Of a stretch of 64,000 bases of DNA, positions 1 through 64,000 are shown piece by piece. The notes under the pieces were generated by a model, which made no database searches, had not been told where the DNA came from, and saw only the letters and a program-made list of their open reading frames with translations. The DNA is from Schizochytrium sp. TIO01. Taxonomy: Eukaryota > Sar > Bigyra > Thraustochytrida > Thraustochytriidae. The stretch is from NCBI GenBank assembly GCA_004764695.1, contig SMSO01000025.1, positions 5,386,362 to 5,450,361 on the forward strand, written 5' to 3'. Each line of letters begins with the position of its first letter. The first letter of the stretch is position 1. A program made the translations under genes and the position numbers.

Positions 1-524
1 TTCAATCACTCACTCATTCACTCATTCAATCACTCAAACGAGGGCTTCCCAACTTCCTGCAAAGCACACCACAGAATCTCTTCCTACTACCTCTACTGCC
101 ACCGCTAGTGCTCTCTACCTTCTATCCGACTGCCCGTTTGCAACGAATGCGTGCTATCTATACGCATAGCTAGCGAGCGGTCTATCTATCTATCCTCTAT
201 CCAAGTGGAAGCAGGTCACTCGCGACGGCACGTCCCCGCAGCGGGCGGCGATCACTGGGGAGCAAGCACGAGATCGCGCGTGCGGGGACACCGCAGGTAG
301 TGCGGGGGGCACCCGCAGGGCAGTGGAGTGACCGGCCGATGCGCGTTTCGGAGGGAGTTGAATGGGGCAAATGGGGCAAATGGAGGCTCGAAGCAGAAGG
401 AGAAGAGCGAGCTGTCCACAGCAGGAGAAGACAGCTTTGGATGCGCGTGCAGAGGGACTCGAGGAAGAGGGCGGAGGCGGCAGAGGCGGAACGGGAAGCG
501 GCGGAGGAGGCTGCCGAGATGGCG

Positions 525-561
525 TTGATTGATTGATTGATTGATTCATTCATTCATTCAC

Positions 562-596
<35 letters not shown>

Positions 597-640
597 CACA
601 TTGATTGACTGATTCGTTGATTCGTTGATTCAGTCAGCAG
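525..640. repeat. (GATT)n microsatellite
   Basis: Tandem GATT units are broken by short ATTC blocks and drift into a GATTC pattern at the right end. The repeat lies inside the first GC-rich island. Confidence 0.9.
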
Positions 641-760
641 GCATCCATTCAGGCAGCGCAGACGCAGTTTTCGGCGGCGATTTGGGAGGCATATGAGCGA
701 CGGAGGGATTTGGGTAAGTGAGTGACTTGATGGAAGGCAGTTCGCCAAGAACGAGTTTAG

Positions 761-787
761 TTTGCTTTGCTTTGCTTTGCTTTGCTT
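761..787. repeat. (TTTGC)n microsatellite
   Basis: About five tandem pentamers TTTGC. Confidence 0.85.
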
Positions 788-1842
788 GATTGCTTGCAGA
801 GCCTTTTGCGCGAATTGCGCTGAGATCGCTCGATGGAGAAGATGTGGCCAAGGTCCTGGAGGCTGAGGCGAAGCTCGGGACGTTGCGAGGCAGCGAAGAC
901 GTGCGTGGCGGCATCAGAGGAGGCGAAGCGCAACTGCAGAAGGTGCGTGGAAAGAACTGAAAGCTTGCGCAGCTTCCTCGCGGGGATGCACGCGATGTCA
1001 CGTCGGAGTGGTGAGCCGTTTGGGCTGGTAGAAACGGAGTGCCAAGCCAACGCAGGAAGAAGAAACCTGGGTGCGAAGACACTGTAGGCTAACGCGAGTG
1101 TTTCGCAGAAAGATAGAGAGCCCAAGACGGAGCTCCTGAGAGCGAAGCAAGCCGCCTCGTGAAGCGAGCGATTAAGGGAGGCGCCGCAGGCCGAGAATGC
1201 CCGCCTCGAGGGGCCTCCACGCATGCAGCTGCTTGGGAAATAGAGGTCACTTCTTCCACTGAGACGCAAAGATCTGAGTCGCACATACAGAGCGTTAAAG
1301 AGTCTGCACAATCTTTAGGCGACTTGGATTCCATTGTTTGGAAGCTTTGCGAACTGTCGATAATAGTGGTACGTGTGTCTTTAGAGAAGCTTGGACGAGG
1401 GTGTAGCTCCAAAGGCACGAAAAACCAACGCAGAAGCTGACGAGTGAGGCAGCAGGTTGAAAACCAACCAATATACTTTGATTGCTCTCCCCATTGTCCC
1501 CGTCACTCCGTCGTACTCTCCCACTAAAGCCCGTCGCGTCCGCAGTTCTTCTAAAGGATCGAAGAGCTCGAGGAAACCTTGGGGTCAACCTTTCAAATAT
1601 TCTGATTTTCATCGATCACTCTATTTGCTTTATATTAAATCCAACTGCTTTTCTCAAAAACTCTCATATCTCGTAGTAGAAGAAATCCAAGACTTTAAAA
1701 AGGCAACAACCTTGGTCGACCCTGTCTAATAGAGGTGGGTATTTGTTAGCATAGTAGTTTAGTTTCTGCAACATGAAAGGAATACCTAGAGCATCATAGT
1801 GTATGGTGCCATACTTCAATTTAAGGCGCAGACTTTGAGAAG

Positions 1843-1902
1843 CAAACCCAAAACTCCAAACCCGAAACCCCAAACAAAAACAACAATCACACAACAGTCA
1901 AC
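1843..1902 (+). promoter_or_regulatory. A/C-rich 5' leader of first protease gene
   Basis: About 60 bases immediately upstream of ATG 1903 are almost only A and C, including ACTCCAAAC and CAACAATCACACAACAG. A similar leader precedes the second protease gene. It looks like an unstructured 5' untranslated region. No TATA box could be assigned with confidence. Confidence 0.4.
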
Positions 1903-3057
1903 ATGATTATGTCGATGCGAACTCTCGTTTTTTGCTTTGCTTTGGCGCTATCCAGCATGGTTGCCAAGGCAGACTATATTACCATGGAGGTTGTCACCAA
2001 CGAGTATGACAACATCACCAGTATTATGGACACACTCATCACCAAGGCAACGTCCGGCTGGAATAGCCTTATCAAGGAGACCCAGGAGTCTATTACTTTC
2101 ACTCAGGCTACCAGCCTCAAAAAGTACTGCGACATCGACTACACGATCTCTGCAGGCACCGAAATTGAAGGCTTGCTTGTCCTTCTTCAAATTGTTGAGA
2201 CCGAGAGCACCTCAATTGTGACCTCTGAGATCTGCACCTTTGCCCTGGAAGACAGCACTTACTTCCCCCGCATTGGCCTCATCACCATGGATCTGAGCAA
2301 GGCAAAGGAGTGGAACAAGCAGGTCCTTGATAACATTTGGGAGCACGAAATCGGCCACCTCCTCGGTCTCGGTATGCTTTGGGAGCGCTACGGACTTGTC
2401 TCAAACGGCGCTTACACCGGCGAGAACGGTATTTACGGCTACGAGCGTGTCGGTGCCTCTGAAGGTGTAGAGAGTGTCCCTGTACAGCGTAGTTTGTCTT
2501 CGAGCATTTACCATTGGGATGACTTTGTTCTCGGTGCCGAGCTTATGACTGGCCGCATGAACGGACACTTCCACCCTCTTTCCTACGTGACCGCTCACTC
2601 TTTGGTCGACCTTGGCTATCAGATCAACTCCAACAAGGCGGATTCTCTTGACCTCGTTGAGGATGATTATGATAATGATACCACTGGTGTATGGATTGAT
2701 CTTTTTCACGACTTTTCTCCTATCACCTCTGACCAAAAGGTGCCCGTCTTCAGTGATGGAACCATTTCCTACAAGACTGTACAATTTAGCGACTCTGACA
2801 ACTCCTCTTCTAGCAGTAGCACCAGCAACTACTACTACTATGATGATGATCACCCCCACCCTAGCACTTGGGAGGTTGCTATTACTGTTCTCTTTGCCGT
2901 CGTTGTGGTTGCGCTCATTGGTACCTGCTGCGTATGCTTTTACCGTCGTCGTATGATGAAGCGCGCTGATGCTCCGACTGAGCCTAGCAAATTCGAAGAT
3001 TGCGAGCTTCCGCCTATTCAACGTCAGCAGAACTCGCACTCTATGAATGCTGTCTAA
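1903..3057 (+). CDS. Leishmanolysin-like (M8) surface metalloprotease, one module
   Basis: This is a 384-residue type I membrane protein. A signal peptide (about 1-23) ends in AKA and is followed by one metzincin module. The zinc site is HEIGH at 148-152, followed by LLGLGMLW, with a third His candidate at H204 in YHWDD. The Met-turn candidate is M215 in ELMTG. This order (HExxHxxG, then HW, then ELMTG, then a DLGYQ stretch) matches short M8/leishmanolysin-like peptidases. A Ser/Tyr/Asp-rich stalk (298-320) leads to one transmembrane helix (about 323-346), a YRRR stop-transfer and a tail ending MNAV. It is the first of five same-strand paralogues, so it probably acts outside the cell while anchored in the plasma membrane or a secretory compartment. 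The substrate is unknown. ATG 1903 starts directly before the signal peptide. Confidence 0.88.
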   Translation: MIMSMRTLVFCFALALSSMVAKADYITMEVVTNEYDNITSIMDTLITKATSGWNSLIKETQESITFTQATSLKKYCDIDYTISAGTEIEGLLVLLQIVETESTSIVTSEICTFALEDSTYFPRIGLITMDLSKAKEWNKQVLDNIWEHEIGHLLGLGMLWERYGLVSNGAYTGENGIYGYERVGASEGVESVPVQRSLSSSIYHWDDFVLGAELMTGRMNGHFHPLSYVTAHSLVDLGYQINSNKADSLDLVEDDYDNDTTGVWIDLFHDFSPITSDQKVPVFSDGTISYKTVQFSDSDNSSSSSSTSNYYYYDDDHPHPSTWEVAITVLFAVVVVALIGTCCVCFYRRRMMKRADAPTEPSKFEDCELPPIQRQQNSHSMNAV

Positions 3058-3263
3058 TATGACACTCTAAATCGCAACACGTCTTTATTCATACTAGAAG
3101 ATATTCGTACCATGATTGAGCCCTTAAATGGGTACTTTAAAACAATAAATGATGGCTTCGTCACAGATGATATTTCCTAGCTTGCTCACGTCTTTCGAAA
3201 TCCATAAGTTTTCTGTCATGCTGTCCTCCTTTTACTTCTCAAGATGCATGTATTCATTCTATT

Positions 3264-3610
3264 TGATGCATCTCTGGCAAATCCTAATGCTAATGTGTGG
3301 TTGTCATTCTGAAATCAATTGAGTTTATGTCTTGCTCATTTCCTATGATTTCCAAGATGAACGTATTCCACCCTGATGCATCTCTGGCAAATCATAATGT
3401 TGGTATGATGGTATCATTTTGAAATCAATCGAGTTTCTATCTTGCTTTACGCCTTTGATTTTCCACTTGTTGCATCTCTGGCAAATGATAGTGTTGATGT
3501 GCTGGTATCATTTTGAAATCACTTGAGTTTATGCCTTGCTCACTTCCTATGATTTCTAAGATGCACGTATTCCACTTGATGTTTTGGCGAATCCTTATAT
3601 TAATGTGCCT
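3264..3610. repeat. Diverged tandem repeat, about 100-bp units
   Basis: Units begin near 3264, 3374, 3470 and 3578. Shared landmarks are GCATCTCTGGCAAAT, TGAAATCAATYGAGTTT, CTTGCTCAYTTCCTATGATTT and ACGTATTCCAC. Units 2 and 3 are closest; the fourth is partial. Confidence 0.8.
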
Positions 3611-4303
3611 GAGAGTGGCCACAATGACCTAAGCCGAAACAGGTTCTAACATAGATTTATCTTCGATTCAGCTCACAAGATACTATGGGATATGTTTCCA
3701 CAAATTATTCGGCAAAAACTGTCGAGCAAGCCAATCTTTAAGAAACACGTACTGCTCGATATTCAGCATATTTGAACTTTTGCTTTTGCTCGGAAGGTGC
3801 TACTCGTACTAGAGATCGGCTTATGCAGAAAAAGCTATCTTTCAGTAAAGTTAGATCCCAGAATTATTCAGCATAATCATTGCAGCTGAATCATTTTGTC
3901 TTTACTTTTGCTAGCGCTTATAAACAACAGCAAACTCAGCAAAATCATGCGTCGAGACTCTTCAAGAAACTCTTAAAGCGCCTCGAAAAGGGGTGATATG
4001 TTGCCTTGCATCACTTAAGGGTGTTTATCAATGCAAAGACACATAGATAACGAGGGAATATAATGTCCTTCTTGGGCATTTTGAAGTAGACGAAGTAAAT
4101 GTACATCTGAATCTGGTCAGAGAAAAATATTCAGAGCAACGAATTCAGAGTTGTCCATATCTTGCTGAATACGGATGAATTCAGGATTTGAAAGTGGAAA
4201 GAGTGATCTCAGTGCATGCATAGCCCTATACATATTCTCTGCGTATAACTTAGTTCTTTTTCCATTTGTAAAGTCGTAACCTAAATAGTGTTACCTGATA
4301 ATA

Positions 4304-4336
4304 TATGCATTCATGCATGTATGCATGCATGCATTT
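4304..4336. repeat. (CATG)n-type simple repeat
   Basis: Alternating ATGCATTCATGCATG and ATGCATGCATGC blocks. Self-complementary. Confidence 0.8.
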
Positions 4337-5636
4337 GCGCGCTTTATCCCTCATGGCCTCCTTTCAATAATTTCGCAATTGCAATTTACATTCAGAATAG
4401 GTGCCCCATTATTTGCGCCCTCAAATTTCCAATACCAACTTGCAGAAATCAACGAGGAACAAACGAAAAACAATAGCAGTGAATGAAAACTAAAAAACCG
4501 CCGGCCAAAAATATTTCGGGCAATCCTTGGCAAGCGATGATTCCCTACCTTGGTGCAAAGCAGGCCGAGTGTTATGCTCAGGGGTATGCACGCAGTCGAA
4601 GCAGCAGATGCAAATGCATCTGAGAGATGCCGGGGCGGGCTCCAATTGCCAGAAGCGACCCATTCGCACGAGAGGGCACGCGTGGAGCGACCACAGCCGC
4701 TGTGGGCAGGAAGCGCCGGCAGACGCCGATGCGCATCCTGGGCGGCCAAAGGGCACACAGCGCTGCGGGGCCTCCGCGTTGCCTCCACGGTGCACGTGCG
4801 AGGGCTGCCCCGCAGCAGAGCACAGCCCAGAGCGGTTTGCGAATGGGCGTGTCGAATTAATTCATCGATCAATTCCACAGGAACGAGGCATTTGGAAGTC
4901 TGCGCGAAGAAAGACATGGGCTCCTACGGCGGTCAGTACGCACTGTTAGAAGGCAGCGCATGGAGTCAGGAGTGGCCTGAAGTGAAGGCCTGTTTGAGCT
5001 CGTTACTTTTCTTCTCCTTTGTTTTTTTTGCTCTTTGGTTGTTTTTGTTTTGCGTGCCTGGATTGTGGAAGAGATGATTTTAGGTGCCGTCGGTATAACT
5101 ACTTCGAGTGCAGATGCACTAAGAAAGCAAGCTGAATTTGGCTGCGTATCTTGCCACTGAGTGGGCGCGTGTAAGGAGTTGCGGATTTTGTTTGGCCAAG
5201 AGAAACGCAGAGCTCGGGAGTCGGGGTCGAGTAAGCGAAACGTAGACAGCAAGTGCTACAGAGGAAGCGTGGCGTTAGCTGCAGCGGGCAAGTCGCTCCT
5301 CTGCCTCCGGCCATTCATTTATTTCCTTTTCCTGGTTACTTTCGAAATTTGCGAGTCGCCGCCCCTTTTTTTTTAAGAAAGAAAAGGATTGGGGTTTTCA
5401 TTATAGTTACCATTGCCGGACTTAGGAAGCCCATCAATAATCTTGAAGTCACGCGAAGGTATCTCGGCTTAGAAGGCCGAAAGCAAGAAACTACCACCCT
5501 GAGGGTGGAATCCTTTATTTTTAATTTAAAAACAAAAGAAATAAGGGAAAAGAGGTTCTCTTCCCGGTCTTAAGGGGAGAAAGCTTAATGCGATAAGATG
5601 TATCCTGGACAAATTGATTTTAGCATTGCATCTCAC

Positions 5637-5714
5637 CACCAAACCTTCAACTCCAAAACCTAAACTCTAAACTCAAGAAAACAAGCCACGTTGCAATCAA
5701 CCTACGGCACCAAG
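5637..5714 (+). promoter_or_regulatory. A/C-rich 5' leader of second protease gene
   Basis: About 80 bases upstream of ATG 5715 are A/C-rich and share AACTCCAAA and CTAAACTC-like words with the leader of the first protease gene. Probably a 5' untranslated region inherited with the gene duplication. Confidence 0.35.
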
Positions 5715-6857
5715 ATGATGAAGGCAATTGCTCTGTGCATGGTGCTTGCACTCTGCAATGTTCTTGCTTCTGCAGACTATGTAAGCATGGAGGTCACCAC
5801 CAACGAGTACACTGATATTGCAGACATGCTCCCGACTCTCCTCACCAAGTCCTACCAAGGCTGGAACAACGTCATCAAGGATACCTCAGACTCCATTACC
5901 TTCACCAAGTCAACCAACTTGAAGAAATTTTGTGATGTTGACTATACTATCTCGTCTGGAACCAAGATCAGCGGACTCAAGGTTCTGGTTCAATTCGTTG
6001 AGACCGACAGCACATCTCTAGCGACCACTGAGATCTGCGCTTTTGCCAAGCAAGGTAACTACTATTTCCCTCGCATTGGTCTTCTCACGATGGATCTTAG
6101 CAAGGCTAAGGAGCTAAACGCTCGGGTGCTTGATAACGTCATGGAGCATGAAATTGGACACCTTCTTGGCATTGGCACTCTCTGGGAGCGTTACGGCCTT
6201 GTGAAGAATGGTGCCTATATTGGCCAAGGTGGTGTCTATGGCTATGAGCGTATTGGGGCTGCATTCGGTGTCGAAAGTGTTCCCACCCAGCGCTCCTTGA
6301 CATCGAGCCAATATCATTGGGATGATCATGTCCTTGGTAGTGAGCTTATGACTGGACGCATGAATGGCAAATTCCATCCACTTTCCTCCGTTACCCTGAA
6401 CGCTCTTACCGATCTTGGTTACCAGGTGTGGCCGAACCGTGCCGATGCTCATGATGCACTTGACAACAACCGTGGAAATGACACCACCAGCGTTTGGATT
6501 GATCTCTTCCATGACTACCAATCTATTAGCGTCGATCAAAAGGTACCTATCTTTGCTGATGGAACTATTTCTTACGAAACTGTCCAGTTCTCTAGTGCTG
6601 ACGCTATTTCCTCAAGCTCATCCGAGTCTAGCCACTACCATACTTATGAGCAGCACCCGAGCACCTGGGAAATTGTTGTTACTGTCCTCCTTGTCGTGGT
6701 TGTTCTTACTCTCATTGGCACTTGTGGTGTTTGTCTGTACCATCGTCGTGTGCAAAAGTTTGGAAATGATCCCACTGAGCCAGTCAAATTTGATGACGGC
6801 GCATACCCTCCTGTCCACCAGCAGCAGCAGAATGCGCATGCCATGAATGCCGTATAA
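5715..6857 (+). CDS. Leishmanolysin-like (M8) surface metalloprotease, one module
   Basis: This 380-residue paralogue has the same layout as the gene at 1903. It has a signal peptide (1 to about 20), zinc motif HEIGH at 145-149 followed by LLGIGTLW, a third His candidate at H201 (YHWDD) and M212 in ELMTG. A Ser-rich stalk follows, then a transmembrane helix at about 320-342, LYHRR and a tail with PTEP and terminal MNAV. The frame stays open to a TTG at 5691, but ATG 5715 gives an immediate hydrophobic signal sequence and is preferred. Two cysteines near the module start (C73 and C108 region) are shared with the paralogues and may form a disulfide. All catalytic residues expected for the family are visible, so it is probably active. 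The substrate is unknown. Confidence 0.88.
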   Translation: MMKAIALCMVLALCNVLASADYVSMEVTTNEYTDIADMLPTLLTKSYQGWNNVIKDTSDSITFTKSTNLKKFCDVDYTISSGTKISGLKVLVQFVETDSTSLATTEICAFAKQGNYYFPRIGLLTMDLSKAKELNARVLDNVMEHEIGHLLGIGTLWERYGLVKNGAYIGQGGVYGYERIGAAFGVESVPTQRSLTSSQYHWDDHVLGSELMTGRMNGKFHPLSSVTLNALTDLGYQVWPNRADAHDALDNNRGNDTTSVWIDLFHDYQSISVDQKVPIFADGTISYETVQFSSADAISSSSSESSHYHTYEQHPSTWEIVVTVLLVVVVLTLIGTCGVCLYHRRVQKFGNDPTEPVKFDDGAYPPVHQQQQNAHAMNAV

Positions 6858-9800
6858 ATAACTTTCAAAGTCTATATAATAACTACATCTTGCCTGCACT
6901 TCACCCTCATCTTTCAATCTTTGAATCTCTGCATATGTGACAAAGCGATTGAAGAAGTAAGAAACTAGCTAGACATAACTAATACAGGAACTCAAGTTGA
7001 ATACTGGCTACAACTGGTTTGAGGGTCCCTCTATTTGATGACCTTTAAATCACTAATCCGCAGGTATTTGAAGACAATCGTCTACATGGTATCTTAAATT
7101 CTCAGATAGTCGTTGTCTTCTTTCCTGCATTCCCGTCGAAGATGAGAAACTGAATTCTCCGAGATTTAGCGAAAACCGATGCCCTCTATATGATGATTGG
7201 GACATCCAGCTCACTCTACTATAGACAAATTAAGCCTCATCACTTGTACTTTGCCAAAAAGCATCTTCAATTTGCGCATGGCTCGGGTGGACAAACTTGT
7301 TTGCATAGGAAAGAAAAATTCCAACATTTCAAGTTTTAGACTGAAATTCATCATAGGTTGTTCTTGTGACTCGAGCGATCAAAGAAACCAACAATTTCGA
7401 CTCGAAACGGTTTGTCCAAAGTTGCCAATTATTATATCAGTAGCATTGTCGACAAAGGCAAAGTTTAGACAGGATGACTCAACCCTAATCAGGGGTTCGA
7501 TCAGAATCTTGGTTCCAAAGAACGAACGCAGCAAATATCTTCCCTCACCTGCTCCTTTGCAACATTTTGTTTTCGACTCTGTGTACTACTGTTCAGTTCA
7601 AGACCTAGATGATTACAGTTGCCTGCGATTTTGCGCAATCGATCTCTTGTTGGATCGAACTTAAAGTAAGGCTTTACTGTGCAGATCTGATGAGGAGTAG
7701 ATACAAACAGAGTTATGCATCTGAATTTGCGTCGAATGGTCTCCTAGTAGTAGCTTGGTCGCCGACGAAAACGAGAATTCTAGGCATCATTGCTTGTTAA
7801 CCCTAATCGGCAAATCTGTTCTTGCGTTGAGTTTAATATTTAATAACGAGAGAATACATTCTTCTCGTATACCTTTCGTATTCTGAAAGATTAGTTTTCG
7901 CTTTGTGCAATCCTCAATCAAATTTCGGGTTAGCAAGATGTGCTGCGATTATGCATCAGTGACGAGATTCTACCCTTAAATGCCATCATTTGGACTAGAC
8001 TTTGCTTCAACCTCTGATTTTCAGACGATAGGGCGGAAAGTAGCTATCTGTCTAATGCTCAGATTACCTGGTAATCGCGGGACAACTTTAAACAAAACGC
8101 TGCTATTAATAAAGCGAAGACTCAGCCAGCTTAGCCCAGCCCTAAATCGAACATCCTATAAATATCTTCTCTCTGCCTCACTTTCCTCGCCTATTTAGCC
8201 GGCTGCCCGTGCATTACGGCCATTTGCTCTTGCTCTTACTTCATAAAAAAAACACTGCGCCCCTCACCATCGTCCTGCCCGCTCATCTCTTGCATCCCAA
8301 GTGCTTTCCCAATCGCAGCGCGATCCACAGAACGAGCCCAAAGCAGCACGTCAATGGCAGGTAGGCAGCCTGTTCCAATAAACCGCGGCGTTCAACCTAA
8401 CGCAGTGGAACGAACGAGGTAGTTAAACGAATTCTGAATCATTTTCAGAATCTCGTTCATTTCGCCCTGAAATCGGCCGATTTCAGACCACGCGGCGTCT
8501 GGCGCCGGATTGAAAAGCGCTCGAATGATGGAAAACCCACGCCTTGCGCCGCAGCGGCTGCCGGTCGACAGGGCGTTCGTGCGTGCGCGCGGGCAGCCGG
8601 CCCCGGCGTCCTGAGGAAGCCTCGCTCCTCGCGGGAGCACGAGCCGGAGGCCCTGCGAGACAGACAGCACGCACGGCGGTCTTTCGCTGTGCCCACAGTT
8701 GACCGGGAGAGAGAAAGGCCGAGAAGCTAAAAGGGAACCCGGCACGGGCAAGCGCGTGCAGAGACGAAGCTGCTCGAGTGAGAGCTCTTCTCTTGGCCAA
8801 GGATTCGAAAGATCTGGCGGCGGGGATCTGCTCAGAGCTCGAGCGAAATGCAGCATGCATATGCATCCATTCATCCATGCACTCCGTGGCCTTGGACGCA
8901 GGCAGATGAGGTGATAGACTGGCAGAGGGAAGTCGTCTGGCGGGGTCTGCGGCGTCGTCGCTGGCAACGCCGCTTGGGCGGCCCTCGCAGAAGAAGACGC
9001 CGCGAAGGCACTCAGGCCGGTGGCGCAGTGCAAGAGGGAGTTTGCATCACGCAGGCGGCAGAGGAAGTTGGGCACTGGCTGAGGAGAAGGAAGGAGGGAG
9101 TTTCAAAGTTTCAATGTCTGGGCGCTGACTGATTTGAAGACCCTCGCGAAAACATCTGCGTACCTGGGCACTCGGATATACGCAGCGTTGGGTTAAGGAC
9201 AGCGGCTTTGTGCGAAAAAGCGCTGAGGCAGTCCTGTCCACAGGGTCTAAGGCCCTCTGGGCGTCCGAACGCAGACAGCTTGGGCATCGTGAGCATGGTG
9301 ACTTGTTCATAGGCACGTCTGGGAAGCCAATGAATCGTCGCGAAGTGCACGAATGGCGGAGATGCATTTGTGCAGATGAACCGCCTACTTTAGCGGCAAA
9401 AGGAAAAGGAAATGGAAAGAAAAAAATGTGCCAAAGTCTGAGAATTTCTCAGCCTGAAGTGAGGAGATGTCTGCGCCAAAGCGTGCGATGTCCAATAAGG
9501 CAGGGCCTTTGGATGGTGTAGAAAAGTTTCAGGTTGCTCATATTGGATGAGCGTTATGAAAACCGGGGAAACTGCGCCACTAGGTCGCGTGCAATGAAAT
9601 AGAGTAATGTTCAAGCTGACAAACTTCCCATAAGGCTTGTTCATAAAAGTTTATATCGGCTGGAAGATATCTGCGGTAAAGAGCTGAAAACTTCACTAAT
9701 GAACGCCTTTCAGTAGCATGCAACACTAGTTTCGTCTAGCACTAATGCACAAAGACTAAGAGTTAGTTCCTATTACAGCACATATGAACTTTTAGCTCTG

Positions 9801-9961
9801 TTGAAATATCATATGAAATGTTCTTATCAGAAACACTGTTTGAAATAAGAAAAGAAATTCAGACATGTTCGCCTAAACCAATTCAGCAAAACCAAATCGT
9901 GACATTTCTGAGATCAGGTTCAGTTGCCTGATCAAGTCCAGCATATACACCCTGTAAGAAC
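6858..9961. other. Gene-free stretch between protease genes 2 and 3
   Basis: AT-rich unique DNA to about 8200 is followed by a GC-rich island (about 8400-9400) with a CATCCATTC-type simple repeat near 8850-8880, then AT-rich DNA up to gene 3. A 155-codon frame at 7197 and a 227-codon minus-strand frame across the island show no family motif, and I do not call them genes. Confidence 0.55.
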
Positions 9962-11152
9962 ATGACGGCACTTTTCAAGTCCTTGCTTTTGGCTCTCTGC
10001 TGTGCCTTTGTGGCGCTGCCGAGCCCTGCTTCCGCAGAGTATGTGACAACGGAGCTCGTTACCAACGAGTATACTGAGCTCGAGGATATCCTTCCAGAGC
10101 TGCTTCGTCGTACTCGCGTCGGCTGGAACAAAGTAATCAAGGAGTCTCAGGATACAATCACCTTTACTCAAGCAACAAACCTCAACAAGTACTGCGATGT
10201 AGACTACACAGTTGCAGCCGGAACCCAAATCAGCGGTCTACTTGTACTTGTGCAATTCATTGAGACCCAAAGCCGTTCTCTTGCCACAACCGAAATCTGT
10301 GCTTTCTCTAAGCAAGGCGATACCTATTTCCCCCGCATTGGTCTCATTACCATGGACGTCAGTAAGTCCCGGGAATGGGTCATGCAGGTACTTGACAACG
10401 TTATGGAGCACGAGGTTGGCCACCTTCTTGGACTCGGAATTCTCTGGGAGCGCTATGGTCTTGTTCAAAATGGTGCCTACATTGGAAGTGGCGGTCTTTA
10501 CGGCTACGAGCGTGTTGGCGCTTCGATTGGTGTCGAGAGCGTACCGACGCAGCGCAGCCTATCTTCAAACACTCACCACTGGGATGACAACGTTTTGGGT
10601 GGAGAGCTCATGACTGGCCGAATGAACGGCAAGTTTCATCCCTTGTCAGCGGTCACACTCAACGCTCTGACTGACATTGGCTATCAAGTTCACCTCAACG
10701 AGGCCGACGATCTTAGCCTGATTGAGGATGGTCCTGGCAATCTGACTTACAGCATCTGGATTGATCTCTTCCACGACTACCAGCCGATCGCCACGGGCCA
10801 AAAGGTTCCGGTCTTTGCTGATGGAACTCTCGCTTATAAATCTGTCAAATTCACTGATTCTGATGGTGAAAGCTCCTCCTCTACCTCTTCGTCTGAGTCC
10901 TCCAGCGGCAGCGGCGATCACTATCACTACATTGTATCTGGCCCGAGCACCTGGGAGATTGTTGCGACTGTTCTTCTTGTTGTTGCCATGCTTGCACTCT
11001 TTGCCACCTGCGGTTTCTGCCTTTACAACCGTCGCATGCAAAAGTTTGCTAACTCCCCCACGGAACCAATGAAGTATGCTGATGGCAGCTACCCTACTGC
11101 CACGGACGCACGTGACACACATCAGCATGATGGCGCTTTGGGCGCCGTTTAA
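9962..11152 (+). CDS. Leishmanolysin-like (M8) surface metalloprotease, one module
   Basis: This is a 396-residue type I membrane protease and the third paralogue of the array. The signal peptide (about 1-25) ends in ASA. The zinc motif is HEVGH at 150-154 followed by LLGLGILW, with a third His candidate at H206 (HHWDD) and M217 in ELMTG. The Ser/Gly stalk (about 303-320) is longer than in genes 1 and 2. A transmembrane helix (about 332-353) is followed by LYNRR, PTEP and the C-terminus LGAV. The DGT(L/I)xY stretch near 287-292 and the LFHDYQ stretch near 269-274 are shared with the other one-module proteins and probably form a small C-terminal subdomain. It is probably active at the cell surface. 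The substrate is not predictable. Confidence 0.88.
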   Translation: MTALFKSLLLALCCAFVALPSPASAEYVTTELVTNEYTELEDILPELLRRTRVGWNKVIKESQDTITFTQATNLNKYCDVDYTVAAGTQISGLLVLVQFIETQSRSLATTEICAFSKQGDTYFPRIGLITMDVSKSREWVMQVLDNVMEHEVGHLLGLGILWERYGLVQNGAYIGSGGLYGYERVGASIGVESVPTQRSLSSNTHHWDDNVLGGELMTGRMNGKFHPLSAVTLNALTDIGYQVHLNEADDLSLIEDGPGNLTYSIWIDLFHDYQPIATGQKVPVFADGTLAYKSVKFTDSDGESSSSTSSSESSSGSGDHYHYIVSGPSTWEIVATVLLVVAMLALFATCGFCLYNRRMQKFANSPTEPMKYADGSYPTATDARDTHQHDGALGAV

Positions 11153-14100
11153 ACTATATGTGCTCACCCTTGCATCTGACTTAAATCGACTCGTGTAAAC
11201 CTTCAATAGAAATTCACTTTCCCTTAGGCAAATCTTGCTTTCTTCCTCGCCAAAATCACCATTTAACGCTTTTAAAATAATGCGTTTGCTTTGATTAAAT
11301 GTAAAGCTTTACCCACTGAAGCAATAGTAGCATAAGGCTCTTATGTAGAATAGGTAACTGCTCCTGAAGTCCAAGTTGGATTATAAGAAGGTTGCCATCG
11401 AATTAAACTAGCACTTAAGATGAATATAATAGAGAATCACCGTGCCGAAGAAATTGGAAGTGCTTGGTGCGCGAGTTAATTTTCGAGGCTTTTATGTGAA
11501 CTGAAAAGCCACTAACATTTTGCCTGGTTCATCTTCTTACATCATTCAGTGTTGCGTAGCTGATCTGGACTCAGTGACGAAAAAATTGTGCAATACTAGC
11601 CGATGCCAAGTTCATGAAAAGTAGCAGTCAAGCGGGAACCTTTCTTTCTGGCTGAAATGCGAGTTGGGTACAATTTACACAAATTTATGCATACAGATTA
11701 AGCCGTGCGCGCTAGAGATTAGGTTTCCTGTTCTTTTAATTACAGCCAAGGTTTGGCTATGGGGACTGGACATTTGAGCGATTTGCTACGCACGCAAGCA
11801 CGTGCTAGGCACTTCGAAATGGTTGGTACTCGCACTGGAGCGCAGTTGATGTAACTTCGCTATGGTAAATCAAGCTGATTGATCTTGAACAATAGATAGA
11901 CCAAGTCCCTCTGTGTCTAGGACCTACTCATCTTTCTACTTGCAGGCTGGCTACCTGAAGCTGCCTTTTGTAACCTTGTTGAGGTTGTACCGACCAAGAA
12001 AACGGTGGCTGTTTATTGCTAAAAGTCTCGCTGCCTTGGCGACAAGCTTAACTAAGCCTTCCAGTGGTTCAAGTCGAATATAAGTTGAACACAGCAACCA
12101 CGCTAACCAAGCATTCGGCCACGTACGTTTCGAGCACTCGCACCAAAGCCTGTCGTTCTCCAATGATAATTCGACGTAGGAAACACTGTAACCTCAGCTC
12201 TGGGAATCGACGTGCGAACCAAATCTCAGATGTCCAAATTGCGCAGAAGCTACGTCAGTAGCAAGACGCTTGCAGAACCCAGAGAAATCTGGATCTTTTA
12301 AGTCGTCCTCCAAATCACGGCCTTTTATGGATTTTTTGCGCAGGGCCTTCCCGCCAGCCAGATAGTTGTTCTGAAGTAGCCCAAACAAGGCCGCATCCAC
12401 CACCTTGACGAGTAATCGTCGCATCCAATATTACAGCGACTCTTGACCATTTCAATCCTCTTGGCACAACTTCTTACAGAAGGTTCCCGAATTGAAGACT
12501 AAACGCTGGTTTCATAGTATCTCGAATTTGGCTTTCCCTAACTTTCTCTTGAAGCCCTGAACATCGTCATTTGAATTCGACAGACAACTAGCTAGCTAGC
12601 TAGGCAGGCACGCGATCGAGCGGTCCGTTACGATTCAATAAACTCTGGCCAAATTGCTTGCGCGAAGGCACATCCGGACAGTCGCGGAAACCAGCGAAGC
12701 TTGAAACAGAATCCGCAGGGATAAATGGTACGAATAAAAGACAATCCATTTATCCCTCCATCCAACCATCAAGTAAATATTTAAATGAATGAATGAATGA
12801 ATGAATGAATGAATGAATGAATGAATGAATGAATGAATGAATGAATGGGTGGATGGATGAATGTGGTAGGTGGACAGATTGGACGGAGAGATGCACGCGT
12901 GCCTGAGCGAGGTGCCTCGAGCCCAGAGGTCTTCCAGGACAGCTCGTGCGAGCCCGCGACCGCACGCGAGGTGTGTGCCCACAGCAAGTGCTTCTTACTC
13001 GCCGCAATGCAGCAGCGGCGCTGTGGGTTTCCCTGGCGCGCTGTCTGGGAACCCGCCCTGTGCTTCTGTGGGGAAGATAACAGGCGACGATTAAAGTCTG
13101 CCGCGAAGATCGTACGGAGCACCTTCTTAACACTGGACGAGTCGGAAAGGTCTCCCGTACGACCGCGTAAGAGGCGCGTTCCAACCAGAGAAGCCAAAAG
13201 GGCCTTCGTGAAACGAAGTTGAATTGGCCAAGGTGGAGGCGGCCTTCGAAACCCTACACTTACACGAGGCCGCGACGTCTTGAGCGTCTAGCTGGTTAGT
13301 TACGCGTGCGTATTGACCGGTATTGGGTGAACAAAATCGCAGCTGCGGCAGAGAAAGATTACCGTGCTTCGAGCTTTCTTTGACGCTTTCTTGGGCGCCT
13401 CCGCCCGCTTTGGGAGTGAGTTGAAAAGGCGCCGAATAAAGTGCAAGCTGAGGTGCTTGTGCCGGCGCAAGTTACCCGAAAGGGCTGACCTTTCAGCGAA
13501 CTCTGGCTAATCAGCGAGTGAAATGAGCAATCATTTCGTGAGTGGGTTCGCGCACGGGAGAGAAGAAGTCACTGCGTTTGAGGCTTTCTTTGCGCCCTTT
13601 CTGGTAGAGCCAAAGCAGGAGCAGAGTAGCGAGGAGGATGAAATCGTCTTCGGACTCTCCTCATTGGCCCCTTTTTGCATTTAACTGCCGTTTCTTTTCT
13701 TTTGCGTTTGAGCTTTTCTCTCTCCTTTCTTCTCACTCGACATGTCTTTACGAAAGAAATCGAGAGAAACAAGGTTAAAAGCAAATGGCGATTTGTCCAT
13801 TTTCATTGAAAAGATGGCGGGCTCAATGAAAAGATGGCGGGCGTTTAGTTGGTGTGTTCGCCATGAGCGAACGCCTCGCTGCAGCTGGACAGGCCTCTTT
13901 TGGAGCGCGCGCGTTTTTCGGGGCTGCTTGATGCTGATCTTTCCCTCATTGTTGCGTGAAGGATGACTGTTTATCCATGGAGTTTCAAATCAAGAGAAAG
14001 CTCCCGTTTTCGTTTTTTTCGGTTTGAAAAGTTCCAAGTGCAGTGCTGCCTTGCCGCATTCCGATTGACTCAAGCATCAAAGAGAAGTATCTAAGCCTGG

Positions 14101-14539
14101 TTCACGGAGAATTTAACCTTTCCCGGCGATGAGCAGAGGTCTGAAACACGTGCATAATCGATCCTGAATTCATACTCCTCTCCAAACGTTGTGCTGTTTT
14201 CAAAGATAATTAATGGTCGAGAGGAGAATGCTCTACCCAAACTCGGCCTACACGCCTTGGCAGCTCACGCGCAGTCAATACTAGTCCATGTTTAAATAGC
14301 TCTCACCTTGCATGAAGCCGAAGGGAGGGGATTAGTGGAAACACGTGTTTGACTCTTATTTACTTTTCTCTACTCAGAGTGAGAAATGTAAAAGACTCTA
14401 TAAAGATGAAGAAAGATAAACCTTCAAGTTTGGTTTCGAGGTCTTCTTTAGGCTCCAGCAAAACCTGAATCGACGGATTCAGACGACAGCAACTGCATCA
14501 AGCAAACGCTCTGTGCACGAAATATAAATATAAAACAAG
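11153..14539. other. Gene-free stretch between protease genes 3 and 4
   Basis: Mostly AT-rich unique DNA to about 12600, then a (GAAT)n microsatellite and a GC-rich island (about 12850-13450), then mixed DNA up to gene 4. No coding frame is supported. A TATA-like TATAAATATAAAA lies 5-20 bases before ATG 14540, which is too close to be a conventional TATA box unless the leader is very short. Confidence 0.5.
12785..12848. repeat. (GAAT)n microsatellite
   Basis: About sixteen near-perfect tetranucleotide units, followed by degenerate GGATGGATG. Confidence 0.95.
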
Positions 14540-16552
14540 ATGAACTCTCTTATTGCGCTCACCGTGGCAGCCCTGGCTGCCATGGTGCCTGCAAGCAATG
14601 CTTTCACGATCTCCCATGTGATCGTAAGCAGCGACCTCACGCGAAACGAATCTCTCTTGGAGGCTGCCCTTACCAACGCATCTGCTGCTTGGGGTGATAT
14701 GATTCGCTCCGAATTCGATGATCTGACCTTTACCTCATCTGTCAGCTTGAGCGACTACTGCAACGTTGACTATACCTTTACTTCTGGTGATGTCATTACA
14801 GATCTCCTGGTCCTTGTGCAGATTATCGATGGTGACACAGCCATGCGTGATATTGATGCTGCCCCATGTGTATTTTCTGACGTCGGCGATGACGACTCAG
14901 TCTACCTGCCCCGCGTAAGTGTCCTCAGTTTTACTTTGGACGCCATTGAAACTATTATTGACGGTGGATTCATTGCCACGATGATGGAGCACGAGTTTGG
15001 CCACCTGCTTGGTCTCAACACTCTTTGGAGCACCAACGGACTCATTTCCAACTCTACATATACTGGCACCTACGGTATCGAGGGATACATTGAAGTTGGT
15101 GGCAACGAGACAGAGACTTCTGTTCCTCTTGAGACTGATGACTATGATGGTGTACACTGGGATGAGCTCACCTTTGATACAGAGATCATGACTGGTCACC
15201 TTGACGGTCGTGTCCGGCCAATCTCGATTCTTTCTGTATGGGCTCTCAAAGATCTTGGTTACTCGGTCTGGCTTCAGAATGCCGAGGAAGAGTGGCTCCC
15301 GACTAGCGTCAAGGGTGGTAACTCCAACGGCAAGGGTGAAAAGGGAATGGGACTCTACGGTGATTACGTCGATGTCGACTTCACTTCTGAAGTTGCAGTC
15401 TTTGCTGATGGAACAATTTCTCTCACTACGATCACCAGCACCACCACCACCACTAGTGATGACGATGATGACGATACCACTCCCTATGTTAACACCGACT
15501 TCCCGTACAATACCCTCACAGACTACGCTGATACTATCCAGACTGCTCTTGATAGTGCCGCATCCAAGTGGAACGATGTGATTCGCACTGAACTTGATGA
15601 CATTGTATTTGAGTATGATACCACCTTGCCTACCTCGTGCGGTATTGATTACACTATTAATGCTGGTACTACAATCCAAAACCTTTTGGTCATCCTCCAG
15701 GTTGTTGAAGGTGGATCTGTAGATAAGGTCCTCCAGTCTAACCCGTGTATCTTTGCTGAGAGCGACGATGGTACTTACTTCCCTCGGGTGGGAGTCATCA
15801 CCCTGGATGCAGACAACTTCACTGGCTACATTGAGAAGGGATCTACTTTCCTCGAAGATTTCTTTGTGCACGAAATTGCCCATGTCCTTGGTGTAGGTAC
15901 CATGTGGAAGCCTTACCACCTTCTCGACGGTTCAGATTACAATGGTGATGCTGGTGTCTGGGGCTACAAGCAAGTTGGTGGTGCTTTGTCTGTCGAAAGT
16001 GTACCCATCGAAGTTGATGAGTGGGGTACCCGTCACTGGGATGAGACATACTTTGATAACGAGGTGCTGAGTGGACATATTGACGGTCGTTCGCGCCCTC
16101 TTTCACTTCTTACTGTGAACTCCCTTCGTGATATTGGCTATGAAATCTATGTACTCAATGCCGACGATTACGATATGGATGACTCAAAGCACACCAACAC
16201 TGGCTCTGGTACTTCAAACGGACGTAACTCCAGGGGACTTGGGGCCTACGACGACTATACCCCCCTTTCTGAGTCTGCTAAGGTTTATGTCTTTGCTGAT
16301 GGCTCTGTCAAGCAGAAACAAGTCGACTTTGCCGCCGCTCACTTTCACGGAGGCCCCTCTCCTTGGGAGCTTGGTATGACAGTCGTTGGTGCTGTTTTCA
16401 TCCTTAGCACACTCGTTCTCGCAACTATTCTCTGCTGCCGATGCTGGAAGCGCAAACAGATTGATGCTACTCAAACTGAGGTTGGCTCTGTGCCCCCTAA
16501 GACTGTGGAGATGGAGCAGGAGCTTTCTGACCGTGCCATGCGTGTGGTCTAA
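14540..16552 (+). CDS. Two-module leishmanolysin-like (M8) surface metalloprotease
   Basis: This 670-residue protein has a signal peptide (1 to about 21), two tandem metzincin modules, a transmembrane helix (about 609-633) and a basic-acidic tail ending MRVV. Module 1 has HEFGH at 151-155, H206 (VHWDE) and M217 in EIMTG. Module 2 has HEIAH at 444-448, then VLGVGTMW, and H499 (RHWDE), but the Met-turn position reads EVLSG, with Leu510 where every other module in the array has Met. A Thr/Asp linker (about 297-315) joins the modules, like the acidic linkers of the six-module gene. Module 2 may be weaker or structurally altered; loss of the Met-turn Met does not always abolish metzincin activity. 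ATG 14540 is followed directly by the signal peptide. Confidence 0.87.
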   Translation: MNSLIALTVAALAAMVPASNAFTISHVIVSSDLTRNESLLEAALTNASAAWGDMIRSEFDDLTFTSSVSLSDYCNVDYTFTSGDVITDLLVLVQIIDGDTAMRDIDAAPCVFSDVGDDDSVYLPRVSVLSFTLDAIETIIDGGFIATMMEHEFGHLLGLNTLWSTNGLISNSTYTGTYGIEGYIEVGGNETETSVPLETDDYDGVHWDELTFDTEIMTGHLDGRVRPISILSVWALKDLGYSVWLQNAEEEWLPTSVKGGNSNGKGEKGMGLYGDYVDVDFTSEVAVFADGTISLTTITSTTTTTSDDDDDDTTPYVNTDFPYNTLTDYADTIQTALDSAASKWNDVIRTELDDIVFEYDTTLPTSCGIDYTINAGTTIQNLLVILQVVEGGSVDKVLQSNPCIFAESDDGTYFPRVGVITLDADNFTGYIEKGSTFLEDFFVHEIAHVLGVGTMWKPYHLLDGSDYNGDAGVWGYKQVGGALSVESVPIEVDEWGTRHWDETYFDNEVLSGHIDGRSRPLSLLTVNSLRDIGYEIYVLNADDYDMDDSKHTNTGSGTSNGRNSRGLGAYDDYTPLSESAKVYVFADGSVKQKQVDFAAAHFHGGPSPWELGMTVVGAVFILSTLVLATILCCRCWKRKQIDATQTEVGSVPPKTVEMEQELSDRAMRVV

Positions 16553-19500
16553 ACCGTTGTTTTTGTAAACTGGATTTGGATCTTGGAGCGTTGTTGAATC
16601 TTTTCCACGCAGGTCATGCACTTGCTTATACATCCGTAGACTACCTTTATAAACACTATAATGCAATTACTTTGCCTTTTCATCAGAAACATGTGACTTC
16701 GTCTATTGTGTACAAGCCATTGAGCTCTAACTTGCAATATCTCTTGTACAAGATCAGGTTATACATCCCTTGGCGTGTTGCTCTCTTTCCCCTTGAGCTC
16801 AGTAGGTATCAATTTCTGTAAAGGAGACTTCATCGCTCGAAAATATTGTACTTTCAACTGTGCAAATCACCATGCATTTTCGTAGCTTGAAGATAGGGGA
16901 AAGCCTGGACATTGAAATCTAGTCTAGCGTCCCCAGCGGCAATTTATGACATTGTTTCAAACCCTACTCGTGAGCACACCGGCATCGCAAGCTGCAAAGT
17001 GTCAGCATTGCAACCTCCTGAGCGCAGGTTAAAAGGATGAATGCATACCCGAAGCAAGCAAGTGCAGTCATGAAGAGTATAGAGCAATCTCCAGAATCCT
17101 ATCCACCAGAACACTCGAAAGGGTCTTGTCTGGACGTGCGAAGCTCAACATGCCTTGTAAGTCCAACTTTAATCCCACGTGGTCTTGCCGACCGTGAAGA
17201 TGGTTACTAAACACAAAATATAGCTCTGCATCACGTCAGCAATGACACCATTGCGTAGAAGTCGATCTCTGTATGGTATTGGCCATCGAAGCCCAATAAG
17301 TCAATGTTTGTATCCTACTACTTTTAGCAAACATTTTACTTGAGGGCACCACCGCATGTTAGCGTTTGCCAATGATCTACTCAGCTCTCGAAGCATCAAT
17401 CCTACCCAATGGTTTCTTGAAGGAAAGGTAAGGGTTTAGTATAACCTACTTTCACATTATCATCACGTAGCAAAGAGACGACAAACTACTGCAGTCCTGA
17501 ATTTCTTACATGTTGTACAGTTTCGCATAGACAGAAAGACGAGGGGAAGCACTTGGAATATCTGAGAATAACAACTAGATGTCTCTGCAGCTTGCTCAAA
17601 ATGCTGTCAAAATGGTCACTAATATTTCAATTCAACTATGCAAGCTGATTAGGCTGCAACGAGGATCGTCCTTAGCAGACACAATTAGCCAATTTATTCT
17701 CGATTGAACAGCATTACCAGTCATTAAGCGTAAATGTAGTCTCTGGAATTGCCTGGAATGCGATCAGAGACCCATTAGAATTCTGATTTCCTCGAATCAT
17801 TAGTAACGTACTCCTATTCTAGGCTTAAGAGTAGGTTCAAGCATGCCAAAACGAAGCCATAACTAGAGGGTACACACTATAGCACGTTTCAACTTTTGTC
17901 ATAAAAGGTTGTCCGTACAATCGTTTTGAGTGGTCGCAGCTCGTTTGAGCTAATCCCAGCTAGGTGCATCTACTAAGACGCAGCATCTTCTCATTATGCT
18001 AGCACTTCAACATATATGCTTTTATACTTCCGAGGAATCAATCAAAGCGTCGCCGTTCTCCACGTGCGCCCATGCTTCCGTGACCAACGCTCGCCTTTTC
18101 ATTCATAGCACTAAGCTATGTCACGCTTGTCTGTGGCACGCCTTTCGTGCCGAATCGAAGCTTTCCTGGCTCAATTCCAGCTACTGAAATCTTTTTTCAA
18201 CTCATTTTTCGCAAATGCTTATGAACCTGTAGTATGATTCTTGGTAATCTTGTACAGGTTTTCTTCAAGAATAAAAATAGCTCATTTTCTTCGCCTTTCA
18301 GAAGCATGGTTTCCTCCCCCGAATAGGAAATGTAGGCAGGTATGAAATTTTATTCACCCAGCTGAATCATCTCCAAGGTCGAAACTTCAGAAAAGAAAGT
18401 TATTCCTTGTCGTCGAGAAATCAGGAAAGGCGCGAGCGCGAGGCACGTTTCATCTCCAGGTCGCTTCGCCCAATCTTGTCGGATTAAAGTTCCTCCGCGA
18501 GCGATGTCCGCGGGTATGACGCAGACCATCCATCCAACCCTTGCGCATGGTCTTGAGCCATTTGTGAAGTCTTTTCCAACTGCCTCTCGAGTCACCATCC
18601 TCAGGTTTACTCGATCTATCAATCGCCTTCTTTTAAGCTAGTAGCAATATGGAGGAAAGAAGGACGGGGAATCTCTCTTGAGCAGAGTGCACTCCGAGAA
18701 TTGATTTTTTCTTAAACCTCACGAGTTTTCCTTTCGAGATTTTCTGTACTTCGTCGCCAAATTTGCGGTACTGCGCAGCGACCACTGCTCGCAGCCTCTG
18801 CTTTCTTTCGCCAAACCTCGGGGCTCGAGAAGACCGCGTCTCCGAGAGCGGCCCTTCCTTTTATGCGCTGCAGTCGTGGCATCTCAGATGAAACTACAAA
18901 ACAGATTCCCGTCTTGAAACCTAAATCATTCTTTGAGCAGACCTACAGAATTGGAAGCGAGGAAGAAAGAATACAACCTTGTTTAGAAACATTTTTTTAT
19001 TTTTAATAAAGGAAGTAATAGTACCTACCTGCATACTTAGCAAGAGCGAACTAAAGAACCAACTTACAGATGAAGGACGCCGCCTCCTCCAGGTTACGAA
19101 GACGAAGCCATGCAATTCAGCGACGAGCACGTGTGTGTTTGAGGCCTCAAGATTGTCTCAGGGCCTTCTGGGTGCGGTTGTTCTATCTCGTTCAAAGCAG
19201 AGCCCACACGGGAGTTGGGACCTCGGCGCGTGGACCCCACGTGGAGAGGGAACCCGTAGACGAAGTTCACACTGAATCCCTCGGGGTAAAGATTGTACGT
19301 AGCAAGATGGAGCGTGATCTAAGCGAAGAAAAAGTTAACGAGAATGAGAATGAGAATGAGATTGACGCTCTGAATGGATCGGAGACCATGGCTCAGTTTC
19401 GCGAAAAGGGGCTCGAAAGGCGCAGGGGTTTTGAAGGTCAAACTTTCGTTCTCTAGTTTACTCCAGTTTTCTGCAGTTTTGCAGAGGAATAGTAAGTCAT

Positions 19501-20870
19501 TGGCGCTGGCTGAAGTTTCCCCGTGAAGTTTCTTCGTCGGGTTTCGACATGGGCTGCACATCCATCTCTCGGTTATTTCCGGTGGCAGAGATGAGAGCGA
19601 CGGTCCGCTCGGAGCAGACTCTTGATGGAAACGAAGCGTTTGGAGCCATAAAGATTGTACAGAGATGAACGAGATCGCCACTCTGGGTCGTGGCAGGCGA
19701 GCTCTGAGGGTTAGTATGGATTGGATTGGAATGGAAAATGGATTGTAAGAGCATTGTCAAAGCAGGCCAGTCAAACAACCGAAGAGGATCCACGGGTGGC
19801 GGCTGAAAAAAAGGTAAAGATTTGATGGGCCTGGGGCTGGTACCAGCGATGAACTTTGCGAGAGAAGAACAGAGCTTGGATAGAAAGGAAAAACCAATTT
19901 CAGCAGATACTTGCGCTGAGAGATAAAGCCTAAGTACGACAACGGCGGCGCCAGAGATCTTTTCTACTAACTGTTGATCTTTTTCTCTATTCTCAAAAGG
20001 CAAAACTCTGGGAAGGCGAGCTAGTTACGAGAAGAAAGGCGGAAAGAGGGAAAAAAAGTGTATTCAAAAAGTGCAGCTACACAAAAAGTGGGATAAAAGA
20101 AAGGGAACGATCAAAGAAATCATCAGCGGCGCAGAGAGCTGACGACGCGCTCGACAAATGATTGGCGGCGGCAAGCTGAGCTCATCGGACTTCAGCTCGC
20201 AGCCCGTCCCGAACCAAGTCTCGGAAGCCGCTCACTCGGGTCGGCATGCGTCCTCATGCGGAGGCAGCGAACTGTTATCTCAGAGAGGCTTGGCTTGCCC
20301 AGCCAGTTACAACGTAGATCAAGTGTTCAAATCAAGGTTGGATGCTTTAAGTTGTTTGTTCATGGCAAGGTCGTACGGAAGGCACTGTGGTAACTGCGGG
20401 TCCAACAGACAGATAGGAGGTGTCTTTGAGCGTAGCAGCTTTCTGTTATCTTGTTTGGCTGTGGAAGAATGGGATGCGGGCCTTATGATCGCTACCAACT
20501 TAAAGTACTAAGCGCCAAGCTTCTCTGACATGAGTATAGACATGAGCTCACACATATTCTCACTGACTTATCGCATGTTCCCTTTAGAAAAGACGGTTTT
20601 TTTTTCTGAATACAGAAAGGCAAAAACCTCTTAAAAATAAGACTGTACTGAATACGAAGCAAGGCACGGGCGAGCAACGATTTAGCACGCAGACAAGTAT
20701 TGATTTCTTCTTGGTCAGTAGTCAGAGAAAGACTAGCTTGCTTTAACTCGGGTTTAAAGTTTTTTTTTGTCGTAGCAGCTCTTACTAGGGAGCGCAGCTG
20801 GCTGGAGCCAGCAAAACCAAAACTGCAACCTGCAAGGGCTCATAAAAGGGCTTGGCGCAGGACTTTCACG
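16553..20870. other. Gene-free stretch between protease genes 4 and 5
   Basis: This is the largest gap in the array (4.3 kb) and is mostly unique DNA. An A/T tract with a T-run followed by an A-run lies at about 18989-19013. The composition becomes GC-richer from about 18350 to 20500. Frames such as the 117-codon one at 20158 have no recognisable motif. No remnant of a protease module was seen by eye. The reading frame of gene 5 stays open upstream to 20700, but from a TTG codon. Confidence 0.5.
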
Positions 20871-23800
20871 ATGATTAAAGCTATGAAGCTGTTGGCTCTG
20901 ACCTCCGCGGTCTTGTCAGCGGCTCTTGTAGAGGCCTCTTATATTTCATTTGAAGTTGTCACCAATGATCTTGATAGTGATTATGACAGTACTATCAATG
21001 AGTTCTTTACCAACGCTACAGCTAAATGGAACGATGTGATCTATTCATCTCTCGACGATCTTGAGTTCACATCGAAAACAAATGTTTCAAGCTACTGTGA
21101 TATTGACAAGGCTTATAGCTCGGGCGATACTATCTCAAACTTGACGATTCTTGTTTCAATTACCTCGGACGCAGCAGAGAACATTACTGCTAAGCCATGT
21201 GTTTTTGCAGAGTCTGATGGCACCTATCTTCCCCGTATTGGTGCAATCATTCTCAATGCTAATTACTTTGAAACTTATGTCGTAGACAGCACCTTCTTCA
21301 CCATCCGCCTTCTGGCTCACGAGATTGGCCACGTTCTTGGTCTTGGTACTCTCTGGAACGCCTACAATTATGTTGAATCTACTACTAAGTACAACGGCAA
21401 GCGTGGTGTTTGGGGCTATGTGCAGGTCTCCGGTGACGAAGACGTGACAACAGTGCCTATCACCTCCGATAACATATCCTCCTCCACTCCCGCCGAGCAC
21501 TGGTCGGAGACCGTTTTCACTGGTGAACTCATGACTGGCGTGCTCAACGGCAAGAAGAGTCCGCTTTCGATCCTCTCTGTTGATGCTCTTCGCGATATTG
21601 GATACCAGGTTATTGCTGAGAACTCTGAAGACTACGAGTTCAGTTATGTGGCTGACCACGAAGCTGCTGATGGAGATGCTCGCCGTCAGCTCGGAAACGG
21701 CCCCAGCGTCTACGGCGACTTCACTCCCATTGTTCTTAGTGATGGAATTGCTGTATTCTCCGATGGAACCATTGCAACGAAGACCGTTTCTGCTCTTGGA
21801 AACTCTTCGTACGCTTCCACCGACACTGATGATGATGACACTTCAACGGACTATGTTAACATTGAGATTGTCTCTAATGAGCTCTCTCAGTACACGTACA
21901 TCATTAAGGAGTACTTTGCCAACGCATCTGCTAAGTGGAACGACGTGATCTACACTTCGCTTGATGACCTAGAGTTTACCGAGGACGTTGACGTAACAGA
22001 CTATTGTGGTGTTCCTAAGACCTACTCTTCTGGTGACACCGTCTCCAACTTGACGATTCTTGTTGAGATCTCTTCATCTGCGGAGGAGAACATTACTGCT
22101 AAGCCATGCGTGTTTGCAGAGTCTGATGGCACCTATCTTCCCCGTATTGGTGTGATTATTCTGAACACTGATTTCTTTAGATATTACGTCGAAGACAGCA
22201 CCTTCTTCACCATCCGCCTTCTGGCTCACGAGATTGGCCACGTTCTTGGTCTTGGTACTCTCTGGAACGCCTACAATTATCTTGAATCTGACACCACGTA
22301 CGACGGCAAGCGTGGTGTTTGGGGCTATGTGCAAGTCTCCGGTGACGAAGACGTGACAACAGTGCCTATCACCTCCGAGCACTGGTCTGAGACTGTCTTC
22401 ACTGGTGAACTCATGACTGGCGTGCTCAACGGCAAGAAGAGTCCGCTTTCGATCCTCTCTGTTGATGCTCTTCGCGATATTGGATACCAGGTTATTGCTG
22501 AGAACTCTGAAGACTACGAGTTCAGTTACGTGGCTGACCACGAAGCTGCTGATGGAGATGCTCGCCGTCAGCTCGGAAACGGCCCCAGCGTCTACGGCGA
22601 CTTCACTGCCATTGACCTTGATGACGGAATTGCTGTATTCTCCGATGGAACCATTGCAACGAAGACCGTTTCTGCTCTTGGAAACTCTTCGTACGCTTCC
22701 ACCGACACTGATGATGATGATGACACTTCAACGGACTATGTTAACATCGAGATTGTCTCTAATGAGCTCTCTCAGTACACGTACATCATTAAGGAGTACT
22801 TTGCCAACGCATCTGCTAAGTGGAACGACGTGATCTACACTTCGCTTGATGACCTAGAGTTTACCGAGGACGTTGACGTAACAGACTATTGTGGTGTTCC
22901 TAAGACCTACTCTTCTGGTGACACCGTCTCCAACTTGACGATTCTTGTTGAGATCTCTTCATCTGCGGAGGAGAACATTACTGCTAAGCCATGCGTGTTT
23001 GCAGAGTCTGATGGCACCTATCTTCCCCGTATTGGTGTGATTATTCTGAACACTGATTTCTTTAGATATTACGTCGAAGACAGCACCTTCTTCACCATCC
23101 GCCTTCTGGCTCACGAGATTGGCCACGTTCTTGGTCTTGGTACTCTCTGGAACGCCTACAATTATCTTGAATCTGACACCACGTACGACGGCAAGCGTGG
23201 TGTTTGGGGCTATGTGCAAGTCTCCGGTGACGAAGACGTGACAACAGTACCTATCACCTCCGAGCACTGGTCTGAGACTGTTTTCACTGGTGAACTCATG
23301 ACTGGCGTGCTCAACGGCAAGAAGAGTCCGCTTTCGATCCTCTCTGTTGATGCTCTTCGCGATATTGGATACCAGGTTATTGCTGAGAACTCTGAAGACT
23401 ACGAGTTCAGTTATGTGGCCGACCACGAAGCTGCTGATGGAGATGCTCGCCGTCAGCTCGGAAACGGCCCCAGCGTCTACGGCGACTTCACTGCCATTGA
23501 CCTTGATGACGGAATTGCTGTATTCTCCGATGGAACCATTGCAACGAAGACCGTTTCTGCTCTTGGAAACTCTTCGTACGCTTCCACCGACACTGATGAT
23601 GATGATGACACTTCAACGGACTATGTTAACATCGAGATTGTCTCTAATGAGCTCTCTCAGTACACGTACATCATTAAGGAGTACTTTGCCAACGCATCTG
23701 CTAAGTGGAACAACGTGATCTACACTTCGCTTGATGACCTAGAGTTTACCGAGGACGTTGATATTTCGGACTCCTGTGGTATTCCCAAGACCTACTCTTC

Positions 23801-26549
23801 TGGTGACACCGTCTCCAACTTGACGATTCTTGTTGAGATCTCTTCATCTGCGGAGGAGAACATTACTGCTAAGCCATGCGTGTTTGCTGAATCTGACGAC
23901 ACCTATCTTCCCCGTATTGGTGTGATTATTCTTAACACTGATTTCTTTAGGTACTATGTAGAAGATGACGACTTTCTCACTGTCCGCCTTCTGGCTCACG
24001 AGATTGGCCACGTTCTTGGTCTCGGTACTCTCTGGAACGCCTACGACTATATTAAATCCTCTACAAAGTACAACGGCAAGCGTGGTGTTTGGGGTTATGA
24101 GCAGGCTGCGAATGTATCGGATGTCACTTATGTTCCCATTCAGGTCGATAACACGACAAATGAAGGGGAACATTGGTCTGAGACTGTCTTCACTGGTGAG
24201 CTCATGACTGGCGTACTTAGTGGAAAGAAAAGTCCTCTTTCGGTACTTTCTGTTGATGCTCTTCGCGATATTGGTTACCAGGTTATTGCTGATAACTCTG
24301 AGGACTACGATTTCACCTACATTAAGGATAATGAGGAAGCTGATGGAGATGCTCGCCGCCAGCTTGGTCACGGCGTTAGCTTGTACGGTGATTTCGCTCC
24401 TATCAGCCTTAGTGACAAGCTTCTTGTGTTCGCCGATGGTACAATTACTTCTAAGACTGTGTCTAGTCTTGGAACGTCTCAATATGCCGATGATGATGAC
24501 AGCTATTCAAGCTCCTATTCTGACAGCAGTCCTGGGGATTACATCACATACGAAATTGTTACCAATGATCTAACGGACGACGCCAGCATCATCAAGACTT
24601 ACTTGAAAAATGCAACAGCTAAGTGGAACAAGGTTATTCACAGCTCTCTCACGGACCTTGAGTTCACAACATCAACGAGCATGTCTGACTTCTGTGGTGT
24701 TGACAAAACTTACTCGTCTGGAGACACTGTCTCAAACTTGACAATTTTGGTTTCGATTACCTCAGACGCAACAGAAAACATTACTGCAAAGCCTTGCGTG
24801 TTTTCTCTGGAAGACAGTACCTACATGCCTCGTATTGGTGTTCTTCAATTCAAGACTTCTTACATTCAAGAGTATCTTGAGGATAGCACTTACTTCACGC
24901 TTCGACTCTTTGCGCACGAGATTGGTCATATCCTTGGCCTTGGTACTCTCTGGAATGCCTATGACTATGTTGAATCTACCACCAAGTACGACGGCAAGCG
25001 TGGTGTTTGGGGCTATGTGCAAGTCTCTGGTGACGAAGATGTGACGTACGTGCCTATTACTTCAGACAACACGTCCGGTGCCGGCGAGCACTGGTCGGAG
25101 ACTGTTTTCACTGGTGAGCTCATGACTGGTGTGCTTAATGGTAAGAAGAGCCCTCTTTCAGTTCTCTCTGTTGATGCGCTTCGTGATATTGGATACACAG
25201 TTTACGCTTCGAATGCAGAGGACTATGAGTACAGCTATGTATCTGATCATGAAGCTGCAGACGGCGATGCCCGCAGGCAGCTTGGAAACGGTCCTAGTTT
25301 GTACGGCGACTTCACTCCCATTGACCTTGATGATGGAATTGCTGTGTTTTCAGATGGTACTGTTTCCACAGAGACTGTATCAAGTCTTGGTACTGCTTCG
25401 TATGCTGATGATGACGATGATGATGACGATGACTCCAGTACTGGTGACTACGTGAGCATTGATATTGTCTCAAATGAACTATCCGAGTATGCATACATTA
25501 TCAACGAGTACTTTGTGAATGCTTCCGCAAAGTGGAACAGTGTTTTGTCAACGTCTCTTGACACCCTTGAGTTTACTGAATCCGTGGATATTTCTGACTC
25601 GTGTGGTGTACCAAAGTCTTACGCATCTGGTGACACCGTGACCAATTTAACTATTCTGGTTGAGATTTCCTCTTCTGCAACCGAAAACATTACTGCGAAG
25701 CAGTGCATTTTCGCTGAATCCGATGGTACTTACTTCCCGCGTGTTGGAGCTATTATTCTCAACACTGACTTTTTCAGGTACTATGTAGAGGATGATGACT
25801 TCTTGACTGTGCGTCTTTTGGCTCACGAGATTGGCCACGTTCTTGGTCTTGGCACGCTTTGGGATGCCTATGGTTACGTTGAGACTGCGACGGAGTACGA
25901 CGGCAAGCGCGGAGTTTGGGGTTACAGATCAGTTTCCAGTGACAACGATGTGACTACTGTACCTATTCAAGTTGACAACACAACTAATGAAGGCGAGCAC
26001 TGGTCTGAGTCTGTCTTCACTGGCGAACTCATGACTGGTGTACTCAGCGGTAAGAAGAGCCCACTCTCGGTGCTCTCTGTTGATGCTCTTCGCGACCTTG
26101 GATACGAAGTTGTTGATGATAACGCTGAGGACTATGACTTCACCTACATCAAGGACAACGAAGAAGCTGATGGAGATGCTCGCCGTCAGCTTGGTCACGG
26201 CGTTAGCTTGTACGGGGACTTTGCCCCCGTCAGCCTCAGTGACAAGCTTCTTGTGTTTGCTAACGGTGCCGTTAAATCGAAGAAGCTCTCCAGTCTCGGT
26301 TCTTCAACTTACTCTGACAAAACCTCAGCCCCTGCCTCCAGCAGCAGCAAGGCATCTGCCTGGGAAATTGCCACTACCGTTCTCGCATGTGTGTTTTTCG
26401 TTGGCTTTGCTGTTCTTGCTGGCTTCCTCATCTACCGCAACCGCAACCGCCCCACTGACGCCGCAAGCACCCGCTCTGGCATTTCAATGTCATCTCTTGC
26501 GAAGACCCCGCAGCACCAACCGGACGACCGTGCTGTCCAAATGGTTTAA
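20871..26549 (+). CDS. Six-module leishmanolysin-like (M8) surface metalloprotease
   Basis: This is a 1892-residue protein from ATG 20871, the first ATG and directly before a signal peptide (about 1-21). Six tandem metzincin modules start near residues 23, 328, 623, 918, 1224 and 1527. Their HEIGH motifs start at about 150, 453, 748, 1043, 1349 and 1652, all followed by (V/I)LGLGTLW. Every module keeps an EHWSE third-ligand motif and ELMTGVL, so all six look catalytically competent. Each module ends with DARRQLG and then a YGDF stretch; poly-Asp/Ser linkers join the modules. A transmembrane helix (about 1831-1854), basic YRNRNR and a tail ending VQMV close the protein. Modules 2 and 3 are almost identical in DNA. 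The many NxT/S sites suggest heavy glycosylation. Single-module family members are normally about 300-600 residues, so this length is exceptional. Confidence 0.9.
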   Translation: MIKAMKLLALTSAVLSAALVEASYISFEVVTNDLDSDYDSTINEFFTNATAKWNDVIYSSLDDLEFTSKTNVSSYCDIDKAYSSGDTISNLTILVSITSDAAENITAKPCVFAESDGTYLPRIGAIILNANYFETYVVDSTFFTIRLLAHEIGHVLGLGTLWNAYNYVESTTKYNGKRGVWGYVQVSGDEDVTTVPITSDNISSSTPAEHWSETVFTGELMTGVLNGKKSPLSILSVDALRDIGYQVIAENSEDYEFSYVADHEAADGDARRQLGNGPSVYGDFTPIVLSDGIAVFSDGTIATKTVSALGNSSYASTDTDDDDTSTDYVNIEIVSNELSQYTYIIKEYFANASAKWNDVIYTSLDDLEFTEDVDVTDYCGVPKTYSSGDTVSNLTILVEISSSAEENITAKPCVFAESDGTYLPRIGVIILNTDFFRYYVEDSTFFTIRLLAHEIGHVLGLGTLWNAYNYLESDTTYDGKRGVWGYVQVSGDEDVTTVPITSEHWSETVFTGELMTGVLNGKKSPLSILSVDALRDIGYQVIAENSEDYEFSYVADHEAADGDARRQLGNGPSVYGDFTAIDLDDGIAVFSDGTIATKTVSALGNSSYASTDTDDDDDTSTDYVNIEIVSNELSQYTYIIKEYFANASAKWNDVIYTSLDDLEFTEDVDVTDYCGVPKTYSSGDTVSNLTILVEISSSAEENITAKPCVFAESDGTYLPRIGVIILNTDFFRYYVEDSTFFTIRLLAHEIGHVLGLGTLWNAYNYLESDTTYDGKRGVWGYVQVSGDEDVTTVPITSEHWSETVFTGELMTGVLNGKKSPLSILSVDALRDIGYQVIAENSEDYEFSYVADHEAADGDARRQLGNGPSVYGDFTAIDLDDGIAVFSDGTIATKTVSALGNSSYASTDTDDDDDTSTDYVNIEIVSNELSQYTYIIKEYFANASAKWNNVIYTSLDDLEFTEDVDISDSCGIPKTYSSGDTVSNLTILVEISSSAEENITAKPCVFAESDDTYLPRIGVIILNTDFFRYYVEDDDFLTVRLLAHEIGHVLGLGTLWNAYDYIKSSTKYNGKRGVWGYEQAANVSDVTYVPIQVDNTTNEGEHWSETVFTGELMTGVLSGKKSPLSVLSVDALRDIGYQVIADNSEDYDFTYIKDNEEADGDARRQLGHGVSLYGDFAPISLSDKLLVFADGTITSKTVSSLGTSQYADDDDSYSSSYSDSSPGDYITYEIVTNDLTDDASIIKTYLKNATAKWNKVIHSSLTDLEFTTSTSMSDFCGVDKTYSSGDTVSNLTILVSITSDATENITAKPCVFSLEDSTYMPRIGVLQFKTSYIQEYLEDSTYFTLRLFAHEIGHILGLGTLWNAYDYVESTTKYDGKRGVWGYVQVSGDEDVTYVPITSDNTSGAGEHWSETVFTGELMTGVLNGKKSPLSVLSVDALRDIGYTVYASNAEDYEYSYVSDHEAADGDARRQLGNGPSLYGDFTPIDLDDGIAVFSDGTVSTETVSSLGTASYADDDDDDDDDSSTGDYVSIDIVSNELSEYAYIINEYFVNASAKWNSVLSTSLDTLEFTESVDISDSCGVPKSYASGDTVTNLTILVEISSSATENITAKQCIFAESDGTYFPRVGAIILNTDFFRYYVEDDDFLTVRLLAHEIGHVLGLGTLWDAYGYVETATEYDGKRGVWGYRSVSSDNDVTTVPIQVDNTTNEGEHWSESVFTGELMTGVLSGKKSPLSVLSVDALRDLGYEVVDDNAEDYDFTYIKDNEEADGDARRQLGHGVSLYGDFAPVSLSDKLLVFANGAVKSKKLSSLGSSTYSDKTSAPASSSSKASAWEIATTVLACVFFVGFAVLAGFLIYRNRNRPTDAASTRSGISMSSLAKTPQHQPDDRAVQMV
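21840..23609 (+). repeat. Two 885-bp near-identical protease-module repeats
   Basis: The boundary word ACTTCAACGGACTATG recurs at 21840, 22725 and 23610, exactly 885 bases apart. Units 21840-22724 and 22725-23609 differ at only a handful of bases that I can find, for example ATTGAG/ATCGAG after the boundary and CCTATC preceded by G or A. The start of module 4 and the C-terminal half of module 1 also share long near-identical blocks. This indicates recent unequal exchange or conversion. Confidence 0.92.
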
Positions 26550-27662
26550 TCATGGCATCCATGGTTTAGAGAAGCACCATTCAAACTTATCGGCACTTGC
26601 CTATCTACCATAGATTTATCCAAGAACACGACAAAGAAATCTTCTTGCTAATTCACTCTTTGAATTCTATAATGTGTTAAGTCTTGCCCTTTCCGAAATC
26701 CCTTCATCTTACTTGAACGATTTTATGAATGGAGTGAAGTGCGCGCTGGCGTTGCAAGTAAAAAGAACCTTTGTGTAATTCACGAAGTCTTTCTTCGATA
26801 CCGATGATTGGACGGATTAAAGTGTGATAAACTAAAGCCTTTAGCTCAAAGCTCAGTCACAATTTTACTTACTAACACGAACGAAGGAAGCGCGGACGAA
26901 GGGTATTTTTTCAGGAGTGGAGACCATCCTTTAGCAACAGCATTCGTACGGACCTGTTAAAATTTTTAATTTTTTAATAAATAAAAAACTACTACTACTT
27001 AAAGGAAAACGGTTTAGAAAGAATGAGAGAACGCAGAGAACGCTTATGCGCGCAGCGGCACGATCGCAAGGTCTAAATTTTGAAATAGACCGGTCGAGGT
27101 TAGGCGGGTTTCTCAAGTTTTTCCTTCCGCAGTTCGCAAACGCCGAGCGCAACTAGGACGAAGAGAACGCGCGAAGACGCCGTGCCCGCGGTCTGCAGAA
27201 CATCTTATCCCTTGGATAGTGTTCAATTTTCTGTGCACCGCTGCTACGCTTCTTGTTTGTGGTCCTGCCTTTTGCTAAGAGAGAGGCATCAGCTTGAAAT
27301 TTAAAAAGAGCTGGCAAAAAGAGATCGTGAAGTAGGGCACGCGGCAACGACGAAGACCAAGGAGAGCCGACGGGAGGTCGACAAAAGTGGTGTAAAAATC
27401 TGAGAACCGACTGAGATTACGAGTTCTGTGAAAACTCGCAAAGTTTTACGATAGTTTCAGCCGTGTAGAGCTACTTGCGAAGGCGGGTTCCTCCAAGGAA
27501 CGAGCTAGCGAACAAGCCAGAGGAATCAAGAAACAATCAAATTAAATCAAAAGGATCGCTGTTGGATTCTACTAGAGTACCACAGCGCTAGCCTGTCGAA
27601 GGGGGATTTGTGATCGGACAACGTATTACCGTTCAAGTATATCTTGCGATTAATTTGGCACC
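26550..27662. other. Gene-free stretch before MND1
   Basis: Contains the 3' flank of the six-module protease, an A/T-rich block of T-runs then A-runs at about 26956-26990 followed by CTACTACTACTT, and unique DNA up to the MND1 start. Nothing else is identifiable. Confidence 0.5.
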
Positions 27663-28310
27663 ATGGGTAAACGTGGCCTTTCAATGGATGAAAAGAAGGA
27701 GAAGCTCCGCAATATCCTTCAAGAAAAAAAGGAACCCTTCACGCTCAAGCAAATTGAAAAAGTTGGAAGCAAAGCCGGTGTAACGCAGATGTCCATTAAA
27801 GGTGTGCTGGAGGAAATGGTGAGCGATAATGTCGTGTGTATGGACAAAATTGGTTCTACGAATTGGTTCTGGTCGTTCCCGAGCCAGGAGAAGGCATCTT
27901 TACAGGACAAATTACTCAAGGCAAACACGGAGCTTGCTAGCGTGCGCCAAGCTGTTCAGACTGCACGCAAAGAAAAGGAAGATCTCATGGCTGCACGTGT
28001 GCCTAGTGATTCACGTTCTGCAAAGCTTGCCGAGCTTGCCGAGCTTCGTCAGGAGGTTGCTACTAAGGCTGAAGAACTTGCCAAACTGCGCGAAAATGAC
28101 CCCGCACAGATGATGGAGCTTGTCAAGAAGATTGATGTGTGCAAGGAGGCAGCAAATCGCTGGACTGACAACACCTGGACTTTGGTGGACTACGTGCGAA
28201 AGAAGTATGGCCGCCCCAAGAAAGAGGTCATGCAATGGTTGCAAATGAAAGAGGACTTTGATTACCCTGAGTTCACCATGCCCAAGAAAAAGAAGGTGCG
28301 CAAGGCTTAA
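27663..28310 (+). CDS. MND1: Meiotic nuclear division protein 1 homologue
   Basis: This 215-residue protein matches Mnd1 in length (about 205-220 in the family) and layout. Mnd1 pairs with Hop2 to stimulate Dmc1/Rad51 strand exchange in meiosis. The N-terminus MGKRGLSMDEKKEKL is the family signature and leads a winged-helix DNA-binding domain (about 1-75) that ends with NWFWSFPSQ. A long coiled coil (about 80-150) with heptad Leu/Ala follows, then TDNTWTLVDYVRKK and a Lys-rich C-terminus KKKKVRK that could act in DNA binding or nuclear import. Start ATG 27663 is in a CCATGG-like context. It is convergent with CDC23. Its presence implies a meiotic programme in the organism. Confidence 0.93.
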   Translation: MGKRGLSMDEKKEKLRNILQEKKEPFTLKQIEKVGSKAGVTQMSIKGVLEEMVSDNVVCMDKIGSTNWFWSFPSQEKASLQDKLLKANTELASVRQAVQTARKEKEDLMAARVPSDSRSAKLAELAELRQEVATKAEELAKLRENDPAQMMELVKKIDVCKEAANRWTDNTWTLVDYVRKKYGRPKKEVMQWLQMKEDFDYPEFTMPKKKKVRKA

Positions 28311-29197
28311 ACAAAAGAAACAAATCAAGAGGGTTCAGTCAATTTTTTGCGTTAGGTTCAGGTGTATACAAACATAGGCACGTCCACAGGTTTCGAGTGG
28401 TGAGCAATTTAAACCAATGACAAGGTTCTGTTCTGTGGATTTATACGTTCTTCCGCTGTTTTTGATCATCCTTTGGGTATCGCCAGCTTTGTTTAAGTTT
28501 GACTTGTATATATTTCTGAACACTTTCGTCATTTCTGACTTTTATTCCATCCTTACACCTTTTACGTTTTAGCACACCAAAGCTCCTAATGATCAAACCT
28601 ACCTGTAAGAGAGAAAAGCCACTGTTTATATTGTGAATATTATTTTCCTTCTTGATTATTGATGACACGATGCCGATTCTACATGTACAACATAAAAGAA
28701 GCAAAAAAGCCAAAGCTTATCTTTAATTGACGAAGTTTAGTTTTAATTTCTTCAGTTAACTTCAGTGGTTATAAGAAACTACTGAATACTTTAAAAATTA
28801 GATTGACGCAATAAATGTGGCCCTTTCACACGTTTCCACAGTCATTCTCTTTGTATAAGATGGAATGTCTTTGTTATAGACTCTGAAACATGAAGTATAA
28901 AACAAGAATGGGTGACATTTAAAAATATTGATCGCGCTTATCAGAAAGGTTAGGAAGCAGAAATTCTGATATGAAAATATAATTTTAGCAGGCAAACCTG
29001 CAGGTCTATGATGCGTCTAAGTATATCAGGAAGCCAGCAGCGACTACAACTAGAACAATGACAAATATTACTACTACTGCTACAATCGTGCTTTTCTTTT
29101 TTCCAATTATTTTGAGCAATTGGTCTGCGCTCACAAGGGGATGGGTGGCGAACGTTTCAAAGGGAAAGCAACGACATATCTCTAACCAATACAATCA
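28311..29197. other. Convergent 3' spacer between MND1 and CDC23
   Basis: AT-rich spacer shared by two converging genes. A short minus-strand frame (29006-29194) has a hydrophobic Val/Ile segment preceded by GKKK, but it rests on a GTA/TAC simple repeat and has no ATG. Confidence 0.5.
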
Positions 29198-31045
29198 TCA
29201 CGCACCAGTGTTGCCTGCAGAACTAGTTGCAGCTGCCCGGGCTGCACGAAGTTGGCGGATCTCACGAAGCATCGCTTCCGCCTCTTTTTTCTCTGGTCGA
29301 CCGGCATAATCAAGAAGCTGCTCGCAGAATTTCTCGGCCATGGGAAGGTCAATTTCGTCCTTCAGATAGTATCCTGCCAAGAACCGCAGTGCTTCAACGA
29401 CATCCTGACCCCCCATGGCATCCTCTGCCTCACGGCGCGTGAGGTGTTTTTTGTAATAGTACGCAGCTTGCTCGCGGTCTTGCAGATTTTCAGCGTAGAG
29501 AGAAGCAAGTCTTTGCGCTGCAATCCCTTCACGATCATTGTGACACTCAGCACGTTTATAACACTTAATGGCCTCTTGTGTACGGTGCAATTTTTCATAA
29601 CAACCGGCCAAGGCAGCCCACATACGAGCATCATATGGCCGCAGAGTGGTAGCTTTACGGTAGTAGTGCAGTGCGTAAAAGTACATGAGGAGAATCTCAT
29701 AGGTCTGGCCTAGACCATACCATGCACGATAATCGCGAGGGTTGATATCAACAGCACTTCGATATGCCTCAATAGCAGCTTCAGTATTTTTCATCTCCAC
29801 ATGTTCATGTCCAGCTAGGGTCCAAGCAGAAAGGTATCGACGATTCAAGCGCAAGGCACGTTTGAAGTAGAGCACAGCTCGTTCGTGTTGAGCCTTCAAG
29901 CTGTAATAGTTGCCGACGATGCAGCATGTTTCTGGGCGGTATTTGTTACTCCGCACGGCAGTATGCGCGAGGTAACTGAGTTCTGCTTTGCACTCCTTGA
30001 CGTAAAGGATGTTGGAGTAAGTGTCCATATTTTGGAGGCGGTGTGGATCACGGGCAATGAGAACCTCAAAGTGTTCTTGGGCTTCGTCAAAGTTACGCAA
30101 ATTGTACTGAGCAAGAGCCTGCTGAGCGAGGACATAAGAAGATCGAGGAAACATCTCGGACAGGTCTGTGAGGATCTCCATGGCCTCTTGGTTCTGCTGC
30201 AGCTCTAGAGCCAAGTGAGCTCTGAAGAATCCTACCATCCAGTGTTCCGGTAATGTGAGTTGATCAAGATCCTCCTTCTCGCTGCACAAAGATGCAAGAT
30301 CGAGCCATGCAGACCAAAGCAAAGGCTCGCTGCATACGGCCTCGCATAAGACGCGTCTGGCGGCGCTCTTGGCCTGCATTTCCTTCAGCACAACACCATA
30401 TATGTACAAAATGTACCCATCCATGGACCCTTCTGCGTGCAGGGGAGCAAGCTCTGTGCGCAGAAGGCGTAGATTTCCGTTGCGGATCTGGCATTGCTCC
30501 AAGGGATCAGCCACTTCGCAGATTTCTTCTTCCTTACGCTTTTCGCCAACTAAGTAAAGAGAGAAAGCCCACAGAAAGATTTCCTTTGCATTCCCGCTCT
30601 TCGGCAGCGTCCCGTCGCTGCTCAAGACCTGGGCGCACCTGTCCAGCTCATCAAGATCAAAGACAGACTTTGCAATCAGCAGAGCATCGGTATCTCCAGC
30701 ATCCACAGCTGGCCAAAGTTCGCTCCGAGATCTGCGTCTCTGAGTGATTTTCTGCTGCGATGTGCTGGCCAAATTCGCACTCTCTGAGCTAGAGCTCTCT
30801 GCATTTGTAGATCTACCTCCAGACTTTGATTTGGATGATTCTTCTCTGATCTCAGGCTCTTCGCGACGGTTCCATTCACGGTCTCTACGGACCACAAAAC
30901 CTTCAGCGATACCACCCAAAAGCTCTGCCGCCCAAGAGGCGCTCTTCTTCAGCCCGCGGCCCCCGAGGGCGCGAACGGCCTCTCTTAAAGTCGAACGGAC
31001 CTGATGTTCGTGCCAGTGTGTATCTGATGGTGCTGATGCATCCAT
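29198..31045 (-). CDS. CDC23: Anaphase-promoting complex subunit 8
   Basis: This 615-residue TPR protein is homologous to Cdc23/APC8, a scaffold subunit of the APC/C ubiquitin ligase that drives anaphase and mitotic exit. The N-terminal stretch of about residues 16-50 (LREAVRALGGRGLKKSASWA, then AELL) is the characteristic Cdc23 N-domain. Tandem TPR motifs run from about 210 to 560, most clearly at 370-500, with typical pairs such as YYSLKAQHERAVLYFKRAL and AWYGLGQTYEILLMYFYALH. A low-complexity Ser/Arg insert (about 60-110) separates the N-domain from the repeats. The length is close to human CDC23 (about 597). One exon, with ATG at 31045. The head-to-head neighbour is the SAPS gene, about 2 kb away. 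Confidence 0.93.
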   Translation of the reverse strand: MDASAPSDTHWHEHQVRSTLREAVRALGGRGLKKSASWAAELLGGIAEGFVVRRDREWNRREEPEIREESSKSKSGGRSTNAESSSSESANLASTSQQKITQRRRSRSELWPAVDAGDTDALLIAKSVFDLDELDRCAQVLSSDGTLPKSGNAKEIFLWAFSLYLVGEKRKEEEICEVADPLEQCQIRNGNLRLLRTELAPLHAEGSMDGYILYIYGVVLKEMQAKSAARRVLCEAVCSEPLLWSAWLDLASLCSEKEDLDQLTLPEHWMVGFFRAHLALELQQNQEAMEILTDLSEMFPRSSYVLAQQALAQYNLRNFDEAQEHFEVLIARDPHRLQNMDTYSNILYVKECKAELSYLAHTAVRSNKYRPETCCIVGNYYSLKAQHERAVLYFKRALRLNRRYLSAWTLAGHEHVEMKNTEAAIEAYRSAVDINPRDYRAWYGLGQTYEILLMYFYALHYYRKATTLRPYDARMWAALAGCYEKLHRTQEAIKCYKRAECHNDREGIAAQRLASLYAENLQDREQAAYYYKKHLTRREAEDAMGGQDVVEALRFLAGYYLKDEIDLPMAEKFCEQLLDYAGRPEKKEAEAMLREIRQLRAARAAATSSAGNTGA

Positions 31046-33011
31046 CTTCCCTCAGGACGGCCACGAATCACGGGATGGTAGACTCCTGGATGAGCTTTCC
31101 TGAGCTCGATGGATCTAACTGCCCAACGTCGTGCTCACCAGATAATAGTGAGTGTAGACTACTCACTTCGCAAACTCACCGGCACCACACAGATCGAGGG
31201 GGTGGGTGATGCGACTGGGGTGACTAGCAGGCCGTTTGACTCGGTGCTATGTCTCTGCGTGACCAGGCGCGCAGGAATTTCTGAGCAGATTTGATCTGAT
31301 TTGCCGTTTGCCACATTTTTATTTTTTTTTCTAAGGCCTATGATACTTTTAATGCTTTGTTCCAGTTTGTTGTTCTTTGGGCTCACTTTACTCTCTTTTA
31401 TTCTACTGTATTGCACTCTGTAGAAAGTAGGTTATGGGAGTATGTATACAACCACAAGGTGCCTAGAAAGATAGAGGCCACGGTAAGATCTTAAGCACGC
31501 AGAAGCTGAGATGAATGTTTCGAACGCTAATAATTCGCTGTCTTGAGTTGAGCTGACGCAATCGTTGACCAGCTACTATTTGTTATTTTCTATTGGTAAC
31601 CAAATCACTAACAAAAAGTTGGATAAAGAAAAGAAGCTGTAGGTTTCGAGTATGTAACCAGCAAATCGTATTCGACTCAACAAATAATAGAGATTTGTTC
31701 AAATAAAAGAAAAGCGAATTTACATAACCTATTTATTTGAAAGCCGCATTTTCCTCATAAGCAGAAGCTAACTGTGCTCTTTTTTAGCCGGGGAAAACCT
31801 TGCGAGCCTTCGGTCATTCATCAAGACCTATATCAGGTTCAGAAAATCGAATTTCATAGAGAATTCTGTTTCAGCTTGAAATTAAGAGTCTCTCTTCATA
31901 AACTTCAGATAGATCTTAGTTTTTAAGTTCAATTACCCAATATTGGACTCGTCTACTATAGTTTAAACTATCTCTTCATATTTCTATCTCTTGAAGGATG
32001 ATATTTACTTCTAAATTCATGCAAAGTTTCAGATAAAATATACAAATGTTTCATTCTATTTTATAAGCTATTTTCTTTCTCTTGTCACGTTTGACTCATG
32101 TGTTAGCGAGCCGCAAAAGTGAACTGGTACACTTGAAACTAGATTAGTATTTTTCAGCTTGTGCGATTAAGTAGAGAAGTTATGTACATTTAAAACCGCT
32201 AGAGGTTCAATTTCTAATTTGTATACTGTGTTGCTAACTAAAATGTTTCTCGAAGCGTGCTCTTTCATCTATAACACTAGTTTTTCTGCAAGCATGTAGG
32301 CGTGCGCTACAAATGAACAGGATACTTCCTTATTCACTATTCCATTGCTCTACTGTTTCCCCATGATTATTAGAGGTATGAAAACATGAAATAGATCATC
32401 ATCGAGTCAATTTAAGCGAACAAACTTGCAAAAGATAAGCAAAAACCTTCTAACTTCAAGCCATCCTTTTCTATCAATTGAGCGAAGGAGGCCATGAGAC
32501 ATGGAACTGAGCAGCGCATAAATTCACAATTCAAACTTGCTCAAATCCGCCGCATCGATCTCCATAACCGTTCTTTCCAGCAGCATAAATACATAGAGAC
32601 TTACGTACATGTAGACATAGATTCATATAGACATAGATTGGCAACGGTGACATCACTGCGTACCGAGTGGTTTGTTGCGTTGGCCCTTCAAAAATCTCAT
32701 AACAGCAAGCATCCCGTCCACGAGGTGCCAAATGATGAGCATGGCATGAAGTCTAAACTACTACCGGTATGACACTCTAGACCCTTATGACTCATAGATA
32801 CTGGTACTAGTGCTATCTTTCTTTTGCTTAACTTTTAATCTTCTTTGCAATTGACAGCAGAAAAGAAAGAGGGAAAGCAAGCGAAGGAAGGCCCTTCACT
32901 GCCTCCCTCTCCTGACCCGCGGTCGCTTCGCAGGGCGACCTTCGCCGTACCTCTTCCTCTTTCTCCCCTTTCACGCCTCCTTGGCCCTCGCGCCTCCTGC
33001 CGGCTCTCACC
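31046..33011. other. Divergent intergenic region CDC23 / SAPS gene
   Basis: Two-kilobase spacer between divergently transcribed genes. It is AT-rich from about 31300 to 32850 with no supported coding frame, and becomes pyrimidine-rich (CCT/CTTC) in the 150 bases before the SAPS start. Both promoters must lie here, but I cannot assign specific sites. Confidence 0.5.
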
Positions 33012-35369
33012 ATGGCTGACTCTTCGGACTCCTCCTCGCCATTATCCTCCTCCTCGCCGTCTTCTTCAGCCTCCACCCCGCCGGCCACCCCAACCTCTTC
33101 TGAGGCATCCACCCCGCGCGAAAAACAGGCACTCATCTTCAGCAAGCTTGGTGCCATTAGCGATGAGGCCGAGTGGACCCAGCAGAAACAGGACCTCCTC
33201 ACCGCCATGCTCGACATGGATCACGTCCACCTCAGCAAAGAGATGTTGGCCTTCCTAGGACACACCTCTTCCATCCAGGCACTGGCAAGAGTTGTTTCGC
33301 AGCGTAACGCAAGCCAGAGCGTATCCGCACAAGAATTTGAGGTGGATTCCGATGGCATCTTTCGGTGGAAATGGGAATCGGGAGACAAGGATCAGAAGGG
33401 CAGCTCCAAGGTTGGGCTAGAGCAGAGACTGTCGCATGGGAGCGATGGGGCAGATCAGCAGCTGGATGGAGCAGATGAAGTTCCTGTGGCAATTAAGAGA
33501 TCGTACCAACTGATGGCGCTACTGTGCGGGTTTGTGGACCCTTCGACTAGGATGGGAGGCATGGTGATGCAGCAGGAGAGCTTCCATGCATCCCAGAGGG
33601 TCATCGAAAGTCCTTCACCTGCGGCGATTGAGTTCATTCACACACATGGAGCCACCTTGTTTGCATACCTGTTTGAGGCATTCCATCCTGATTCAGAGGG
33701 AAGCCTCTACCACGTGTGCAAGCTCATGGATGTCATGCTCCGGTACAGCGCCGAGAACCTGGTAGAGTCCTTTGTGGTTAATAAGCGCGCCTTTAAGCCA
33801 GCCATTGAGGCAGCGCTTAACTACATTGATCGACCCTGCGTTGCAGATATCCTCCTTACGATCCTGTGTCCCCTTAGCGGTTCTCAGGAGGACTTTCGTC
33901 GAGGTTTCTACCGCGTCTTGCCGCAGACCCGCGTCAAGTACTTCCGCATGCTTGCCAACGCTAACATCTTGCCTGCCATCGCACAGCATATCTGGCTGCC
34001 CACCGATAACGAGGCTGATCTACAGCGCCACAAGAGCGCCGCTGCCGAGCTGCTTCAAAACCTTGTGCAGCGGCTCGCTGGTGTCGAGCATGGCTCTGAG
34101 ATTCTGGAATCGCTCGTGCGAGGTACTGAGGTCATTCATGGTCTTATCACTGTAGCCTGTGGAGATGAGCGCCTTCTGTCCCGTCCCGAGGAGCGCGCGA
34201 AACGACAAGAGGAGCTTGCTAGAAAACTCAAAGAGGAGAAGGCACGTGCGCGCGCCGCGAAGCAGGCCGGAAAGAAGAAGGGCGGAAAGAAGGGTGGCAA
34301 GAAGGGCAAGAAAGGTGGCGGCAACAAGGGGAAAAAGCAGCAACAACAGCAGCAACAGGCCTCGGCTCGACAAAATAAGGATGATGATGAAGAAGAAGAT
34401 GATGACGATGAAGGCGAAGATGCCGCTGATGTTGGCGGGGAGGATAGTGCTACAGATTCGCCGAACAAACACACTTTCCAACGAGATGCGGCGCTAGAAA
34501 CGCTGCACCGCATTGTGGAACTCTCCACAAAGGATAAGGTACCTGCATCAGAAGTGAGGGAGTACAAATCTTTTGCAGAGTCTCAAAGTAATGTGGTTGA
34601 ATGTCAGCTAACCGGCATTGCAGACCGTATTCATAATCTGCTTGACACAAACTTCGACGAGCTCTGTCACGCGTTCACTGACCCAACAAGCTTTCGCTCA
34701 ACCAACCTTGGACGCAACGTGCGCCATACAAGCTACGTGGTGGAACACCCATTCTCGAGCTACCGTTTGGAGCTAATTAAACTCATTGTTGCGTGTATTG
34801 TGCACAAGCCAAAGGTACTTTTGAAGAAGGTTGCGCCTAAGCACTGGAACTCTCTCTGTGACTGGTTTTTTGAGTACAAGCACTGCAACTTATACCATGC
34901 TGAATTTAAGAAACTCTTCATGACTCTTGTTCGGTCTGAGGAGTCAGAAGATGTCTTGCTGTATGTCTTGCGTGACTGTAACCTTTTGCACCGAATGATC
35001 CAGGAATTTGCAGATGTTGAATCTCGGCGGAGATCTAACACGTCTGGTCATATCCTCATGATGCTGAATGCTCTCCGCCTGCAGGCTGCTTCACACGGTG
35101 AGGATGCAAAGACCTTGCAAGCTTACCTTGATGGGGACAGCACATGGACTAGTTTTTTGCCGGACCTCATTGCTGAAACACTCAAGCTTGTCCAATCTTG
35201 GGAGCCATCTGACCCGGCTCTCTTTATTTCGGGTAATCCGATGATGCAAGCCAATAAGAAGCAAGCTGAAATCCAACGCCTAACCATGCCTGGACCTGCA
35301 CCGGACCAAGCCCTGATTGATCTAGGTTCTGAATTTGCGAAGAGTCTTGGATTCGAGGAGGAAGAATAA
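33012..35369 (+). CDS. SAPS-domain protein (PP6/Sit4 phosphatase regulatory subunit)
   Basis: This 785-residue protein belongs to the SAPS/PPP6R family, which binds and targets the PP6/Sit4 phosphatase. Helical-repeat sequence covers about 160-385 and 485-735. Family-like stretches include FIHTHGATLFAYLFEAFHPD (209-227), then CVADILLTILCP (276-287), and, near 675-720, LLYVLRDCNLLHRMIQEF and SGHILMMLNAL, which parallel the FEDCNLVQRIL and GYMGHLTRIAN stretches of animal and yeast members. A charged insert (about 393-480: Lys-rich GGKK, poly-Gln, then Asp/Glu-rich) interrupts the SAPS fold. The N-terminus is Ser/Pro-rich. ATG 33012 lies in a CACCATGG context. Confidence in the family is high; the partner is inferred from the family. 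Confidence 0.85.
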   Translation: MADSSDSSSPLSSSSPSSSASTPPATPTSSEASTPREKQALIFSKLGAISDEAEWTQQKQDLLTAMLDMDHVHLSKEMLAFLGHTSSIQALARVVSQRNASQSVSAQEFEVDSDGIFRWKWESGDKDQKGSSKVGLEQRLSHGSDGADQQLDGADEVPVAIKRSYQLMALLCGFVDPSTRMGGMVMQQESFHASQRVIESPSPAAIEFIHTHGATLFAYLFEAFHPDSEGSLYHVCKLMDVMLRYSAENLVESFVVNKRAFKPAIEAALNYIDRPCVADILLTILCPLSGSQEDFRRGFYRVLPQTRVKYFRMLANANILPAIAQHIWLPTDNEADLQRHKSAAAELLQNLVQRLAGVEHGSEILESLVRGTEVIHGLITVACGDERLLSRPEERAKRQEELARKLKEEKARARAAKQAGKKKGGKKGGKKGKKGGGNKGKKQQQQQQQASARQNKDDDEEEDDDDEGEDAADVGGEDSATDSPNKHTFQRDAALETLHRIVELSTKDKVPASEVREYKSFAESQSNVVECQLTGIADRIHNLLDTNFDELCHAFTDPTSFRSTNLGRNVRHTSYVVEHPFSSYRLELIKLIVACIVHKPKVLLKKVAPKHWNSLCDWFFEYKHCNLYHAEFKKLFMTLVRSEESEDVLLYVLRDCNLLHRMIQEFADVESRRRSNTSGHILMMLNALRLQAASHGEDAKTLQAYLDGDSTWTSFLPDLIAETLKLVQSWEPSDPALFISGNPMMQANKKQAEIQRLTMPGPAPDQALIDLGSEFAKSLGFEEEE

Positions 35370-36531
35370 TCGGTGTCTATGCTTAATCGAATCGTCATCA
35401 TCAGCAATAGCATCAATAATTACTGCAAACGCTCTTTTAATTTTGATCTAGTTGTTTGCTCTCGTATAGAAGAGACTGTGGTGCTGCCATATCAAGAACA
35501 AAACACAAAAACTATTTATGGCTTGGAGGGGAATCTCTTAGAGATCCAGCATACCTCCACTAGAATGCACCTTTTCTTTTATATGTCCTTCTCTTTGTCT
35601 GGGTCTGCTTGGACGCCAACGTAAAATCATGTAAGCCCTTGCCATCCTTTTATTCATCCTTTCACTTTTCTATAGTCAACTCTAAAATGAAAACAAATCT
35701 CCTTTGTCGTATTCGAGTGTCCCTTTGTTTTATAGGCCTACAGAAAATAACGTAGTTTGGAGCAGAAATCAAACGATTGAAAGTTGTCAAAGCAGAAGAT
35801 ATTTGAAGTGGATTACTCTATCTCGATTTCTCTCCATGTAAAAACGTAAGTCTGATTTCCCAGACTGGTGGTTGAATCTGAATATAAGGAAACAAGATTA
35901 TAAACGACCCCTACTTTGAAAGTCTCTCCAACAGATATAATAACGAGTTCTGTAAAAAAAATTATATCAACAATTGCGAGACTACGAAGAATTGCTGCTT
36001 CTAAGTTGTGGCCGACGATTTATCACAAGTTTGGATCTGATTTCATGAGATCTGAAGTGCTTTGTTCTTTAAATAAGAAGCAAAGACAACGCAAAACAAG
36101 GAATAAAGACAAAAAAACAGGGCGACGTTGCGTGGTTACGTTTCTCTAATTATAGACTTAGGCTTACGTAGAATCTAATTTGAGTTATGTTTGGTAAGTA
36201 GGTTTCTCCCTCACTTGGGTTGAAACGAAAGGGGGGAGTGTTGGGGTGCATTTAAAAAGTAATAACAATTCTTCTTACTCATTGTGAAGGGCGGTAGTTC
36301 TCGTCAGGCCTCCTGTCTGCCAGCTTGCCTGCGTGTCCAAGTCCCATGTCCACGCACATCCCTGCCTTCCTCCCGTCCCCGCATCTAGAATAGAATAGAG
36401 TTCATCAACTTGGTTTACGTTTTTCACCAGCATGTTGCACGTTCTGCTAGCTGGTCCGCTCGAGCATAGAAACCCTTCAATCACTGAGTCACTAAATCAG
36501 CGAGTGGGAGCATCAATTAGGGTGCCACTCT
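35370..36531. other. Convergent 3' spacer between SAPS gene and p23
   Basis: AT-rich 3' flanks of two converging genes. No coding frame or structured element was recognised. Confidence 0.5.
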
Positions 36532-37197
36532 TTACTTGTGGGCCTGAGCTGCGTCATCCTCCTCGAGGTCGGGAAGGTCTCCGTCGTCAGAGTCTCCGTC
36601 GTCGCCACCAAAGTCCGCTCCCTCAGCGCCCTTCATGGCCTCCATTTGCTTCATGAGTGCCTCCATGTCCATGCCGCCCATGCCGCCCATGCCGGGCATG
36701 CCACCCATGCCGCCCATTCCAGGCATGCCACCCATGCCGCCCATGCCGGGCATACCGCCCATACCGGGCATACCGCCCATGCCACCCATCATATCACCAA
36801 GACCAGACATTCCGTCGGTGTTGAAGTCCTCCTCCTCGTCATCGCTGTCCTGCCACTTGTCAAAGTCCACCTTGACGTTGGTCTTCTGCAGCTGCTTGTT
36901 CTCAAGGAGACGGGGCCAGAAGCCCTCCTCCTTCTTCTGCAGCAAGAAGGTCACTCCGCGAGGCTTGATGACGTACTTGGACTCCTCAGAGGCGGCGTCA
37001 ACACCCTTGTTCTCCTTAAAGAACTCGAGCTCCACCTGGTAGTCCTTGTCTTGAGACTTGCCGTGGAAGACGAGCTTGTCGTCGGAGAGGTCGATCTTGG
37101 CGGTCTCCTTGTCCACATCCGGGAGGTCAATCGTCACGTACAGCGTGTTGTTGCGCTGAGCCCAGGTCACGGGAGCGGTGAGGGTCTTCGAAGCCAT
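36532..37197 (-). CDS. Hsp90 co-chaperone p23 (Sba1-like)
   Basis: This 221-residue protein has an N-terminal CS domain (about 5-97), starting with PVTWAQRNNTLYVTIDLPDV and ending with the p23 signature EGFWPRLL (91-98). p23 binds the ATP-bound Hsp90 dimer and slows its cycle, stabilising client complexes in cytosol and nucleus. After an acidic stretch (117-124) comes a repeat region (137-177) of GGMGGMPGM units, then a Met/Glu helix and an acidic tail. Plant p23 proteins also have Gly/Met-rich repeats here, so this is a variant of a known layout. The start is ATG 37197. Its strong codon bias suggests high expression. Confidence 0.95.
   Translation of the reverse strand: MASKTLTAPVTWAQRNNTLYVTIDLPDVDKETAKIDLSDDKLVFHGKSQDKDYQVELEFFKENKGVDAASEESKYVIKPRGVTFLLQKKEEGFWPRLLENKQLQKTNVKVDFDKWQDSDDEEEDFNTDGMSGLGDMMGGMGGMPGMGGMPGMGGMGGMPGMGGMGGMPGMGGMGGMDMEALMKQMEAMKGAEGADFGGDDGDSDDGDLPDLEEDDAAQAHK
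36664..36790 (-). repeat. Coding Gly-Gly-Met repeat in p23
   Basis: Imperfect tandem 9-15 base units on the minus strand encode GGMGGMPGM-type repeats of the p23 gene. The unit is GGC GGC ATG (G/C)GC with Pro insertions. Confidence 0.9.
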
Positions 37198-37416
37198 TGT
37201 ATTCGCGAAAGGTTGCGGGGAACTCTGGAGCTGCTGTCTATCTACTTTGCACGCGAGGTACTTGAGTTGCGATACTGCTGGCTACCTATCCATCTATCTT
37301 TCTATCTGTATCCATTAGGCTCCAAAAAGAGGAGCAAACAAACAAGATTGTTCTAGCAAACTCGCTCAAAGTCGAAAATACCCGGAAAATGTAAATAGAC
37401 TATCCACTTATAACCC

Positions 37417-37437
37417 ACTTGTGGTTTGTCCACAAGT
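37417..37437. promoter_or_regulatory. Inverted repeat upstream of p23
   Basis: ACTTGTGG, a 5-base TTTGT spacer and CCACAAGT form a perfect 8-bp inverted repeat about 220 bases upstream of the p23 start. Possible dimeric factor site; no known factor is assigned. Confidence 0.3.
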
Positions 37438-38036
37438 AGAGTATAGGCAGTGTACAATGCAAAACAAAATAGAGCATCCCAATTAAAAAACAATAATACT
37501 ACTTATTTGAAATTAAATGATTAGACACATTCTATGTAGTCTCAACAGAAAAAACTCTCTGAGTTCTTTCACTCTTCTTCTTTTTCATTCATCATGTTCT
37601 TTCCACTTTCTTCTTTTTCAGTTCTTTTAGAACGACGCGCAGGTTAGTTCGATATTACAGAGGGCAAGAGAGCCCAGTCGGCTCAAATGATGTTGCAGAA
37701 GAACTCGCGAAAGAAATGTTGATGCTAACGAGTTCACTCAGAGATTTCAAGGGGCATGAATAAGATCTGAGCATTTGCAATCATGATGCGAGGAGTGCTG
37801 ATTTTCTGCTGTTTATTGACTTTTCTGCAAATCTGAACAGGAAACAAGAAATAATATAAGAATCCTGGCGCAGAAGTTCACGATCTAAGGCCGCAAACGA
37901 ATCGAAATAATTGCAACCAATCGCAAATTGCCACGGCGGATGTTCGTGAAGCACATTTGTGAACGCAAATCCAAACTCCACATTCACAAGCCTTAAAACT
38001 ATCAGTTTTACCGACAAAATTTGCGATGTTTGGGTT

Positions 38037-38055
38037 GATAGATAGATAGATAGTT
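38037..38055. repeat. (GATA)n microsatellite
   Basis: Short run of GATA units followed by TTAGATT. Confidence 0.8.
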
Positions 38056-38756
38056 AGATTAAAAAAATAAAAATATTTAATATTTTAAAATAACCATGGC
38101 CTTTCTACTACTACCTATGTACCTCCTATTTACATCACTAGATACTAACTTTTACTATGGAGCGTTATTGAATGCTGGTTTAGATACTAGGTGGATACCT
38201 ACGTCAAACGGCAGGGAGCGGTTAACTGGCCCTTCTGGAAAGGCCCCCCCCCAGCTGCAATTCGCATAGGATCTCAATCAAGCTATACATTAATAGTTAC
38301 GGTACCTATTTAATGGACAGGGACCCAGTTTGGGGGGTAGGCGCATAAGGGGGGTCGCCGCCCTGAGTCGCGCACGGAGGAGCTCCTCGTATTCAAGCGA
38401 ACGCAGTGCTTCGAAAACAAGAACGGAGTATGGGCGTTCTGCACAGAATACCCCCTCCTTGCTCTTCTCTCTTCGCGCCTGAATCTCCATGCGCAAACCT
38501 CGAATTCCAAGGCCCTGGTTTGGACGAATTCCTCTTCTCGAGAGCGACAGGCTCTGCGCCAACGGCCATAAGGAGGTCAGGAGGGCCTCGCGGGAGGGCG
38601 AAACTATGACTCAGGAATGACATACGTGAACTGAGTAGTAGTAGTAGAGCTCGAAGGTGAATAGGAGCGGTGAGGTGCATCGTGGTGCTGTGGGTAATTT
38701 TGAGAGCGCGAAGATGCCCTGCCATAGGTGGCACAGTACAGCGGCGCCCACGCTCC

Positions 38757-39122
38757 TGTACAAAGCACAACGCGGGTTGGGGAACACGGAGCAGAAAACC
38801 TGAACTGTGACTAGTGCTGCCTTGGCGAGATTTCGATGGTGGGTCAATCAAGCGAAGCGTCAGCTTCTCTCTAGAATGTACAAAGCACAACGCGGGTTGG
38901 AGAACGTAATGCAGAAAGCCTAAAGTGTGACTGGTGCTGTCTTGGCGAGATTTCGATTGTATGTCAATCAAACGAAGCTTCAACTTCTCTCTAGAGAATG
39001 TACAAAATACAACGCGGGTTGGGGAACACGATGCAGAGAAAGCCTAAAGTATGACTGGTGTTGTCTCGGCGAGATTTCGATTGTGGGTCAATCAAACGAA
39101 GTTTCAACTTCTCTCTAGAACG
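38757..39122. repeat. Three-copy minisatellite, 120-122-bp unit
   Basis: Units start at 38757, 38877 and 38999, each with TGTACAAARYACAACGCGGG at or near the left end. Shared landmarks are CTTGGCGAGATTTCGAT (C for T in unit 3), GTCAATCAAACGAAG and CTTCTCTCTAGA at the right end. The second and third units are more alike than the first. Confidence 0.9.
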
Positions 39123-39431
39123 AGCAAGCGGAGATGCTAAATGCAATTTTGCATGAATGAGATGAGGCAGTCCTGGATTTCGTTTCTGTGGGCATGCACA
39201 TGAGACTGCGATTGGTATTTGTTGTGTGTTTTGCAGTCGCTAGGAAAGGGCAGCATTTCATAGCGAAATATATGCATTTTGTTTTTGTGTGTTCGCCAGA
39301 TTGATTTTGAATAGCAAAATAAACTTTGCGGATTTATTTTACATGGAAAGAAACAACAGCGCGCTATGTTCTGTCTACTGTGTAGTTTGATGTTTGTGCT
39401 GCTTCACTGGACTTATTCTTGTTTATTTTGG

Positions 39432-39452
39432 TTTTAAAATTTAATTTTAAAA
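39432..39452. repeat. Perfect A/T palindrome
   Basis: TTTTAAAATT-T-AATTTTAAAA, ten-base arms around one base, followed by a poly-A run. Confidence 0.8.
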
Positions 39453-39876
39453 GATTAAAAAAAAACTTGATTAGAATTGAATAAAATATAGAAATAGCCA
39501 CAATGATCAAAAGATCGAAAACTTCGCGGAACACAGTCTTCCACAACCCAAATGTATTTGTCCGCTCATTTTGATTATCTATCTTCTACTAGATACCTTC
39601 CGGTTTGACCAGGCCCTTCTGTACCTACCTGGTATCCCTCACCTTTCATGTTTATAAAAATAATTTAATTTTAATTCAAAAAAGAAACAAACAGCAAAAA
39701 AACACTTACTGTTGCTGCTAGCAATTTGTAGCCAGTCTTAGAGGTATTCCACGCGCTCACCAATATTTATCAAATCCACAAAAGCCTTTGAAGAGTCCAC
39801 GCGCGTAGCGCGGGCTCTCAGGGCGCTAGACCTCGGACCGCTTGGCTGGTCTGGACAGGTCTCGTTTCTCTTTCCC

Positions 39877-39885
39877 CTTATAAAC
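39877..39885 (+). promoter_or_regulatory. TATA-like element upstream of NIPA-like gene
   Basis: CTTATAAAC lies about 65 bases before ATG 39947. The spacing would allow a transcript start in the pyrimidine-rich TCTCTATCTTTCCCTCTCAC stretch downstream. Confidence 0.4.
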
Positions 39886-39946
39886 TCCATCTGTCTCTAT
39901 CTTTCCCTCTCACGCTTGCGCCAGTGAGGTGTCCCGGTGAAAGAGC

Positions 39947-41803
39947 ATGCTGTACCTGAAGACGAGGAGCTCCTGGTTAGCTGTGCTGACAGCGTGCTTC
40001 GCAGCGAACCAGGTCGCGCATGTGAAGGGATTTGTATGTGCAGGAGATGGAATGCAATGTCAGAAACCCGAGGGCCTAGAGCTTTGCGAGGATGTGACCT
40101 ATGAAGCTTGCCGAACCGAAGATACTTGGGCTGCTCAAGAAGCGCTGGCTCAAACTCGCCTCGATCGAATCATGTCATTGTATGGGCCAATTGTGAACCG
40201 AAGCGAGGAGTGCTTTGATGTTGTTCGGAAATTCCAATGTGCAGCAGTGTTCTCAGCATGCGAAGGATTTGAAGACAAAGCAGACCTTGTGTGTAGCTCT
40301 CAGTGTGATGTGGTTAAGCAGGTTTGCAGCACTGATGGCACCCAGGATTCCTCTGATGATAGCGAACTTCCCGACATTATTCAGCTAGATAGTCGTGCAT
40401 ACGGACTCATCTGTGACACTGGGACAAGGTCTGAAGAAGAAACTTGTTTTGAGCTCGATTACACGGGACCGTCCTACTATCTGTGGGCGATTGGTTTAGG
40501 CATGGCAGTTCTCTTTTCATTCCTCAACGCTGTAGCTCTGAATCTACAAAAATTGAGTCTTAACCGCCACGGCCAGGATGTACCTGTGATTCGACAGCCG
40601 CTTTGGATTTCAGGATTCTTCATTCTACTCTTGGGATCAGTCATGGACTTTGTTGCCTTTGGTCTCGCACCCGCCAGTCTTCTAGCTCCTCTTGCTGCCT
40701 TGTCCCTCGTCTGGAACATGGTTTCTACACCTTTGATCCTCCGCGAGGAGAAACCTGCGCGTAACCAGATCATCGCAACGATGATTATTTTCTGCGGCTG
40801 CATTCTTGCGGTCATCTTTAGCAACCACTCTTCACCAACCTACACCTTGCAGGATCTCAAAGATCTTTATAGACGCCAAGCCATGATAATATACACCTGC
40901 GTTGTACCCGTCTTGGTAATGCTTCATATGGCCTCAATTGAGATTGTTGAGGCCTTGCCTGCACACTGGCGAGACCGCGGTTTCTTCAAGCGTATCCATC
41001 TCATTGGCTACGCCGGATCCGCAGGTATCGTAGGAGGACAGTCCATTATTTTTGCGAAATCCACTGTGGAAATCTTCAAATCTGCTTTTAGTGGAGCCAA
41101 GGGTATTGGGGCCAACGCGGAGACTTACTTCATCATTTCCGGCATGATCTTTTGTATGCTGGTGCAAATCACCTACTTAAACGGTGGTCTATTGCACCAC
41201 GACTCGTTGTCAATTGTGCCCGTATATCAGGCGTACTGGATTCTTTCTGGTGTCATCGGTGGCTTGGTGTACTTTGATGAAATTTCTGGTTTTACTGCTC
41301 TCCAGTTGGGGCTATTCTCCTTTGGTCTGCTGATGACCTTTGGTGGTGTTTCTTTTCTTGCTCATCTTGCTGGTAAGGAGCGCCGGATGCCTGTAAGTCC
41401 TGGCATTGTGGAAATCAACGAGGACGCCGAGCTCGAAGATGACCCTACTCATCTTGGTGATCGTCATGTAATGAATGATTATCTGATGGCGAACCCGCGT
41501 ACTGCTGCCGTAGAGGTGCTCTTAGACATGGGTATTAACCCGGACAAGGTTGGCCGCATCCTTGGTGAGTCTTCAGTGCGTCTGCGCGTGCAGCGTCATA
41601 AACAATTCGTCTTGACTGAAATGGGCGTAAACCCTGATATCGCCATGAAGATGCTTCGCGGTACTTCATCACGTCGTAATCTCCAATATCATCGTAGTGA
41701 TAACAGTAATGTAGAGGGCATTGAAATGCAGAATGCCTCTCATAATACCTCTCGTGGGGGTGAACAGCAGCATCGCATGGATGGGTCTATGCGTAACATC
41801 TGA
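39947..41803 (+). CDS. NIPA-like Mg2+ transporter with extracellular Frizzled-type Cys-rich domain
   Basis: This 618-residue membrane protein starts with a signal peptide (about 1-28). An extracellular Cys-rich domain (about 31-160) follows, with Cys at 38, 47, 55, 89, 98, 105, 116, 120, 127 and 156. The Frizzled-like pattern includes CEDVTYEAC, EECFDVVRKFQCAAVFSAC and CSSQC. Nine predicted helices (about 179-473) carry NIPA/DUF803 signatures: ALNLQKLSL near 197-205, the APASLLAPLAALSLVWN stretch (241-257) and LREEKP (265-270). NIPA proteins move Mg2+ across plasma or endosomal membranes. The cytoplasmic tail (about 475-618) holds two similar segments, LLDMGINPDKV and LTEMGVNPDIA, that resemble short UBA helices. 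Ordinary NIPA proteins are about 330-400 residues without a Cys-rich ectodomain, so the fusion is notable. The ligand is unknown. Confidence 0.85.
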   Translation: MLYLKTRSSWLAVLTACFAANQVAHVKGFVCAGDGMQCQKPEGLELCEDVTYEACRTEDTWAAQEALAQTRLDRIMSLYGPIVNRSEECFDVVRKFQCAAVFSACEGFEDKADLVCSSQCDVVKQVCSTDGTQDSSDDSELPDIIQLDSRAYGLICDTGTRSEEETCFELDYTGPSYYLWAIGLGMAVLFSFLNAVALNLQKLSLNRHGQDVPVIRQPLWISGFFILLLGSVMDFVAFGLAPASLLAPLAALSLVWNMVSTPLILREEKPARNQIIATMIIFCGCILAVIFSNHSSPTYTLQDLKDLYRRQAMIIYTCVVPVLVMLHMASIEIVEALPAHWRDRGFFKRIHLIGYAGSAGIVGGQSIIFAKSTVEIFKSAFSGAKGIGANAETYFIISGMIFCMLVQITYLNGGLLHHDSLSIVPVYQAYWILSGVIGGLVYFDEISGFTALQLGLFSFGLLMTFGGVSFLAHLAGKERRMPVSPGIVEINEDAELEDDPTHLGDRHVMNDYLMANPRTAAVEVLLDMGINPDKVGRILGESSVRLRVQRHKQFVLTEMGVNPDIAMKMLRGTSSRRNLQYHRSDNSNVEGIEMQNASHNTSRGGEQQHRMDGSMRNI

Positions 41804-42306
41804 CATATTAAATAGTTTGATTTTGTTTTCCTTAAATAAAAGAAACAACAACTAAGCATAAATGATGTACAATCTAGGCACCTGAAATATGTCCTTGCAC
41901 ATGTGTATAATGTACACAGAAAACTACATGGAATACTAATTCTTTCTTATTTTCACTTATTATTATTATTATTAAAAAATAATAATAACATATATAAATA
42001 TATTTATGATTCTGAAAGCTTTGTGGATTCACTCATTCTTCCATAATCCTATGGACTGAGATGTTTTTGAAAAGCATGTCTATCAAGACTAAAGCTCTTG
42101 AAAATTAAGGGCCAGTGTAGGGGTCAAAGTTTGAATTACAAGAGCTTCGATGTGAAACGTTTTCGGTTTGGAAAGAGCATCCCTGACACCATAGATACTC
42201 AAATCAAGTAGTTTCAGTGGTTAGTACCTTTTTTTATTTTTTTTAAATGTAATTTAATTAAAAAAAGATCTAGCCTAATTGAAATAGTGAGATAACTGAA
42301 ACAGCT
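41804..42306. other. 3' flank of NIPA-like gene up to transposon insertion
   Basis: AT-rich DNA with (TTA)n/(AAT)n simple repeat near 41956-41990 and a T-run/A-run block near 42230-42268. Nothing coding. The flank ends at the TTAA target site of the piggyBac-like element. Confidence 0.6.
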
Positions 42307-42319
42307 TTAACCCTGGCTA
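42307..42319 (+). repeat. Left TTAA target site and 9-bp terminal inverted repeat
   Basis: TTAA (42307-42310) followed by CCCTGGCTA. Pairs exactly with the inverse sequence at the other end. Confidence 0.9.
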
Positions 42320-42551
42320 AATTCAAAATGTCCCGAATTATGTCCGCAAAATATTTTTGACTAAAATCGCCAGAAAACCCTGTAAAGATCTAAAATCGTA
42401 AATTTGATTGTATGATCATGTTGAAACAACTGTTTCCCTAAACTGAGCACGATTTCTTTGCAGAAGCAAGCGTATTGAGCTCACGCTACTCGTCCAAAAA
42501 TTGGCTCACAACCTCGATAAAACGGCCTAATAGGGCAAATAGGCCTTTAGA

Positions 42552-42578
42552 TTTTCAGGACGTAATACGTCCTGAAAA
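42552..42578. repeat. Left subterminal palindrome of the transposon
   Basis: Thirteen-base arms (TTTTCAGGACGTA and its inverse) around one central base. Lies about 240 bases inside the left end. Confidence 0.85.
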
Positions 42579-42771
42579 ACTGAACTTTGCATTAGCGAAA
42601 ACGTATAAGAGTTTGGGTATTTTGGTTAGTTTAATAGTTTAGTTAATATAAACAATAGTAGTTTATTTTTGCGTTGCTCAAGTCGGAGAAACATCTAAAG
42701 ATGAAGATTTCGCGATAAATGAAGATTTTATATAAGCTAAATGTAATATTAATTTTTTGTGTGGATAATTT

Positions 42772-45700
42772 TTATGTATGGAAATGAGGAATCGTAATTT
42801 GCTCCTCGCTATGAAATTTGATATTGCAATGCTTACAAATGTAAGCATTGCAAGTTTGGCACCATCGAGTGGTCTTCCGTGGATTACGATATGGATGGTC
42901 TGGCGCCGATCCCCGTTCGCAATCAACACAACACATAATGCAGGCTCCCCTCTTCTTGAACTTGCCCACGCATTCATGCTGTCCAACTAAACGAGTTTGT
43001 AGAAGTTCTGGGAGTCGTGACTTACTGTATTGATACTGTTGCGGCGATTCTAGCGAGGCTGTAGAAGTAGGCGAAATGGTGTTATCAGTTGCTCTCCAGC
43101 AGAATTCTATGTCAGACATGGAACAAGTATTGTCAAATGGGTAAAGGGATTCCATTGAGACAACCCTAATTTCTTCTGCGAGACTACTTAGATAGCCTCT
43201 ATAGCAGCACAGATTTTTGCGTAGCATTGACCATTCCGTAATTGTTTTACACTTCGATGTGAGGTTCCGATGCTCCATTGAGAGGAGCTGATACGCTCGA
43301 AACGAGTTGTATAAAATATAGTCAATGAATGTTAAACAAACCAAAGCATTAGGAGTCAGCTTTGAAGTACGAATGCTCGCTCCATTGATAGTTTTTCTAG
43401 TGATATCAACTCCGCCCATCATCTTATTCCAGACACTAACAGTCAAAGGCAGTAGGCGTTTGCAAGGCGGTGGGGTTCCGTTGACCAGCACGTCGTCACT
43501 ATGCCTCCGCCAAAGCTGCAAAGCGAGTTCGGCACTGTGTAAATCCACAGCATAACCCCAGTCTGGTGATTGGTCTGGTGCAAAACGAGGAAACCTACCA
43601 AGTTGATTGCCATAAGCAAAGCCCATGTATTCATCACTCAACGCTTTGAAATACTCACGCCATGACTGGCGCTGGGCACATGAGACTTTGATTAGCACTC
43701 CTTGCATGATTTCCTCAGTTGTGGCATATATAAGGAGGGTGTAAGGGACATCTAAAGTAGCTGCATGATGGATACACTGAGTTCGAAACGACGGATTTGG
43801 GACTAACGACTCGAACTCACTTGTTCCACATTTGCATTCGTGCCACGCACTCTGACCAGCAACTCGAGACTTTAACTCATCTATAGTTTTGGCATTTGTA
43901 CTTGTTTTGATTTCTAAGGCAAATACATCATCTATAACAAAATTGTTTCCTTCTAGCTCTGTATTCCTCAAAAGAACAGCTGCACCGTCGGGTGAGTCTG
44001 CTACAAATTGGACTTCCCGATTAATAATCAGACCATATTTGCGTAGCTGGAGAATACAGAATTTATTGGAACTTGCTTTCTTAACCCATCTGGAAAGATC
44101 TTTCGCCACGTCTGCCTCATTTTCAATCCCCAAAGCCAGTGGGTTTTTATGATTCGAAAACCCATTTTGAATAGGCTTCATAAACCAACTTGGTGTGATT
44201 GTTCTAAGAAATGATTTCTGGCGTTCCTCGAAAGTGCATGTATGGTTATCATCAATCGTTTCAGAATTGTGCAAGGGAAAGCTGTCCCCAATGTCACTAC
44301 TGTCACTCATTTCCAGCAGGTCTTGAGTAGTGGACTCCTGAGATGCATGCTGAGGGTGTATGTCTTCCTGTAAGGAAGATAGTTCTCCGTTTGAGACCGT
44401 TTCATGATCTATAGTTCTTGATAGGATGTCTACGATCCGCTTGGCTAGTTCGATCTTTTTGCCATCAGTCTTTGCACCTACATCCAAAGAAAGTAACTTT
44501 TGGATAAGCTCATTTTTGTTCATACGTTGCATCCAGTATGTATATTCAAGAATAAGACCCTCCCCTTGACGCTTCCTTTTATATTGCTTCTGAGCTCCTT
44601 CAGATGAATAAGAAGAACGCTTATTAGGACGGGGGAATAATGAGATAATTCGTTGCGGGTCAAGACAAGCGAACGATTTCACATCGTGGTGTAAGGCCAT
44701 AAGCTCATCCGAATGAACGAATGGAGCATTTTTAAAGTTGATACAGGTAAAAGCACCGGTGCTTGTAATTCTAAATTGCCGAGCCATAAACCAGTCAGGT
44801 GTTCTTTGGGAAATTGTCATTGAGAAGATATTGGCGTTCACAAGGTTAATTTTATGATTAGCTTGTGCCTTCATCTTATATGTACTCATGTCACACGGCT
44901 CTATCTCAATCTCAGCATGTGGAACGCGCTTTACACCACCTGGTGAGTTCCAATCTACTCCAGCAGGAAGTACTTCGTAACTCCAAACTTGGTCAGCCAA
45001 ACAACGGTCGTTCGTGATGAGTTGTGCAACTCTATGCTTTCCCGCACCGTGACGCATCATCATCGCAGCAACAAAATCGCCATTCTGGTATCTTTGAGCG
45101 GTGTAGGTGCTTCGACGGCCATTCCTGTTAATGATAGTTTGACTTCCCCTCACAGGCGTAGCAGGAACTGGTCCTTCAACATCTATAAACGGGAATGACG
45201 AGGTCTTGCGACAAGTTCCAAGAAATTTGACTCCCTTTGACTGAAGAATTTGAGTTATGTTTGTTGCACGATCCATATCCTGAGGTTTCGATAATGCCAG
45301 ATAACCACGATCAATGAATACACGAAGCTCTGAAGACACAGACGCATCAGGGCTTTCTCCTGACTCCCCCTCATTCAGAAAATCTATTGCCTTGCTTACA
45401 ATTTTATGAACAGGTGAGTGGGAAGTCTCTAACCGTGGTACTAGGAGCAGACCTGTACCCACAGAGCACACAAGATGTATCACGGGTTTCTGTTTTTTTG
45501 TTTTCGTTGGAATGGTACGAATTCCAAAATTCTCCCACTGAGGAGAACCATAGGGAAGCTTGTCGTCATCAAGATCGATCCAAGTGGTTTTAGGGACAAA
45601 GAACATCTTCACCCAATGGCGCTGAGCAGCACCTCCCATTTCATGGATGATCGGACTTGAGGAGCATACTCTAGCCTCGCGTGACCCTTTTGTTGCCCGA

Positions 45701-46287
45701 TTGGACTTGTCCAGGCTCATTGCCTTTCGAACTTTTGAATAGGATACCGTATGGGCTAGATTCCAATGACCTGGTGGGTCCTCAAGACACTCCGAGAACG
45801 ACTTTCCTGCAACTCGCAGAGAAATTTCAACGAGAAGGTAGGCACGGAAATCTTGATCCGTGATAGAAAATGGCGGAGATGCGTTTGAGCTAAGACTATT
45901 CAACCATTCCTTAACTGCAATCACCCAGCCTGGCGGCAAACAAATCTTGAAACTATCAAGCCTGGTAAATTTGTAGTTATTGTCAACACGAAGAACCTTT
46001 CGAATCCTTTTAGTAATCTCCGAACTTTCTTGTTGAACCTTGGGGAGCATTAATTCGCTTGAGCAATTGTACTTGAGTTGGACTGCGTTCATGCCAAGTT
46101 GAGACCCAGATAGGTTGCTGTGGTACTTTGCGCCTTCAGTGGAGTAAGATTGAAAGGTCCAGTTTTCATGGCCAGGAGTACTTGCCGATGAACACTCATA
46201 GAGATCGTTCTCGTCTTCATCAGAAGAAGACTCATCAGAGGAAATGTAGATTGAGTCCTTGTCATTCTCGACGTCATCTAGAGACAT
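42772..46287 (-). CDS. piggyBac-like transposase with inserted SAP and YqaJ-like nuclease domains
   Basis: This 1171-residue protein begins with an acidic Ser-rich N-terminus (1-40), as in many piggyBac transposases. The DDE-type core follows: a first Asp candidate within IDLDDDKLPYGS (237-248), KKQKPVIHLVCSVGTGLLL (264-282), a second Asp at D326 (VFIDRGYL) followed by FLGTCRK, and a third at D961 in WNKMMGGVDIT. Between D326 and D961 lies a YqaJ-type exonuclease. It shows WFMARQFRITS (499-509), GIENEAD (720-726), SPDG with D767, and LEIK with E792 and K794, giving a PD-(D/E)XK active site. A SAP-like motif (589-622) containing KNELIQKLLSLDVGAKTDGK lies inside that region. The C-terminus has a Cys/His zinc module (1106-1159) typical of piggyBac. 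No stop or frameshift was seen, so cut-and-paste activity is plausible. The role of the nuclease is unknown. Confidence 0.9.
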   Translation of the reverse strand: MSLDDVENDKDSIYISSDESSSDEDENDLYECSSASTPGHENWTFQSYSTEGAKYHSNLSGSQLGMNAVQLKYNCSSELMLPKVQQESSEITKRIRKVLRVDNNYKFTRLDSFKICLPPGWVIAVKEWLNSLSSNASPPFSITDQDFRAYLLVEISLRVAGKSFSECLEDPPGHWNLAHTVSYSKVRKAMSLDKSNRATKGSREARVCSSSPIIHEMGGAAQRHWVKMFFVPKTTWIDLDDDKLPYGSPQWENFGIRTIPTKTKKQKPVIHLVCSVGTGLLLVPRLETSHSPVHKIVSKAIDFLNEGESGESPDASVSSELRVFIDRGYLALSKPQDMDRATNITQILQSKGVKFLGTCRKTSSFPFIDVEGPVPATPVRGSQTIINRNGRRSTYTAQRYQNGDFVAAMMMRHGAGKHRVAQLITNDRCLADQVWSYEVLPAGVDWNSPGGVKRVPHAEIEIEPCDMSTYKMKAQANHKINLVNANIFSMTISQRTPDWFMARQFRITSTGAFTCINFKNAPFVHSDELMALHHDVKSFACLDPQRIISLFPRPNKRSSYSSEGAQKQYKRKRQGEGLILEYTYWMQRMNKNELIQKLLSLDVGAKTDGKKIELAKRIVDILSRTIDHETVSNGELSSLQEDIHPQHASQESTTQDLLEMSDSSDIGDSFPLHNSETIDDNHTCTFEERQKSFLRTITPSWFMKPIQNGFSNHKNPLALGIENEADVAKDLSRWVKKASSNKFCILQLRKYGLIINREVQFVADSPDGAAVLLRNTELEGNNFVIDDVFALEIKTSTNAKTIDELKSRVAGQSAWHECKCGTSEFESLVPNPSFRTQCIHHAATLDVPYTLLIYATTEEIMQGVLIKVSCAQRQSWREYFKALSDEYMGFAYGNQLGRFPRFAPDQSPDWGYAVDLHSAELALQLWRRHSDDVLVNGTPPPCKRLLPLTVSVWNKMMGGVDITRKTINGASIRTSKLTPNALVCLTFIDYILYNSFRAYQLLSMEHRNLTSKCKTITEWSMLRKNLCCYRGYLSSLAEEIRVVSMESLYPFDNTCSMSDIEFCWRATDNTISPTSTASLESPQQYQYSKSRLPELLQTRLVGQHECVGKFKKRGACIMCCVDCERGSAPDHPYRNPRKTTRWCQTCNAYICKHCNIKFHSEEQITIPHFHT
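42824..42853. repeat. Perfect hairpin inside the transposase zinc-finger codons
   Basis: Arms TTGCAATGCTTAC and GTAAGCATTGCAA with an AAAT loop. On the minus strand it encodes the CNAYICKHCN part of the zinc module. Confidence 0.85.
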
Positions 46288-46702
46288 GACACACAGCTGA
46301 CGTTAAACTCAAGCGCCAATGGACCTCTTCGCTGAGGGAAGTGCTGATAGATCCCAAGTAGACTAGCAAGTGGACGATGAAGTAAGGTATGATGTACTTT
46401 TGTTGGTACTGCTGGCACTACATGCTGGCGCAAGATATTATTGATGTTTATCAGTATTAATTGTCTGGTAGAACAGGTACCGTGGGAGAACCTAACGACC
46501 ATGTGTCAAATACCTGTTAACCTAACCACCACCTAACCGCCACTGAGAATGTCATTGTTTGGTCCTAAACTCAACTATCAATCGGAGAATCATGAGAACA
46601 TGATAACATATGGACAGGTGAGGTCGGGGAGGGTAAACTAAACGAGTTTCATCCCGAACAGAGCTAGACTGTTGAATTGATCAATGACTCAAGTAGGTAC
46701 AT

Positions 46703-46730
46703 ATTTTTCGGGACGTAATAAGTCCTTAAA
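46703..46730. repeat. Degenerate subterminal palindrome, right side
   Basis: Copy of the right-end palindrome with mismatches in one arm (TTTTTCGGGACGTA against AGTCCTTAAA). Lies about 70 bases inside the right end. Confidence 0.75.
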
Positions 46731-46761
46731 TACTCTACCGGGAAAATTAAAGTTTATCCGA

Positions 46762-46790
46762 TTTTTCGGGACGTAATACGTCCCGAAAAA
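46762..46790. repeat. Right terminal palindrome of the transposon
   Basis: Fourteen-base arms (TTTTTCGGGACGTA and inverse) around one central base, abutting the terminal TAGCCAGGG. Confidence 0.88.
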
Positions 46791-46803
46791 TAGCCAGGGT
46801 TAA
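46791..46803 (-). repeat. Right 9-bp terminal inverted repeat and TTAA target site
   Basis: TAGCCAGGG followed by TTAA (46800-46803), the exact inverse complement of the left boundary. Confidence 0.9.
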
Positions 46804-47076
46804 AAAGCCATAGCTTAAATACTACCTACATTTACTTGAAAACAAATTGGAATAAATATAAAAGGAGGAAAAGAGAAGAAAGTATCGCCATCATTCAGAT
46901 TCGCCATCTCATCTTCAACGTCTGATGAGTCTATCATTCCACCGTTCTTTGTAAGACCATCAGCTCCTTCTCTTGTGTCTGTCTCTGTACATCGGTAAAT
47001 AAATCGAGAGGGCCGCTATATTCGCCGCGGCCAGTGCCCTCGCGTTGTGAAGCAAATCGGATTCCTAGTCAAGTCC

Positions 47077-47112
47077 GCCAAAACCTGAGCTTTCCTGAGC
47101 TCAGGTTTTGGC
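47077..47112. repeat. 15-bp stem inverted repeat
   Basis: GCCAAAACCTGAGCT and its inverse AGCTCAGGTTTTGGC are separated by TTCCTG. The stem is perfect. Confidence 0.85.
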
Positions 47113-47449
47113 CATCGACCTAAACATAGAGAGCTTTCAGCATCGTGTGCCATGAATTCTGCGTTCTGAATTCTGCAGCTTCTTAACTCCACCTCTCAGT
47201 ATTCATTCAACGCATCGCGATCGCCATGGCTATGGCTGCCTGGCTGGCCAATCTCGCGCACCTGCGCCTGTCATCACTCACGAACAAATAACTGATCAAA
47301 GTCCCACGGCAACCTCCTCGAGCCAGAGTTTGTGGCTGACGCTGCGTTGTCGTTGTCGTCGAACCTCCAGAGGTTCTGTCAGCCGGGTCAGTCCCGGTAC
47401 CCCATCATTCCGCAGCCTGTGGCCAACGGGGTGGCACGGTCCTCGCCAA

Positions 47450-47550
47450 CTTGAACTTGAACTTGACCTTGACCTTGAACTTGAACTTGAACTTGAACTT
47501 GAACTTGAACTTGAACTTGGACTTGAACTTGGACTTGGACTTGGACTTGC
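47450..47550. repeat. (CTTGAA)n hexanucleotide repeat
   Basis: About sixteen units with occasional CTTGAC or CTTGGA variants. Confidence 0.92.
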
Positions 47551-47832
47551 TGCCTTCCTAGCGAACCGCCCAAGCCACGGCGTTGATTCCTTTCCCGTTT
47601 TGGTTAGAGTGAGAGCGAGAGCGAGAGCGAAGTGAGAGGCGTTGAGGATTACTTTGTGCCCAAAGCGCATTCGAATCCACCCAAAATCAAGTGTTTCCGA
47701 TTTGCGATTTGAACCACAATTCGTTTCTCGAAAAGAGAAGGAAATTCGAACTTGGACCAACTTGAAGATTTCAAATCCAAGAGGAGAAACGACGAAGGCT
47801 TTGAAGAGTGTTTGAAAGCTTTCTTTCTCAGC

Positions 47833-47916
<84 letters not shown>
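47833..47916. repeat. (TTTC)n microsatellite
   Basis: About twenty near-perfect tetramers, purine-only on the minus strand. Confidence 0.95.
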
Positions 47917-47917
<1 letters not shown>

Positions 47918-48610
47918 AAGTTTGGTATGCGGTTCCTACTACTAACTACTATGGTAGAGTTAGAGAGAAAGAGAGAATGGAATGAAATAACTTTCTGTGT
48001 TTCTTACCAACATTTGAAGGAAGATAAAAGGGAATCAAAGGGCCATCATCAGCTTCAGTCAGTCTTCGTTGCTAGCCGATCCCAGCTCTCCGCCGCACAG
48101 TCCGCTCGAGCTTGCAGACCGACCAGCAGCCTCGACCCAGCCAGGCTGGCCAAGGCACTCAGCCCTCACCCGCACTGTCTCTGCAGCGTGGATCAGGGAG
48201 TCTTCACAGAGGATCGATTCGCCACGCTAGATTTGGTTTGATTCTTCTGCTTCTGCTGTCTGTGATTGAGGGTGGATTGTTAAAGTGGTACCTAAAATTA
48301 GTGTACTAACGATTGGGATCTTAAGGTTATATAGACGATTCGATAGGAGGGGCTAGGAGTGTTGGGTATTATGCGTTGGGTACTTCACACAATGGAGACT
48401 AACAAGGCAATCCTGAACGCAGGCCCTGTCCGTGGCGCAGCATCGAAAGCACTTGCCGTGCTGGGAGACAGTGCTGTAGCGAACGCTTCGAAGACACCTG
48501 CAGTTTGAAGAGAGCCCGTGAGCGAAAACCATCTGCAGCACAGCTCGAAAGTGACCTTGAAAGCATCGAGGAGCCAGGACCCGGTTGACAGAGCCAAAAG
48601 CCGCGTCCCG

Positions 48611-48637
48611 TTTGTTTGTTTGTTTGTTTGTTTGTTT
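48611..48637. repeat. (TTTG)n microsatellite
   Basis: Six to seven TTTG units. Confidence 0.9.
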
Positions 48638-48930
48638 TCTAGTTGTGCCCTCATAAGGATACTTGAGAAAGACGAAACCTGGGGCAAACTTTGGAGGCAG
48701 AATCAAAACCAACGTTTAAGCACGAGACGCTGATCGGGTTGTGATTACGTGCTGTATTTGGGTTGTATATATCATTTTGGGGGGTTGACACTCCTTGCTT
48801 GCAAGAAGTTTTTTGGTTGGTACCTCGCTTTGATTTCTTGCACTTGCTGACTGTACGTTCTCTCGGCTGTCAACTTTTAGCCTAGTAATCTATCAGAGCA
48901 ATTCGTTGGTGCTGCTGCTGGCAAGATAAG

Positions 48931-50595
48931 ATGCCATGGCTCGTACACGATGAGGAAAAACCTGAAGATGACTTATTATTCGTTCATGTACCAAGATGTG
49001 GAGGAACCTCTTTGACAAAGCACTTTGAAGTGGCTAAAAAGTCAAAAAAAGGACTTGGGCCCTGGCGAAAATTTGGCATGCTGTATTGGTGGTACAGATA
49101 TCGACTTCTCGAGAACGCAAATTTCCCACTTGTCACAATAGAAAATGGCATCTTCATTCTGCAGTATGTTATTGCAATTATTCTCTTTACCACAATTCCG
49201 GCATATCACAACGACGAGGATTGTGACCCTTCAACTGAAAACTGTGGGAATGGAATCGCGGCTTATACACTGTTTTCGTCTGGTGCTATGATGTTCCTAA
49301 CATCTACTTTCCTCGCCACTGCACCCATCATTGGCCGTCAAACATTTTGGCGTCGGGCTTATGCGCTCTTCATCACCTATGTTTTGTGCAATTGGACAGG
49401 TTGTGAAAAGTGGCTCGTAGGCTGCAACATTAAAGGTTGGTTTGTGCACTTCACAGCCGCCAAGATGCTCAAACATGGTTCCATTAAAGAGTCCGACCTC
49501 GAGAACTCGTTCGCAATCGTTCGAAACCCGTACAGCCGTATGGTATCCGTGTACATGTACAATCGTTTTGGCCCTCTTGAGTCTTTCAAGTCATTCACTA
49601 AGCGATGGTGCAAACACAAGCTTAAAAAGTACCACGAAACAGGCAGTACGAGTGAGTGGGATGTTTATTGCCACGCATTACCCATGTTTGAGTTCACTCA
49701 CTTGGATGGTGAGCAAATTGTGAAATGCATCATCAAGCAGGAGGAATTACGTACACTTTGGTACCCTGGTCTCACAATTCGATCACGGCGACACCAAAAG
49801 CGCTTGGCTGAGATCCCGCCCAAAGTTGCCGAAGCACTCCAAGGCATGCCTCATGCGAACTCAAGAAAAAGAAGCAAACCCTGGCATGACTATTATGACC
49901 AAGAGCTTGTAGATTTAGTTGCCACGACCTACGCGTTGGACTTTTTCTATTTTGGTTACGATATCAACGTTCCCAACCGCCCCGATTTGAAACCGCCTCC
50001 CATCGAACCCCCTCATGATGTCCACCCGTTTTCAAGCAACCTTGATTTCTCTATTTACAAAGATCAGGACCTTACTGCTCTTGCTCGGAGACCAAGCTCG
50101 CAGTTCTCAGTATCCTCTTCACCGTACGATTCCCGGCGTGACTCAGTCTCTTCAGATTTCTCAACAAAGAAGTCCCCTCACGGACCAAGTACTGCGACAA
50201 GAAATCGACAGGGTTCATCCTTCTCACGCGACCACGACATCTCCGAGGACCATGTTTGTGTTGAAATGCCTCAGCAGCAACTGCAACAACATACAAGCTC
50301 CAAAGTCCTCATGGAGGAAGAAGAGGGTGTGTCACGGGAGCCATCTCTTTCATCAAAATCAACCTCAGCTGAATTGACTGAGCATGTTGTACCGGTACTT
50401 GAGAACCTTCTATGTGGCTCAGATGAGTCTCCATCATCTGGATCTAGCGGGCAGCCAGGTCAGCATATAAGTCCCATAGCACAGCAGGAGAAAAGCCCAC
50501 CTGTTCAGACATCAACAGCAGCTCGTCTTGAAAATGATGCTGAAGGCAAAGAAACTGAACAAAATGGGACACGGGCCTCTTTGACTGAGACTTAA
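48931..50595 (+). CDS. Sulfotransferase-like membrane protein
   Basis: This 554-residue protein has the two PAPS-binding signatures of Golgi-type sulfotransferases. The 5'-phosphosulfate loop HVPRCGGTSLTK is at 19-30, and a 3'-phosphate motif with FAIVRNPYSRMVSVY is at 194-208. The region 318-346, with LVATTYALDFFYFGYD, matches the C-terminal end of the Sulfotransfer_2 fold, where (Y/F)xxDF..FGY is common. Two hydrophobic segments (about 72-91 and 110-132) lie between the two binding motifs, and there is no N-terminal signal anchor. Family members usually have one N-terminal anchor and a compact fold. The last 200 residues (about 355-554) are Ser/Gln-rich and probably disordered. It would transfer sulfate to a glycan or protein Tyr/Ser; the acceptor is unknown. 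Confidence 0.78.
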   Translation: MPWLVHDEEKPEDDLLFVHVPRCGGTSLTKHFEVAKKSKKGLGPWRKFGMLYWWYRYRLLENANFPLVTIENGIFILQYVIAIILFTTIPAYHNDEDCDPSTENCGNGIAAYTLFSSGAMMFLTSTFLATAPIIGRQTFWRRAYALFITYVLCNWTGCEKWLVGCNIKGWFVHFTAAKMLKHGSIKESDLENSFAIVRNPYSRMVSVYMYNRFGPLESFKSFTKRWCKHKLKKYHETGSTSEWDVYCHALPMFEFTHLDGEQIVKCIIKQEELRTLWYPGLTIRSRRHQKRLAEIPPKVAEALQGMPHANSRKRSKPWHDYYDQELVDLVATTYALDFFYFGYDINVPNRPDLKPPPIEPPHDVHPFSSNLDFSIYKDQDLTALARRPSSQFSVSSSPYDSRRDSVSSDFSTKKSPHGPSTATRNRQGSSFSRDHDISEDHVCVEMPQQQLQQHTSSKVLMEEEEGVSREPSLSSKSTSAELTEHVVPVLENLLCGSDESPSSGSSGQPGQHISPIAQQEKSPPVQTSTAARLENDAEGKETEQNGTRASLTET

Positions 50596-52226
50596 GTATC
50601 CCTTTATAAAATAGACGTTCTAGGGAGAACCCGATATCAAAAGGCATAGCAGTAGTATGATTCTTCAGTCAAACTTTTGGCTCACCTTCATACCCCAAGG
50701 TGTAATTCGGATATGTAATGTACTGAGATTCGCGAATTTTTCATTTGACTAGTTCGGTCACACAGCAAGATGTCTCTAGGACCTTTTTTGTCCCTTCTCC
50801 CCTCCACCCTAACTTTGAATGCTGATTTTTGTAACATTTTCATGAAAAACAGGAAATCCTAAGTACATCCTAGCTGCCAATTCGTTAAATGTTTGCTATA
50901 TCTTTTCTTTAATTTGTGCCAGCGCGCCACAGTCTTCAGGCTAGAACTGGGTCCTATTCCAAGGTTATTCTTCGGCTTGCCAGAATCAGTGCTCCTCCTT
51001 CCTATCACGCAAATCGAAAATCTAGAAAGTTTAATATAGTCCAACTCTAATATTGATTGCTGTGCCTCATCTGCAGTTCTTTTTACTAGCATGGTTTCTT
51101 GAGAGCTATTATGTTTGCTTCTTCGGTCATTGCAAGAGCCCAGTAATTTTGACCATAATTGCTTACTTACCGTCTGATAAGCCCCGCTACAGTTGCTTAC
51201 TTACCGCCATGCTACAGTTGGTATGAAAACGTTAGAACTTGTATAATTTCCACCATATATGGCTATCCCATATAAAAGGTTTATCATAATTATTTAGGAC
51301 TTTTTCTTCTTTTTGAAGTAATGGAGATCAGGTAAGAAAGTGAAATGGCCAAGCTCCAAACACTACGAGTAATCCAGACGCATCTGCCGTCTACCAAAAC
51401 ATCGTTAGCTAGGTCGGCTTCTAAAGGCCGGGCGTGTGCGTCCTACTGGACTGCGGAGACTCGCTACAAGCTTGCGCTTAAAACTACCTTGTTATTTGCC
51501 TCAATTCGAAACCTCATCTAGTAAACGAGACAAATCAAAATCAAGACAGCTCGAACGCCAAGCGCTGATTCACAGAGCCTAGCTCCCCCCCTCCTAATAG
51601 TGTAAACTGGTATTTGCCAAAAGGACTGCACTTCAAACCATGAAATGAATTTGATACGATCCACGACAAGCTCGGAATGTCCACATATGTGATTGTTTTG
51701 GCTTGAGTCTTTAACCCAAGTTAAAAGATTTTAACTCAGTACTTCTGACTAATGAGAGTGGAGCATCCAAGGTTTTCGAATGCGCCTAAAAAATGCAAAT
51801 ACGTACCTGTTCGTGATATCCACCCCGCAAGAGACATCCTTTTGAGCTGCCCATCCAAGGACATGATTTAGAAATTGTCTTTAAATTGGAGGTTAGTTTT
51901 AAACCCGCGATTGGGCCTCAGCCCCATTTTGTCACCATAGGAAATGCATATTCGGAAATTTTATAGGTTAAATTCTAAGTGTTGAAGTAATTAATATTAG
52001 TAATATATCCGGTAACCCTCGAGTTGATAACATTAGATTATTGTACTTGCTGTACTTGTGAAGTATACGAAGTAAACCAAGTGGTGAGTAGTAGATTAAA
52101 TTGCCATCTCATTGGAGCAGACACAGACAGTCTTGGCAACGAGGCACCAAAACAGAAGTTTCTGTGTTTGGCTGTTCCTGTTGAATCTAAATCTTGGCGT
52201 CTTCCTGCAGATTGAATTTCGCAGCA
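50596..52226. other. Intergenic region before SF-assemblin
   Basis: AT-rich with no coding frame or repeat that I recognise. A CTTCCTGCAG acceptor-like site lies at 52201-52210, 17 bases before the chosen SF-assemblin ATG, so an intron in the 5' untranslated region is possible. Confidence 0.45.
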
Positions 52227-53063
52227 ATGGAGTCAAAATACGTGGAGGATGATGATGCTCGTGATGAGGATATGGTCGCTGCTAAGCGAGGGGAGCTATC
52301 TGCAGCATCTGCCGGGACAAAGGAGCGCTTGCGTACACTCATGTCAAAGTTTGATGCCTTCGAGTCCGAAATGATCGAAGGGACTAGGACAAGACGCGAA
52401 AAAGATGAGCACGTCTTAGTTGAATTGCAACGAGAGATGTCGAGTTTGGAGCAGACTCTTCGAACAGAAATGGCGCAGCGTATTGAAATGAACCGATCGC
52501 TCCAGATCTGGGCGGGGGAACAAGTTGAAGAGGCCAAAGAAACTCTGCTTAAAAAAATTCAAGAAAATATGGAGGTCGTCCAAGAAAAGATTGATCAGCT
52601 CAATCTTCGAGTTGACGAACTTCATGCAGACTTAGAGCATGAAAAAATCGAGATTCCGGCGGATATCGAACGCCGTGGAGCAGAGCTTACAAAGCGTCTT
52701 ACAGAGTTTCAAGAACGCTTTGAAACAGAACGCTTGTCAAGATTAGAGCGCGAAAGGGTTATTACTGGTCGTCTTGCAGATCATGAAAATCAAGTAGGTG
52801 AAGAGCTTGACGAGGAGCGCGGCATTCGCGAGCAGAAGTACCAGGAACTCCGTGCGGTTCTTGAGGAGAGCATCACATTACGAAAAGCACGCACAGAGCG
52901 CTTTCACATTCAGATTGAGAAGGAGATCGCCAAACTCAAAAACGCTATCCAGGAAGAGGCCGTATTACGCGAGCAAGAAGACGATGAAATCGCGGATACA
53001 TTAACAAAATATGCCGCAAAACTTCAGGACTCTTTGCGTACAATTAATACGACCGAGGTATAA
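52227..53063 (+). CDS. SF-assemblin (striated fibre assemblin)
   Basis: This 278-residue protein is almost entirely coiled coil from about 30 to 270, with a short non-helical head. Length, head-rod layout and the phrases LMSKFDAFESEMI, HVLVELQREMSSLE and RFHIQIEKEIAKLKNAI fit SF-assemblin. That protein polymerises into the striated microtubule-associated fibres of flagellar basal-body rootlets. Prolines are absent from most of the rod except near IEIPADI (about 147-153), a recurring break in the family. The frame is open to a TTG at 52194, but ATG 52227 (MESKYVEDD) is preferred. It implies flagellated zoospores or swimming stages. It is convergent with the mitochondrial carrier gene. Confidence 0.9.
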   Translation: MESKYVEDDDARDEDMVAAKRGELSAASAGTKERLRTLMSKFDAFESEMIEGTRTRREKDEHVLVELQREMSSLEQTLRTEMAQRIEMNRSLQIWAGEQVEEAKETLLKKIQENMEVVQEKIDQLNLRVDELHADLEHEKIEIPADIERRGAELTKRLTEFQERFETERLSRLERERVITGRLADHENQVGEELDEERGIREQKYQELRAVLEESITLRKARTERFHIQIEKEIAKLKNAIQEEAVLREQEDDEIADTLTKYAAKLQDSLRTINTTEV

Positions 53064-53455
53064 TCGATTCGCTGTAAATTCTCCTGCTTTGCTTTTACAA
53101 CTCCTCATTGTTTTAAATCATTCAACACTGTACCATTGTTTTAGCCCCATTCCAAAACATTCCCGTGAAAAAAATCAATCAAGAATATCTTAAAACACGT
53201 TGTGTTCCTATATCAACAGAAGCGGCCCGTGGAATGCGGCAGGTCGTCAGTCCCCTCGTTAGGTTCCACGAGAAAAGATTAAAAAAATATTGTCATAAGA
53301 ACATGAATGATAATAGCCTATTCTGAAAGTTAAATAAAGCTACACAAATTGTGTGCCTGATATGCAGCATCCTGCTGTTCCACTCCAGGTCAACTAAAGC
53401 AACCAGGTTCGATGCCATGTTTGCTCCTTCATAATGCTTGTGTGAATGGATAGAA
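53064..53455. other. Convergent 3' spacer
   Basis: Short AT-rich region between SF-assemblin and the carrier gene, holding both 3' ends. Nothing else seen. Confidence 0.55.
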
Positions 53456-54370
53456 CTATTTTTGTTTCGAAGCTAAGAGGAGACGTTTATACTCGCCCAT
53501 GAAAACGAACGTGAGGACCGTGTGCGGGCCCACGCGGCAAAAATGAGGGAAAACACCCTTGTAAAGTCCTGCGACGCCCTCAGCGCGAACGATTTTGGAG
53601 GCTGCGTCGAAAGCTCCAGAATAGATCTGACGGTCAGCGGAGGCTGGCTGGTTATAGATACGAGTGCGAATCACATCCAAGGGGTTCAACACAAAGATTC
53701 CCATGCACGAGGCCACAAATGAACCCGTGGCGTCGAGAAGAAAGCCGTCTTTGAGTCCAAGAGTGGACAAACTTTGTTTAACCCTAGCATTTGCCGTCAT
53801 AACCACGGATGTGATCGTCACGGATCGCGTAGCATTAATTGGAAGACCCTTAACGAGCACAGAAGCACCTTCCTCTGCAATCATTTTACGTACTACCGCT
53901 GTAGTCGAGAGCCCTGCAATGTTATGGTGGCTTGTAGACAGCCCCCCGGCGCTCTGAATGCGGACCTTAGCAAGATCGAGAGAATTGCAAAGCACTGCGG
54001 CCACAAATCCCGAGGTGCCTCCTGCGATAAGCTGCTTCCACAGCGGTGCTTTGCGCAAATTGGAATCTTCTGTGTGGATTCTGCGTAAGATTGGTTCAAA
54101 AAGACCCAAACGAAAGAAACACTTGCTGCCGTCGCGAATGACTGAAAGCGGGAGGCCTCTCTGCACACCTACGAGGCCCTCGGCTCGCCAGGTTTTGGCA
54201 ATGCAGTCAAGCATGCCGGTGTAAGCTCGTTGTTGCTGGCTACCTCTTCGGAGCTCATTATCCATTTGTAGCCGATTCTTTGCGACCTCGAACGGATTTG
54301 TAAAGAGTACGCTCGTCGCAGCGCCCATTCCCGAGCAAGCCATAATCTCAAAATCCGAGAGTTGTGGCAT
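53456..54370 (-). CDS. Mitochondrial carrier family (SLC25) protein, SLC25A34/35 or OAC1-like
   Basis: This 304-residue, three-fold repeated inner-membrane carrier has the expected length of about 300. The three signature loops are NPFEVAKNRLQ (25-35), NSLDLAKVRIQ (129-139, with Ser replacing the usual Pro) and NPLDVIRTRI (229-238). The matching even-helix partners are AEGLVGVQRGLP, EEGASVLVKGLP and AEGVAGLYKGVFP. The last helix has CRVGPHTVLTFVFMGEY, typical of the SLC25A34/35 and yeast oxaloacetate-carrier group. The substrate is therefore probably a dicarboxylate, oxaloacetate or sulfate, but this is inference. The frame extends to a TTG at 54388; ATG 54370 is preferred. Confidence 0.88.
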   Translation of the reverse strand: MPQLSDFEIMACSGMGAATSVLFTNPFEVAKNRLQMDNELRRGSQQQRAYTGMLDCIAKTWRAEGLVGVQRGLPLSVIRDGSKCFFRLGLFEPILRRIHTEDSNLRKAPLWKQLIAGGTSGFVAAVLCNSLDLAKVRIQSAGGLSTSHHNIAGLSTTAVVRKMIAEEGASVLVKGLPINATRSVTITSVVMTANARVKQSLSTLGLKDGFLLDATGSFVASCMGIFVLNPLDVIRTRIYNQPASADRQIYSGAFDAASKIVRAEGVAGLYKGVFPHFCRVGPHTVLTFVFMGEYKRLLLASKQK

Positions 54371-54657
54371 CTTGGAGTCTTGCACCAATATCGAAACCCC
54401 GCGACTGTACTACAACTTTGAAGCTAGCAATCCGCGCCACAACCTCGCTACCACTGCCCTCAGGCTGGGACCCAACTTTCAACCAGGCTTATTGTTGATT
54501 GCTGGGACGAAGATTGTGAAAACACACAAAGCTGTTTTGATATTACTTTGTTTCAGATTTTTTTAAAGTTTTAATTTTAATCGCGGTCTGGGTCTTACTT
54601 TCTTTTCTTTCCTTTTTCCCTTTTTTTTATCAGAGCTAGTTATTACTGGATCTCGTT
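54371..54657. other. Spacer between carrier and METTL16 genes
   Basis: Promoter side of the carrier gene and 3' flank of METTL16. Contains a T-run/A-run block near 54548-54580 and a pyrimidine tract (TTTCTTTTCTTTCC type) at about 54599-54630. Confidence 0.5.
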
Positions 54658-56217
54658 CTAATTGTTTCTGAGCGCCCGTCTTCTCCAGAAACGGGACTGT
54701 CTTAAAACGTCGCTTCGTAAAGATTGCAAAAAGTCGTGGGTCCCAGATTCAAAACCCTTCGCACTAAGAAGAACGGATACCCGCACACTAGAGACAGGCT
54801 TGCCTTCAATGGAATTTTCGACGTTGACGACGACAGCCAGGAGGAGGCCAAAGACACCTTCACGATGTAAGATGACTCGCTCACCCAAGCCAAGGTTCAG
54901 TATTTCTGGTTCTGGGGTCTGCGAGCTTGAAGAGGCCCTATAGCGGGGCCGTGTCTGTCCAATATTAGCTGAGACACGATTTACGCTCCAGCCTTGCTGT
55001 CTTTGCCAAAAGTCGTCTAGGCGGCGCCAGACGTCAGTATTGTCGACGTTCGGAACCTGGAAGTGCAAGCCTGAATGCTGTTTGTGAGGGCCACGCTCAA
55101 TGCGATCTCGTGCAGCACCAAGGGTGAAAAGAGCATTGTTTTTGGCACCATTTGCGGGATGTTTTCCGTGCTTACCAAGTGCACCTGCCTGCATGTTGAC
55201 AAGGTGGGGCTGGAAAGACCATGCTACAGCCCAGCGTAACTTCTTGCCCTGTACAAGCCAAGTAGAGCTCACGGCCACCGGCCTACTAATTCCATCTAAA
55301 GTGTCAAGTGCTCTCTGTATGGATGCTTTGTGCCCAAACATGCACGAAGCCCAAGAAAGGCGTTCTCGTAAACGCTGGCCTGCATCATTCTCCTGTAACA
55401 TCTCTTGCAGCATATCATGAAAAAATGCATACTCACCACCTTTCGCGAAGGACTTTTCATTGCAAGTCCCAGAAAATTCTACATCTACAGTTTCGCTGGT
55501 TTCTAAGTCCAGTCGACGACGCTTTGCAGGCTGATTGTGAATGTCTTCAATATGTTGCTCCCGCTCTCCTTGGCGACCCTCATCTGTAGTCAATGATGCC
55601 TCTTGGGTGCCAGGTAGGTGATGTGATGGTTCGTATGTGCTAAAAAATGGAGGATTACATACACTAATAACTGGACCCGGCATGGTGTCAACACTTGGTA
55701 CAAGAGCGCCAGCAAGGTATGTGCCCTCCTTAACCTTTCGCACAGCAATTCTTCCGAGGAGACCATTTCGTCGAACCAAATTTTCAGCATGTTGAATTGC
55801 AATAGGGTCCACATCGGTTCCTACAAAACGCCATGAGGGAGGAACCATGCGACTGCCAAGAAGGGGTAAAATACATGATGCACCTGTGCCAATGTCGAGA
55901 AGAAGAGGATTGTCTTCTAGAATGCTATTTTGATTTGCACTTGGAGTATTAGCCATATGTGGCTCCACTCGTGCTGTCGCTACGAGGAGGAGATCCTGTA
56001 TCCATGCCAAATAGTTTGCGCTACGAGGAACGGCTGGAACGAGGCATTGCCTTTCTTTGCATGAACTCCAAGAGAGCCCAAAATCAGCCTCGAGCAAGGC
56101 TCGTGCCACAGTCTCTGAAGCCCCAGGATGTTTCCAATTTACCCATCCGCGGTCGCGTCTGCAAATTCGTTGGAACGCAAGCTTCGTTACCTCTAGATCC
56201 TCTGCATCAGGAACAGA
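54658..56217 (-). CDS. METTL16: METTL16-type RNA N6-adenosine methyltransferase, 5' end unresolved
   Basis: METTL16 methylates adenosine in U6 snRNA and structured mRNA hairpins using S-adenosylmethionine. Numbered from the GTG at 56109, the protein has LDIGTGASCILPLLG (71-85, SAM site), FVGTDVDPIAI (95-105) and the catalytic NPPF at 152-155. The family phrase RALLEADFGLSW lies at 3-14. A disordered charged insert covers about 160-205, and a further conserved part (about 240-320) carries WASCMFGHK and STWLVQGKKLRWAVAWSF. The frame continues upstream of the GTG to a stop at 56218-56220 and encodes DRGWVNWKHPGASETVA, which aligns with the METTL16 N-terminal region. There is no ATG in that extension. 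The true start is probably in an upstream exon (or a non-ATG codon is used); the coordinates give the open frame, not a proven CDS. Confidence 0.82.
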   Translation of the reverse strand, partial: SVPDAEDLEVTKLAFQRICRRDRGWVNWKHPGASETVARALLEADFGLSWSSCKERQCLVPAVPRSANYLAWIQDLLLVATARVEPHMANTPSANQNSILEDNPLLLDIGTGASCILPLLGSRMVPPSWRFVGTDVDPIAIQHAENLVRRNGLLGRIAVRKVKEGTYLAGALVPSVDTMPGPVISVCNPPFFSTYEPSHHLPGTQEASLTTDEGRQGEREQHIEDIHNQPAKRRRLDLETSETVDVEFSGTCNEKSFAKGGEYAFFHDMLQEMLQENDAGQRLRERLSWASCMFGHKASIQRALDTLDGISRPVAVSSTWLVQGKKLRWAVAWSFQPHLVNMQAGALGKHGKHPANGAKNNALFTLGAARDRIERGPHKQHSGLHFQVPNVDNTDVWRRLDDFWQRQQGWSVNRVSANIGQTRPRYRASSSSQTPEPEILNLGLGERVILHREGVFGLLLAVVVNVENSIEGKPVSSVRVSVLLSAKGFESGTHDFLQSLRSDVLRQSRFWRRRALRNN

Positions 56218-57122
56218 CTATTTGTTTTCATTTCCAAGTAGCAGCCATATTTCAGTTATGTCAGTATGATTTCTCTCGACCTAAAGATTTGCGATTAAAC
56301 CTTCGTGCCTTGTCTTGCCCTAATTCCTCTTCCAGGTTACAGACAGATTCTCACTGGGCGTCCTCTTGCAAGCTCTCCACGAACAAGTCCTAAACAGTAC
56401 AAATCACATGTCTAGTTTCTCAAAAGCCATTTCTTCCTTTCGTAGTGCCCAAATTTGCTAGAAGGTTCTCGTCGAGCAAATTGAAACACATTTATATCTG
56501 ACCTTTCATGTAATCTGTATACAACAAGAACTTTTTTTACTTCTTGATGAAAAAGTTTTGATGTCACCCTGAGGAACTAATGCAACGTCGAGATGCTTGT
56601 TTCTCCAACTCCAAACTGAGGTTTGTCTCCAAACCTCCGATCTACACCTGACTGCTCTCAGCTTGCCAACACTTTCTCACTTACGCTCCTGAACGCGTAG
56701 ACACTGAGCGGGTGCATGTCTTCTGCAGTCTACACTCCTACGTCGCCCCGGCTGCGCCTTTTTTCTCCGCGGTAACCTGTGGGCTTAACGCTCCTCACGA
56801 AGTTATGAATCTGTGAATCTGGCTGACCAAGTGCTTCAGGAAAGACTTTTTTTAAGTTTACTATGTTTAATCTGAGATTTTTGTTTTTAAAGAAGCAAAG
56901 CGAAAGAAACTGCTTTCATTGTAATTATTGAAAACAAACATAGAAGAAGAGCAAAGCCAAAGCCAAACCAAGAACCTAGGTAGAAGAAACCTTTTCTCAA
57001 CGAGAGGTGTCATTACACAGTTGGTCTTTGCCGAGCCAAGTTCGTGGCGACGTTCTTTTGTCAGAGCTAGCTTAGGGGCTTCGTCCAAGTCTTGATACTC
57101 CAGAAATCGTAGATTGAAAAAA
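56218..57122. other. Divergent intergenic region METTL16 / TauD-like gene
   Basis: Likely contains the missing first exon of METTL16 near its left edge. GTGAGA-type donors and AAATAG-type acceptors occur on the minus strand between about 56220 and 56370, but I could not choose one. The rest is AT-rich promoter DNA for both genes. Confidence 0.4.
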
Positions 57123-58070
57123 ATGCCTGCGCTGCATTGTGCGAGGGAGGCCCGTCTTGAGCTTGTGCCGGAGCCTCGTCACGACCTTGCTTCAGTTCGC
57201 GCGGACCTCGAGCGCGATGGTGTCGCTGTATGGGATTTTTCAGACGAGGTGTCGAATGTAGAGTCCTTTGAAGTTTTCGCCGCAGACGTTCCTCGTCGTG
57301 TTCTGGGCGACGAGAACTGTCTTGCGACTCTGGCGCCTACTGAGATCCGCATGAAGATATCCAAAGATGGTTCTGCCCAGGCTGTCACATTCGAGGACAG
57401 CGAAAAGGCTAAAACCCACACAAAGTACGGCACCGCATCAAGCTCTTCTAGCAAAACTACGAATCAGGTGCTTGACCCTCTGCACATTGACGGTGCAAAG
57501 GTTTACGGGTATCAAATGCCAGATTTCATTTTTCTCGTGTGTCAGAAACCCTGCTCAAAGGGCGGTGGTGCCAACTTCATGGTCGAAGCTGAGGCAGTGT
57601 TGGCGAGTATTAGGGCTGTTCCCGAGGAAGCATGGGCCGCTGAAGCGCTCTTCACAATATATGTAGCACAGCTCTACTATAGTGTCACAGCTGCTGGCGA
57701 AGGTCGATGGGTAGGGCCCTTGGCCACACGACTCCCAAATGGCCGGCTTCTCTTGCAGTGTCCAAATGTTTTTGATGCAGCAGAGCCTCGAATTCGCCCG
57801 ATCCCGGAAAGTGAGGATTCTGAGCGGGATCAACGCTTGATTGACATTTTTACAAAACATATGCGGGAGGCCATGCAAAAGGCGAAGCGCTTCAACATCA
57901 ACGCTAATCAGGTCCTTTGCGTGGATAATCTTGGCACATCACACGGCCGCGACCCGTATGAGGATCTTGACCGTACTCTCTGGCGCGTTTGGACGTGGTC
58001 TTCGGAGTGCAACGGGCTCCCCGAGGGCGTCTCCACCGGTTCTTCTAAGCAGCGGGATTGTGAAGTTTAA
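57123..58070 (+). CDS. TauD/TfdA-like Fe(II)/2-oxoglutarate dioxygenase
   Basis: This 315-residue protein (from ATG 57123; the frame is open to a TTG at 57114) has the TauD iron facial triad. HID at 121-123 supplies H121 and D123, and H274 comes in NLGTSHGRDPYEDLDRTLWR (269-288), whose Arg residues (R284 or R288) would bind 2-oxoglutarate. The stretch MPDFIFLVCQKPCSKGGGAN (132-151) matches the strand after the HxD, where TauD proteins read LxCxxxAxxGGxT. Such enzymes hydroxylate or desaturate small carboxylates, betaines or sulfonates. The substrate cannot be read from sequence. No signal peptide is seen, so it is likely cytosolic. Confidence 0.78.
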   Translation: MPALHCAREARLELVPEPRHDLASVRADLERDGVAVWDFSDEVSNVESFEVFAADVPRRVLGDENCLATLAPTEIRMKISKDGSAQAVTFEDSEKAKTHTKYGTASSSSSKTTNQVLDPLHIDGAKVYGYQMPDFIFLVCQKPCSKGGGANFMVEAEAVLASIRAVPEEAWAAEALFTIYVAQLYYSVTAAGEGRWVGPLATRLPNGRLLLQCPNVFDAAEPRIRPIPESEDSERDQRLIDIFTKHMREAMQKAKRFNINANQVLCVDNLGTSHGRDPYEDLDRTLWRVWTWSSECNGLPEGVSTGSSKQRDCEV

Positions 58071-58836
58071 ATAGAAAAGTATCCAACTTTACGATTGCTT
58101 TACCCGACCAATAGAGATGCTGCCAAGCAGTGTCTTCACCCCTGACAAATTACTGTTACTAGAACCATTCTCAACTTGAGCCAAAACTATTTTTTCCTTT
58201 TCTTTTTTTTTCTAAATTTTAAATTTTATTTTTTAAGAAAAGAAAGCTCACCAATAATATTATTTTTTGCCAACCTATGCGCAAAAGCTTGGGCTAGCAC
58301 CCTCTTCCTAGACCTGCATACCTCACCATACAAATTGCTGTTTTTTATGAAGTTTTCTTAAATCGTGCTTTACTAAACGGATGATAATACCAAGCTTTAT
58401 TCAAAATTTACATAGCCAGTCATACATTGTTGTGAATACACATCCAATGTTGAAAAAGAAGTCAAAATTCAATTTATTCACAGCACGAAGCAAAATAGTC
58501 TACTCTTTCAAAATAACTACAGACTGACACCTCCGCATTCCAACACTGTCCATCCATACGCGCACACGCACCATTCCCACATTATCGCATATTATACCCA
58601 GACAAGCCAAGTCAGCACCTAAATTTGTATTAAAGCAAATGTTTGCGCGTCAAATAAGACCTTATAATTTGTTCCATGGCATTCTCATCGCACAGAAGAA
58701 TAAACGCAAAATCCACCCGCGCAAATAATTGCACATCTGCCAAATTTTAGTCACCGTATGAAAACTAACGCAAGTCCAAATCGGTATCCGATAGAGCTCC
58801 ATATTTTGTGTGCGCACCCAGGGGGAGGGGCTCGGC
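58071..58836. other. Convergent 3' spacer
   Basis: AT-rich spacer between the dioxygenase and the orphan gene. A long T-rich then A-rich block lies at 58191-58243. Confidence 0.5.
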
Positions 58837-59265
58837 TCAGGCGCTGCGGTGGTCATCTGCGTCGGCTTCGGTAGGCTCAAGTGTTCTTTCGTTGTCGTTG
58901 AAATTGTAAAATCCTGCAGCGAGCAATGCCGAATGCAGAAATGCTGTGGCGAGCGTACCGCGGAACATCCAGTCACGCAACACAGGTTGCCTACGGAGAG
59001 TAATGCGAATGAGAGGCAAAATTGGCGCGAATGCGAGCGGGCTCAGCAAAAACCAGTTGATACGACGCTCCTTGCGCGAGACTGTGCTTTGCGCCTGGCG
59101 AGTCTCTAGCTGCTGCATAAGCGCAGCCTTGCGGGCCTCCACACGTGCCGCCTCCGGGCTTAGGGCGGCATCTTTTGCGTCCTGTACGGGCGTCTGGGGG
59201 GGCTGGGCGGCGGGGGCAACAGCAGGTACCTCCGGGGCTGCCGGAGAGCTTGACGATGAGCCCAT
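58837..59265 (-). CDS. Small two-helix membrane protein, unknown function
   Basis: This 142-residue protein starts at ATG 59265 (MGSSSSSPAAP). Gly2 with Ser at position 6 fits an N-myristoylation signal. A Pro/Ala-rich segment (about 8-30) is followed by a charged helix (about 35-70) with EARKAALMQQLETRQAQS and then KERR. Two hydrophobic segments follow (about 72-90 and 101-118), separated by a basic loop with RITLRRQPVLRDW, then an acidic tail. I do not recognise the family; the layout would suit a small mitochondrial or endomembrane protein. The frame continues to a TTG at 59298 but the ATG is preferred. The ORF sits cleanly between neighbours and has biased composition, which favours a real gene. 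Confidence 0.55.
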   Translation of the reverse strand: MGSSSSSPAAPEVPAVAPAAQPPQTPVQDAKDAALSPEAARVEARKAALMQQLETRQAQSTVSRKERRINWFLLSPLAFAPILPLIRITLRRQPVLRDWMFRGTLATAFLHSALLAAGFYNFNDNERTLEPTEADADDHRSA

Positions 59266-60350
59266 GATGAAAGTTTTCCGAGCTGAGACCAACTCCAAAG
59301 GCTAAGAACTATTCCAGTCTCTGCAAAATTTTCGCTGTGATGTGAGGAGGTGTTTAGCGCGATAGGTAGAATGCGTGCCCGCGTGCAATACGCGCAGCAA
59401 TACGCGATGCTGGTCGGCAACGCGGATCGTACAGCGGAGTTTTGGATTTGAGCTTCTCAATGCTGTTAATCTATTTAATTCAACTCCTTCTTCTTTGATC
59501 TTTGAAGTTTTCTCTTCTCAGTTGCACTTTTTCTTGGCTCTTCTTAGTCTACATCTTTTGATTCACTGTGGCGCTCAAGCTACACTATAGAGTATACAAG
59601 CCCCAAACAGAGTTCTTTTGTGTTAGCAAATTTGTTCTTTTCCCACTTTCAACTTTTTACAACAGAGGTGTCCTGAAATCTCTCCGGAGATTTTGTCCTT
59701 CGGGCGGCCCGGGGCAAAGTCTTTTAGGACGCTCGCGTCTCAAGCAAAACCGCAACGCATGGACGTGAGCGTACAGTGGGTTCTGCATTCCTTGATTATT
59801 GAGAGCCTCACAGCTCAACTTTGAACTAGAGAAGTGATTATACCATAAGTAAAGCAGTGAAAGAAGTTATTATATTTCTTTCTGTTCTCGTTCTGATGTA
59901 AAGAAAGGATTGGTCGAAACCAGTCGGTGTCTCAAACAAGAAAGAAAAACGAACCCAGCTACCTGACGAGGTATGCTGGGATCTTGAAACAGTGTCGTTG
60001 ATGATTAATCAAACAGGTTTCTTCTTTAAGAATGTTGTCAAAGTGGCGTGCTGATATTGAATATAGCGTAAAGGATGAAGACCTCAGCACAGGGGTCGTG
60101 TACGACCACTAAAGAGACGATTGCAAAATAGCATGTTTCCCTCGCCTTAGAAAGTTGATTTTGAGTCTATGGATCATAATCTCGCAAATATTGTTGACCG
60201 CAGCCAACAACACAAACTTCTTGGAATTCCAACTCTAGTTCATACATGCTCACTCAGTGCTACGAACGATGTCTTCTCCGTCGTTGAAGTCATCGCAGTG
60301 CTTTGCGACATTTTAAAAACGCATAATAATACACAAAATTCGTATGGCGA
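59266..60350. other. Divergent intergenic region orphan / EngB gene
   Basis: Mixed composition with no repeats or coding frame that I can support. Promoters of both flanking genes must lie here. Confidence 0.5.
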
Positions 60351-61796
60351 ATGAGTGGCATCAATAAGTCAACCAATTCTTGTTTGTCATTGCATTTTCG
60401 ATCGCTCAAGCCCATGTTTGCAGCATGCAGAGCGGCTTCAGGCCGTCGTACGTATGCCTTGCTGGAACTGTCGCCTAGTTGTGGCTCGCGAAGACTTTCT
60501 GGCAAAGGCGGGTCAAAACGAGCCAAGAAGCGGCGCTTGAGACATGGCGAAGCGCCCATGCCGCCACCACCACCAAAGGTCACAGGCACTTCTCTTGACG
60601 ACATGCCGGAGCTAAGAGGAAAGAAGAGTCGACCTCTGCAAGGTGGTGCAACTAAGGCACAGGTAAATCCGAAGCAGCAACGACCTATAGGAATACCAAT
60701 CTCTGCTGCTAAGGCCCAAGCGATGGAAACTCAACGTGAAATGAGAGAGAAATTTGGTCTTGATGAAGAGCCAAAAGCAACTTGGCATGACCTTGTGCGA
60801 CTCGTGCGCACGCAAGATAAAGAAAAACATAAGAAGTTAGAGTCCGAGCAGGAAGAGAAGGGATTTGACCATGATGATCTGCCAGAATTGGACCGAGAAT
60901 TTATTGAGGAAGAGGAGTTCTTCAAGAATTACTATGATCCTGAGGCCCCACTTATACCTGTGGAGGAGCATCGGTGGGTCTGGACTCTGCCAGGGTTTGG
61001 AGAACCCATTAAACCAGGTTCAAAGACAATTGCAGATTCAAGGAAATTGTTCTCAGGTGGGTTTACATACCTGGGTAATGGCGTTTCGTGCGAGCAGGTT
61101 GCCAAGCTCAATCCGGATGCACCAGAGGTTGCTATCATTGGACGGTCCAATGTTGGCAAATCGTCACTAATGAATGCCCTACTCGGCGTCAAGAACCCCC
61201 ATGCGGAAGGTGGGGCCATTGTTTCGAACAAACAAGGAAGGACACGGCAAATCCATGCGTTCGGGCTCGGACGCAATCCTGGCCTTGCAAGGTCCAAGAT
61301 CCGTTCGGAGTACCGACTCGTACTTACTGATCTTCCTGGTTACGGCTATGCAGCAGTATCTACGGAGGCCGTCAAAGATTTGTCCAAGATCATTTTTGAA
61401 TATCTGACGAATCGCGAGCGGAAGCGCCTTGTGCATGCTTTCTTACTTCTTGATGGGCGGGCAGGCATCACCCCCAACGATTTTCAGATGATGCGCATGC
61501 TTGAGGTTGTCAACCTTGAGTACACATGTGTCCTTACAAAATGTGATAGGTTATCTGAAGAGGGCGTTGATAAGGTTGCACGCCATGTAACTGAGACGCT
61601 CGCGCAGCGTGGACATGCTAGATCTTTCCCACGTGTTTTTGGTCTGACAACGAAACCTCAGCTCATGCGAATCGGGGACACGGACAAGTACACAATGGTC
61701 AAAGATGGTAATATCGATCGTCTGCGAGCTGAGCTTCTCATGCAGGTTGACCGTAATGTATCACCCCACTTACTTGATGATCGCGTGGAGATTTAA
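60351..61796 (+). CDS. EngB/YihA-type GTPase, probably organellar
   Basis: This 481-residue TRAFAC GTPase is of the EngB (GTPBP8) family, which assists large ribosomal subunit assembly in bacteria and organelles. The G domain occupies about 258-465: G1 GRSNVGKSS (264-272), G2 Thr in GRTRQ (296-300), G3 DLPG (327-330) followed by YGYA, and G4 TKCD (396-399). GRAGITPNDFQM (369-380) is the EngB-typical segment between G3 and G4. The N-terminus is rich in Arg, Ser and Ala with few acids for about 70 residues, consistent with mitochondrial targeting. A long charged region (about 70-200) precedes the G domain, more than bacterial EngB (about 200 residues total). ATG 60351 is the first in frame. Confidence 0.9.
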   Translation: MSGINKSTNSCLSLHFRSLKPMFAACRAASGRRTYALLELSPSCGSRRLSGKGGSKRAKKRRLRHGEAPMPPPPPKVTGTSLDDMPELRGKKSRPLQGGATKAQVNPKQQRPIGIPISAAKAQAMETQREMREKFGLDEEPKATWHDLVRLVRTQDKEKHKKLESEQEEKGFDHDDLPELDREFIEEEEFFKNYYDPEAPLIPVEEHRWVWTLPGFGEPIKPGSKTIADSRKLFSGGFTYLGNGVSCEQVAKLNPDAPEVAIIGRSNVGKSSLMNALLGVKNPHAEGGAIVSNKQGRTRQIHAFGLGRNPGLARSKIRSEYRLVLTDLPGYGYAAVSTEAVKDLSKIIFEYLTNRERKRLVHAFLLLDGRAGITPNDFQMMRMLEVVNLEYTCVLTKCDRLSEEGVDKVARHVTETLAQRGHARSFPRVFGLTTKPQLMRIGDTDKYTMVKDGNIDRLRAELLMQVDRNVSPHLLDDRVEI

Positions 61797-62068
61797 AGAA
61801 CGACTTTTTAACTTTGATTCTCAATTGTTTAAAATTGCTGACAAGATGTTTGAGAAAAGAATTAACAACATAGTTAGATCTCGAGGTTAGAGATTTTGCC
61901 GCAAACTAGCATTACATGCAAAGGCTGGGTCTCTCTGTATATACACATAACGCACATAACCGTTTTTTTTTTTTCCTTTTTTTATAAAACCTGAGAGGCT
62001 CCATTGTTGTTGCCTTGTGCTATTCAAAATATCTTTGAGGACTAAACTATGATGCGTCCTGCTTCCAC
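61797..62068. other. Convergent 3' spacer with T-tract
   Basis: Short spacer between the EngB and Nudix genes, with a T-rich block at 61963-61985. Confidence 0.5.
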
Positions 62069-62620
62069 CTAGGCTTCTTTAGGGCGGTGACGAAAGTAGT
62101 GCGGCAATGGTCTGAAAAGAGCTGCATCTTCGCCAAGCTCGCTAGGGTCCTTGATCCAGCGCCACTCGTAACACTTTTCTGGCTCACATACTCGAACTAC
62201 ATCTTCCTGTCCAGCACGCAAGCGACATTGAACGAAAACACTAATGCTTCCAAACTCAGGGTTATTGCAGGGAAGCATGTTGATTACTTTGGTGGCACTC
62301 TTTTCCAGGTTTTCAGGGAAAACGTTGGTTTCTTCACCAAGTTCGCGCAAAGCTCCTGTCTCAAATTCCTCGCCACGTTCTAGCCAGCCTCCAGGAAGTG
62401 CCCATTGACCACTGCCATGAGAGCCTTTACGAAGACCTACGAGGACCCGTTGTCCATCTGCACTTTGCAGAACAACACCGATGCCAACACCAACTTTGAC
62501 AGGTTTCAAAGAAGCCTTTTTCTTCGAGAAGACCCTTTGAGCGAAAGCATAGCCCAGTGCAGCTGCTGCACCTGCTATAATGGCGTATGAAGCAACGCTC
62601 CCTTGAGTCAGAGAAATCAT
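62069..62620 (-). CDS. Nudix hydrolase (MutT/NUDT15-like) with N-terminal membrane segment
   Basis: This is a 183-residue protein. A hydrophobic segment (about 8-27, SVASYAIIAGAAAALGYAF) at the N-terminus, then RVFSKKK, could be a signal anchor or organellar targeting helix. The Nudix domain covers about 42-175. The Nudix box is at 78-100 (GWLERGEEFETGALRELGEE then TNV), matching Gx5Ex7REUxEExGU except that Asn replaces the last Gly. The preceding SGQWALPGG is typical of NUDT15/MutT enzymes that hydrolyse nucleoside diphosphate derivatives such as oxidised or methylated NTPs. The metal-binding Glu residues are intact. ATG 62620 is the first in frame. Confidence 0.87.
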   Translation of the reverse strand: MISLTQGSVASYAIIAGAAAALGYAFAQRVFSKKKASLKPVKVGVGIGVVLQSADGQRVLVGLRKGSHGSGQWALPGGWLERGEEFETGALRELGEETNVFPENLEKSATKVINMLPCNNPEFGSISVFVQCRLRAGQEDVVRVCEPEKCYEWRWIKDPSELGEDAALFRPLPHYFRHRPKEA

Positions 62621-64000
62621 ATTATGTCTGCTTCAACCACTAGCCCAAAGGATGGCAAGACAGAATCTTGAAACCCACGGAATTGGCAAGCACACGCAGG
62701 ATTAGCCAAGATGCGGGGTTTGATGATACAACGACAATGTTGCTTTGTTTTGATTGATCGAGTTCTAGACCTGTGTGAGAGGGGTTAGTCAAACCGCAGT
62801 GCTATGATCATCGACCAGCCTCAGCTCTGCTTTTTCAGGCTTAGGCAAGACGACGAGCAGCCTTTGTGGGGGGGAATGCCTCTCTTGACCTACAAAGCCA
62901 CAACCACTTACCCTCCTGAGACAGTGATGCAGAGCAAGCTTCAAGCTTGCTCTCTTCTGAGTTTCGAGTTTGCGAGTTTGTCCTTAAGTAAAAACGTACT
63001 TCGATGATAGAGATAATACCAAGAAGAAAAGGTCCCTGCTAGTAGTACACCATTCAGAAACGAGTTTCCACGTCTGCTGACAATAGCAATTCTTGAGCTT
63101 CGGTAAGTTGTACAAACTAGTCCTTGAAAACTTTAAAGCGAGGTGTTCTTGGATTGTTCGTTTGAGCACTCGCAGAATCGCCATTCGCTGCACGTACTTA
63201 CATTTCAAGATGGATCAAGCCCAAAAAACTCATCAAAGAAAAAAGATAATCTTACAATTTCTAGTAAGTAGTAAATAGAGCCTTCTTCTCATTGTTGCAG
63301 CTATTGAACAAAGGAATCGAAGTCATGAACTATTTTCTCTCCAAACAACACAATAAGTCATTATTTTGACCAGGATGGCAATGATGTGCGGAGATCAGAT
63401 TTCGTTTGAGAGGGCCATAAGTTAACCCGATTCACAGTGCAATTATGAACACTTAAAGCAAGCTTCGTAAAGAGAGCACTGAGCTCGCCATGACCAAGCA
63501 TCGGAATCTCAGATAAAACAAACTCCGTGAAAGTATTTTGATTAGTCAGACACACCACTTTTCTCGTACACACTCTACATCCCACTTATAGACATCACTC
63601 TCCTTTACAAGGTACTATGTAATACAATCAAAACTAAATTATATTTTTAAACCTAAACCAGCCAAACGGAACCTTGAGGTCATGCATCGTAGACTGCATG
63701 AACCCAGCCGAGGTTCATGTTGCATTAGTGATTACATCTACAAAACATTTCCAGAATCGCTTCTCCTTGTCGCCGTCACCATAATAGAGCAATAATCGAA
63801 TTTATGATTTATAAATAGTTTCTCATCATCATTAAAAAGTGGAATGAAATATAATACAGATTCCATTGACAAATTGTCAAGCACAAAAAGCAGCGCCGCA
63901 GACCGCTCTGGAGCGAGGAAGTTGGCGGCGCTTATCGAGGCTCATGCGTCCCGCAGGCCGCTGGGCCACGGGTGGGCGTGGCGGCCGCGGTGGTTCTCGC
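62621..64000. other. Right-hand terminal stretch, no confirmed gene
   Basis: AT-rich unique DNA to about 63885, then abruptly GC-rich to the window end. The last 57 bases from ATG 63944 encode an Arg/Gly-rich peptide on the plus strand. The minus strand of the same end is open to a stop at 63886-63888 and could be a gene 3' end. The orientation cannot be decided from 115 bases. Confidence 0.4.

Follow-up and report, generated by a model that had tools for sequence, protein, structure and literature searches.

The window analysed here, a 64,000-nucleotide stretch of Schizochytrium sp. TIO01 DNA, contains a 4489-bp element at 42311-46799, delimited by its ends and by TTAA on both sides, within which one long open reading frame (ORF) lies on the minus strand. 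The window also carries eukaryotic genes, e.g. one with an APC8/Cdc23 match (E 5.9e-56). The features of the element and its protein are as follows.

42307..42310, no strand: left TTAA target-site duplication
42311..42319, plus strand: left terminal inverted repeat CCCTGGCTA
42551..42579, no strand: subterminal palindrome, 240 bp from the left end, 3 mismatches relative to the copy at 46762..46790
42772-46287, minus strand: transposase-nuclease ORF, 1171 aa, single uninterrupted frame with an ATG start and no internal stop
42793..42954, minus strand: C-terminal Cys/His module, residues 1112-1165, with the Cys/His residues within 1116-1159
43258..43455, minus strand: RNase H-like part 2, residues 945-1010, helix with D961 (starting at 960 in the model; pLDDT ~33-40 around D961)
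43618..44142, minus strand: nuclease part 2, residues 716-890, with G720xxxE724, SPD767G, E792xK794 and YRxQ837
44422..44538, minus strand: SAP-like helical segment nested in the nuclease, residues 584-622 (helices, block pLDDT 76-85)
44632..44820, minus strand: nuclease part 1, residues 490-552, QRTxDWFxAR with W499 and R503, poorly modelled
44995..45201, minus strand: beta-rich stretch, residues 363-431, strands 367-371, 383-388, 395-401, 404-412 and 420-425 (block pLDDT 36-56)
45202..45579, minus strand: RNase H-like part 1, residues 237-362, beta-1 with D240, beta-4 followed by D326, and beta-5 (block pLDDT 45-84 over 231-360)
45598..46062, minus strand: N-terminal helical region, residues 76-230 (model helices, block pLDDT 50-89 from residue 81)
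46704..46732, no strand: copy of the subterminal palindrome, 67 bp from the right end, 4 mismatches relative to the copy at 46762..46790
46762..46790, no strand: subterminal palindrome TTTTTCGGGACGTAATACGTCCCGAAAAA, near-perfect, adjoining the right inverted repeat; the reference copy
46791..46799, minus strand: right terminal inverted repeat (TAGCCAGGG on the plus strand)
46800..46803, no strand: right TTAA target-site duplication

A piggyBac-type transposon

The inverted repeats CCCTGGCTA and TAGCCAGGG pair at 9/9 bases and form 5'-CC..GG-3', and TTAACCCTGGCTA, with up to one mismatch allowed, occurred only at the left TTAA and element end and as an inverse copy at 46791-46803, compared to a chance expectation of 0.01 in the window. 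The termini of piggyBac are CC..GG. Consistent with this, a CCC/GGG end sequence is printed for piggyBac in PMC7351741. The element shows both the TTAA duplication and the CC..GG terminal inverted repeats by which the piggyBac superfamily is recognised; the first-pass annotation mentioned neither its ends nor the TTAA duplication. It also contains three subterminal palindromes placed unevenly at its two ends, as does piggyBac of Trichoplusia ni (6x67/6x68), in which a palindromic internal repeat is the binding site of the C-terminal domains (PMC7351741). We conclude that 42311-46799 is a complete and probably autonomous piggyBac-superfamily transposon.

Motifs of both a transposase and a nuclease were located in the ORF at residues 237 (IDLDDDK), 324 (FIDRGYL), 499-503 (W499FMAR503), 720 (GIENEAD), 765 (SPDG), 791 (LEIK) and 956 (MMGGVDIT). 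The candidate transposase residues D240, D326 and D961 were conserved in an alignment of the ORF protein and its relatives (the members), and hhalign aligned all three with piggyBac D268, D346 and D447 (probability 32 in local and 67 in global mode), the third lying in a GGVD/GNVD motif. The transposase core scored 32.9 against 6x67 and 9c0f, compared to at most 27.4 in 200 shuffles. We dropped S275 (LVCSVGTG) as the position of the first catalytic Asp, which would have meant that this Asp was lost; because the PDB numbering of 6x67 puts D268 in the TIDE motif, its counterpart is D240. D238, two residues upstream, is likewise invariant and may be the first catalytic Asp instead. By analogy with piggyBac, residues 76-230 take the place of the dimerization and DNA-binding domain (PMC7351741).

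This relationship was seen in profile alignment and predicted structure, the sequence being too distant from piggyBac for Pfam or phmmer. Scans of the whole protein against Pfam, PHROGs, NCBIfam and the PDB found neither a transposase nor a nuclease domain, the Pfam piggyBac catalytic models gave no match to the transposase, a PDB phmmer search with the two cores joined returned nothing meaningful, and 6x67 was not among the matches listed by the PDB profile searches. Weak PDB profile matches to unrelated proteins, including a viral nucleoprotein (E 0.51), were judged to be chance. With the whole-protein model, on the other hand, Foldseek ranked 6x67 first (E 1.7e-6, probability 1.00), and lambda exonuclease (3slp) appeared further down its list (probability 0.96, E 0.29). 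Mean pLDDT was modest in the two models used (50.8 and 64.2), and confidence was low at D961, in the strands of the putative insertion domain and around the W499/R503 motif.

The first-pass annotation had also noted a zinc-type Cys/His module at the C-terminus, a candidate counterpart of the Cys-rich module of piggyBac, and we found its spacing to be identical in all four members that reach it. In Pfam this module matched zf-Tnp_2 in two of seven members (best E 0.015), and the window fragment matched zf-B_box at E 0.00099, below the cut-off for that family.

A predicted nuclease nested between the second and third Asp

The spacing between catalytic Asp 2 and Asp 3 is 101 residues in piggyBac, which has no nuclease, and 635 residues here. 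The nuclease (about residues 490-890) is placed after the beta strands 367-425 and before the D961 helix. The initial proposal that it occupies the piggyBac insertion slot is supported in placing it between Asp 2 and Asp 3, but the insertion domain proper seems to have been kept, since in the model strands 367-425, directly following beta-5 (354-359), probably correspond to it, with the nuclease coming afterwards.

Comparison with lambda exonuclease, LHK-Exo and YqaJ (PF09588) paired W24, R28, E85, D119, E129, K131 and Q157 with W499, R503, E724, D767, E792, K794 and Q837. W499 and R503, by alignment the counterparts of the 5'-phosphate pocket, were present in 7/7 members, although their positions in space were modelled at low confidence, and E724, D767, E792, K794 and Q837 were conserved in all six members spanning nuclease part 2. 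In contrast to the phage enzymes, about 160 extra residues, including the SAP-like segment, separate the R and E motifs, and the whole lies within a transposase. The hhalign scores of the nuclease core against nine phage lambda-exonuclease/YqaJ proteins (lambda's own and eight selected as a diverse set among 60 listed records out of 316) were 49.9 and 49.5, compared to no more than 22.0 in 200 column shuffles; the hhalign probability fell to 25 when the SAP insert was retained.

Predicted structure pointed to the same family. With the nuclease model, lambda exonuclease, MGME1, LHK-Exo and SSO0001 occupied Foldseek ranks 1-11, the first three being lambda exonuclease (probability 1.00, best E 1.6e-3, none below 0.001), so that the restriction-endonuclease-like fold anticipated for this region was indeed predicted. 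Searched against the PDB, a profile of the core returned five sequences at E <=10, among them LHK-Exo (0.44) and two R354 chains (0.57 and 0.58), all three relatives of lambda exonuclease. Pfam YqaJ was matched in one of six members, by one cut of the window core (E 0.074, 13.8 bits against a cut-off of 22), and gave no match to two other cuts. Taken together, these results indicate that the insert is likely to be a lambda-exonuclease/YqaJ-type PD-(D/E)XK nuclease, predicted to be catalytically active. As for the SAP motif suggested earlier, residues 584-622 are helical in the model, but the resemblance is weak: the Pfam SAP match remained below the cut-off (E 0.012, 15.7 bits against 23.9) in one of six members tried, and in a longer piece it fell to E 0.05, second behind an unrelated family.

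Relatives and precedents

The same arrangement recurs in six relatives (P0003-P0008; three complete and three partial), 28-35% identical and drawn from separate sources (lgn, jgi, ena and ncbi). Domain order, motifs and insertion point were common to all six as far as each reaches; P0006, from the labyrinthulid Hondaea, has no Asp 3 and terminates in an unrelated tail. Among the relatives with a name, the nearest comes from a labyrinthulid. Mean identity between members was 44% in transposase part 1, 35% in nuclease part 2, 22% in the SAP insert and 19% in the linker. Six is a minimum count, since a third homolog search missed P0003 and P0004 even though both were in the query. The first homolog search recovered, among 5580 candidates, only the ORF protein itself; relatives were not found in scans of two viral contigs (of eight) and one genome contig, and a tblastn search of phages with the nuclease core produced eight records, all with E of 6 or worse.

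The element ends, the six relatives and the conservation of both active sites thus bear out the original reading of a piggyBac transposase and a nuclease fused in one ORF, and conservation, profile comparison and Foldseek on two predicted models agree with its claim that a single chain contains two folds, the second of which is inserted between Asp 2 and Asp 3. We have little doubt about this anatomy. Among the literature matches listed, no piggyBac with such a nuclease was found, the near precedents being KolobokE and ISL2EU. To our knowledge, no other lambda-exonuclease-type nuclease is nested in the catalytic domain of a transposon. ISL2EU is likewise a DNA transposon with a YqaJ exonuclease domain, but there the domain is in a separate ORF, and superfamily and target site differ (PMC4482050 and PMC9179366).

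A possible role in donor-site repair

On balance, the best explanation of the whole is a piggyBac transposon with a nested nuclease that resects the 5' strands of the donor break, although for the resection step itself our support is tentative. The RNase H-like site (D240, D326 and D961) would excise the element at TTAA, as in piggyBac, which leaves the donor site with complementary TTAA overhangs (PMC7351741). Tethered to the synaptic complex, the nuclease, with its W499/R503 pocket and its E724, D767, E792 and K794 site, would then resect the 5' strands at the donor break, as lambda exonuclease resects 5' to 3' with W24 and R28 holding the 5' phosphate (PMC7496540), while the SAP-like segment may aid in holding DNA. 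Resection would strip the overhangs that permit seamless rejoining and leave 3' single strands, so that the gap would be repaired from a sister or homologous copy and the element restored; with the donor copy restored, cut-and-paste would gain copies. An extra step may be needed, since the four-base overhangs of piggyBac are able to rejoin and lambda exonuclease prefers ends with a short 3' overhang (PMC7496540). Lambda exonuclease forms a trimer ring (PMC7496540) and piggyBac acts as a dimer (PMC7351741), which counts against an easy fit in one complex.

Less probably, the target of the nuclease is the excised element or its hairpin ends: it would trim or open these, or degrade failed or competing molecules, and thereby limit transposition. 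Degradation of DNA intermediates is what the KolobokD authors propose for their nuclease (PMC9587614), and the nuclease directly precedes the D961 helix, the corresponding helices of piggyBac touching the transposon end; however, a 5' exonuclease working on the ends of its own element would destroy it, and hairpins are already opened by the piggyBac transposase itself (PMC7351741). We consider it unlikely that the fold persists chiefly as a structural or DNA-binding insertion that contributes little if any catalysis. Insertion domains do occur at the same topological place in other DDE/D transposases, that of piggyBac contacting DNA (PMC7351741), and D764, adjoining the core motif, is replaced by Ser in two of six members, but the catalytic set and W499/R503 are kept throughout whereas the linker and SAP insert have diverged to about 20% identity.

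Membership in Kolobok is very improbable. KolobokE is also TTAA-specific and encodes a PD-(D/E)XK lambda-exonuclease-like nuclease with its transposase, but Kolobok is another superfamily, set apart by its description, with 5'-RR..YY-3' termini and Glu as the third catalytic residue (PMC9587614), where our element has CC..GG and Asp; moreover, the nuclease is nested here rather than downstream. Another Kolobok trait is a C/DxxH motif located between the second Asp and that final Glu. We rejected this assignment on the termini, the piggyBac fold match and the third catalytic residue. Finally, apart from the aberrant tail of P0006 and its missing Asp 3, little suggests an artefact such as a chance fusion of two genes, a chimera of the assembly or a nuclease gene sitting in an intron. 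The objection that the region is an intron or chimera is contradicted to the point of near-exclusion by the uninterrupted frame and by the same fusion, at the same insertion point, in relatives from separate sources, so that the fusion is not the product of a chimera or of a faulty gene model.

The way in which cut-and-paste transposons increase in number depends on repair of the donor gap, a task usually left to the host; if a transposase brought an end-resecting nuclease of its own, the choice of repair would become part of the element. We raise, with still more reserve than the resection step, the possibility of a piggyBac lineage with repair-pathway choice built into its transposase, in which one polypeptide both excises and resects and homology-directed repair restores the copy; if true, such an element would move by cut and paste yet increase in number as a replicative one does. 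It would also be a third capture of a lambda-exonuclease-type nuclease by DNA transposons, beside KolobokE and ISL2EU, a count that presumes separate origins, and such repeated capture by different transposons would indicate a common need. A nested, doubly catalytic protein of this kind would pose a difficult problem for transpososome architecture and might serve as a reagent for genome engineering.

Element ends and the piggyBac-type transposase

The open reading frame of interest lies within a piggyBac-type transposon of 4489 bp. The first-pass annotation had proposed a piggyBac reading frame here, and the frame is intact, with no internal stop; the element borders, absent from that annotation, are set here by the TTAA sites and terminal repeats.

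42307-42310: left TTAA
42311-42319: left end, CCCTGGCTA
42772-46287, minus strand: transposase-nuclease, 1171 aa
46791-46799: right end, TAGCCAGGG
46800-46803: right TTAA

A 13-base end word (at most one mismatch) occurs twice in the whole window, both times at the element ends, against 0.01 occurrences expected. At 9 bp from the right end there is a near-perfect palindrome; related copies are located 67 bp from the same end and 240 bp from the left one. The ends are similar in build to those described for piggyBac, with unevenly placed palindromes; in piggyBac, a palindromic internal repeat is bound by the C-terminal domains and the two ends are non-equivalent (PMC7351741).

Within the frame, close to its stop, 14-bp arms around a 2-base loop form a perfect inverted repeat (42824-42853), and simple repeats are found a short way outside the element, (AACTTG)17 at 47448-47549 and (TCTT)21 at 47833-47916. 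Other genes in the window include a series with HExxHxxG metalloprotease motifs (1903-26549). The largest of these (20871-26549, 1892 aa) is made up of repeated units, with a match to leishmanolysin (Peptidase_M8, E 5.9e-22); that at 1903-3057 gave no Pfam match at 0.001. A NIPA-type magnesium transporter (39947-41803, E 1.1e-26) carries an N-terminal stretch like the Frizzled Cys-rich domain (E 1.8e-6, below cut-off).

The piggyBac identity was not reached by sequence profiles alone (Pfam, PDB) but was borne out by an aligned Asp triad, a shuffle test and structural comparison. In hhalign, D240, D326 and D961 aligned with D268, D346 and D447 (numbering of PDB 6x67), the catalytic Asp residues of Trichoplusia ni piggyBac (PMC7351741). 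Alignment probability was modest (32 local, 67 global), and the score of 32.9 exceeded all 200 of 200 column shuffles (maximum 27.4); four other parts of the protein scored below 16. The full-length AlphaFold model was weak on average (pLDDT 50.8). Its best Foldseek match was piggyBac 6x67 (E 1.7e-6, probability 1.00; TM-score by target length, 0.40), followed by five Tn5 transposase chains; no other match fell below 0.001. Residues 231-360 were better modelled (block means 45-84), with strand 237-243 holding D240, strands 266-275 and 281-286, a helix, strand 322-325 just before D326, and strand 354-359. A helix from 960 containing D961 was present at a pLDDT of only 33-40.

A predicted lambda-type nuclease nested in the transposase

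The proposed YqaJ-like nuclease was likewise supported. With the variable insert removed, the nuclease core aligned over its whole length with nine phage lambda-exo/YqaJ proteins (hhalign probability 90, score 49.9, E 1.5e-6 for a single comparison); a repeat gave 49.5 versus at most 22.0 across 200 shuffles. For four other regions of the protein the probability was at most 0.2. Retaining the insert lowered the probability to 25. Pfam gave YqaJ as the sole match for one cut of the core (E 0.074, below cut-off), and no YqaJ match for two other cuts or for the other five members. W499, R503, E724, D767, E792, K794 and Q837 are counterparts of lambda W24, R28, E85, D119, E129, K131 and Q157. When residues 478-900 were modelled separately, block pLDDT was 59-93 across the catalytic half (718-887), exceeding 80 in 12 of 17 blocks, and mostly below 55 in the W499/R503 stretch. 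Foldseek ranks 1-11 for this predicted model were lambda exonuclease, LHK-Exo, human MGME1 and SSO0001 (best E 1.6e-3, probability 1.00; no match below E 0.001).

The interval from the R503 motif to the E724 motif is about 160 residues longer than in lambda, and the extra stretch contains a SAP-like segment. Because this segment sits between nuclease motifs and the nuclease sits before the third-Asp helix, the protein has three layers, SAP-like segment within nuclease and nuclease within transposase. The first-pass annotation had placed the nuclease in the piggyBac insertion slot. It does lie between the second and third Asp, but it follows what may be the native insertion domain: the piggyBac insertion domain is located after beta-5 (PMC7351741), and the order here is beta-5, strands 367-425, nuclease and third-Asp helix, the low-confidence modelled strands tentatively resembling that domain.

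Relatives and precedents

Six relatives, 28-35% identical to the window protein, were obtained with the joined catalytic pieces as query (P0003, P0004) or by profile search (P0005-P0008).

Relatives of the transposase-nuclease
P0003: 1192 aa, complete
P0004: 1226 aa, complete
P0005: 1284 aa, complete
P0006: 1087 aa, Hondaea fermentalgiana FCC1311_021772 (labyrinthulid); unrelated tail begins before the third Asp
P0007: 725 aa, cluster of 35 sequences; lacks the N-terminus including the first Asp
P0008: 535 aa, fragment; stops after the first nuclease motif

The same domain order, nuclease within transposase, was found in these relatives, including that of Hondaea, as far as the sequences reach, and the 35 members of the P0007 cluster may be a sign of a multicopy family. 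Among rows with a letter at the position, D240 is conserved in all 6, D326 in all 7 and D961 in 5 of 6, the exception being the P0006 tail. The first nuclease motif is present in all seven members and the remaining motifs in all six that extend further. Mean pairwise identity was 44% in transposase part 1, 35-36% in the nuclease parts, 40% in the third-Asp part, 36% in the Cys/His module and 24% in the N-terminal helical region, compared with 22% in the SAP insert and 19% in the linker (these means omit P0008 starting at residue 553, P0006 starting at residue 930, and any pair with less than half of a segment in common). Since identity is higher in the enzyme parts than in the linker and SAP insert, both enzymes are conserved and the connecting segments diverge.

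The KolobokE lineage, TTAA-specific transposons of another superfamily, encodes a lambda-exonuclease-like PD-(D/E)XK nuclease along with its transposase (PMC9587614). In ISL2EU transposons, a YqaJ exonuclease is encoded by a second ORF (PMC4482050, PMC9179366). Some piggyBac elements, in a few families, also code for a KolX-like protein, which is a different type of accessory protein (PMC9587614). No piggyBac with a lambda-type nuclease was found among the matches listed in open-licence PMC literature, judged by titles and abstract beginnings. Capture of a lambda-type nuclease by a transposon is thus of a known kind, and the novelty, as far as those listed matches show, would lie in the superfamily and the nesting.

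Proposed role of the nuclease

The element ends, two folds and two conserved sites are supported by comparison; the nuclease may have a role in donor resection. When piggyBac excises, complementary TTAA overhangs remain at the donor site and are joined seamlessly (PMC7351741), and lambda Exo resects the 5' strand from phosphorylated ends (PMC7496540). Counting against this proposal are the preference of lambda Exo for 3' overhangs (PMC7496540) and the symmetry mismatch between the lambda Exo trimer and the piggyBac dimer. The nuclease might instead work on other intermediates, or its role might be mainly structural. Under donor resection, a 5'-resecting nuclease tethered to the transposase would act at the donor break; the resected break would then undergo homology-directed repair instead of being closed seamlessly, and that repair would restore the element at the donor site.
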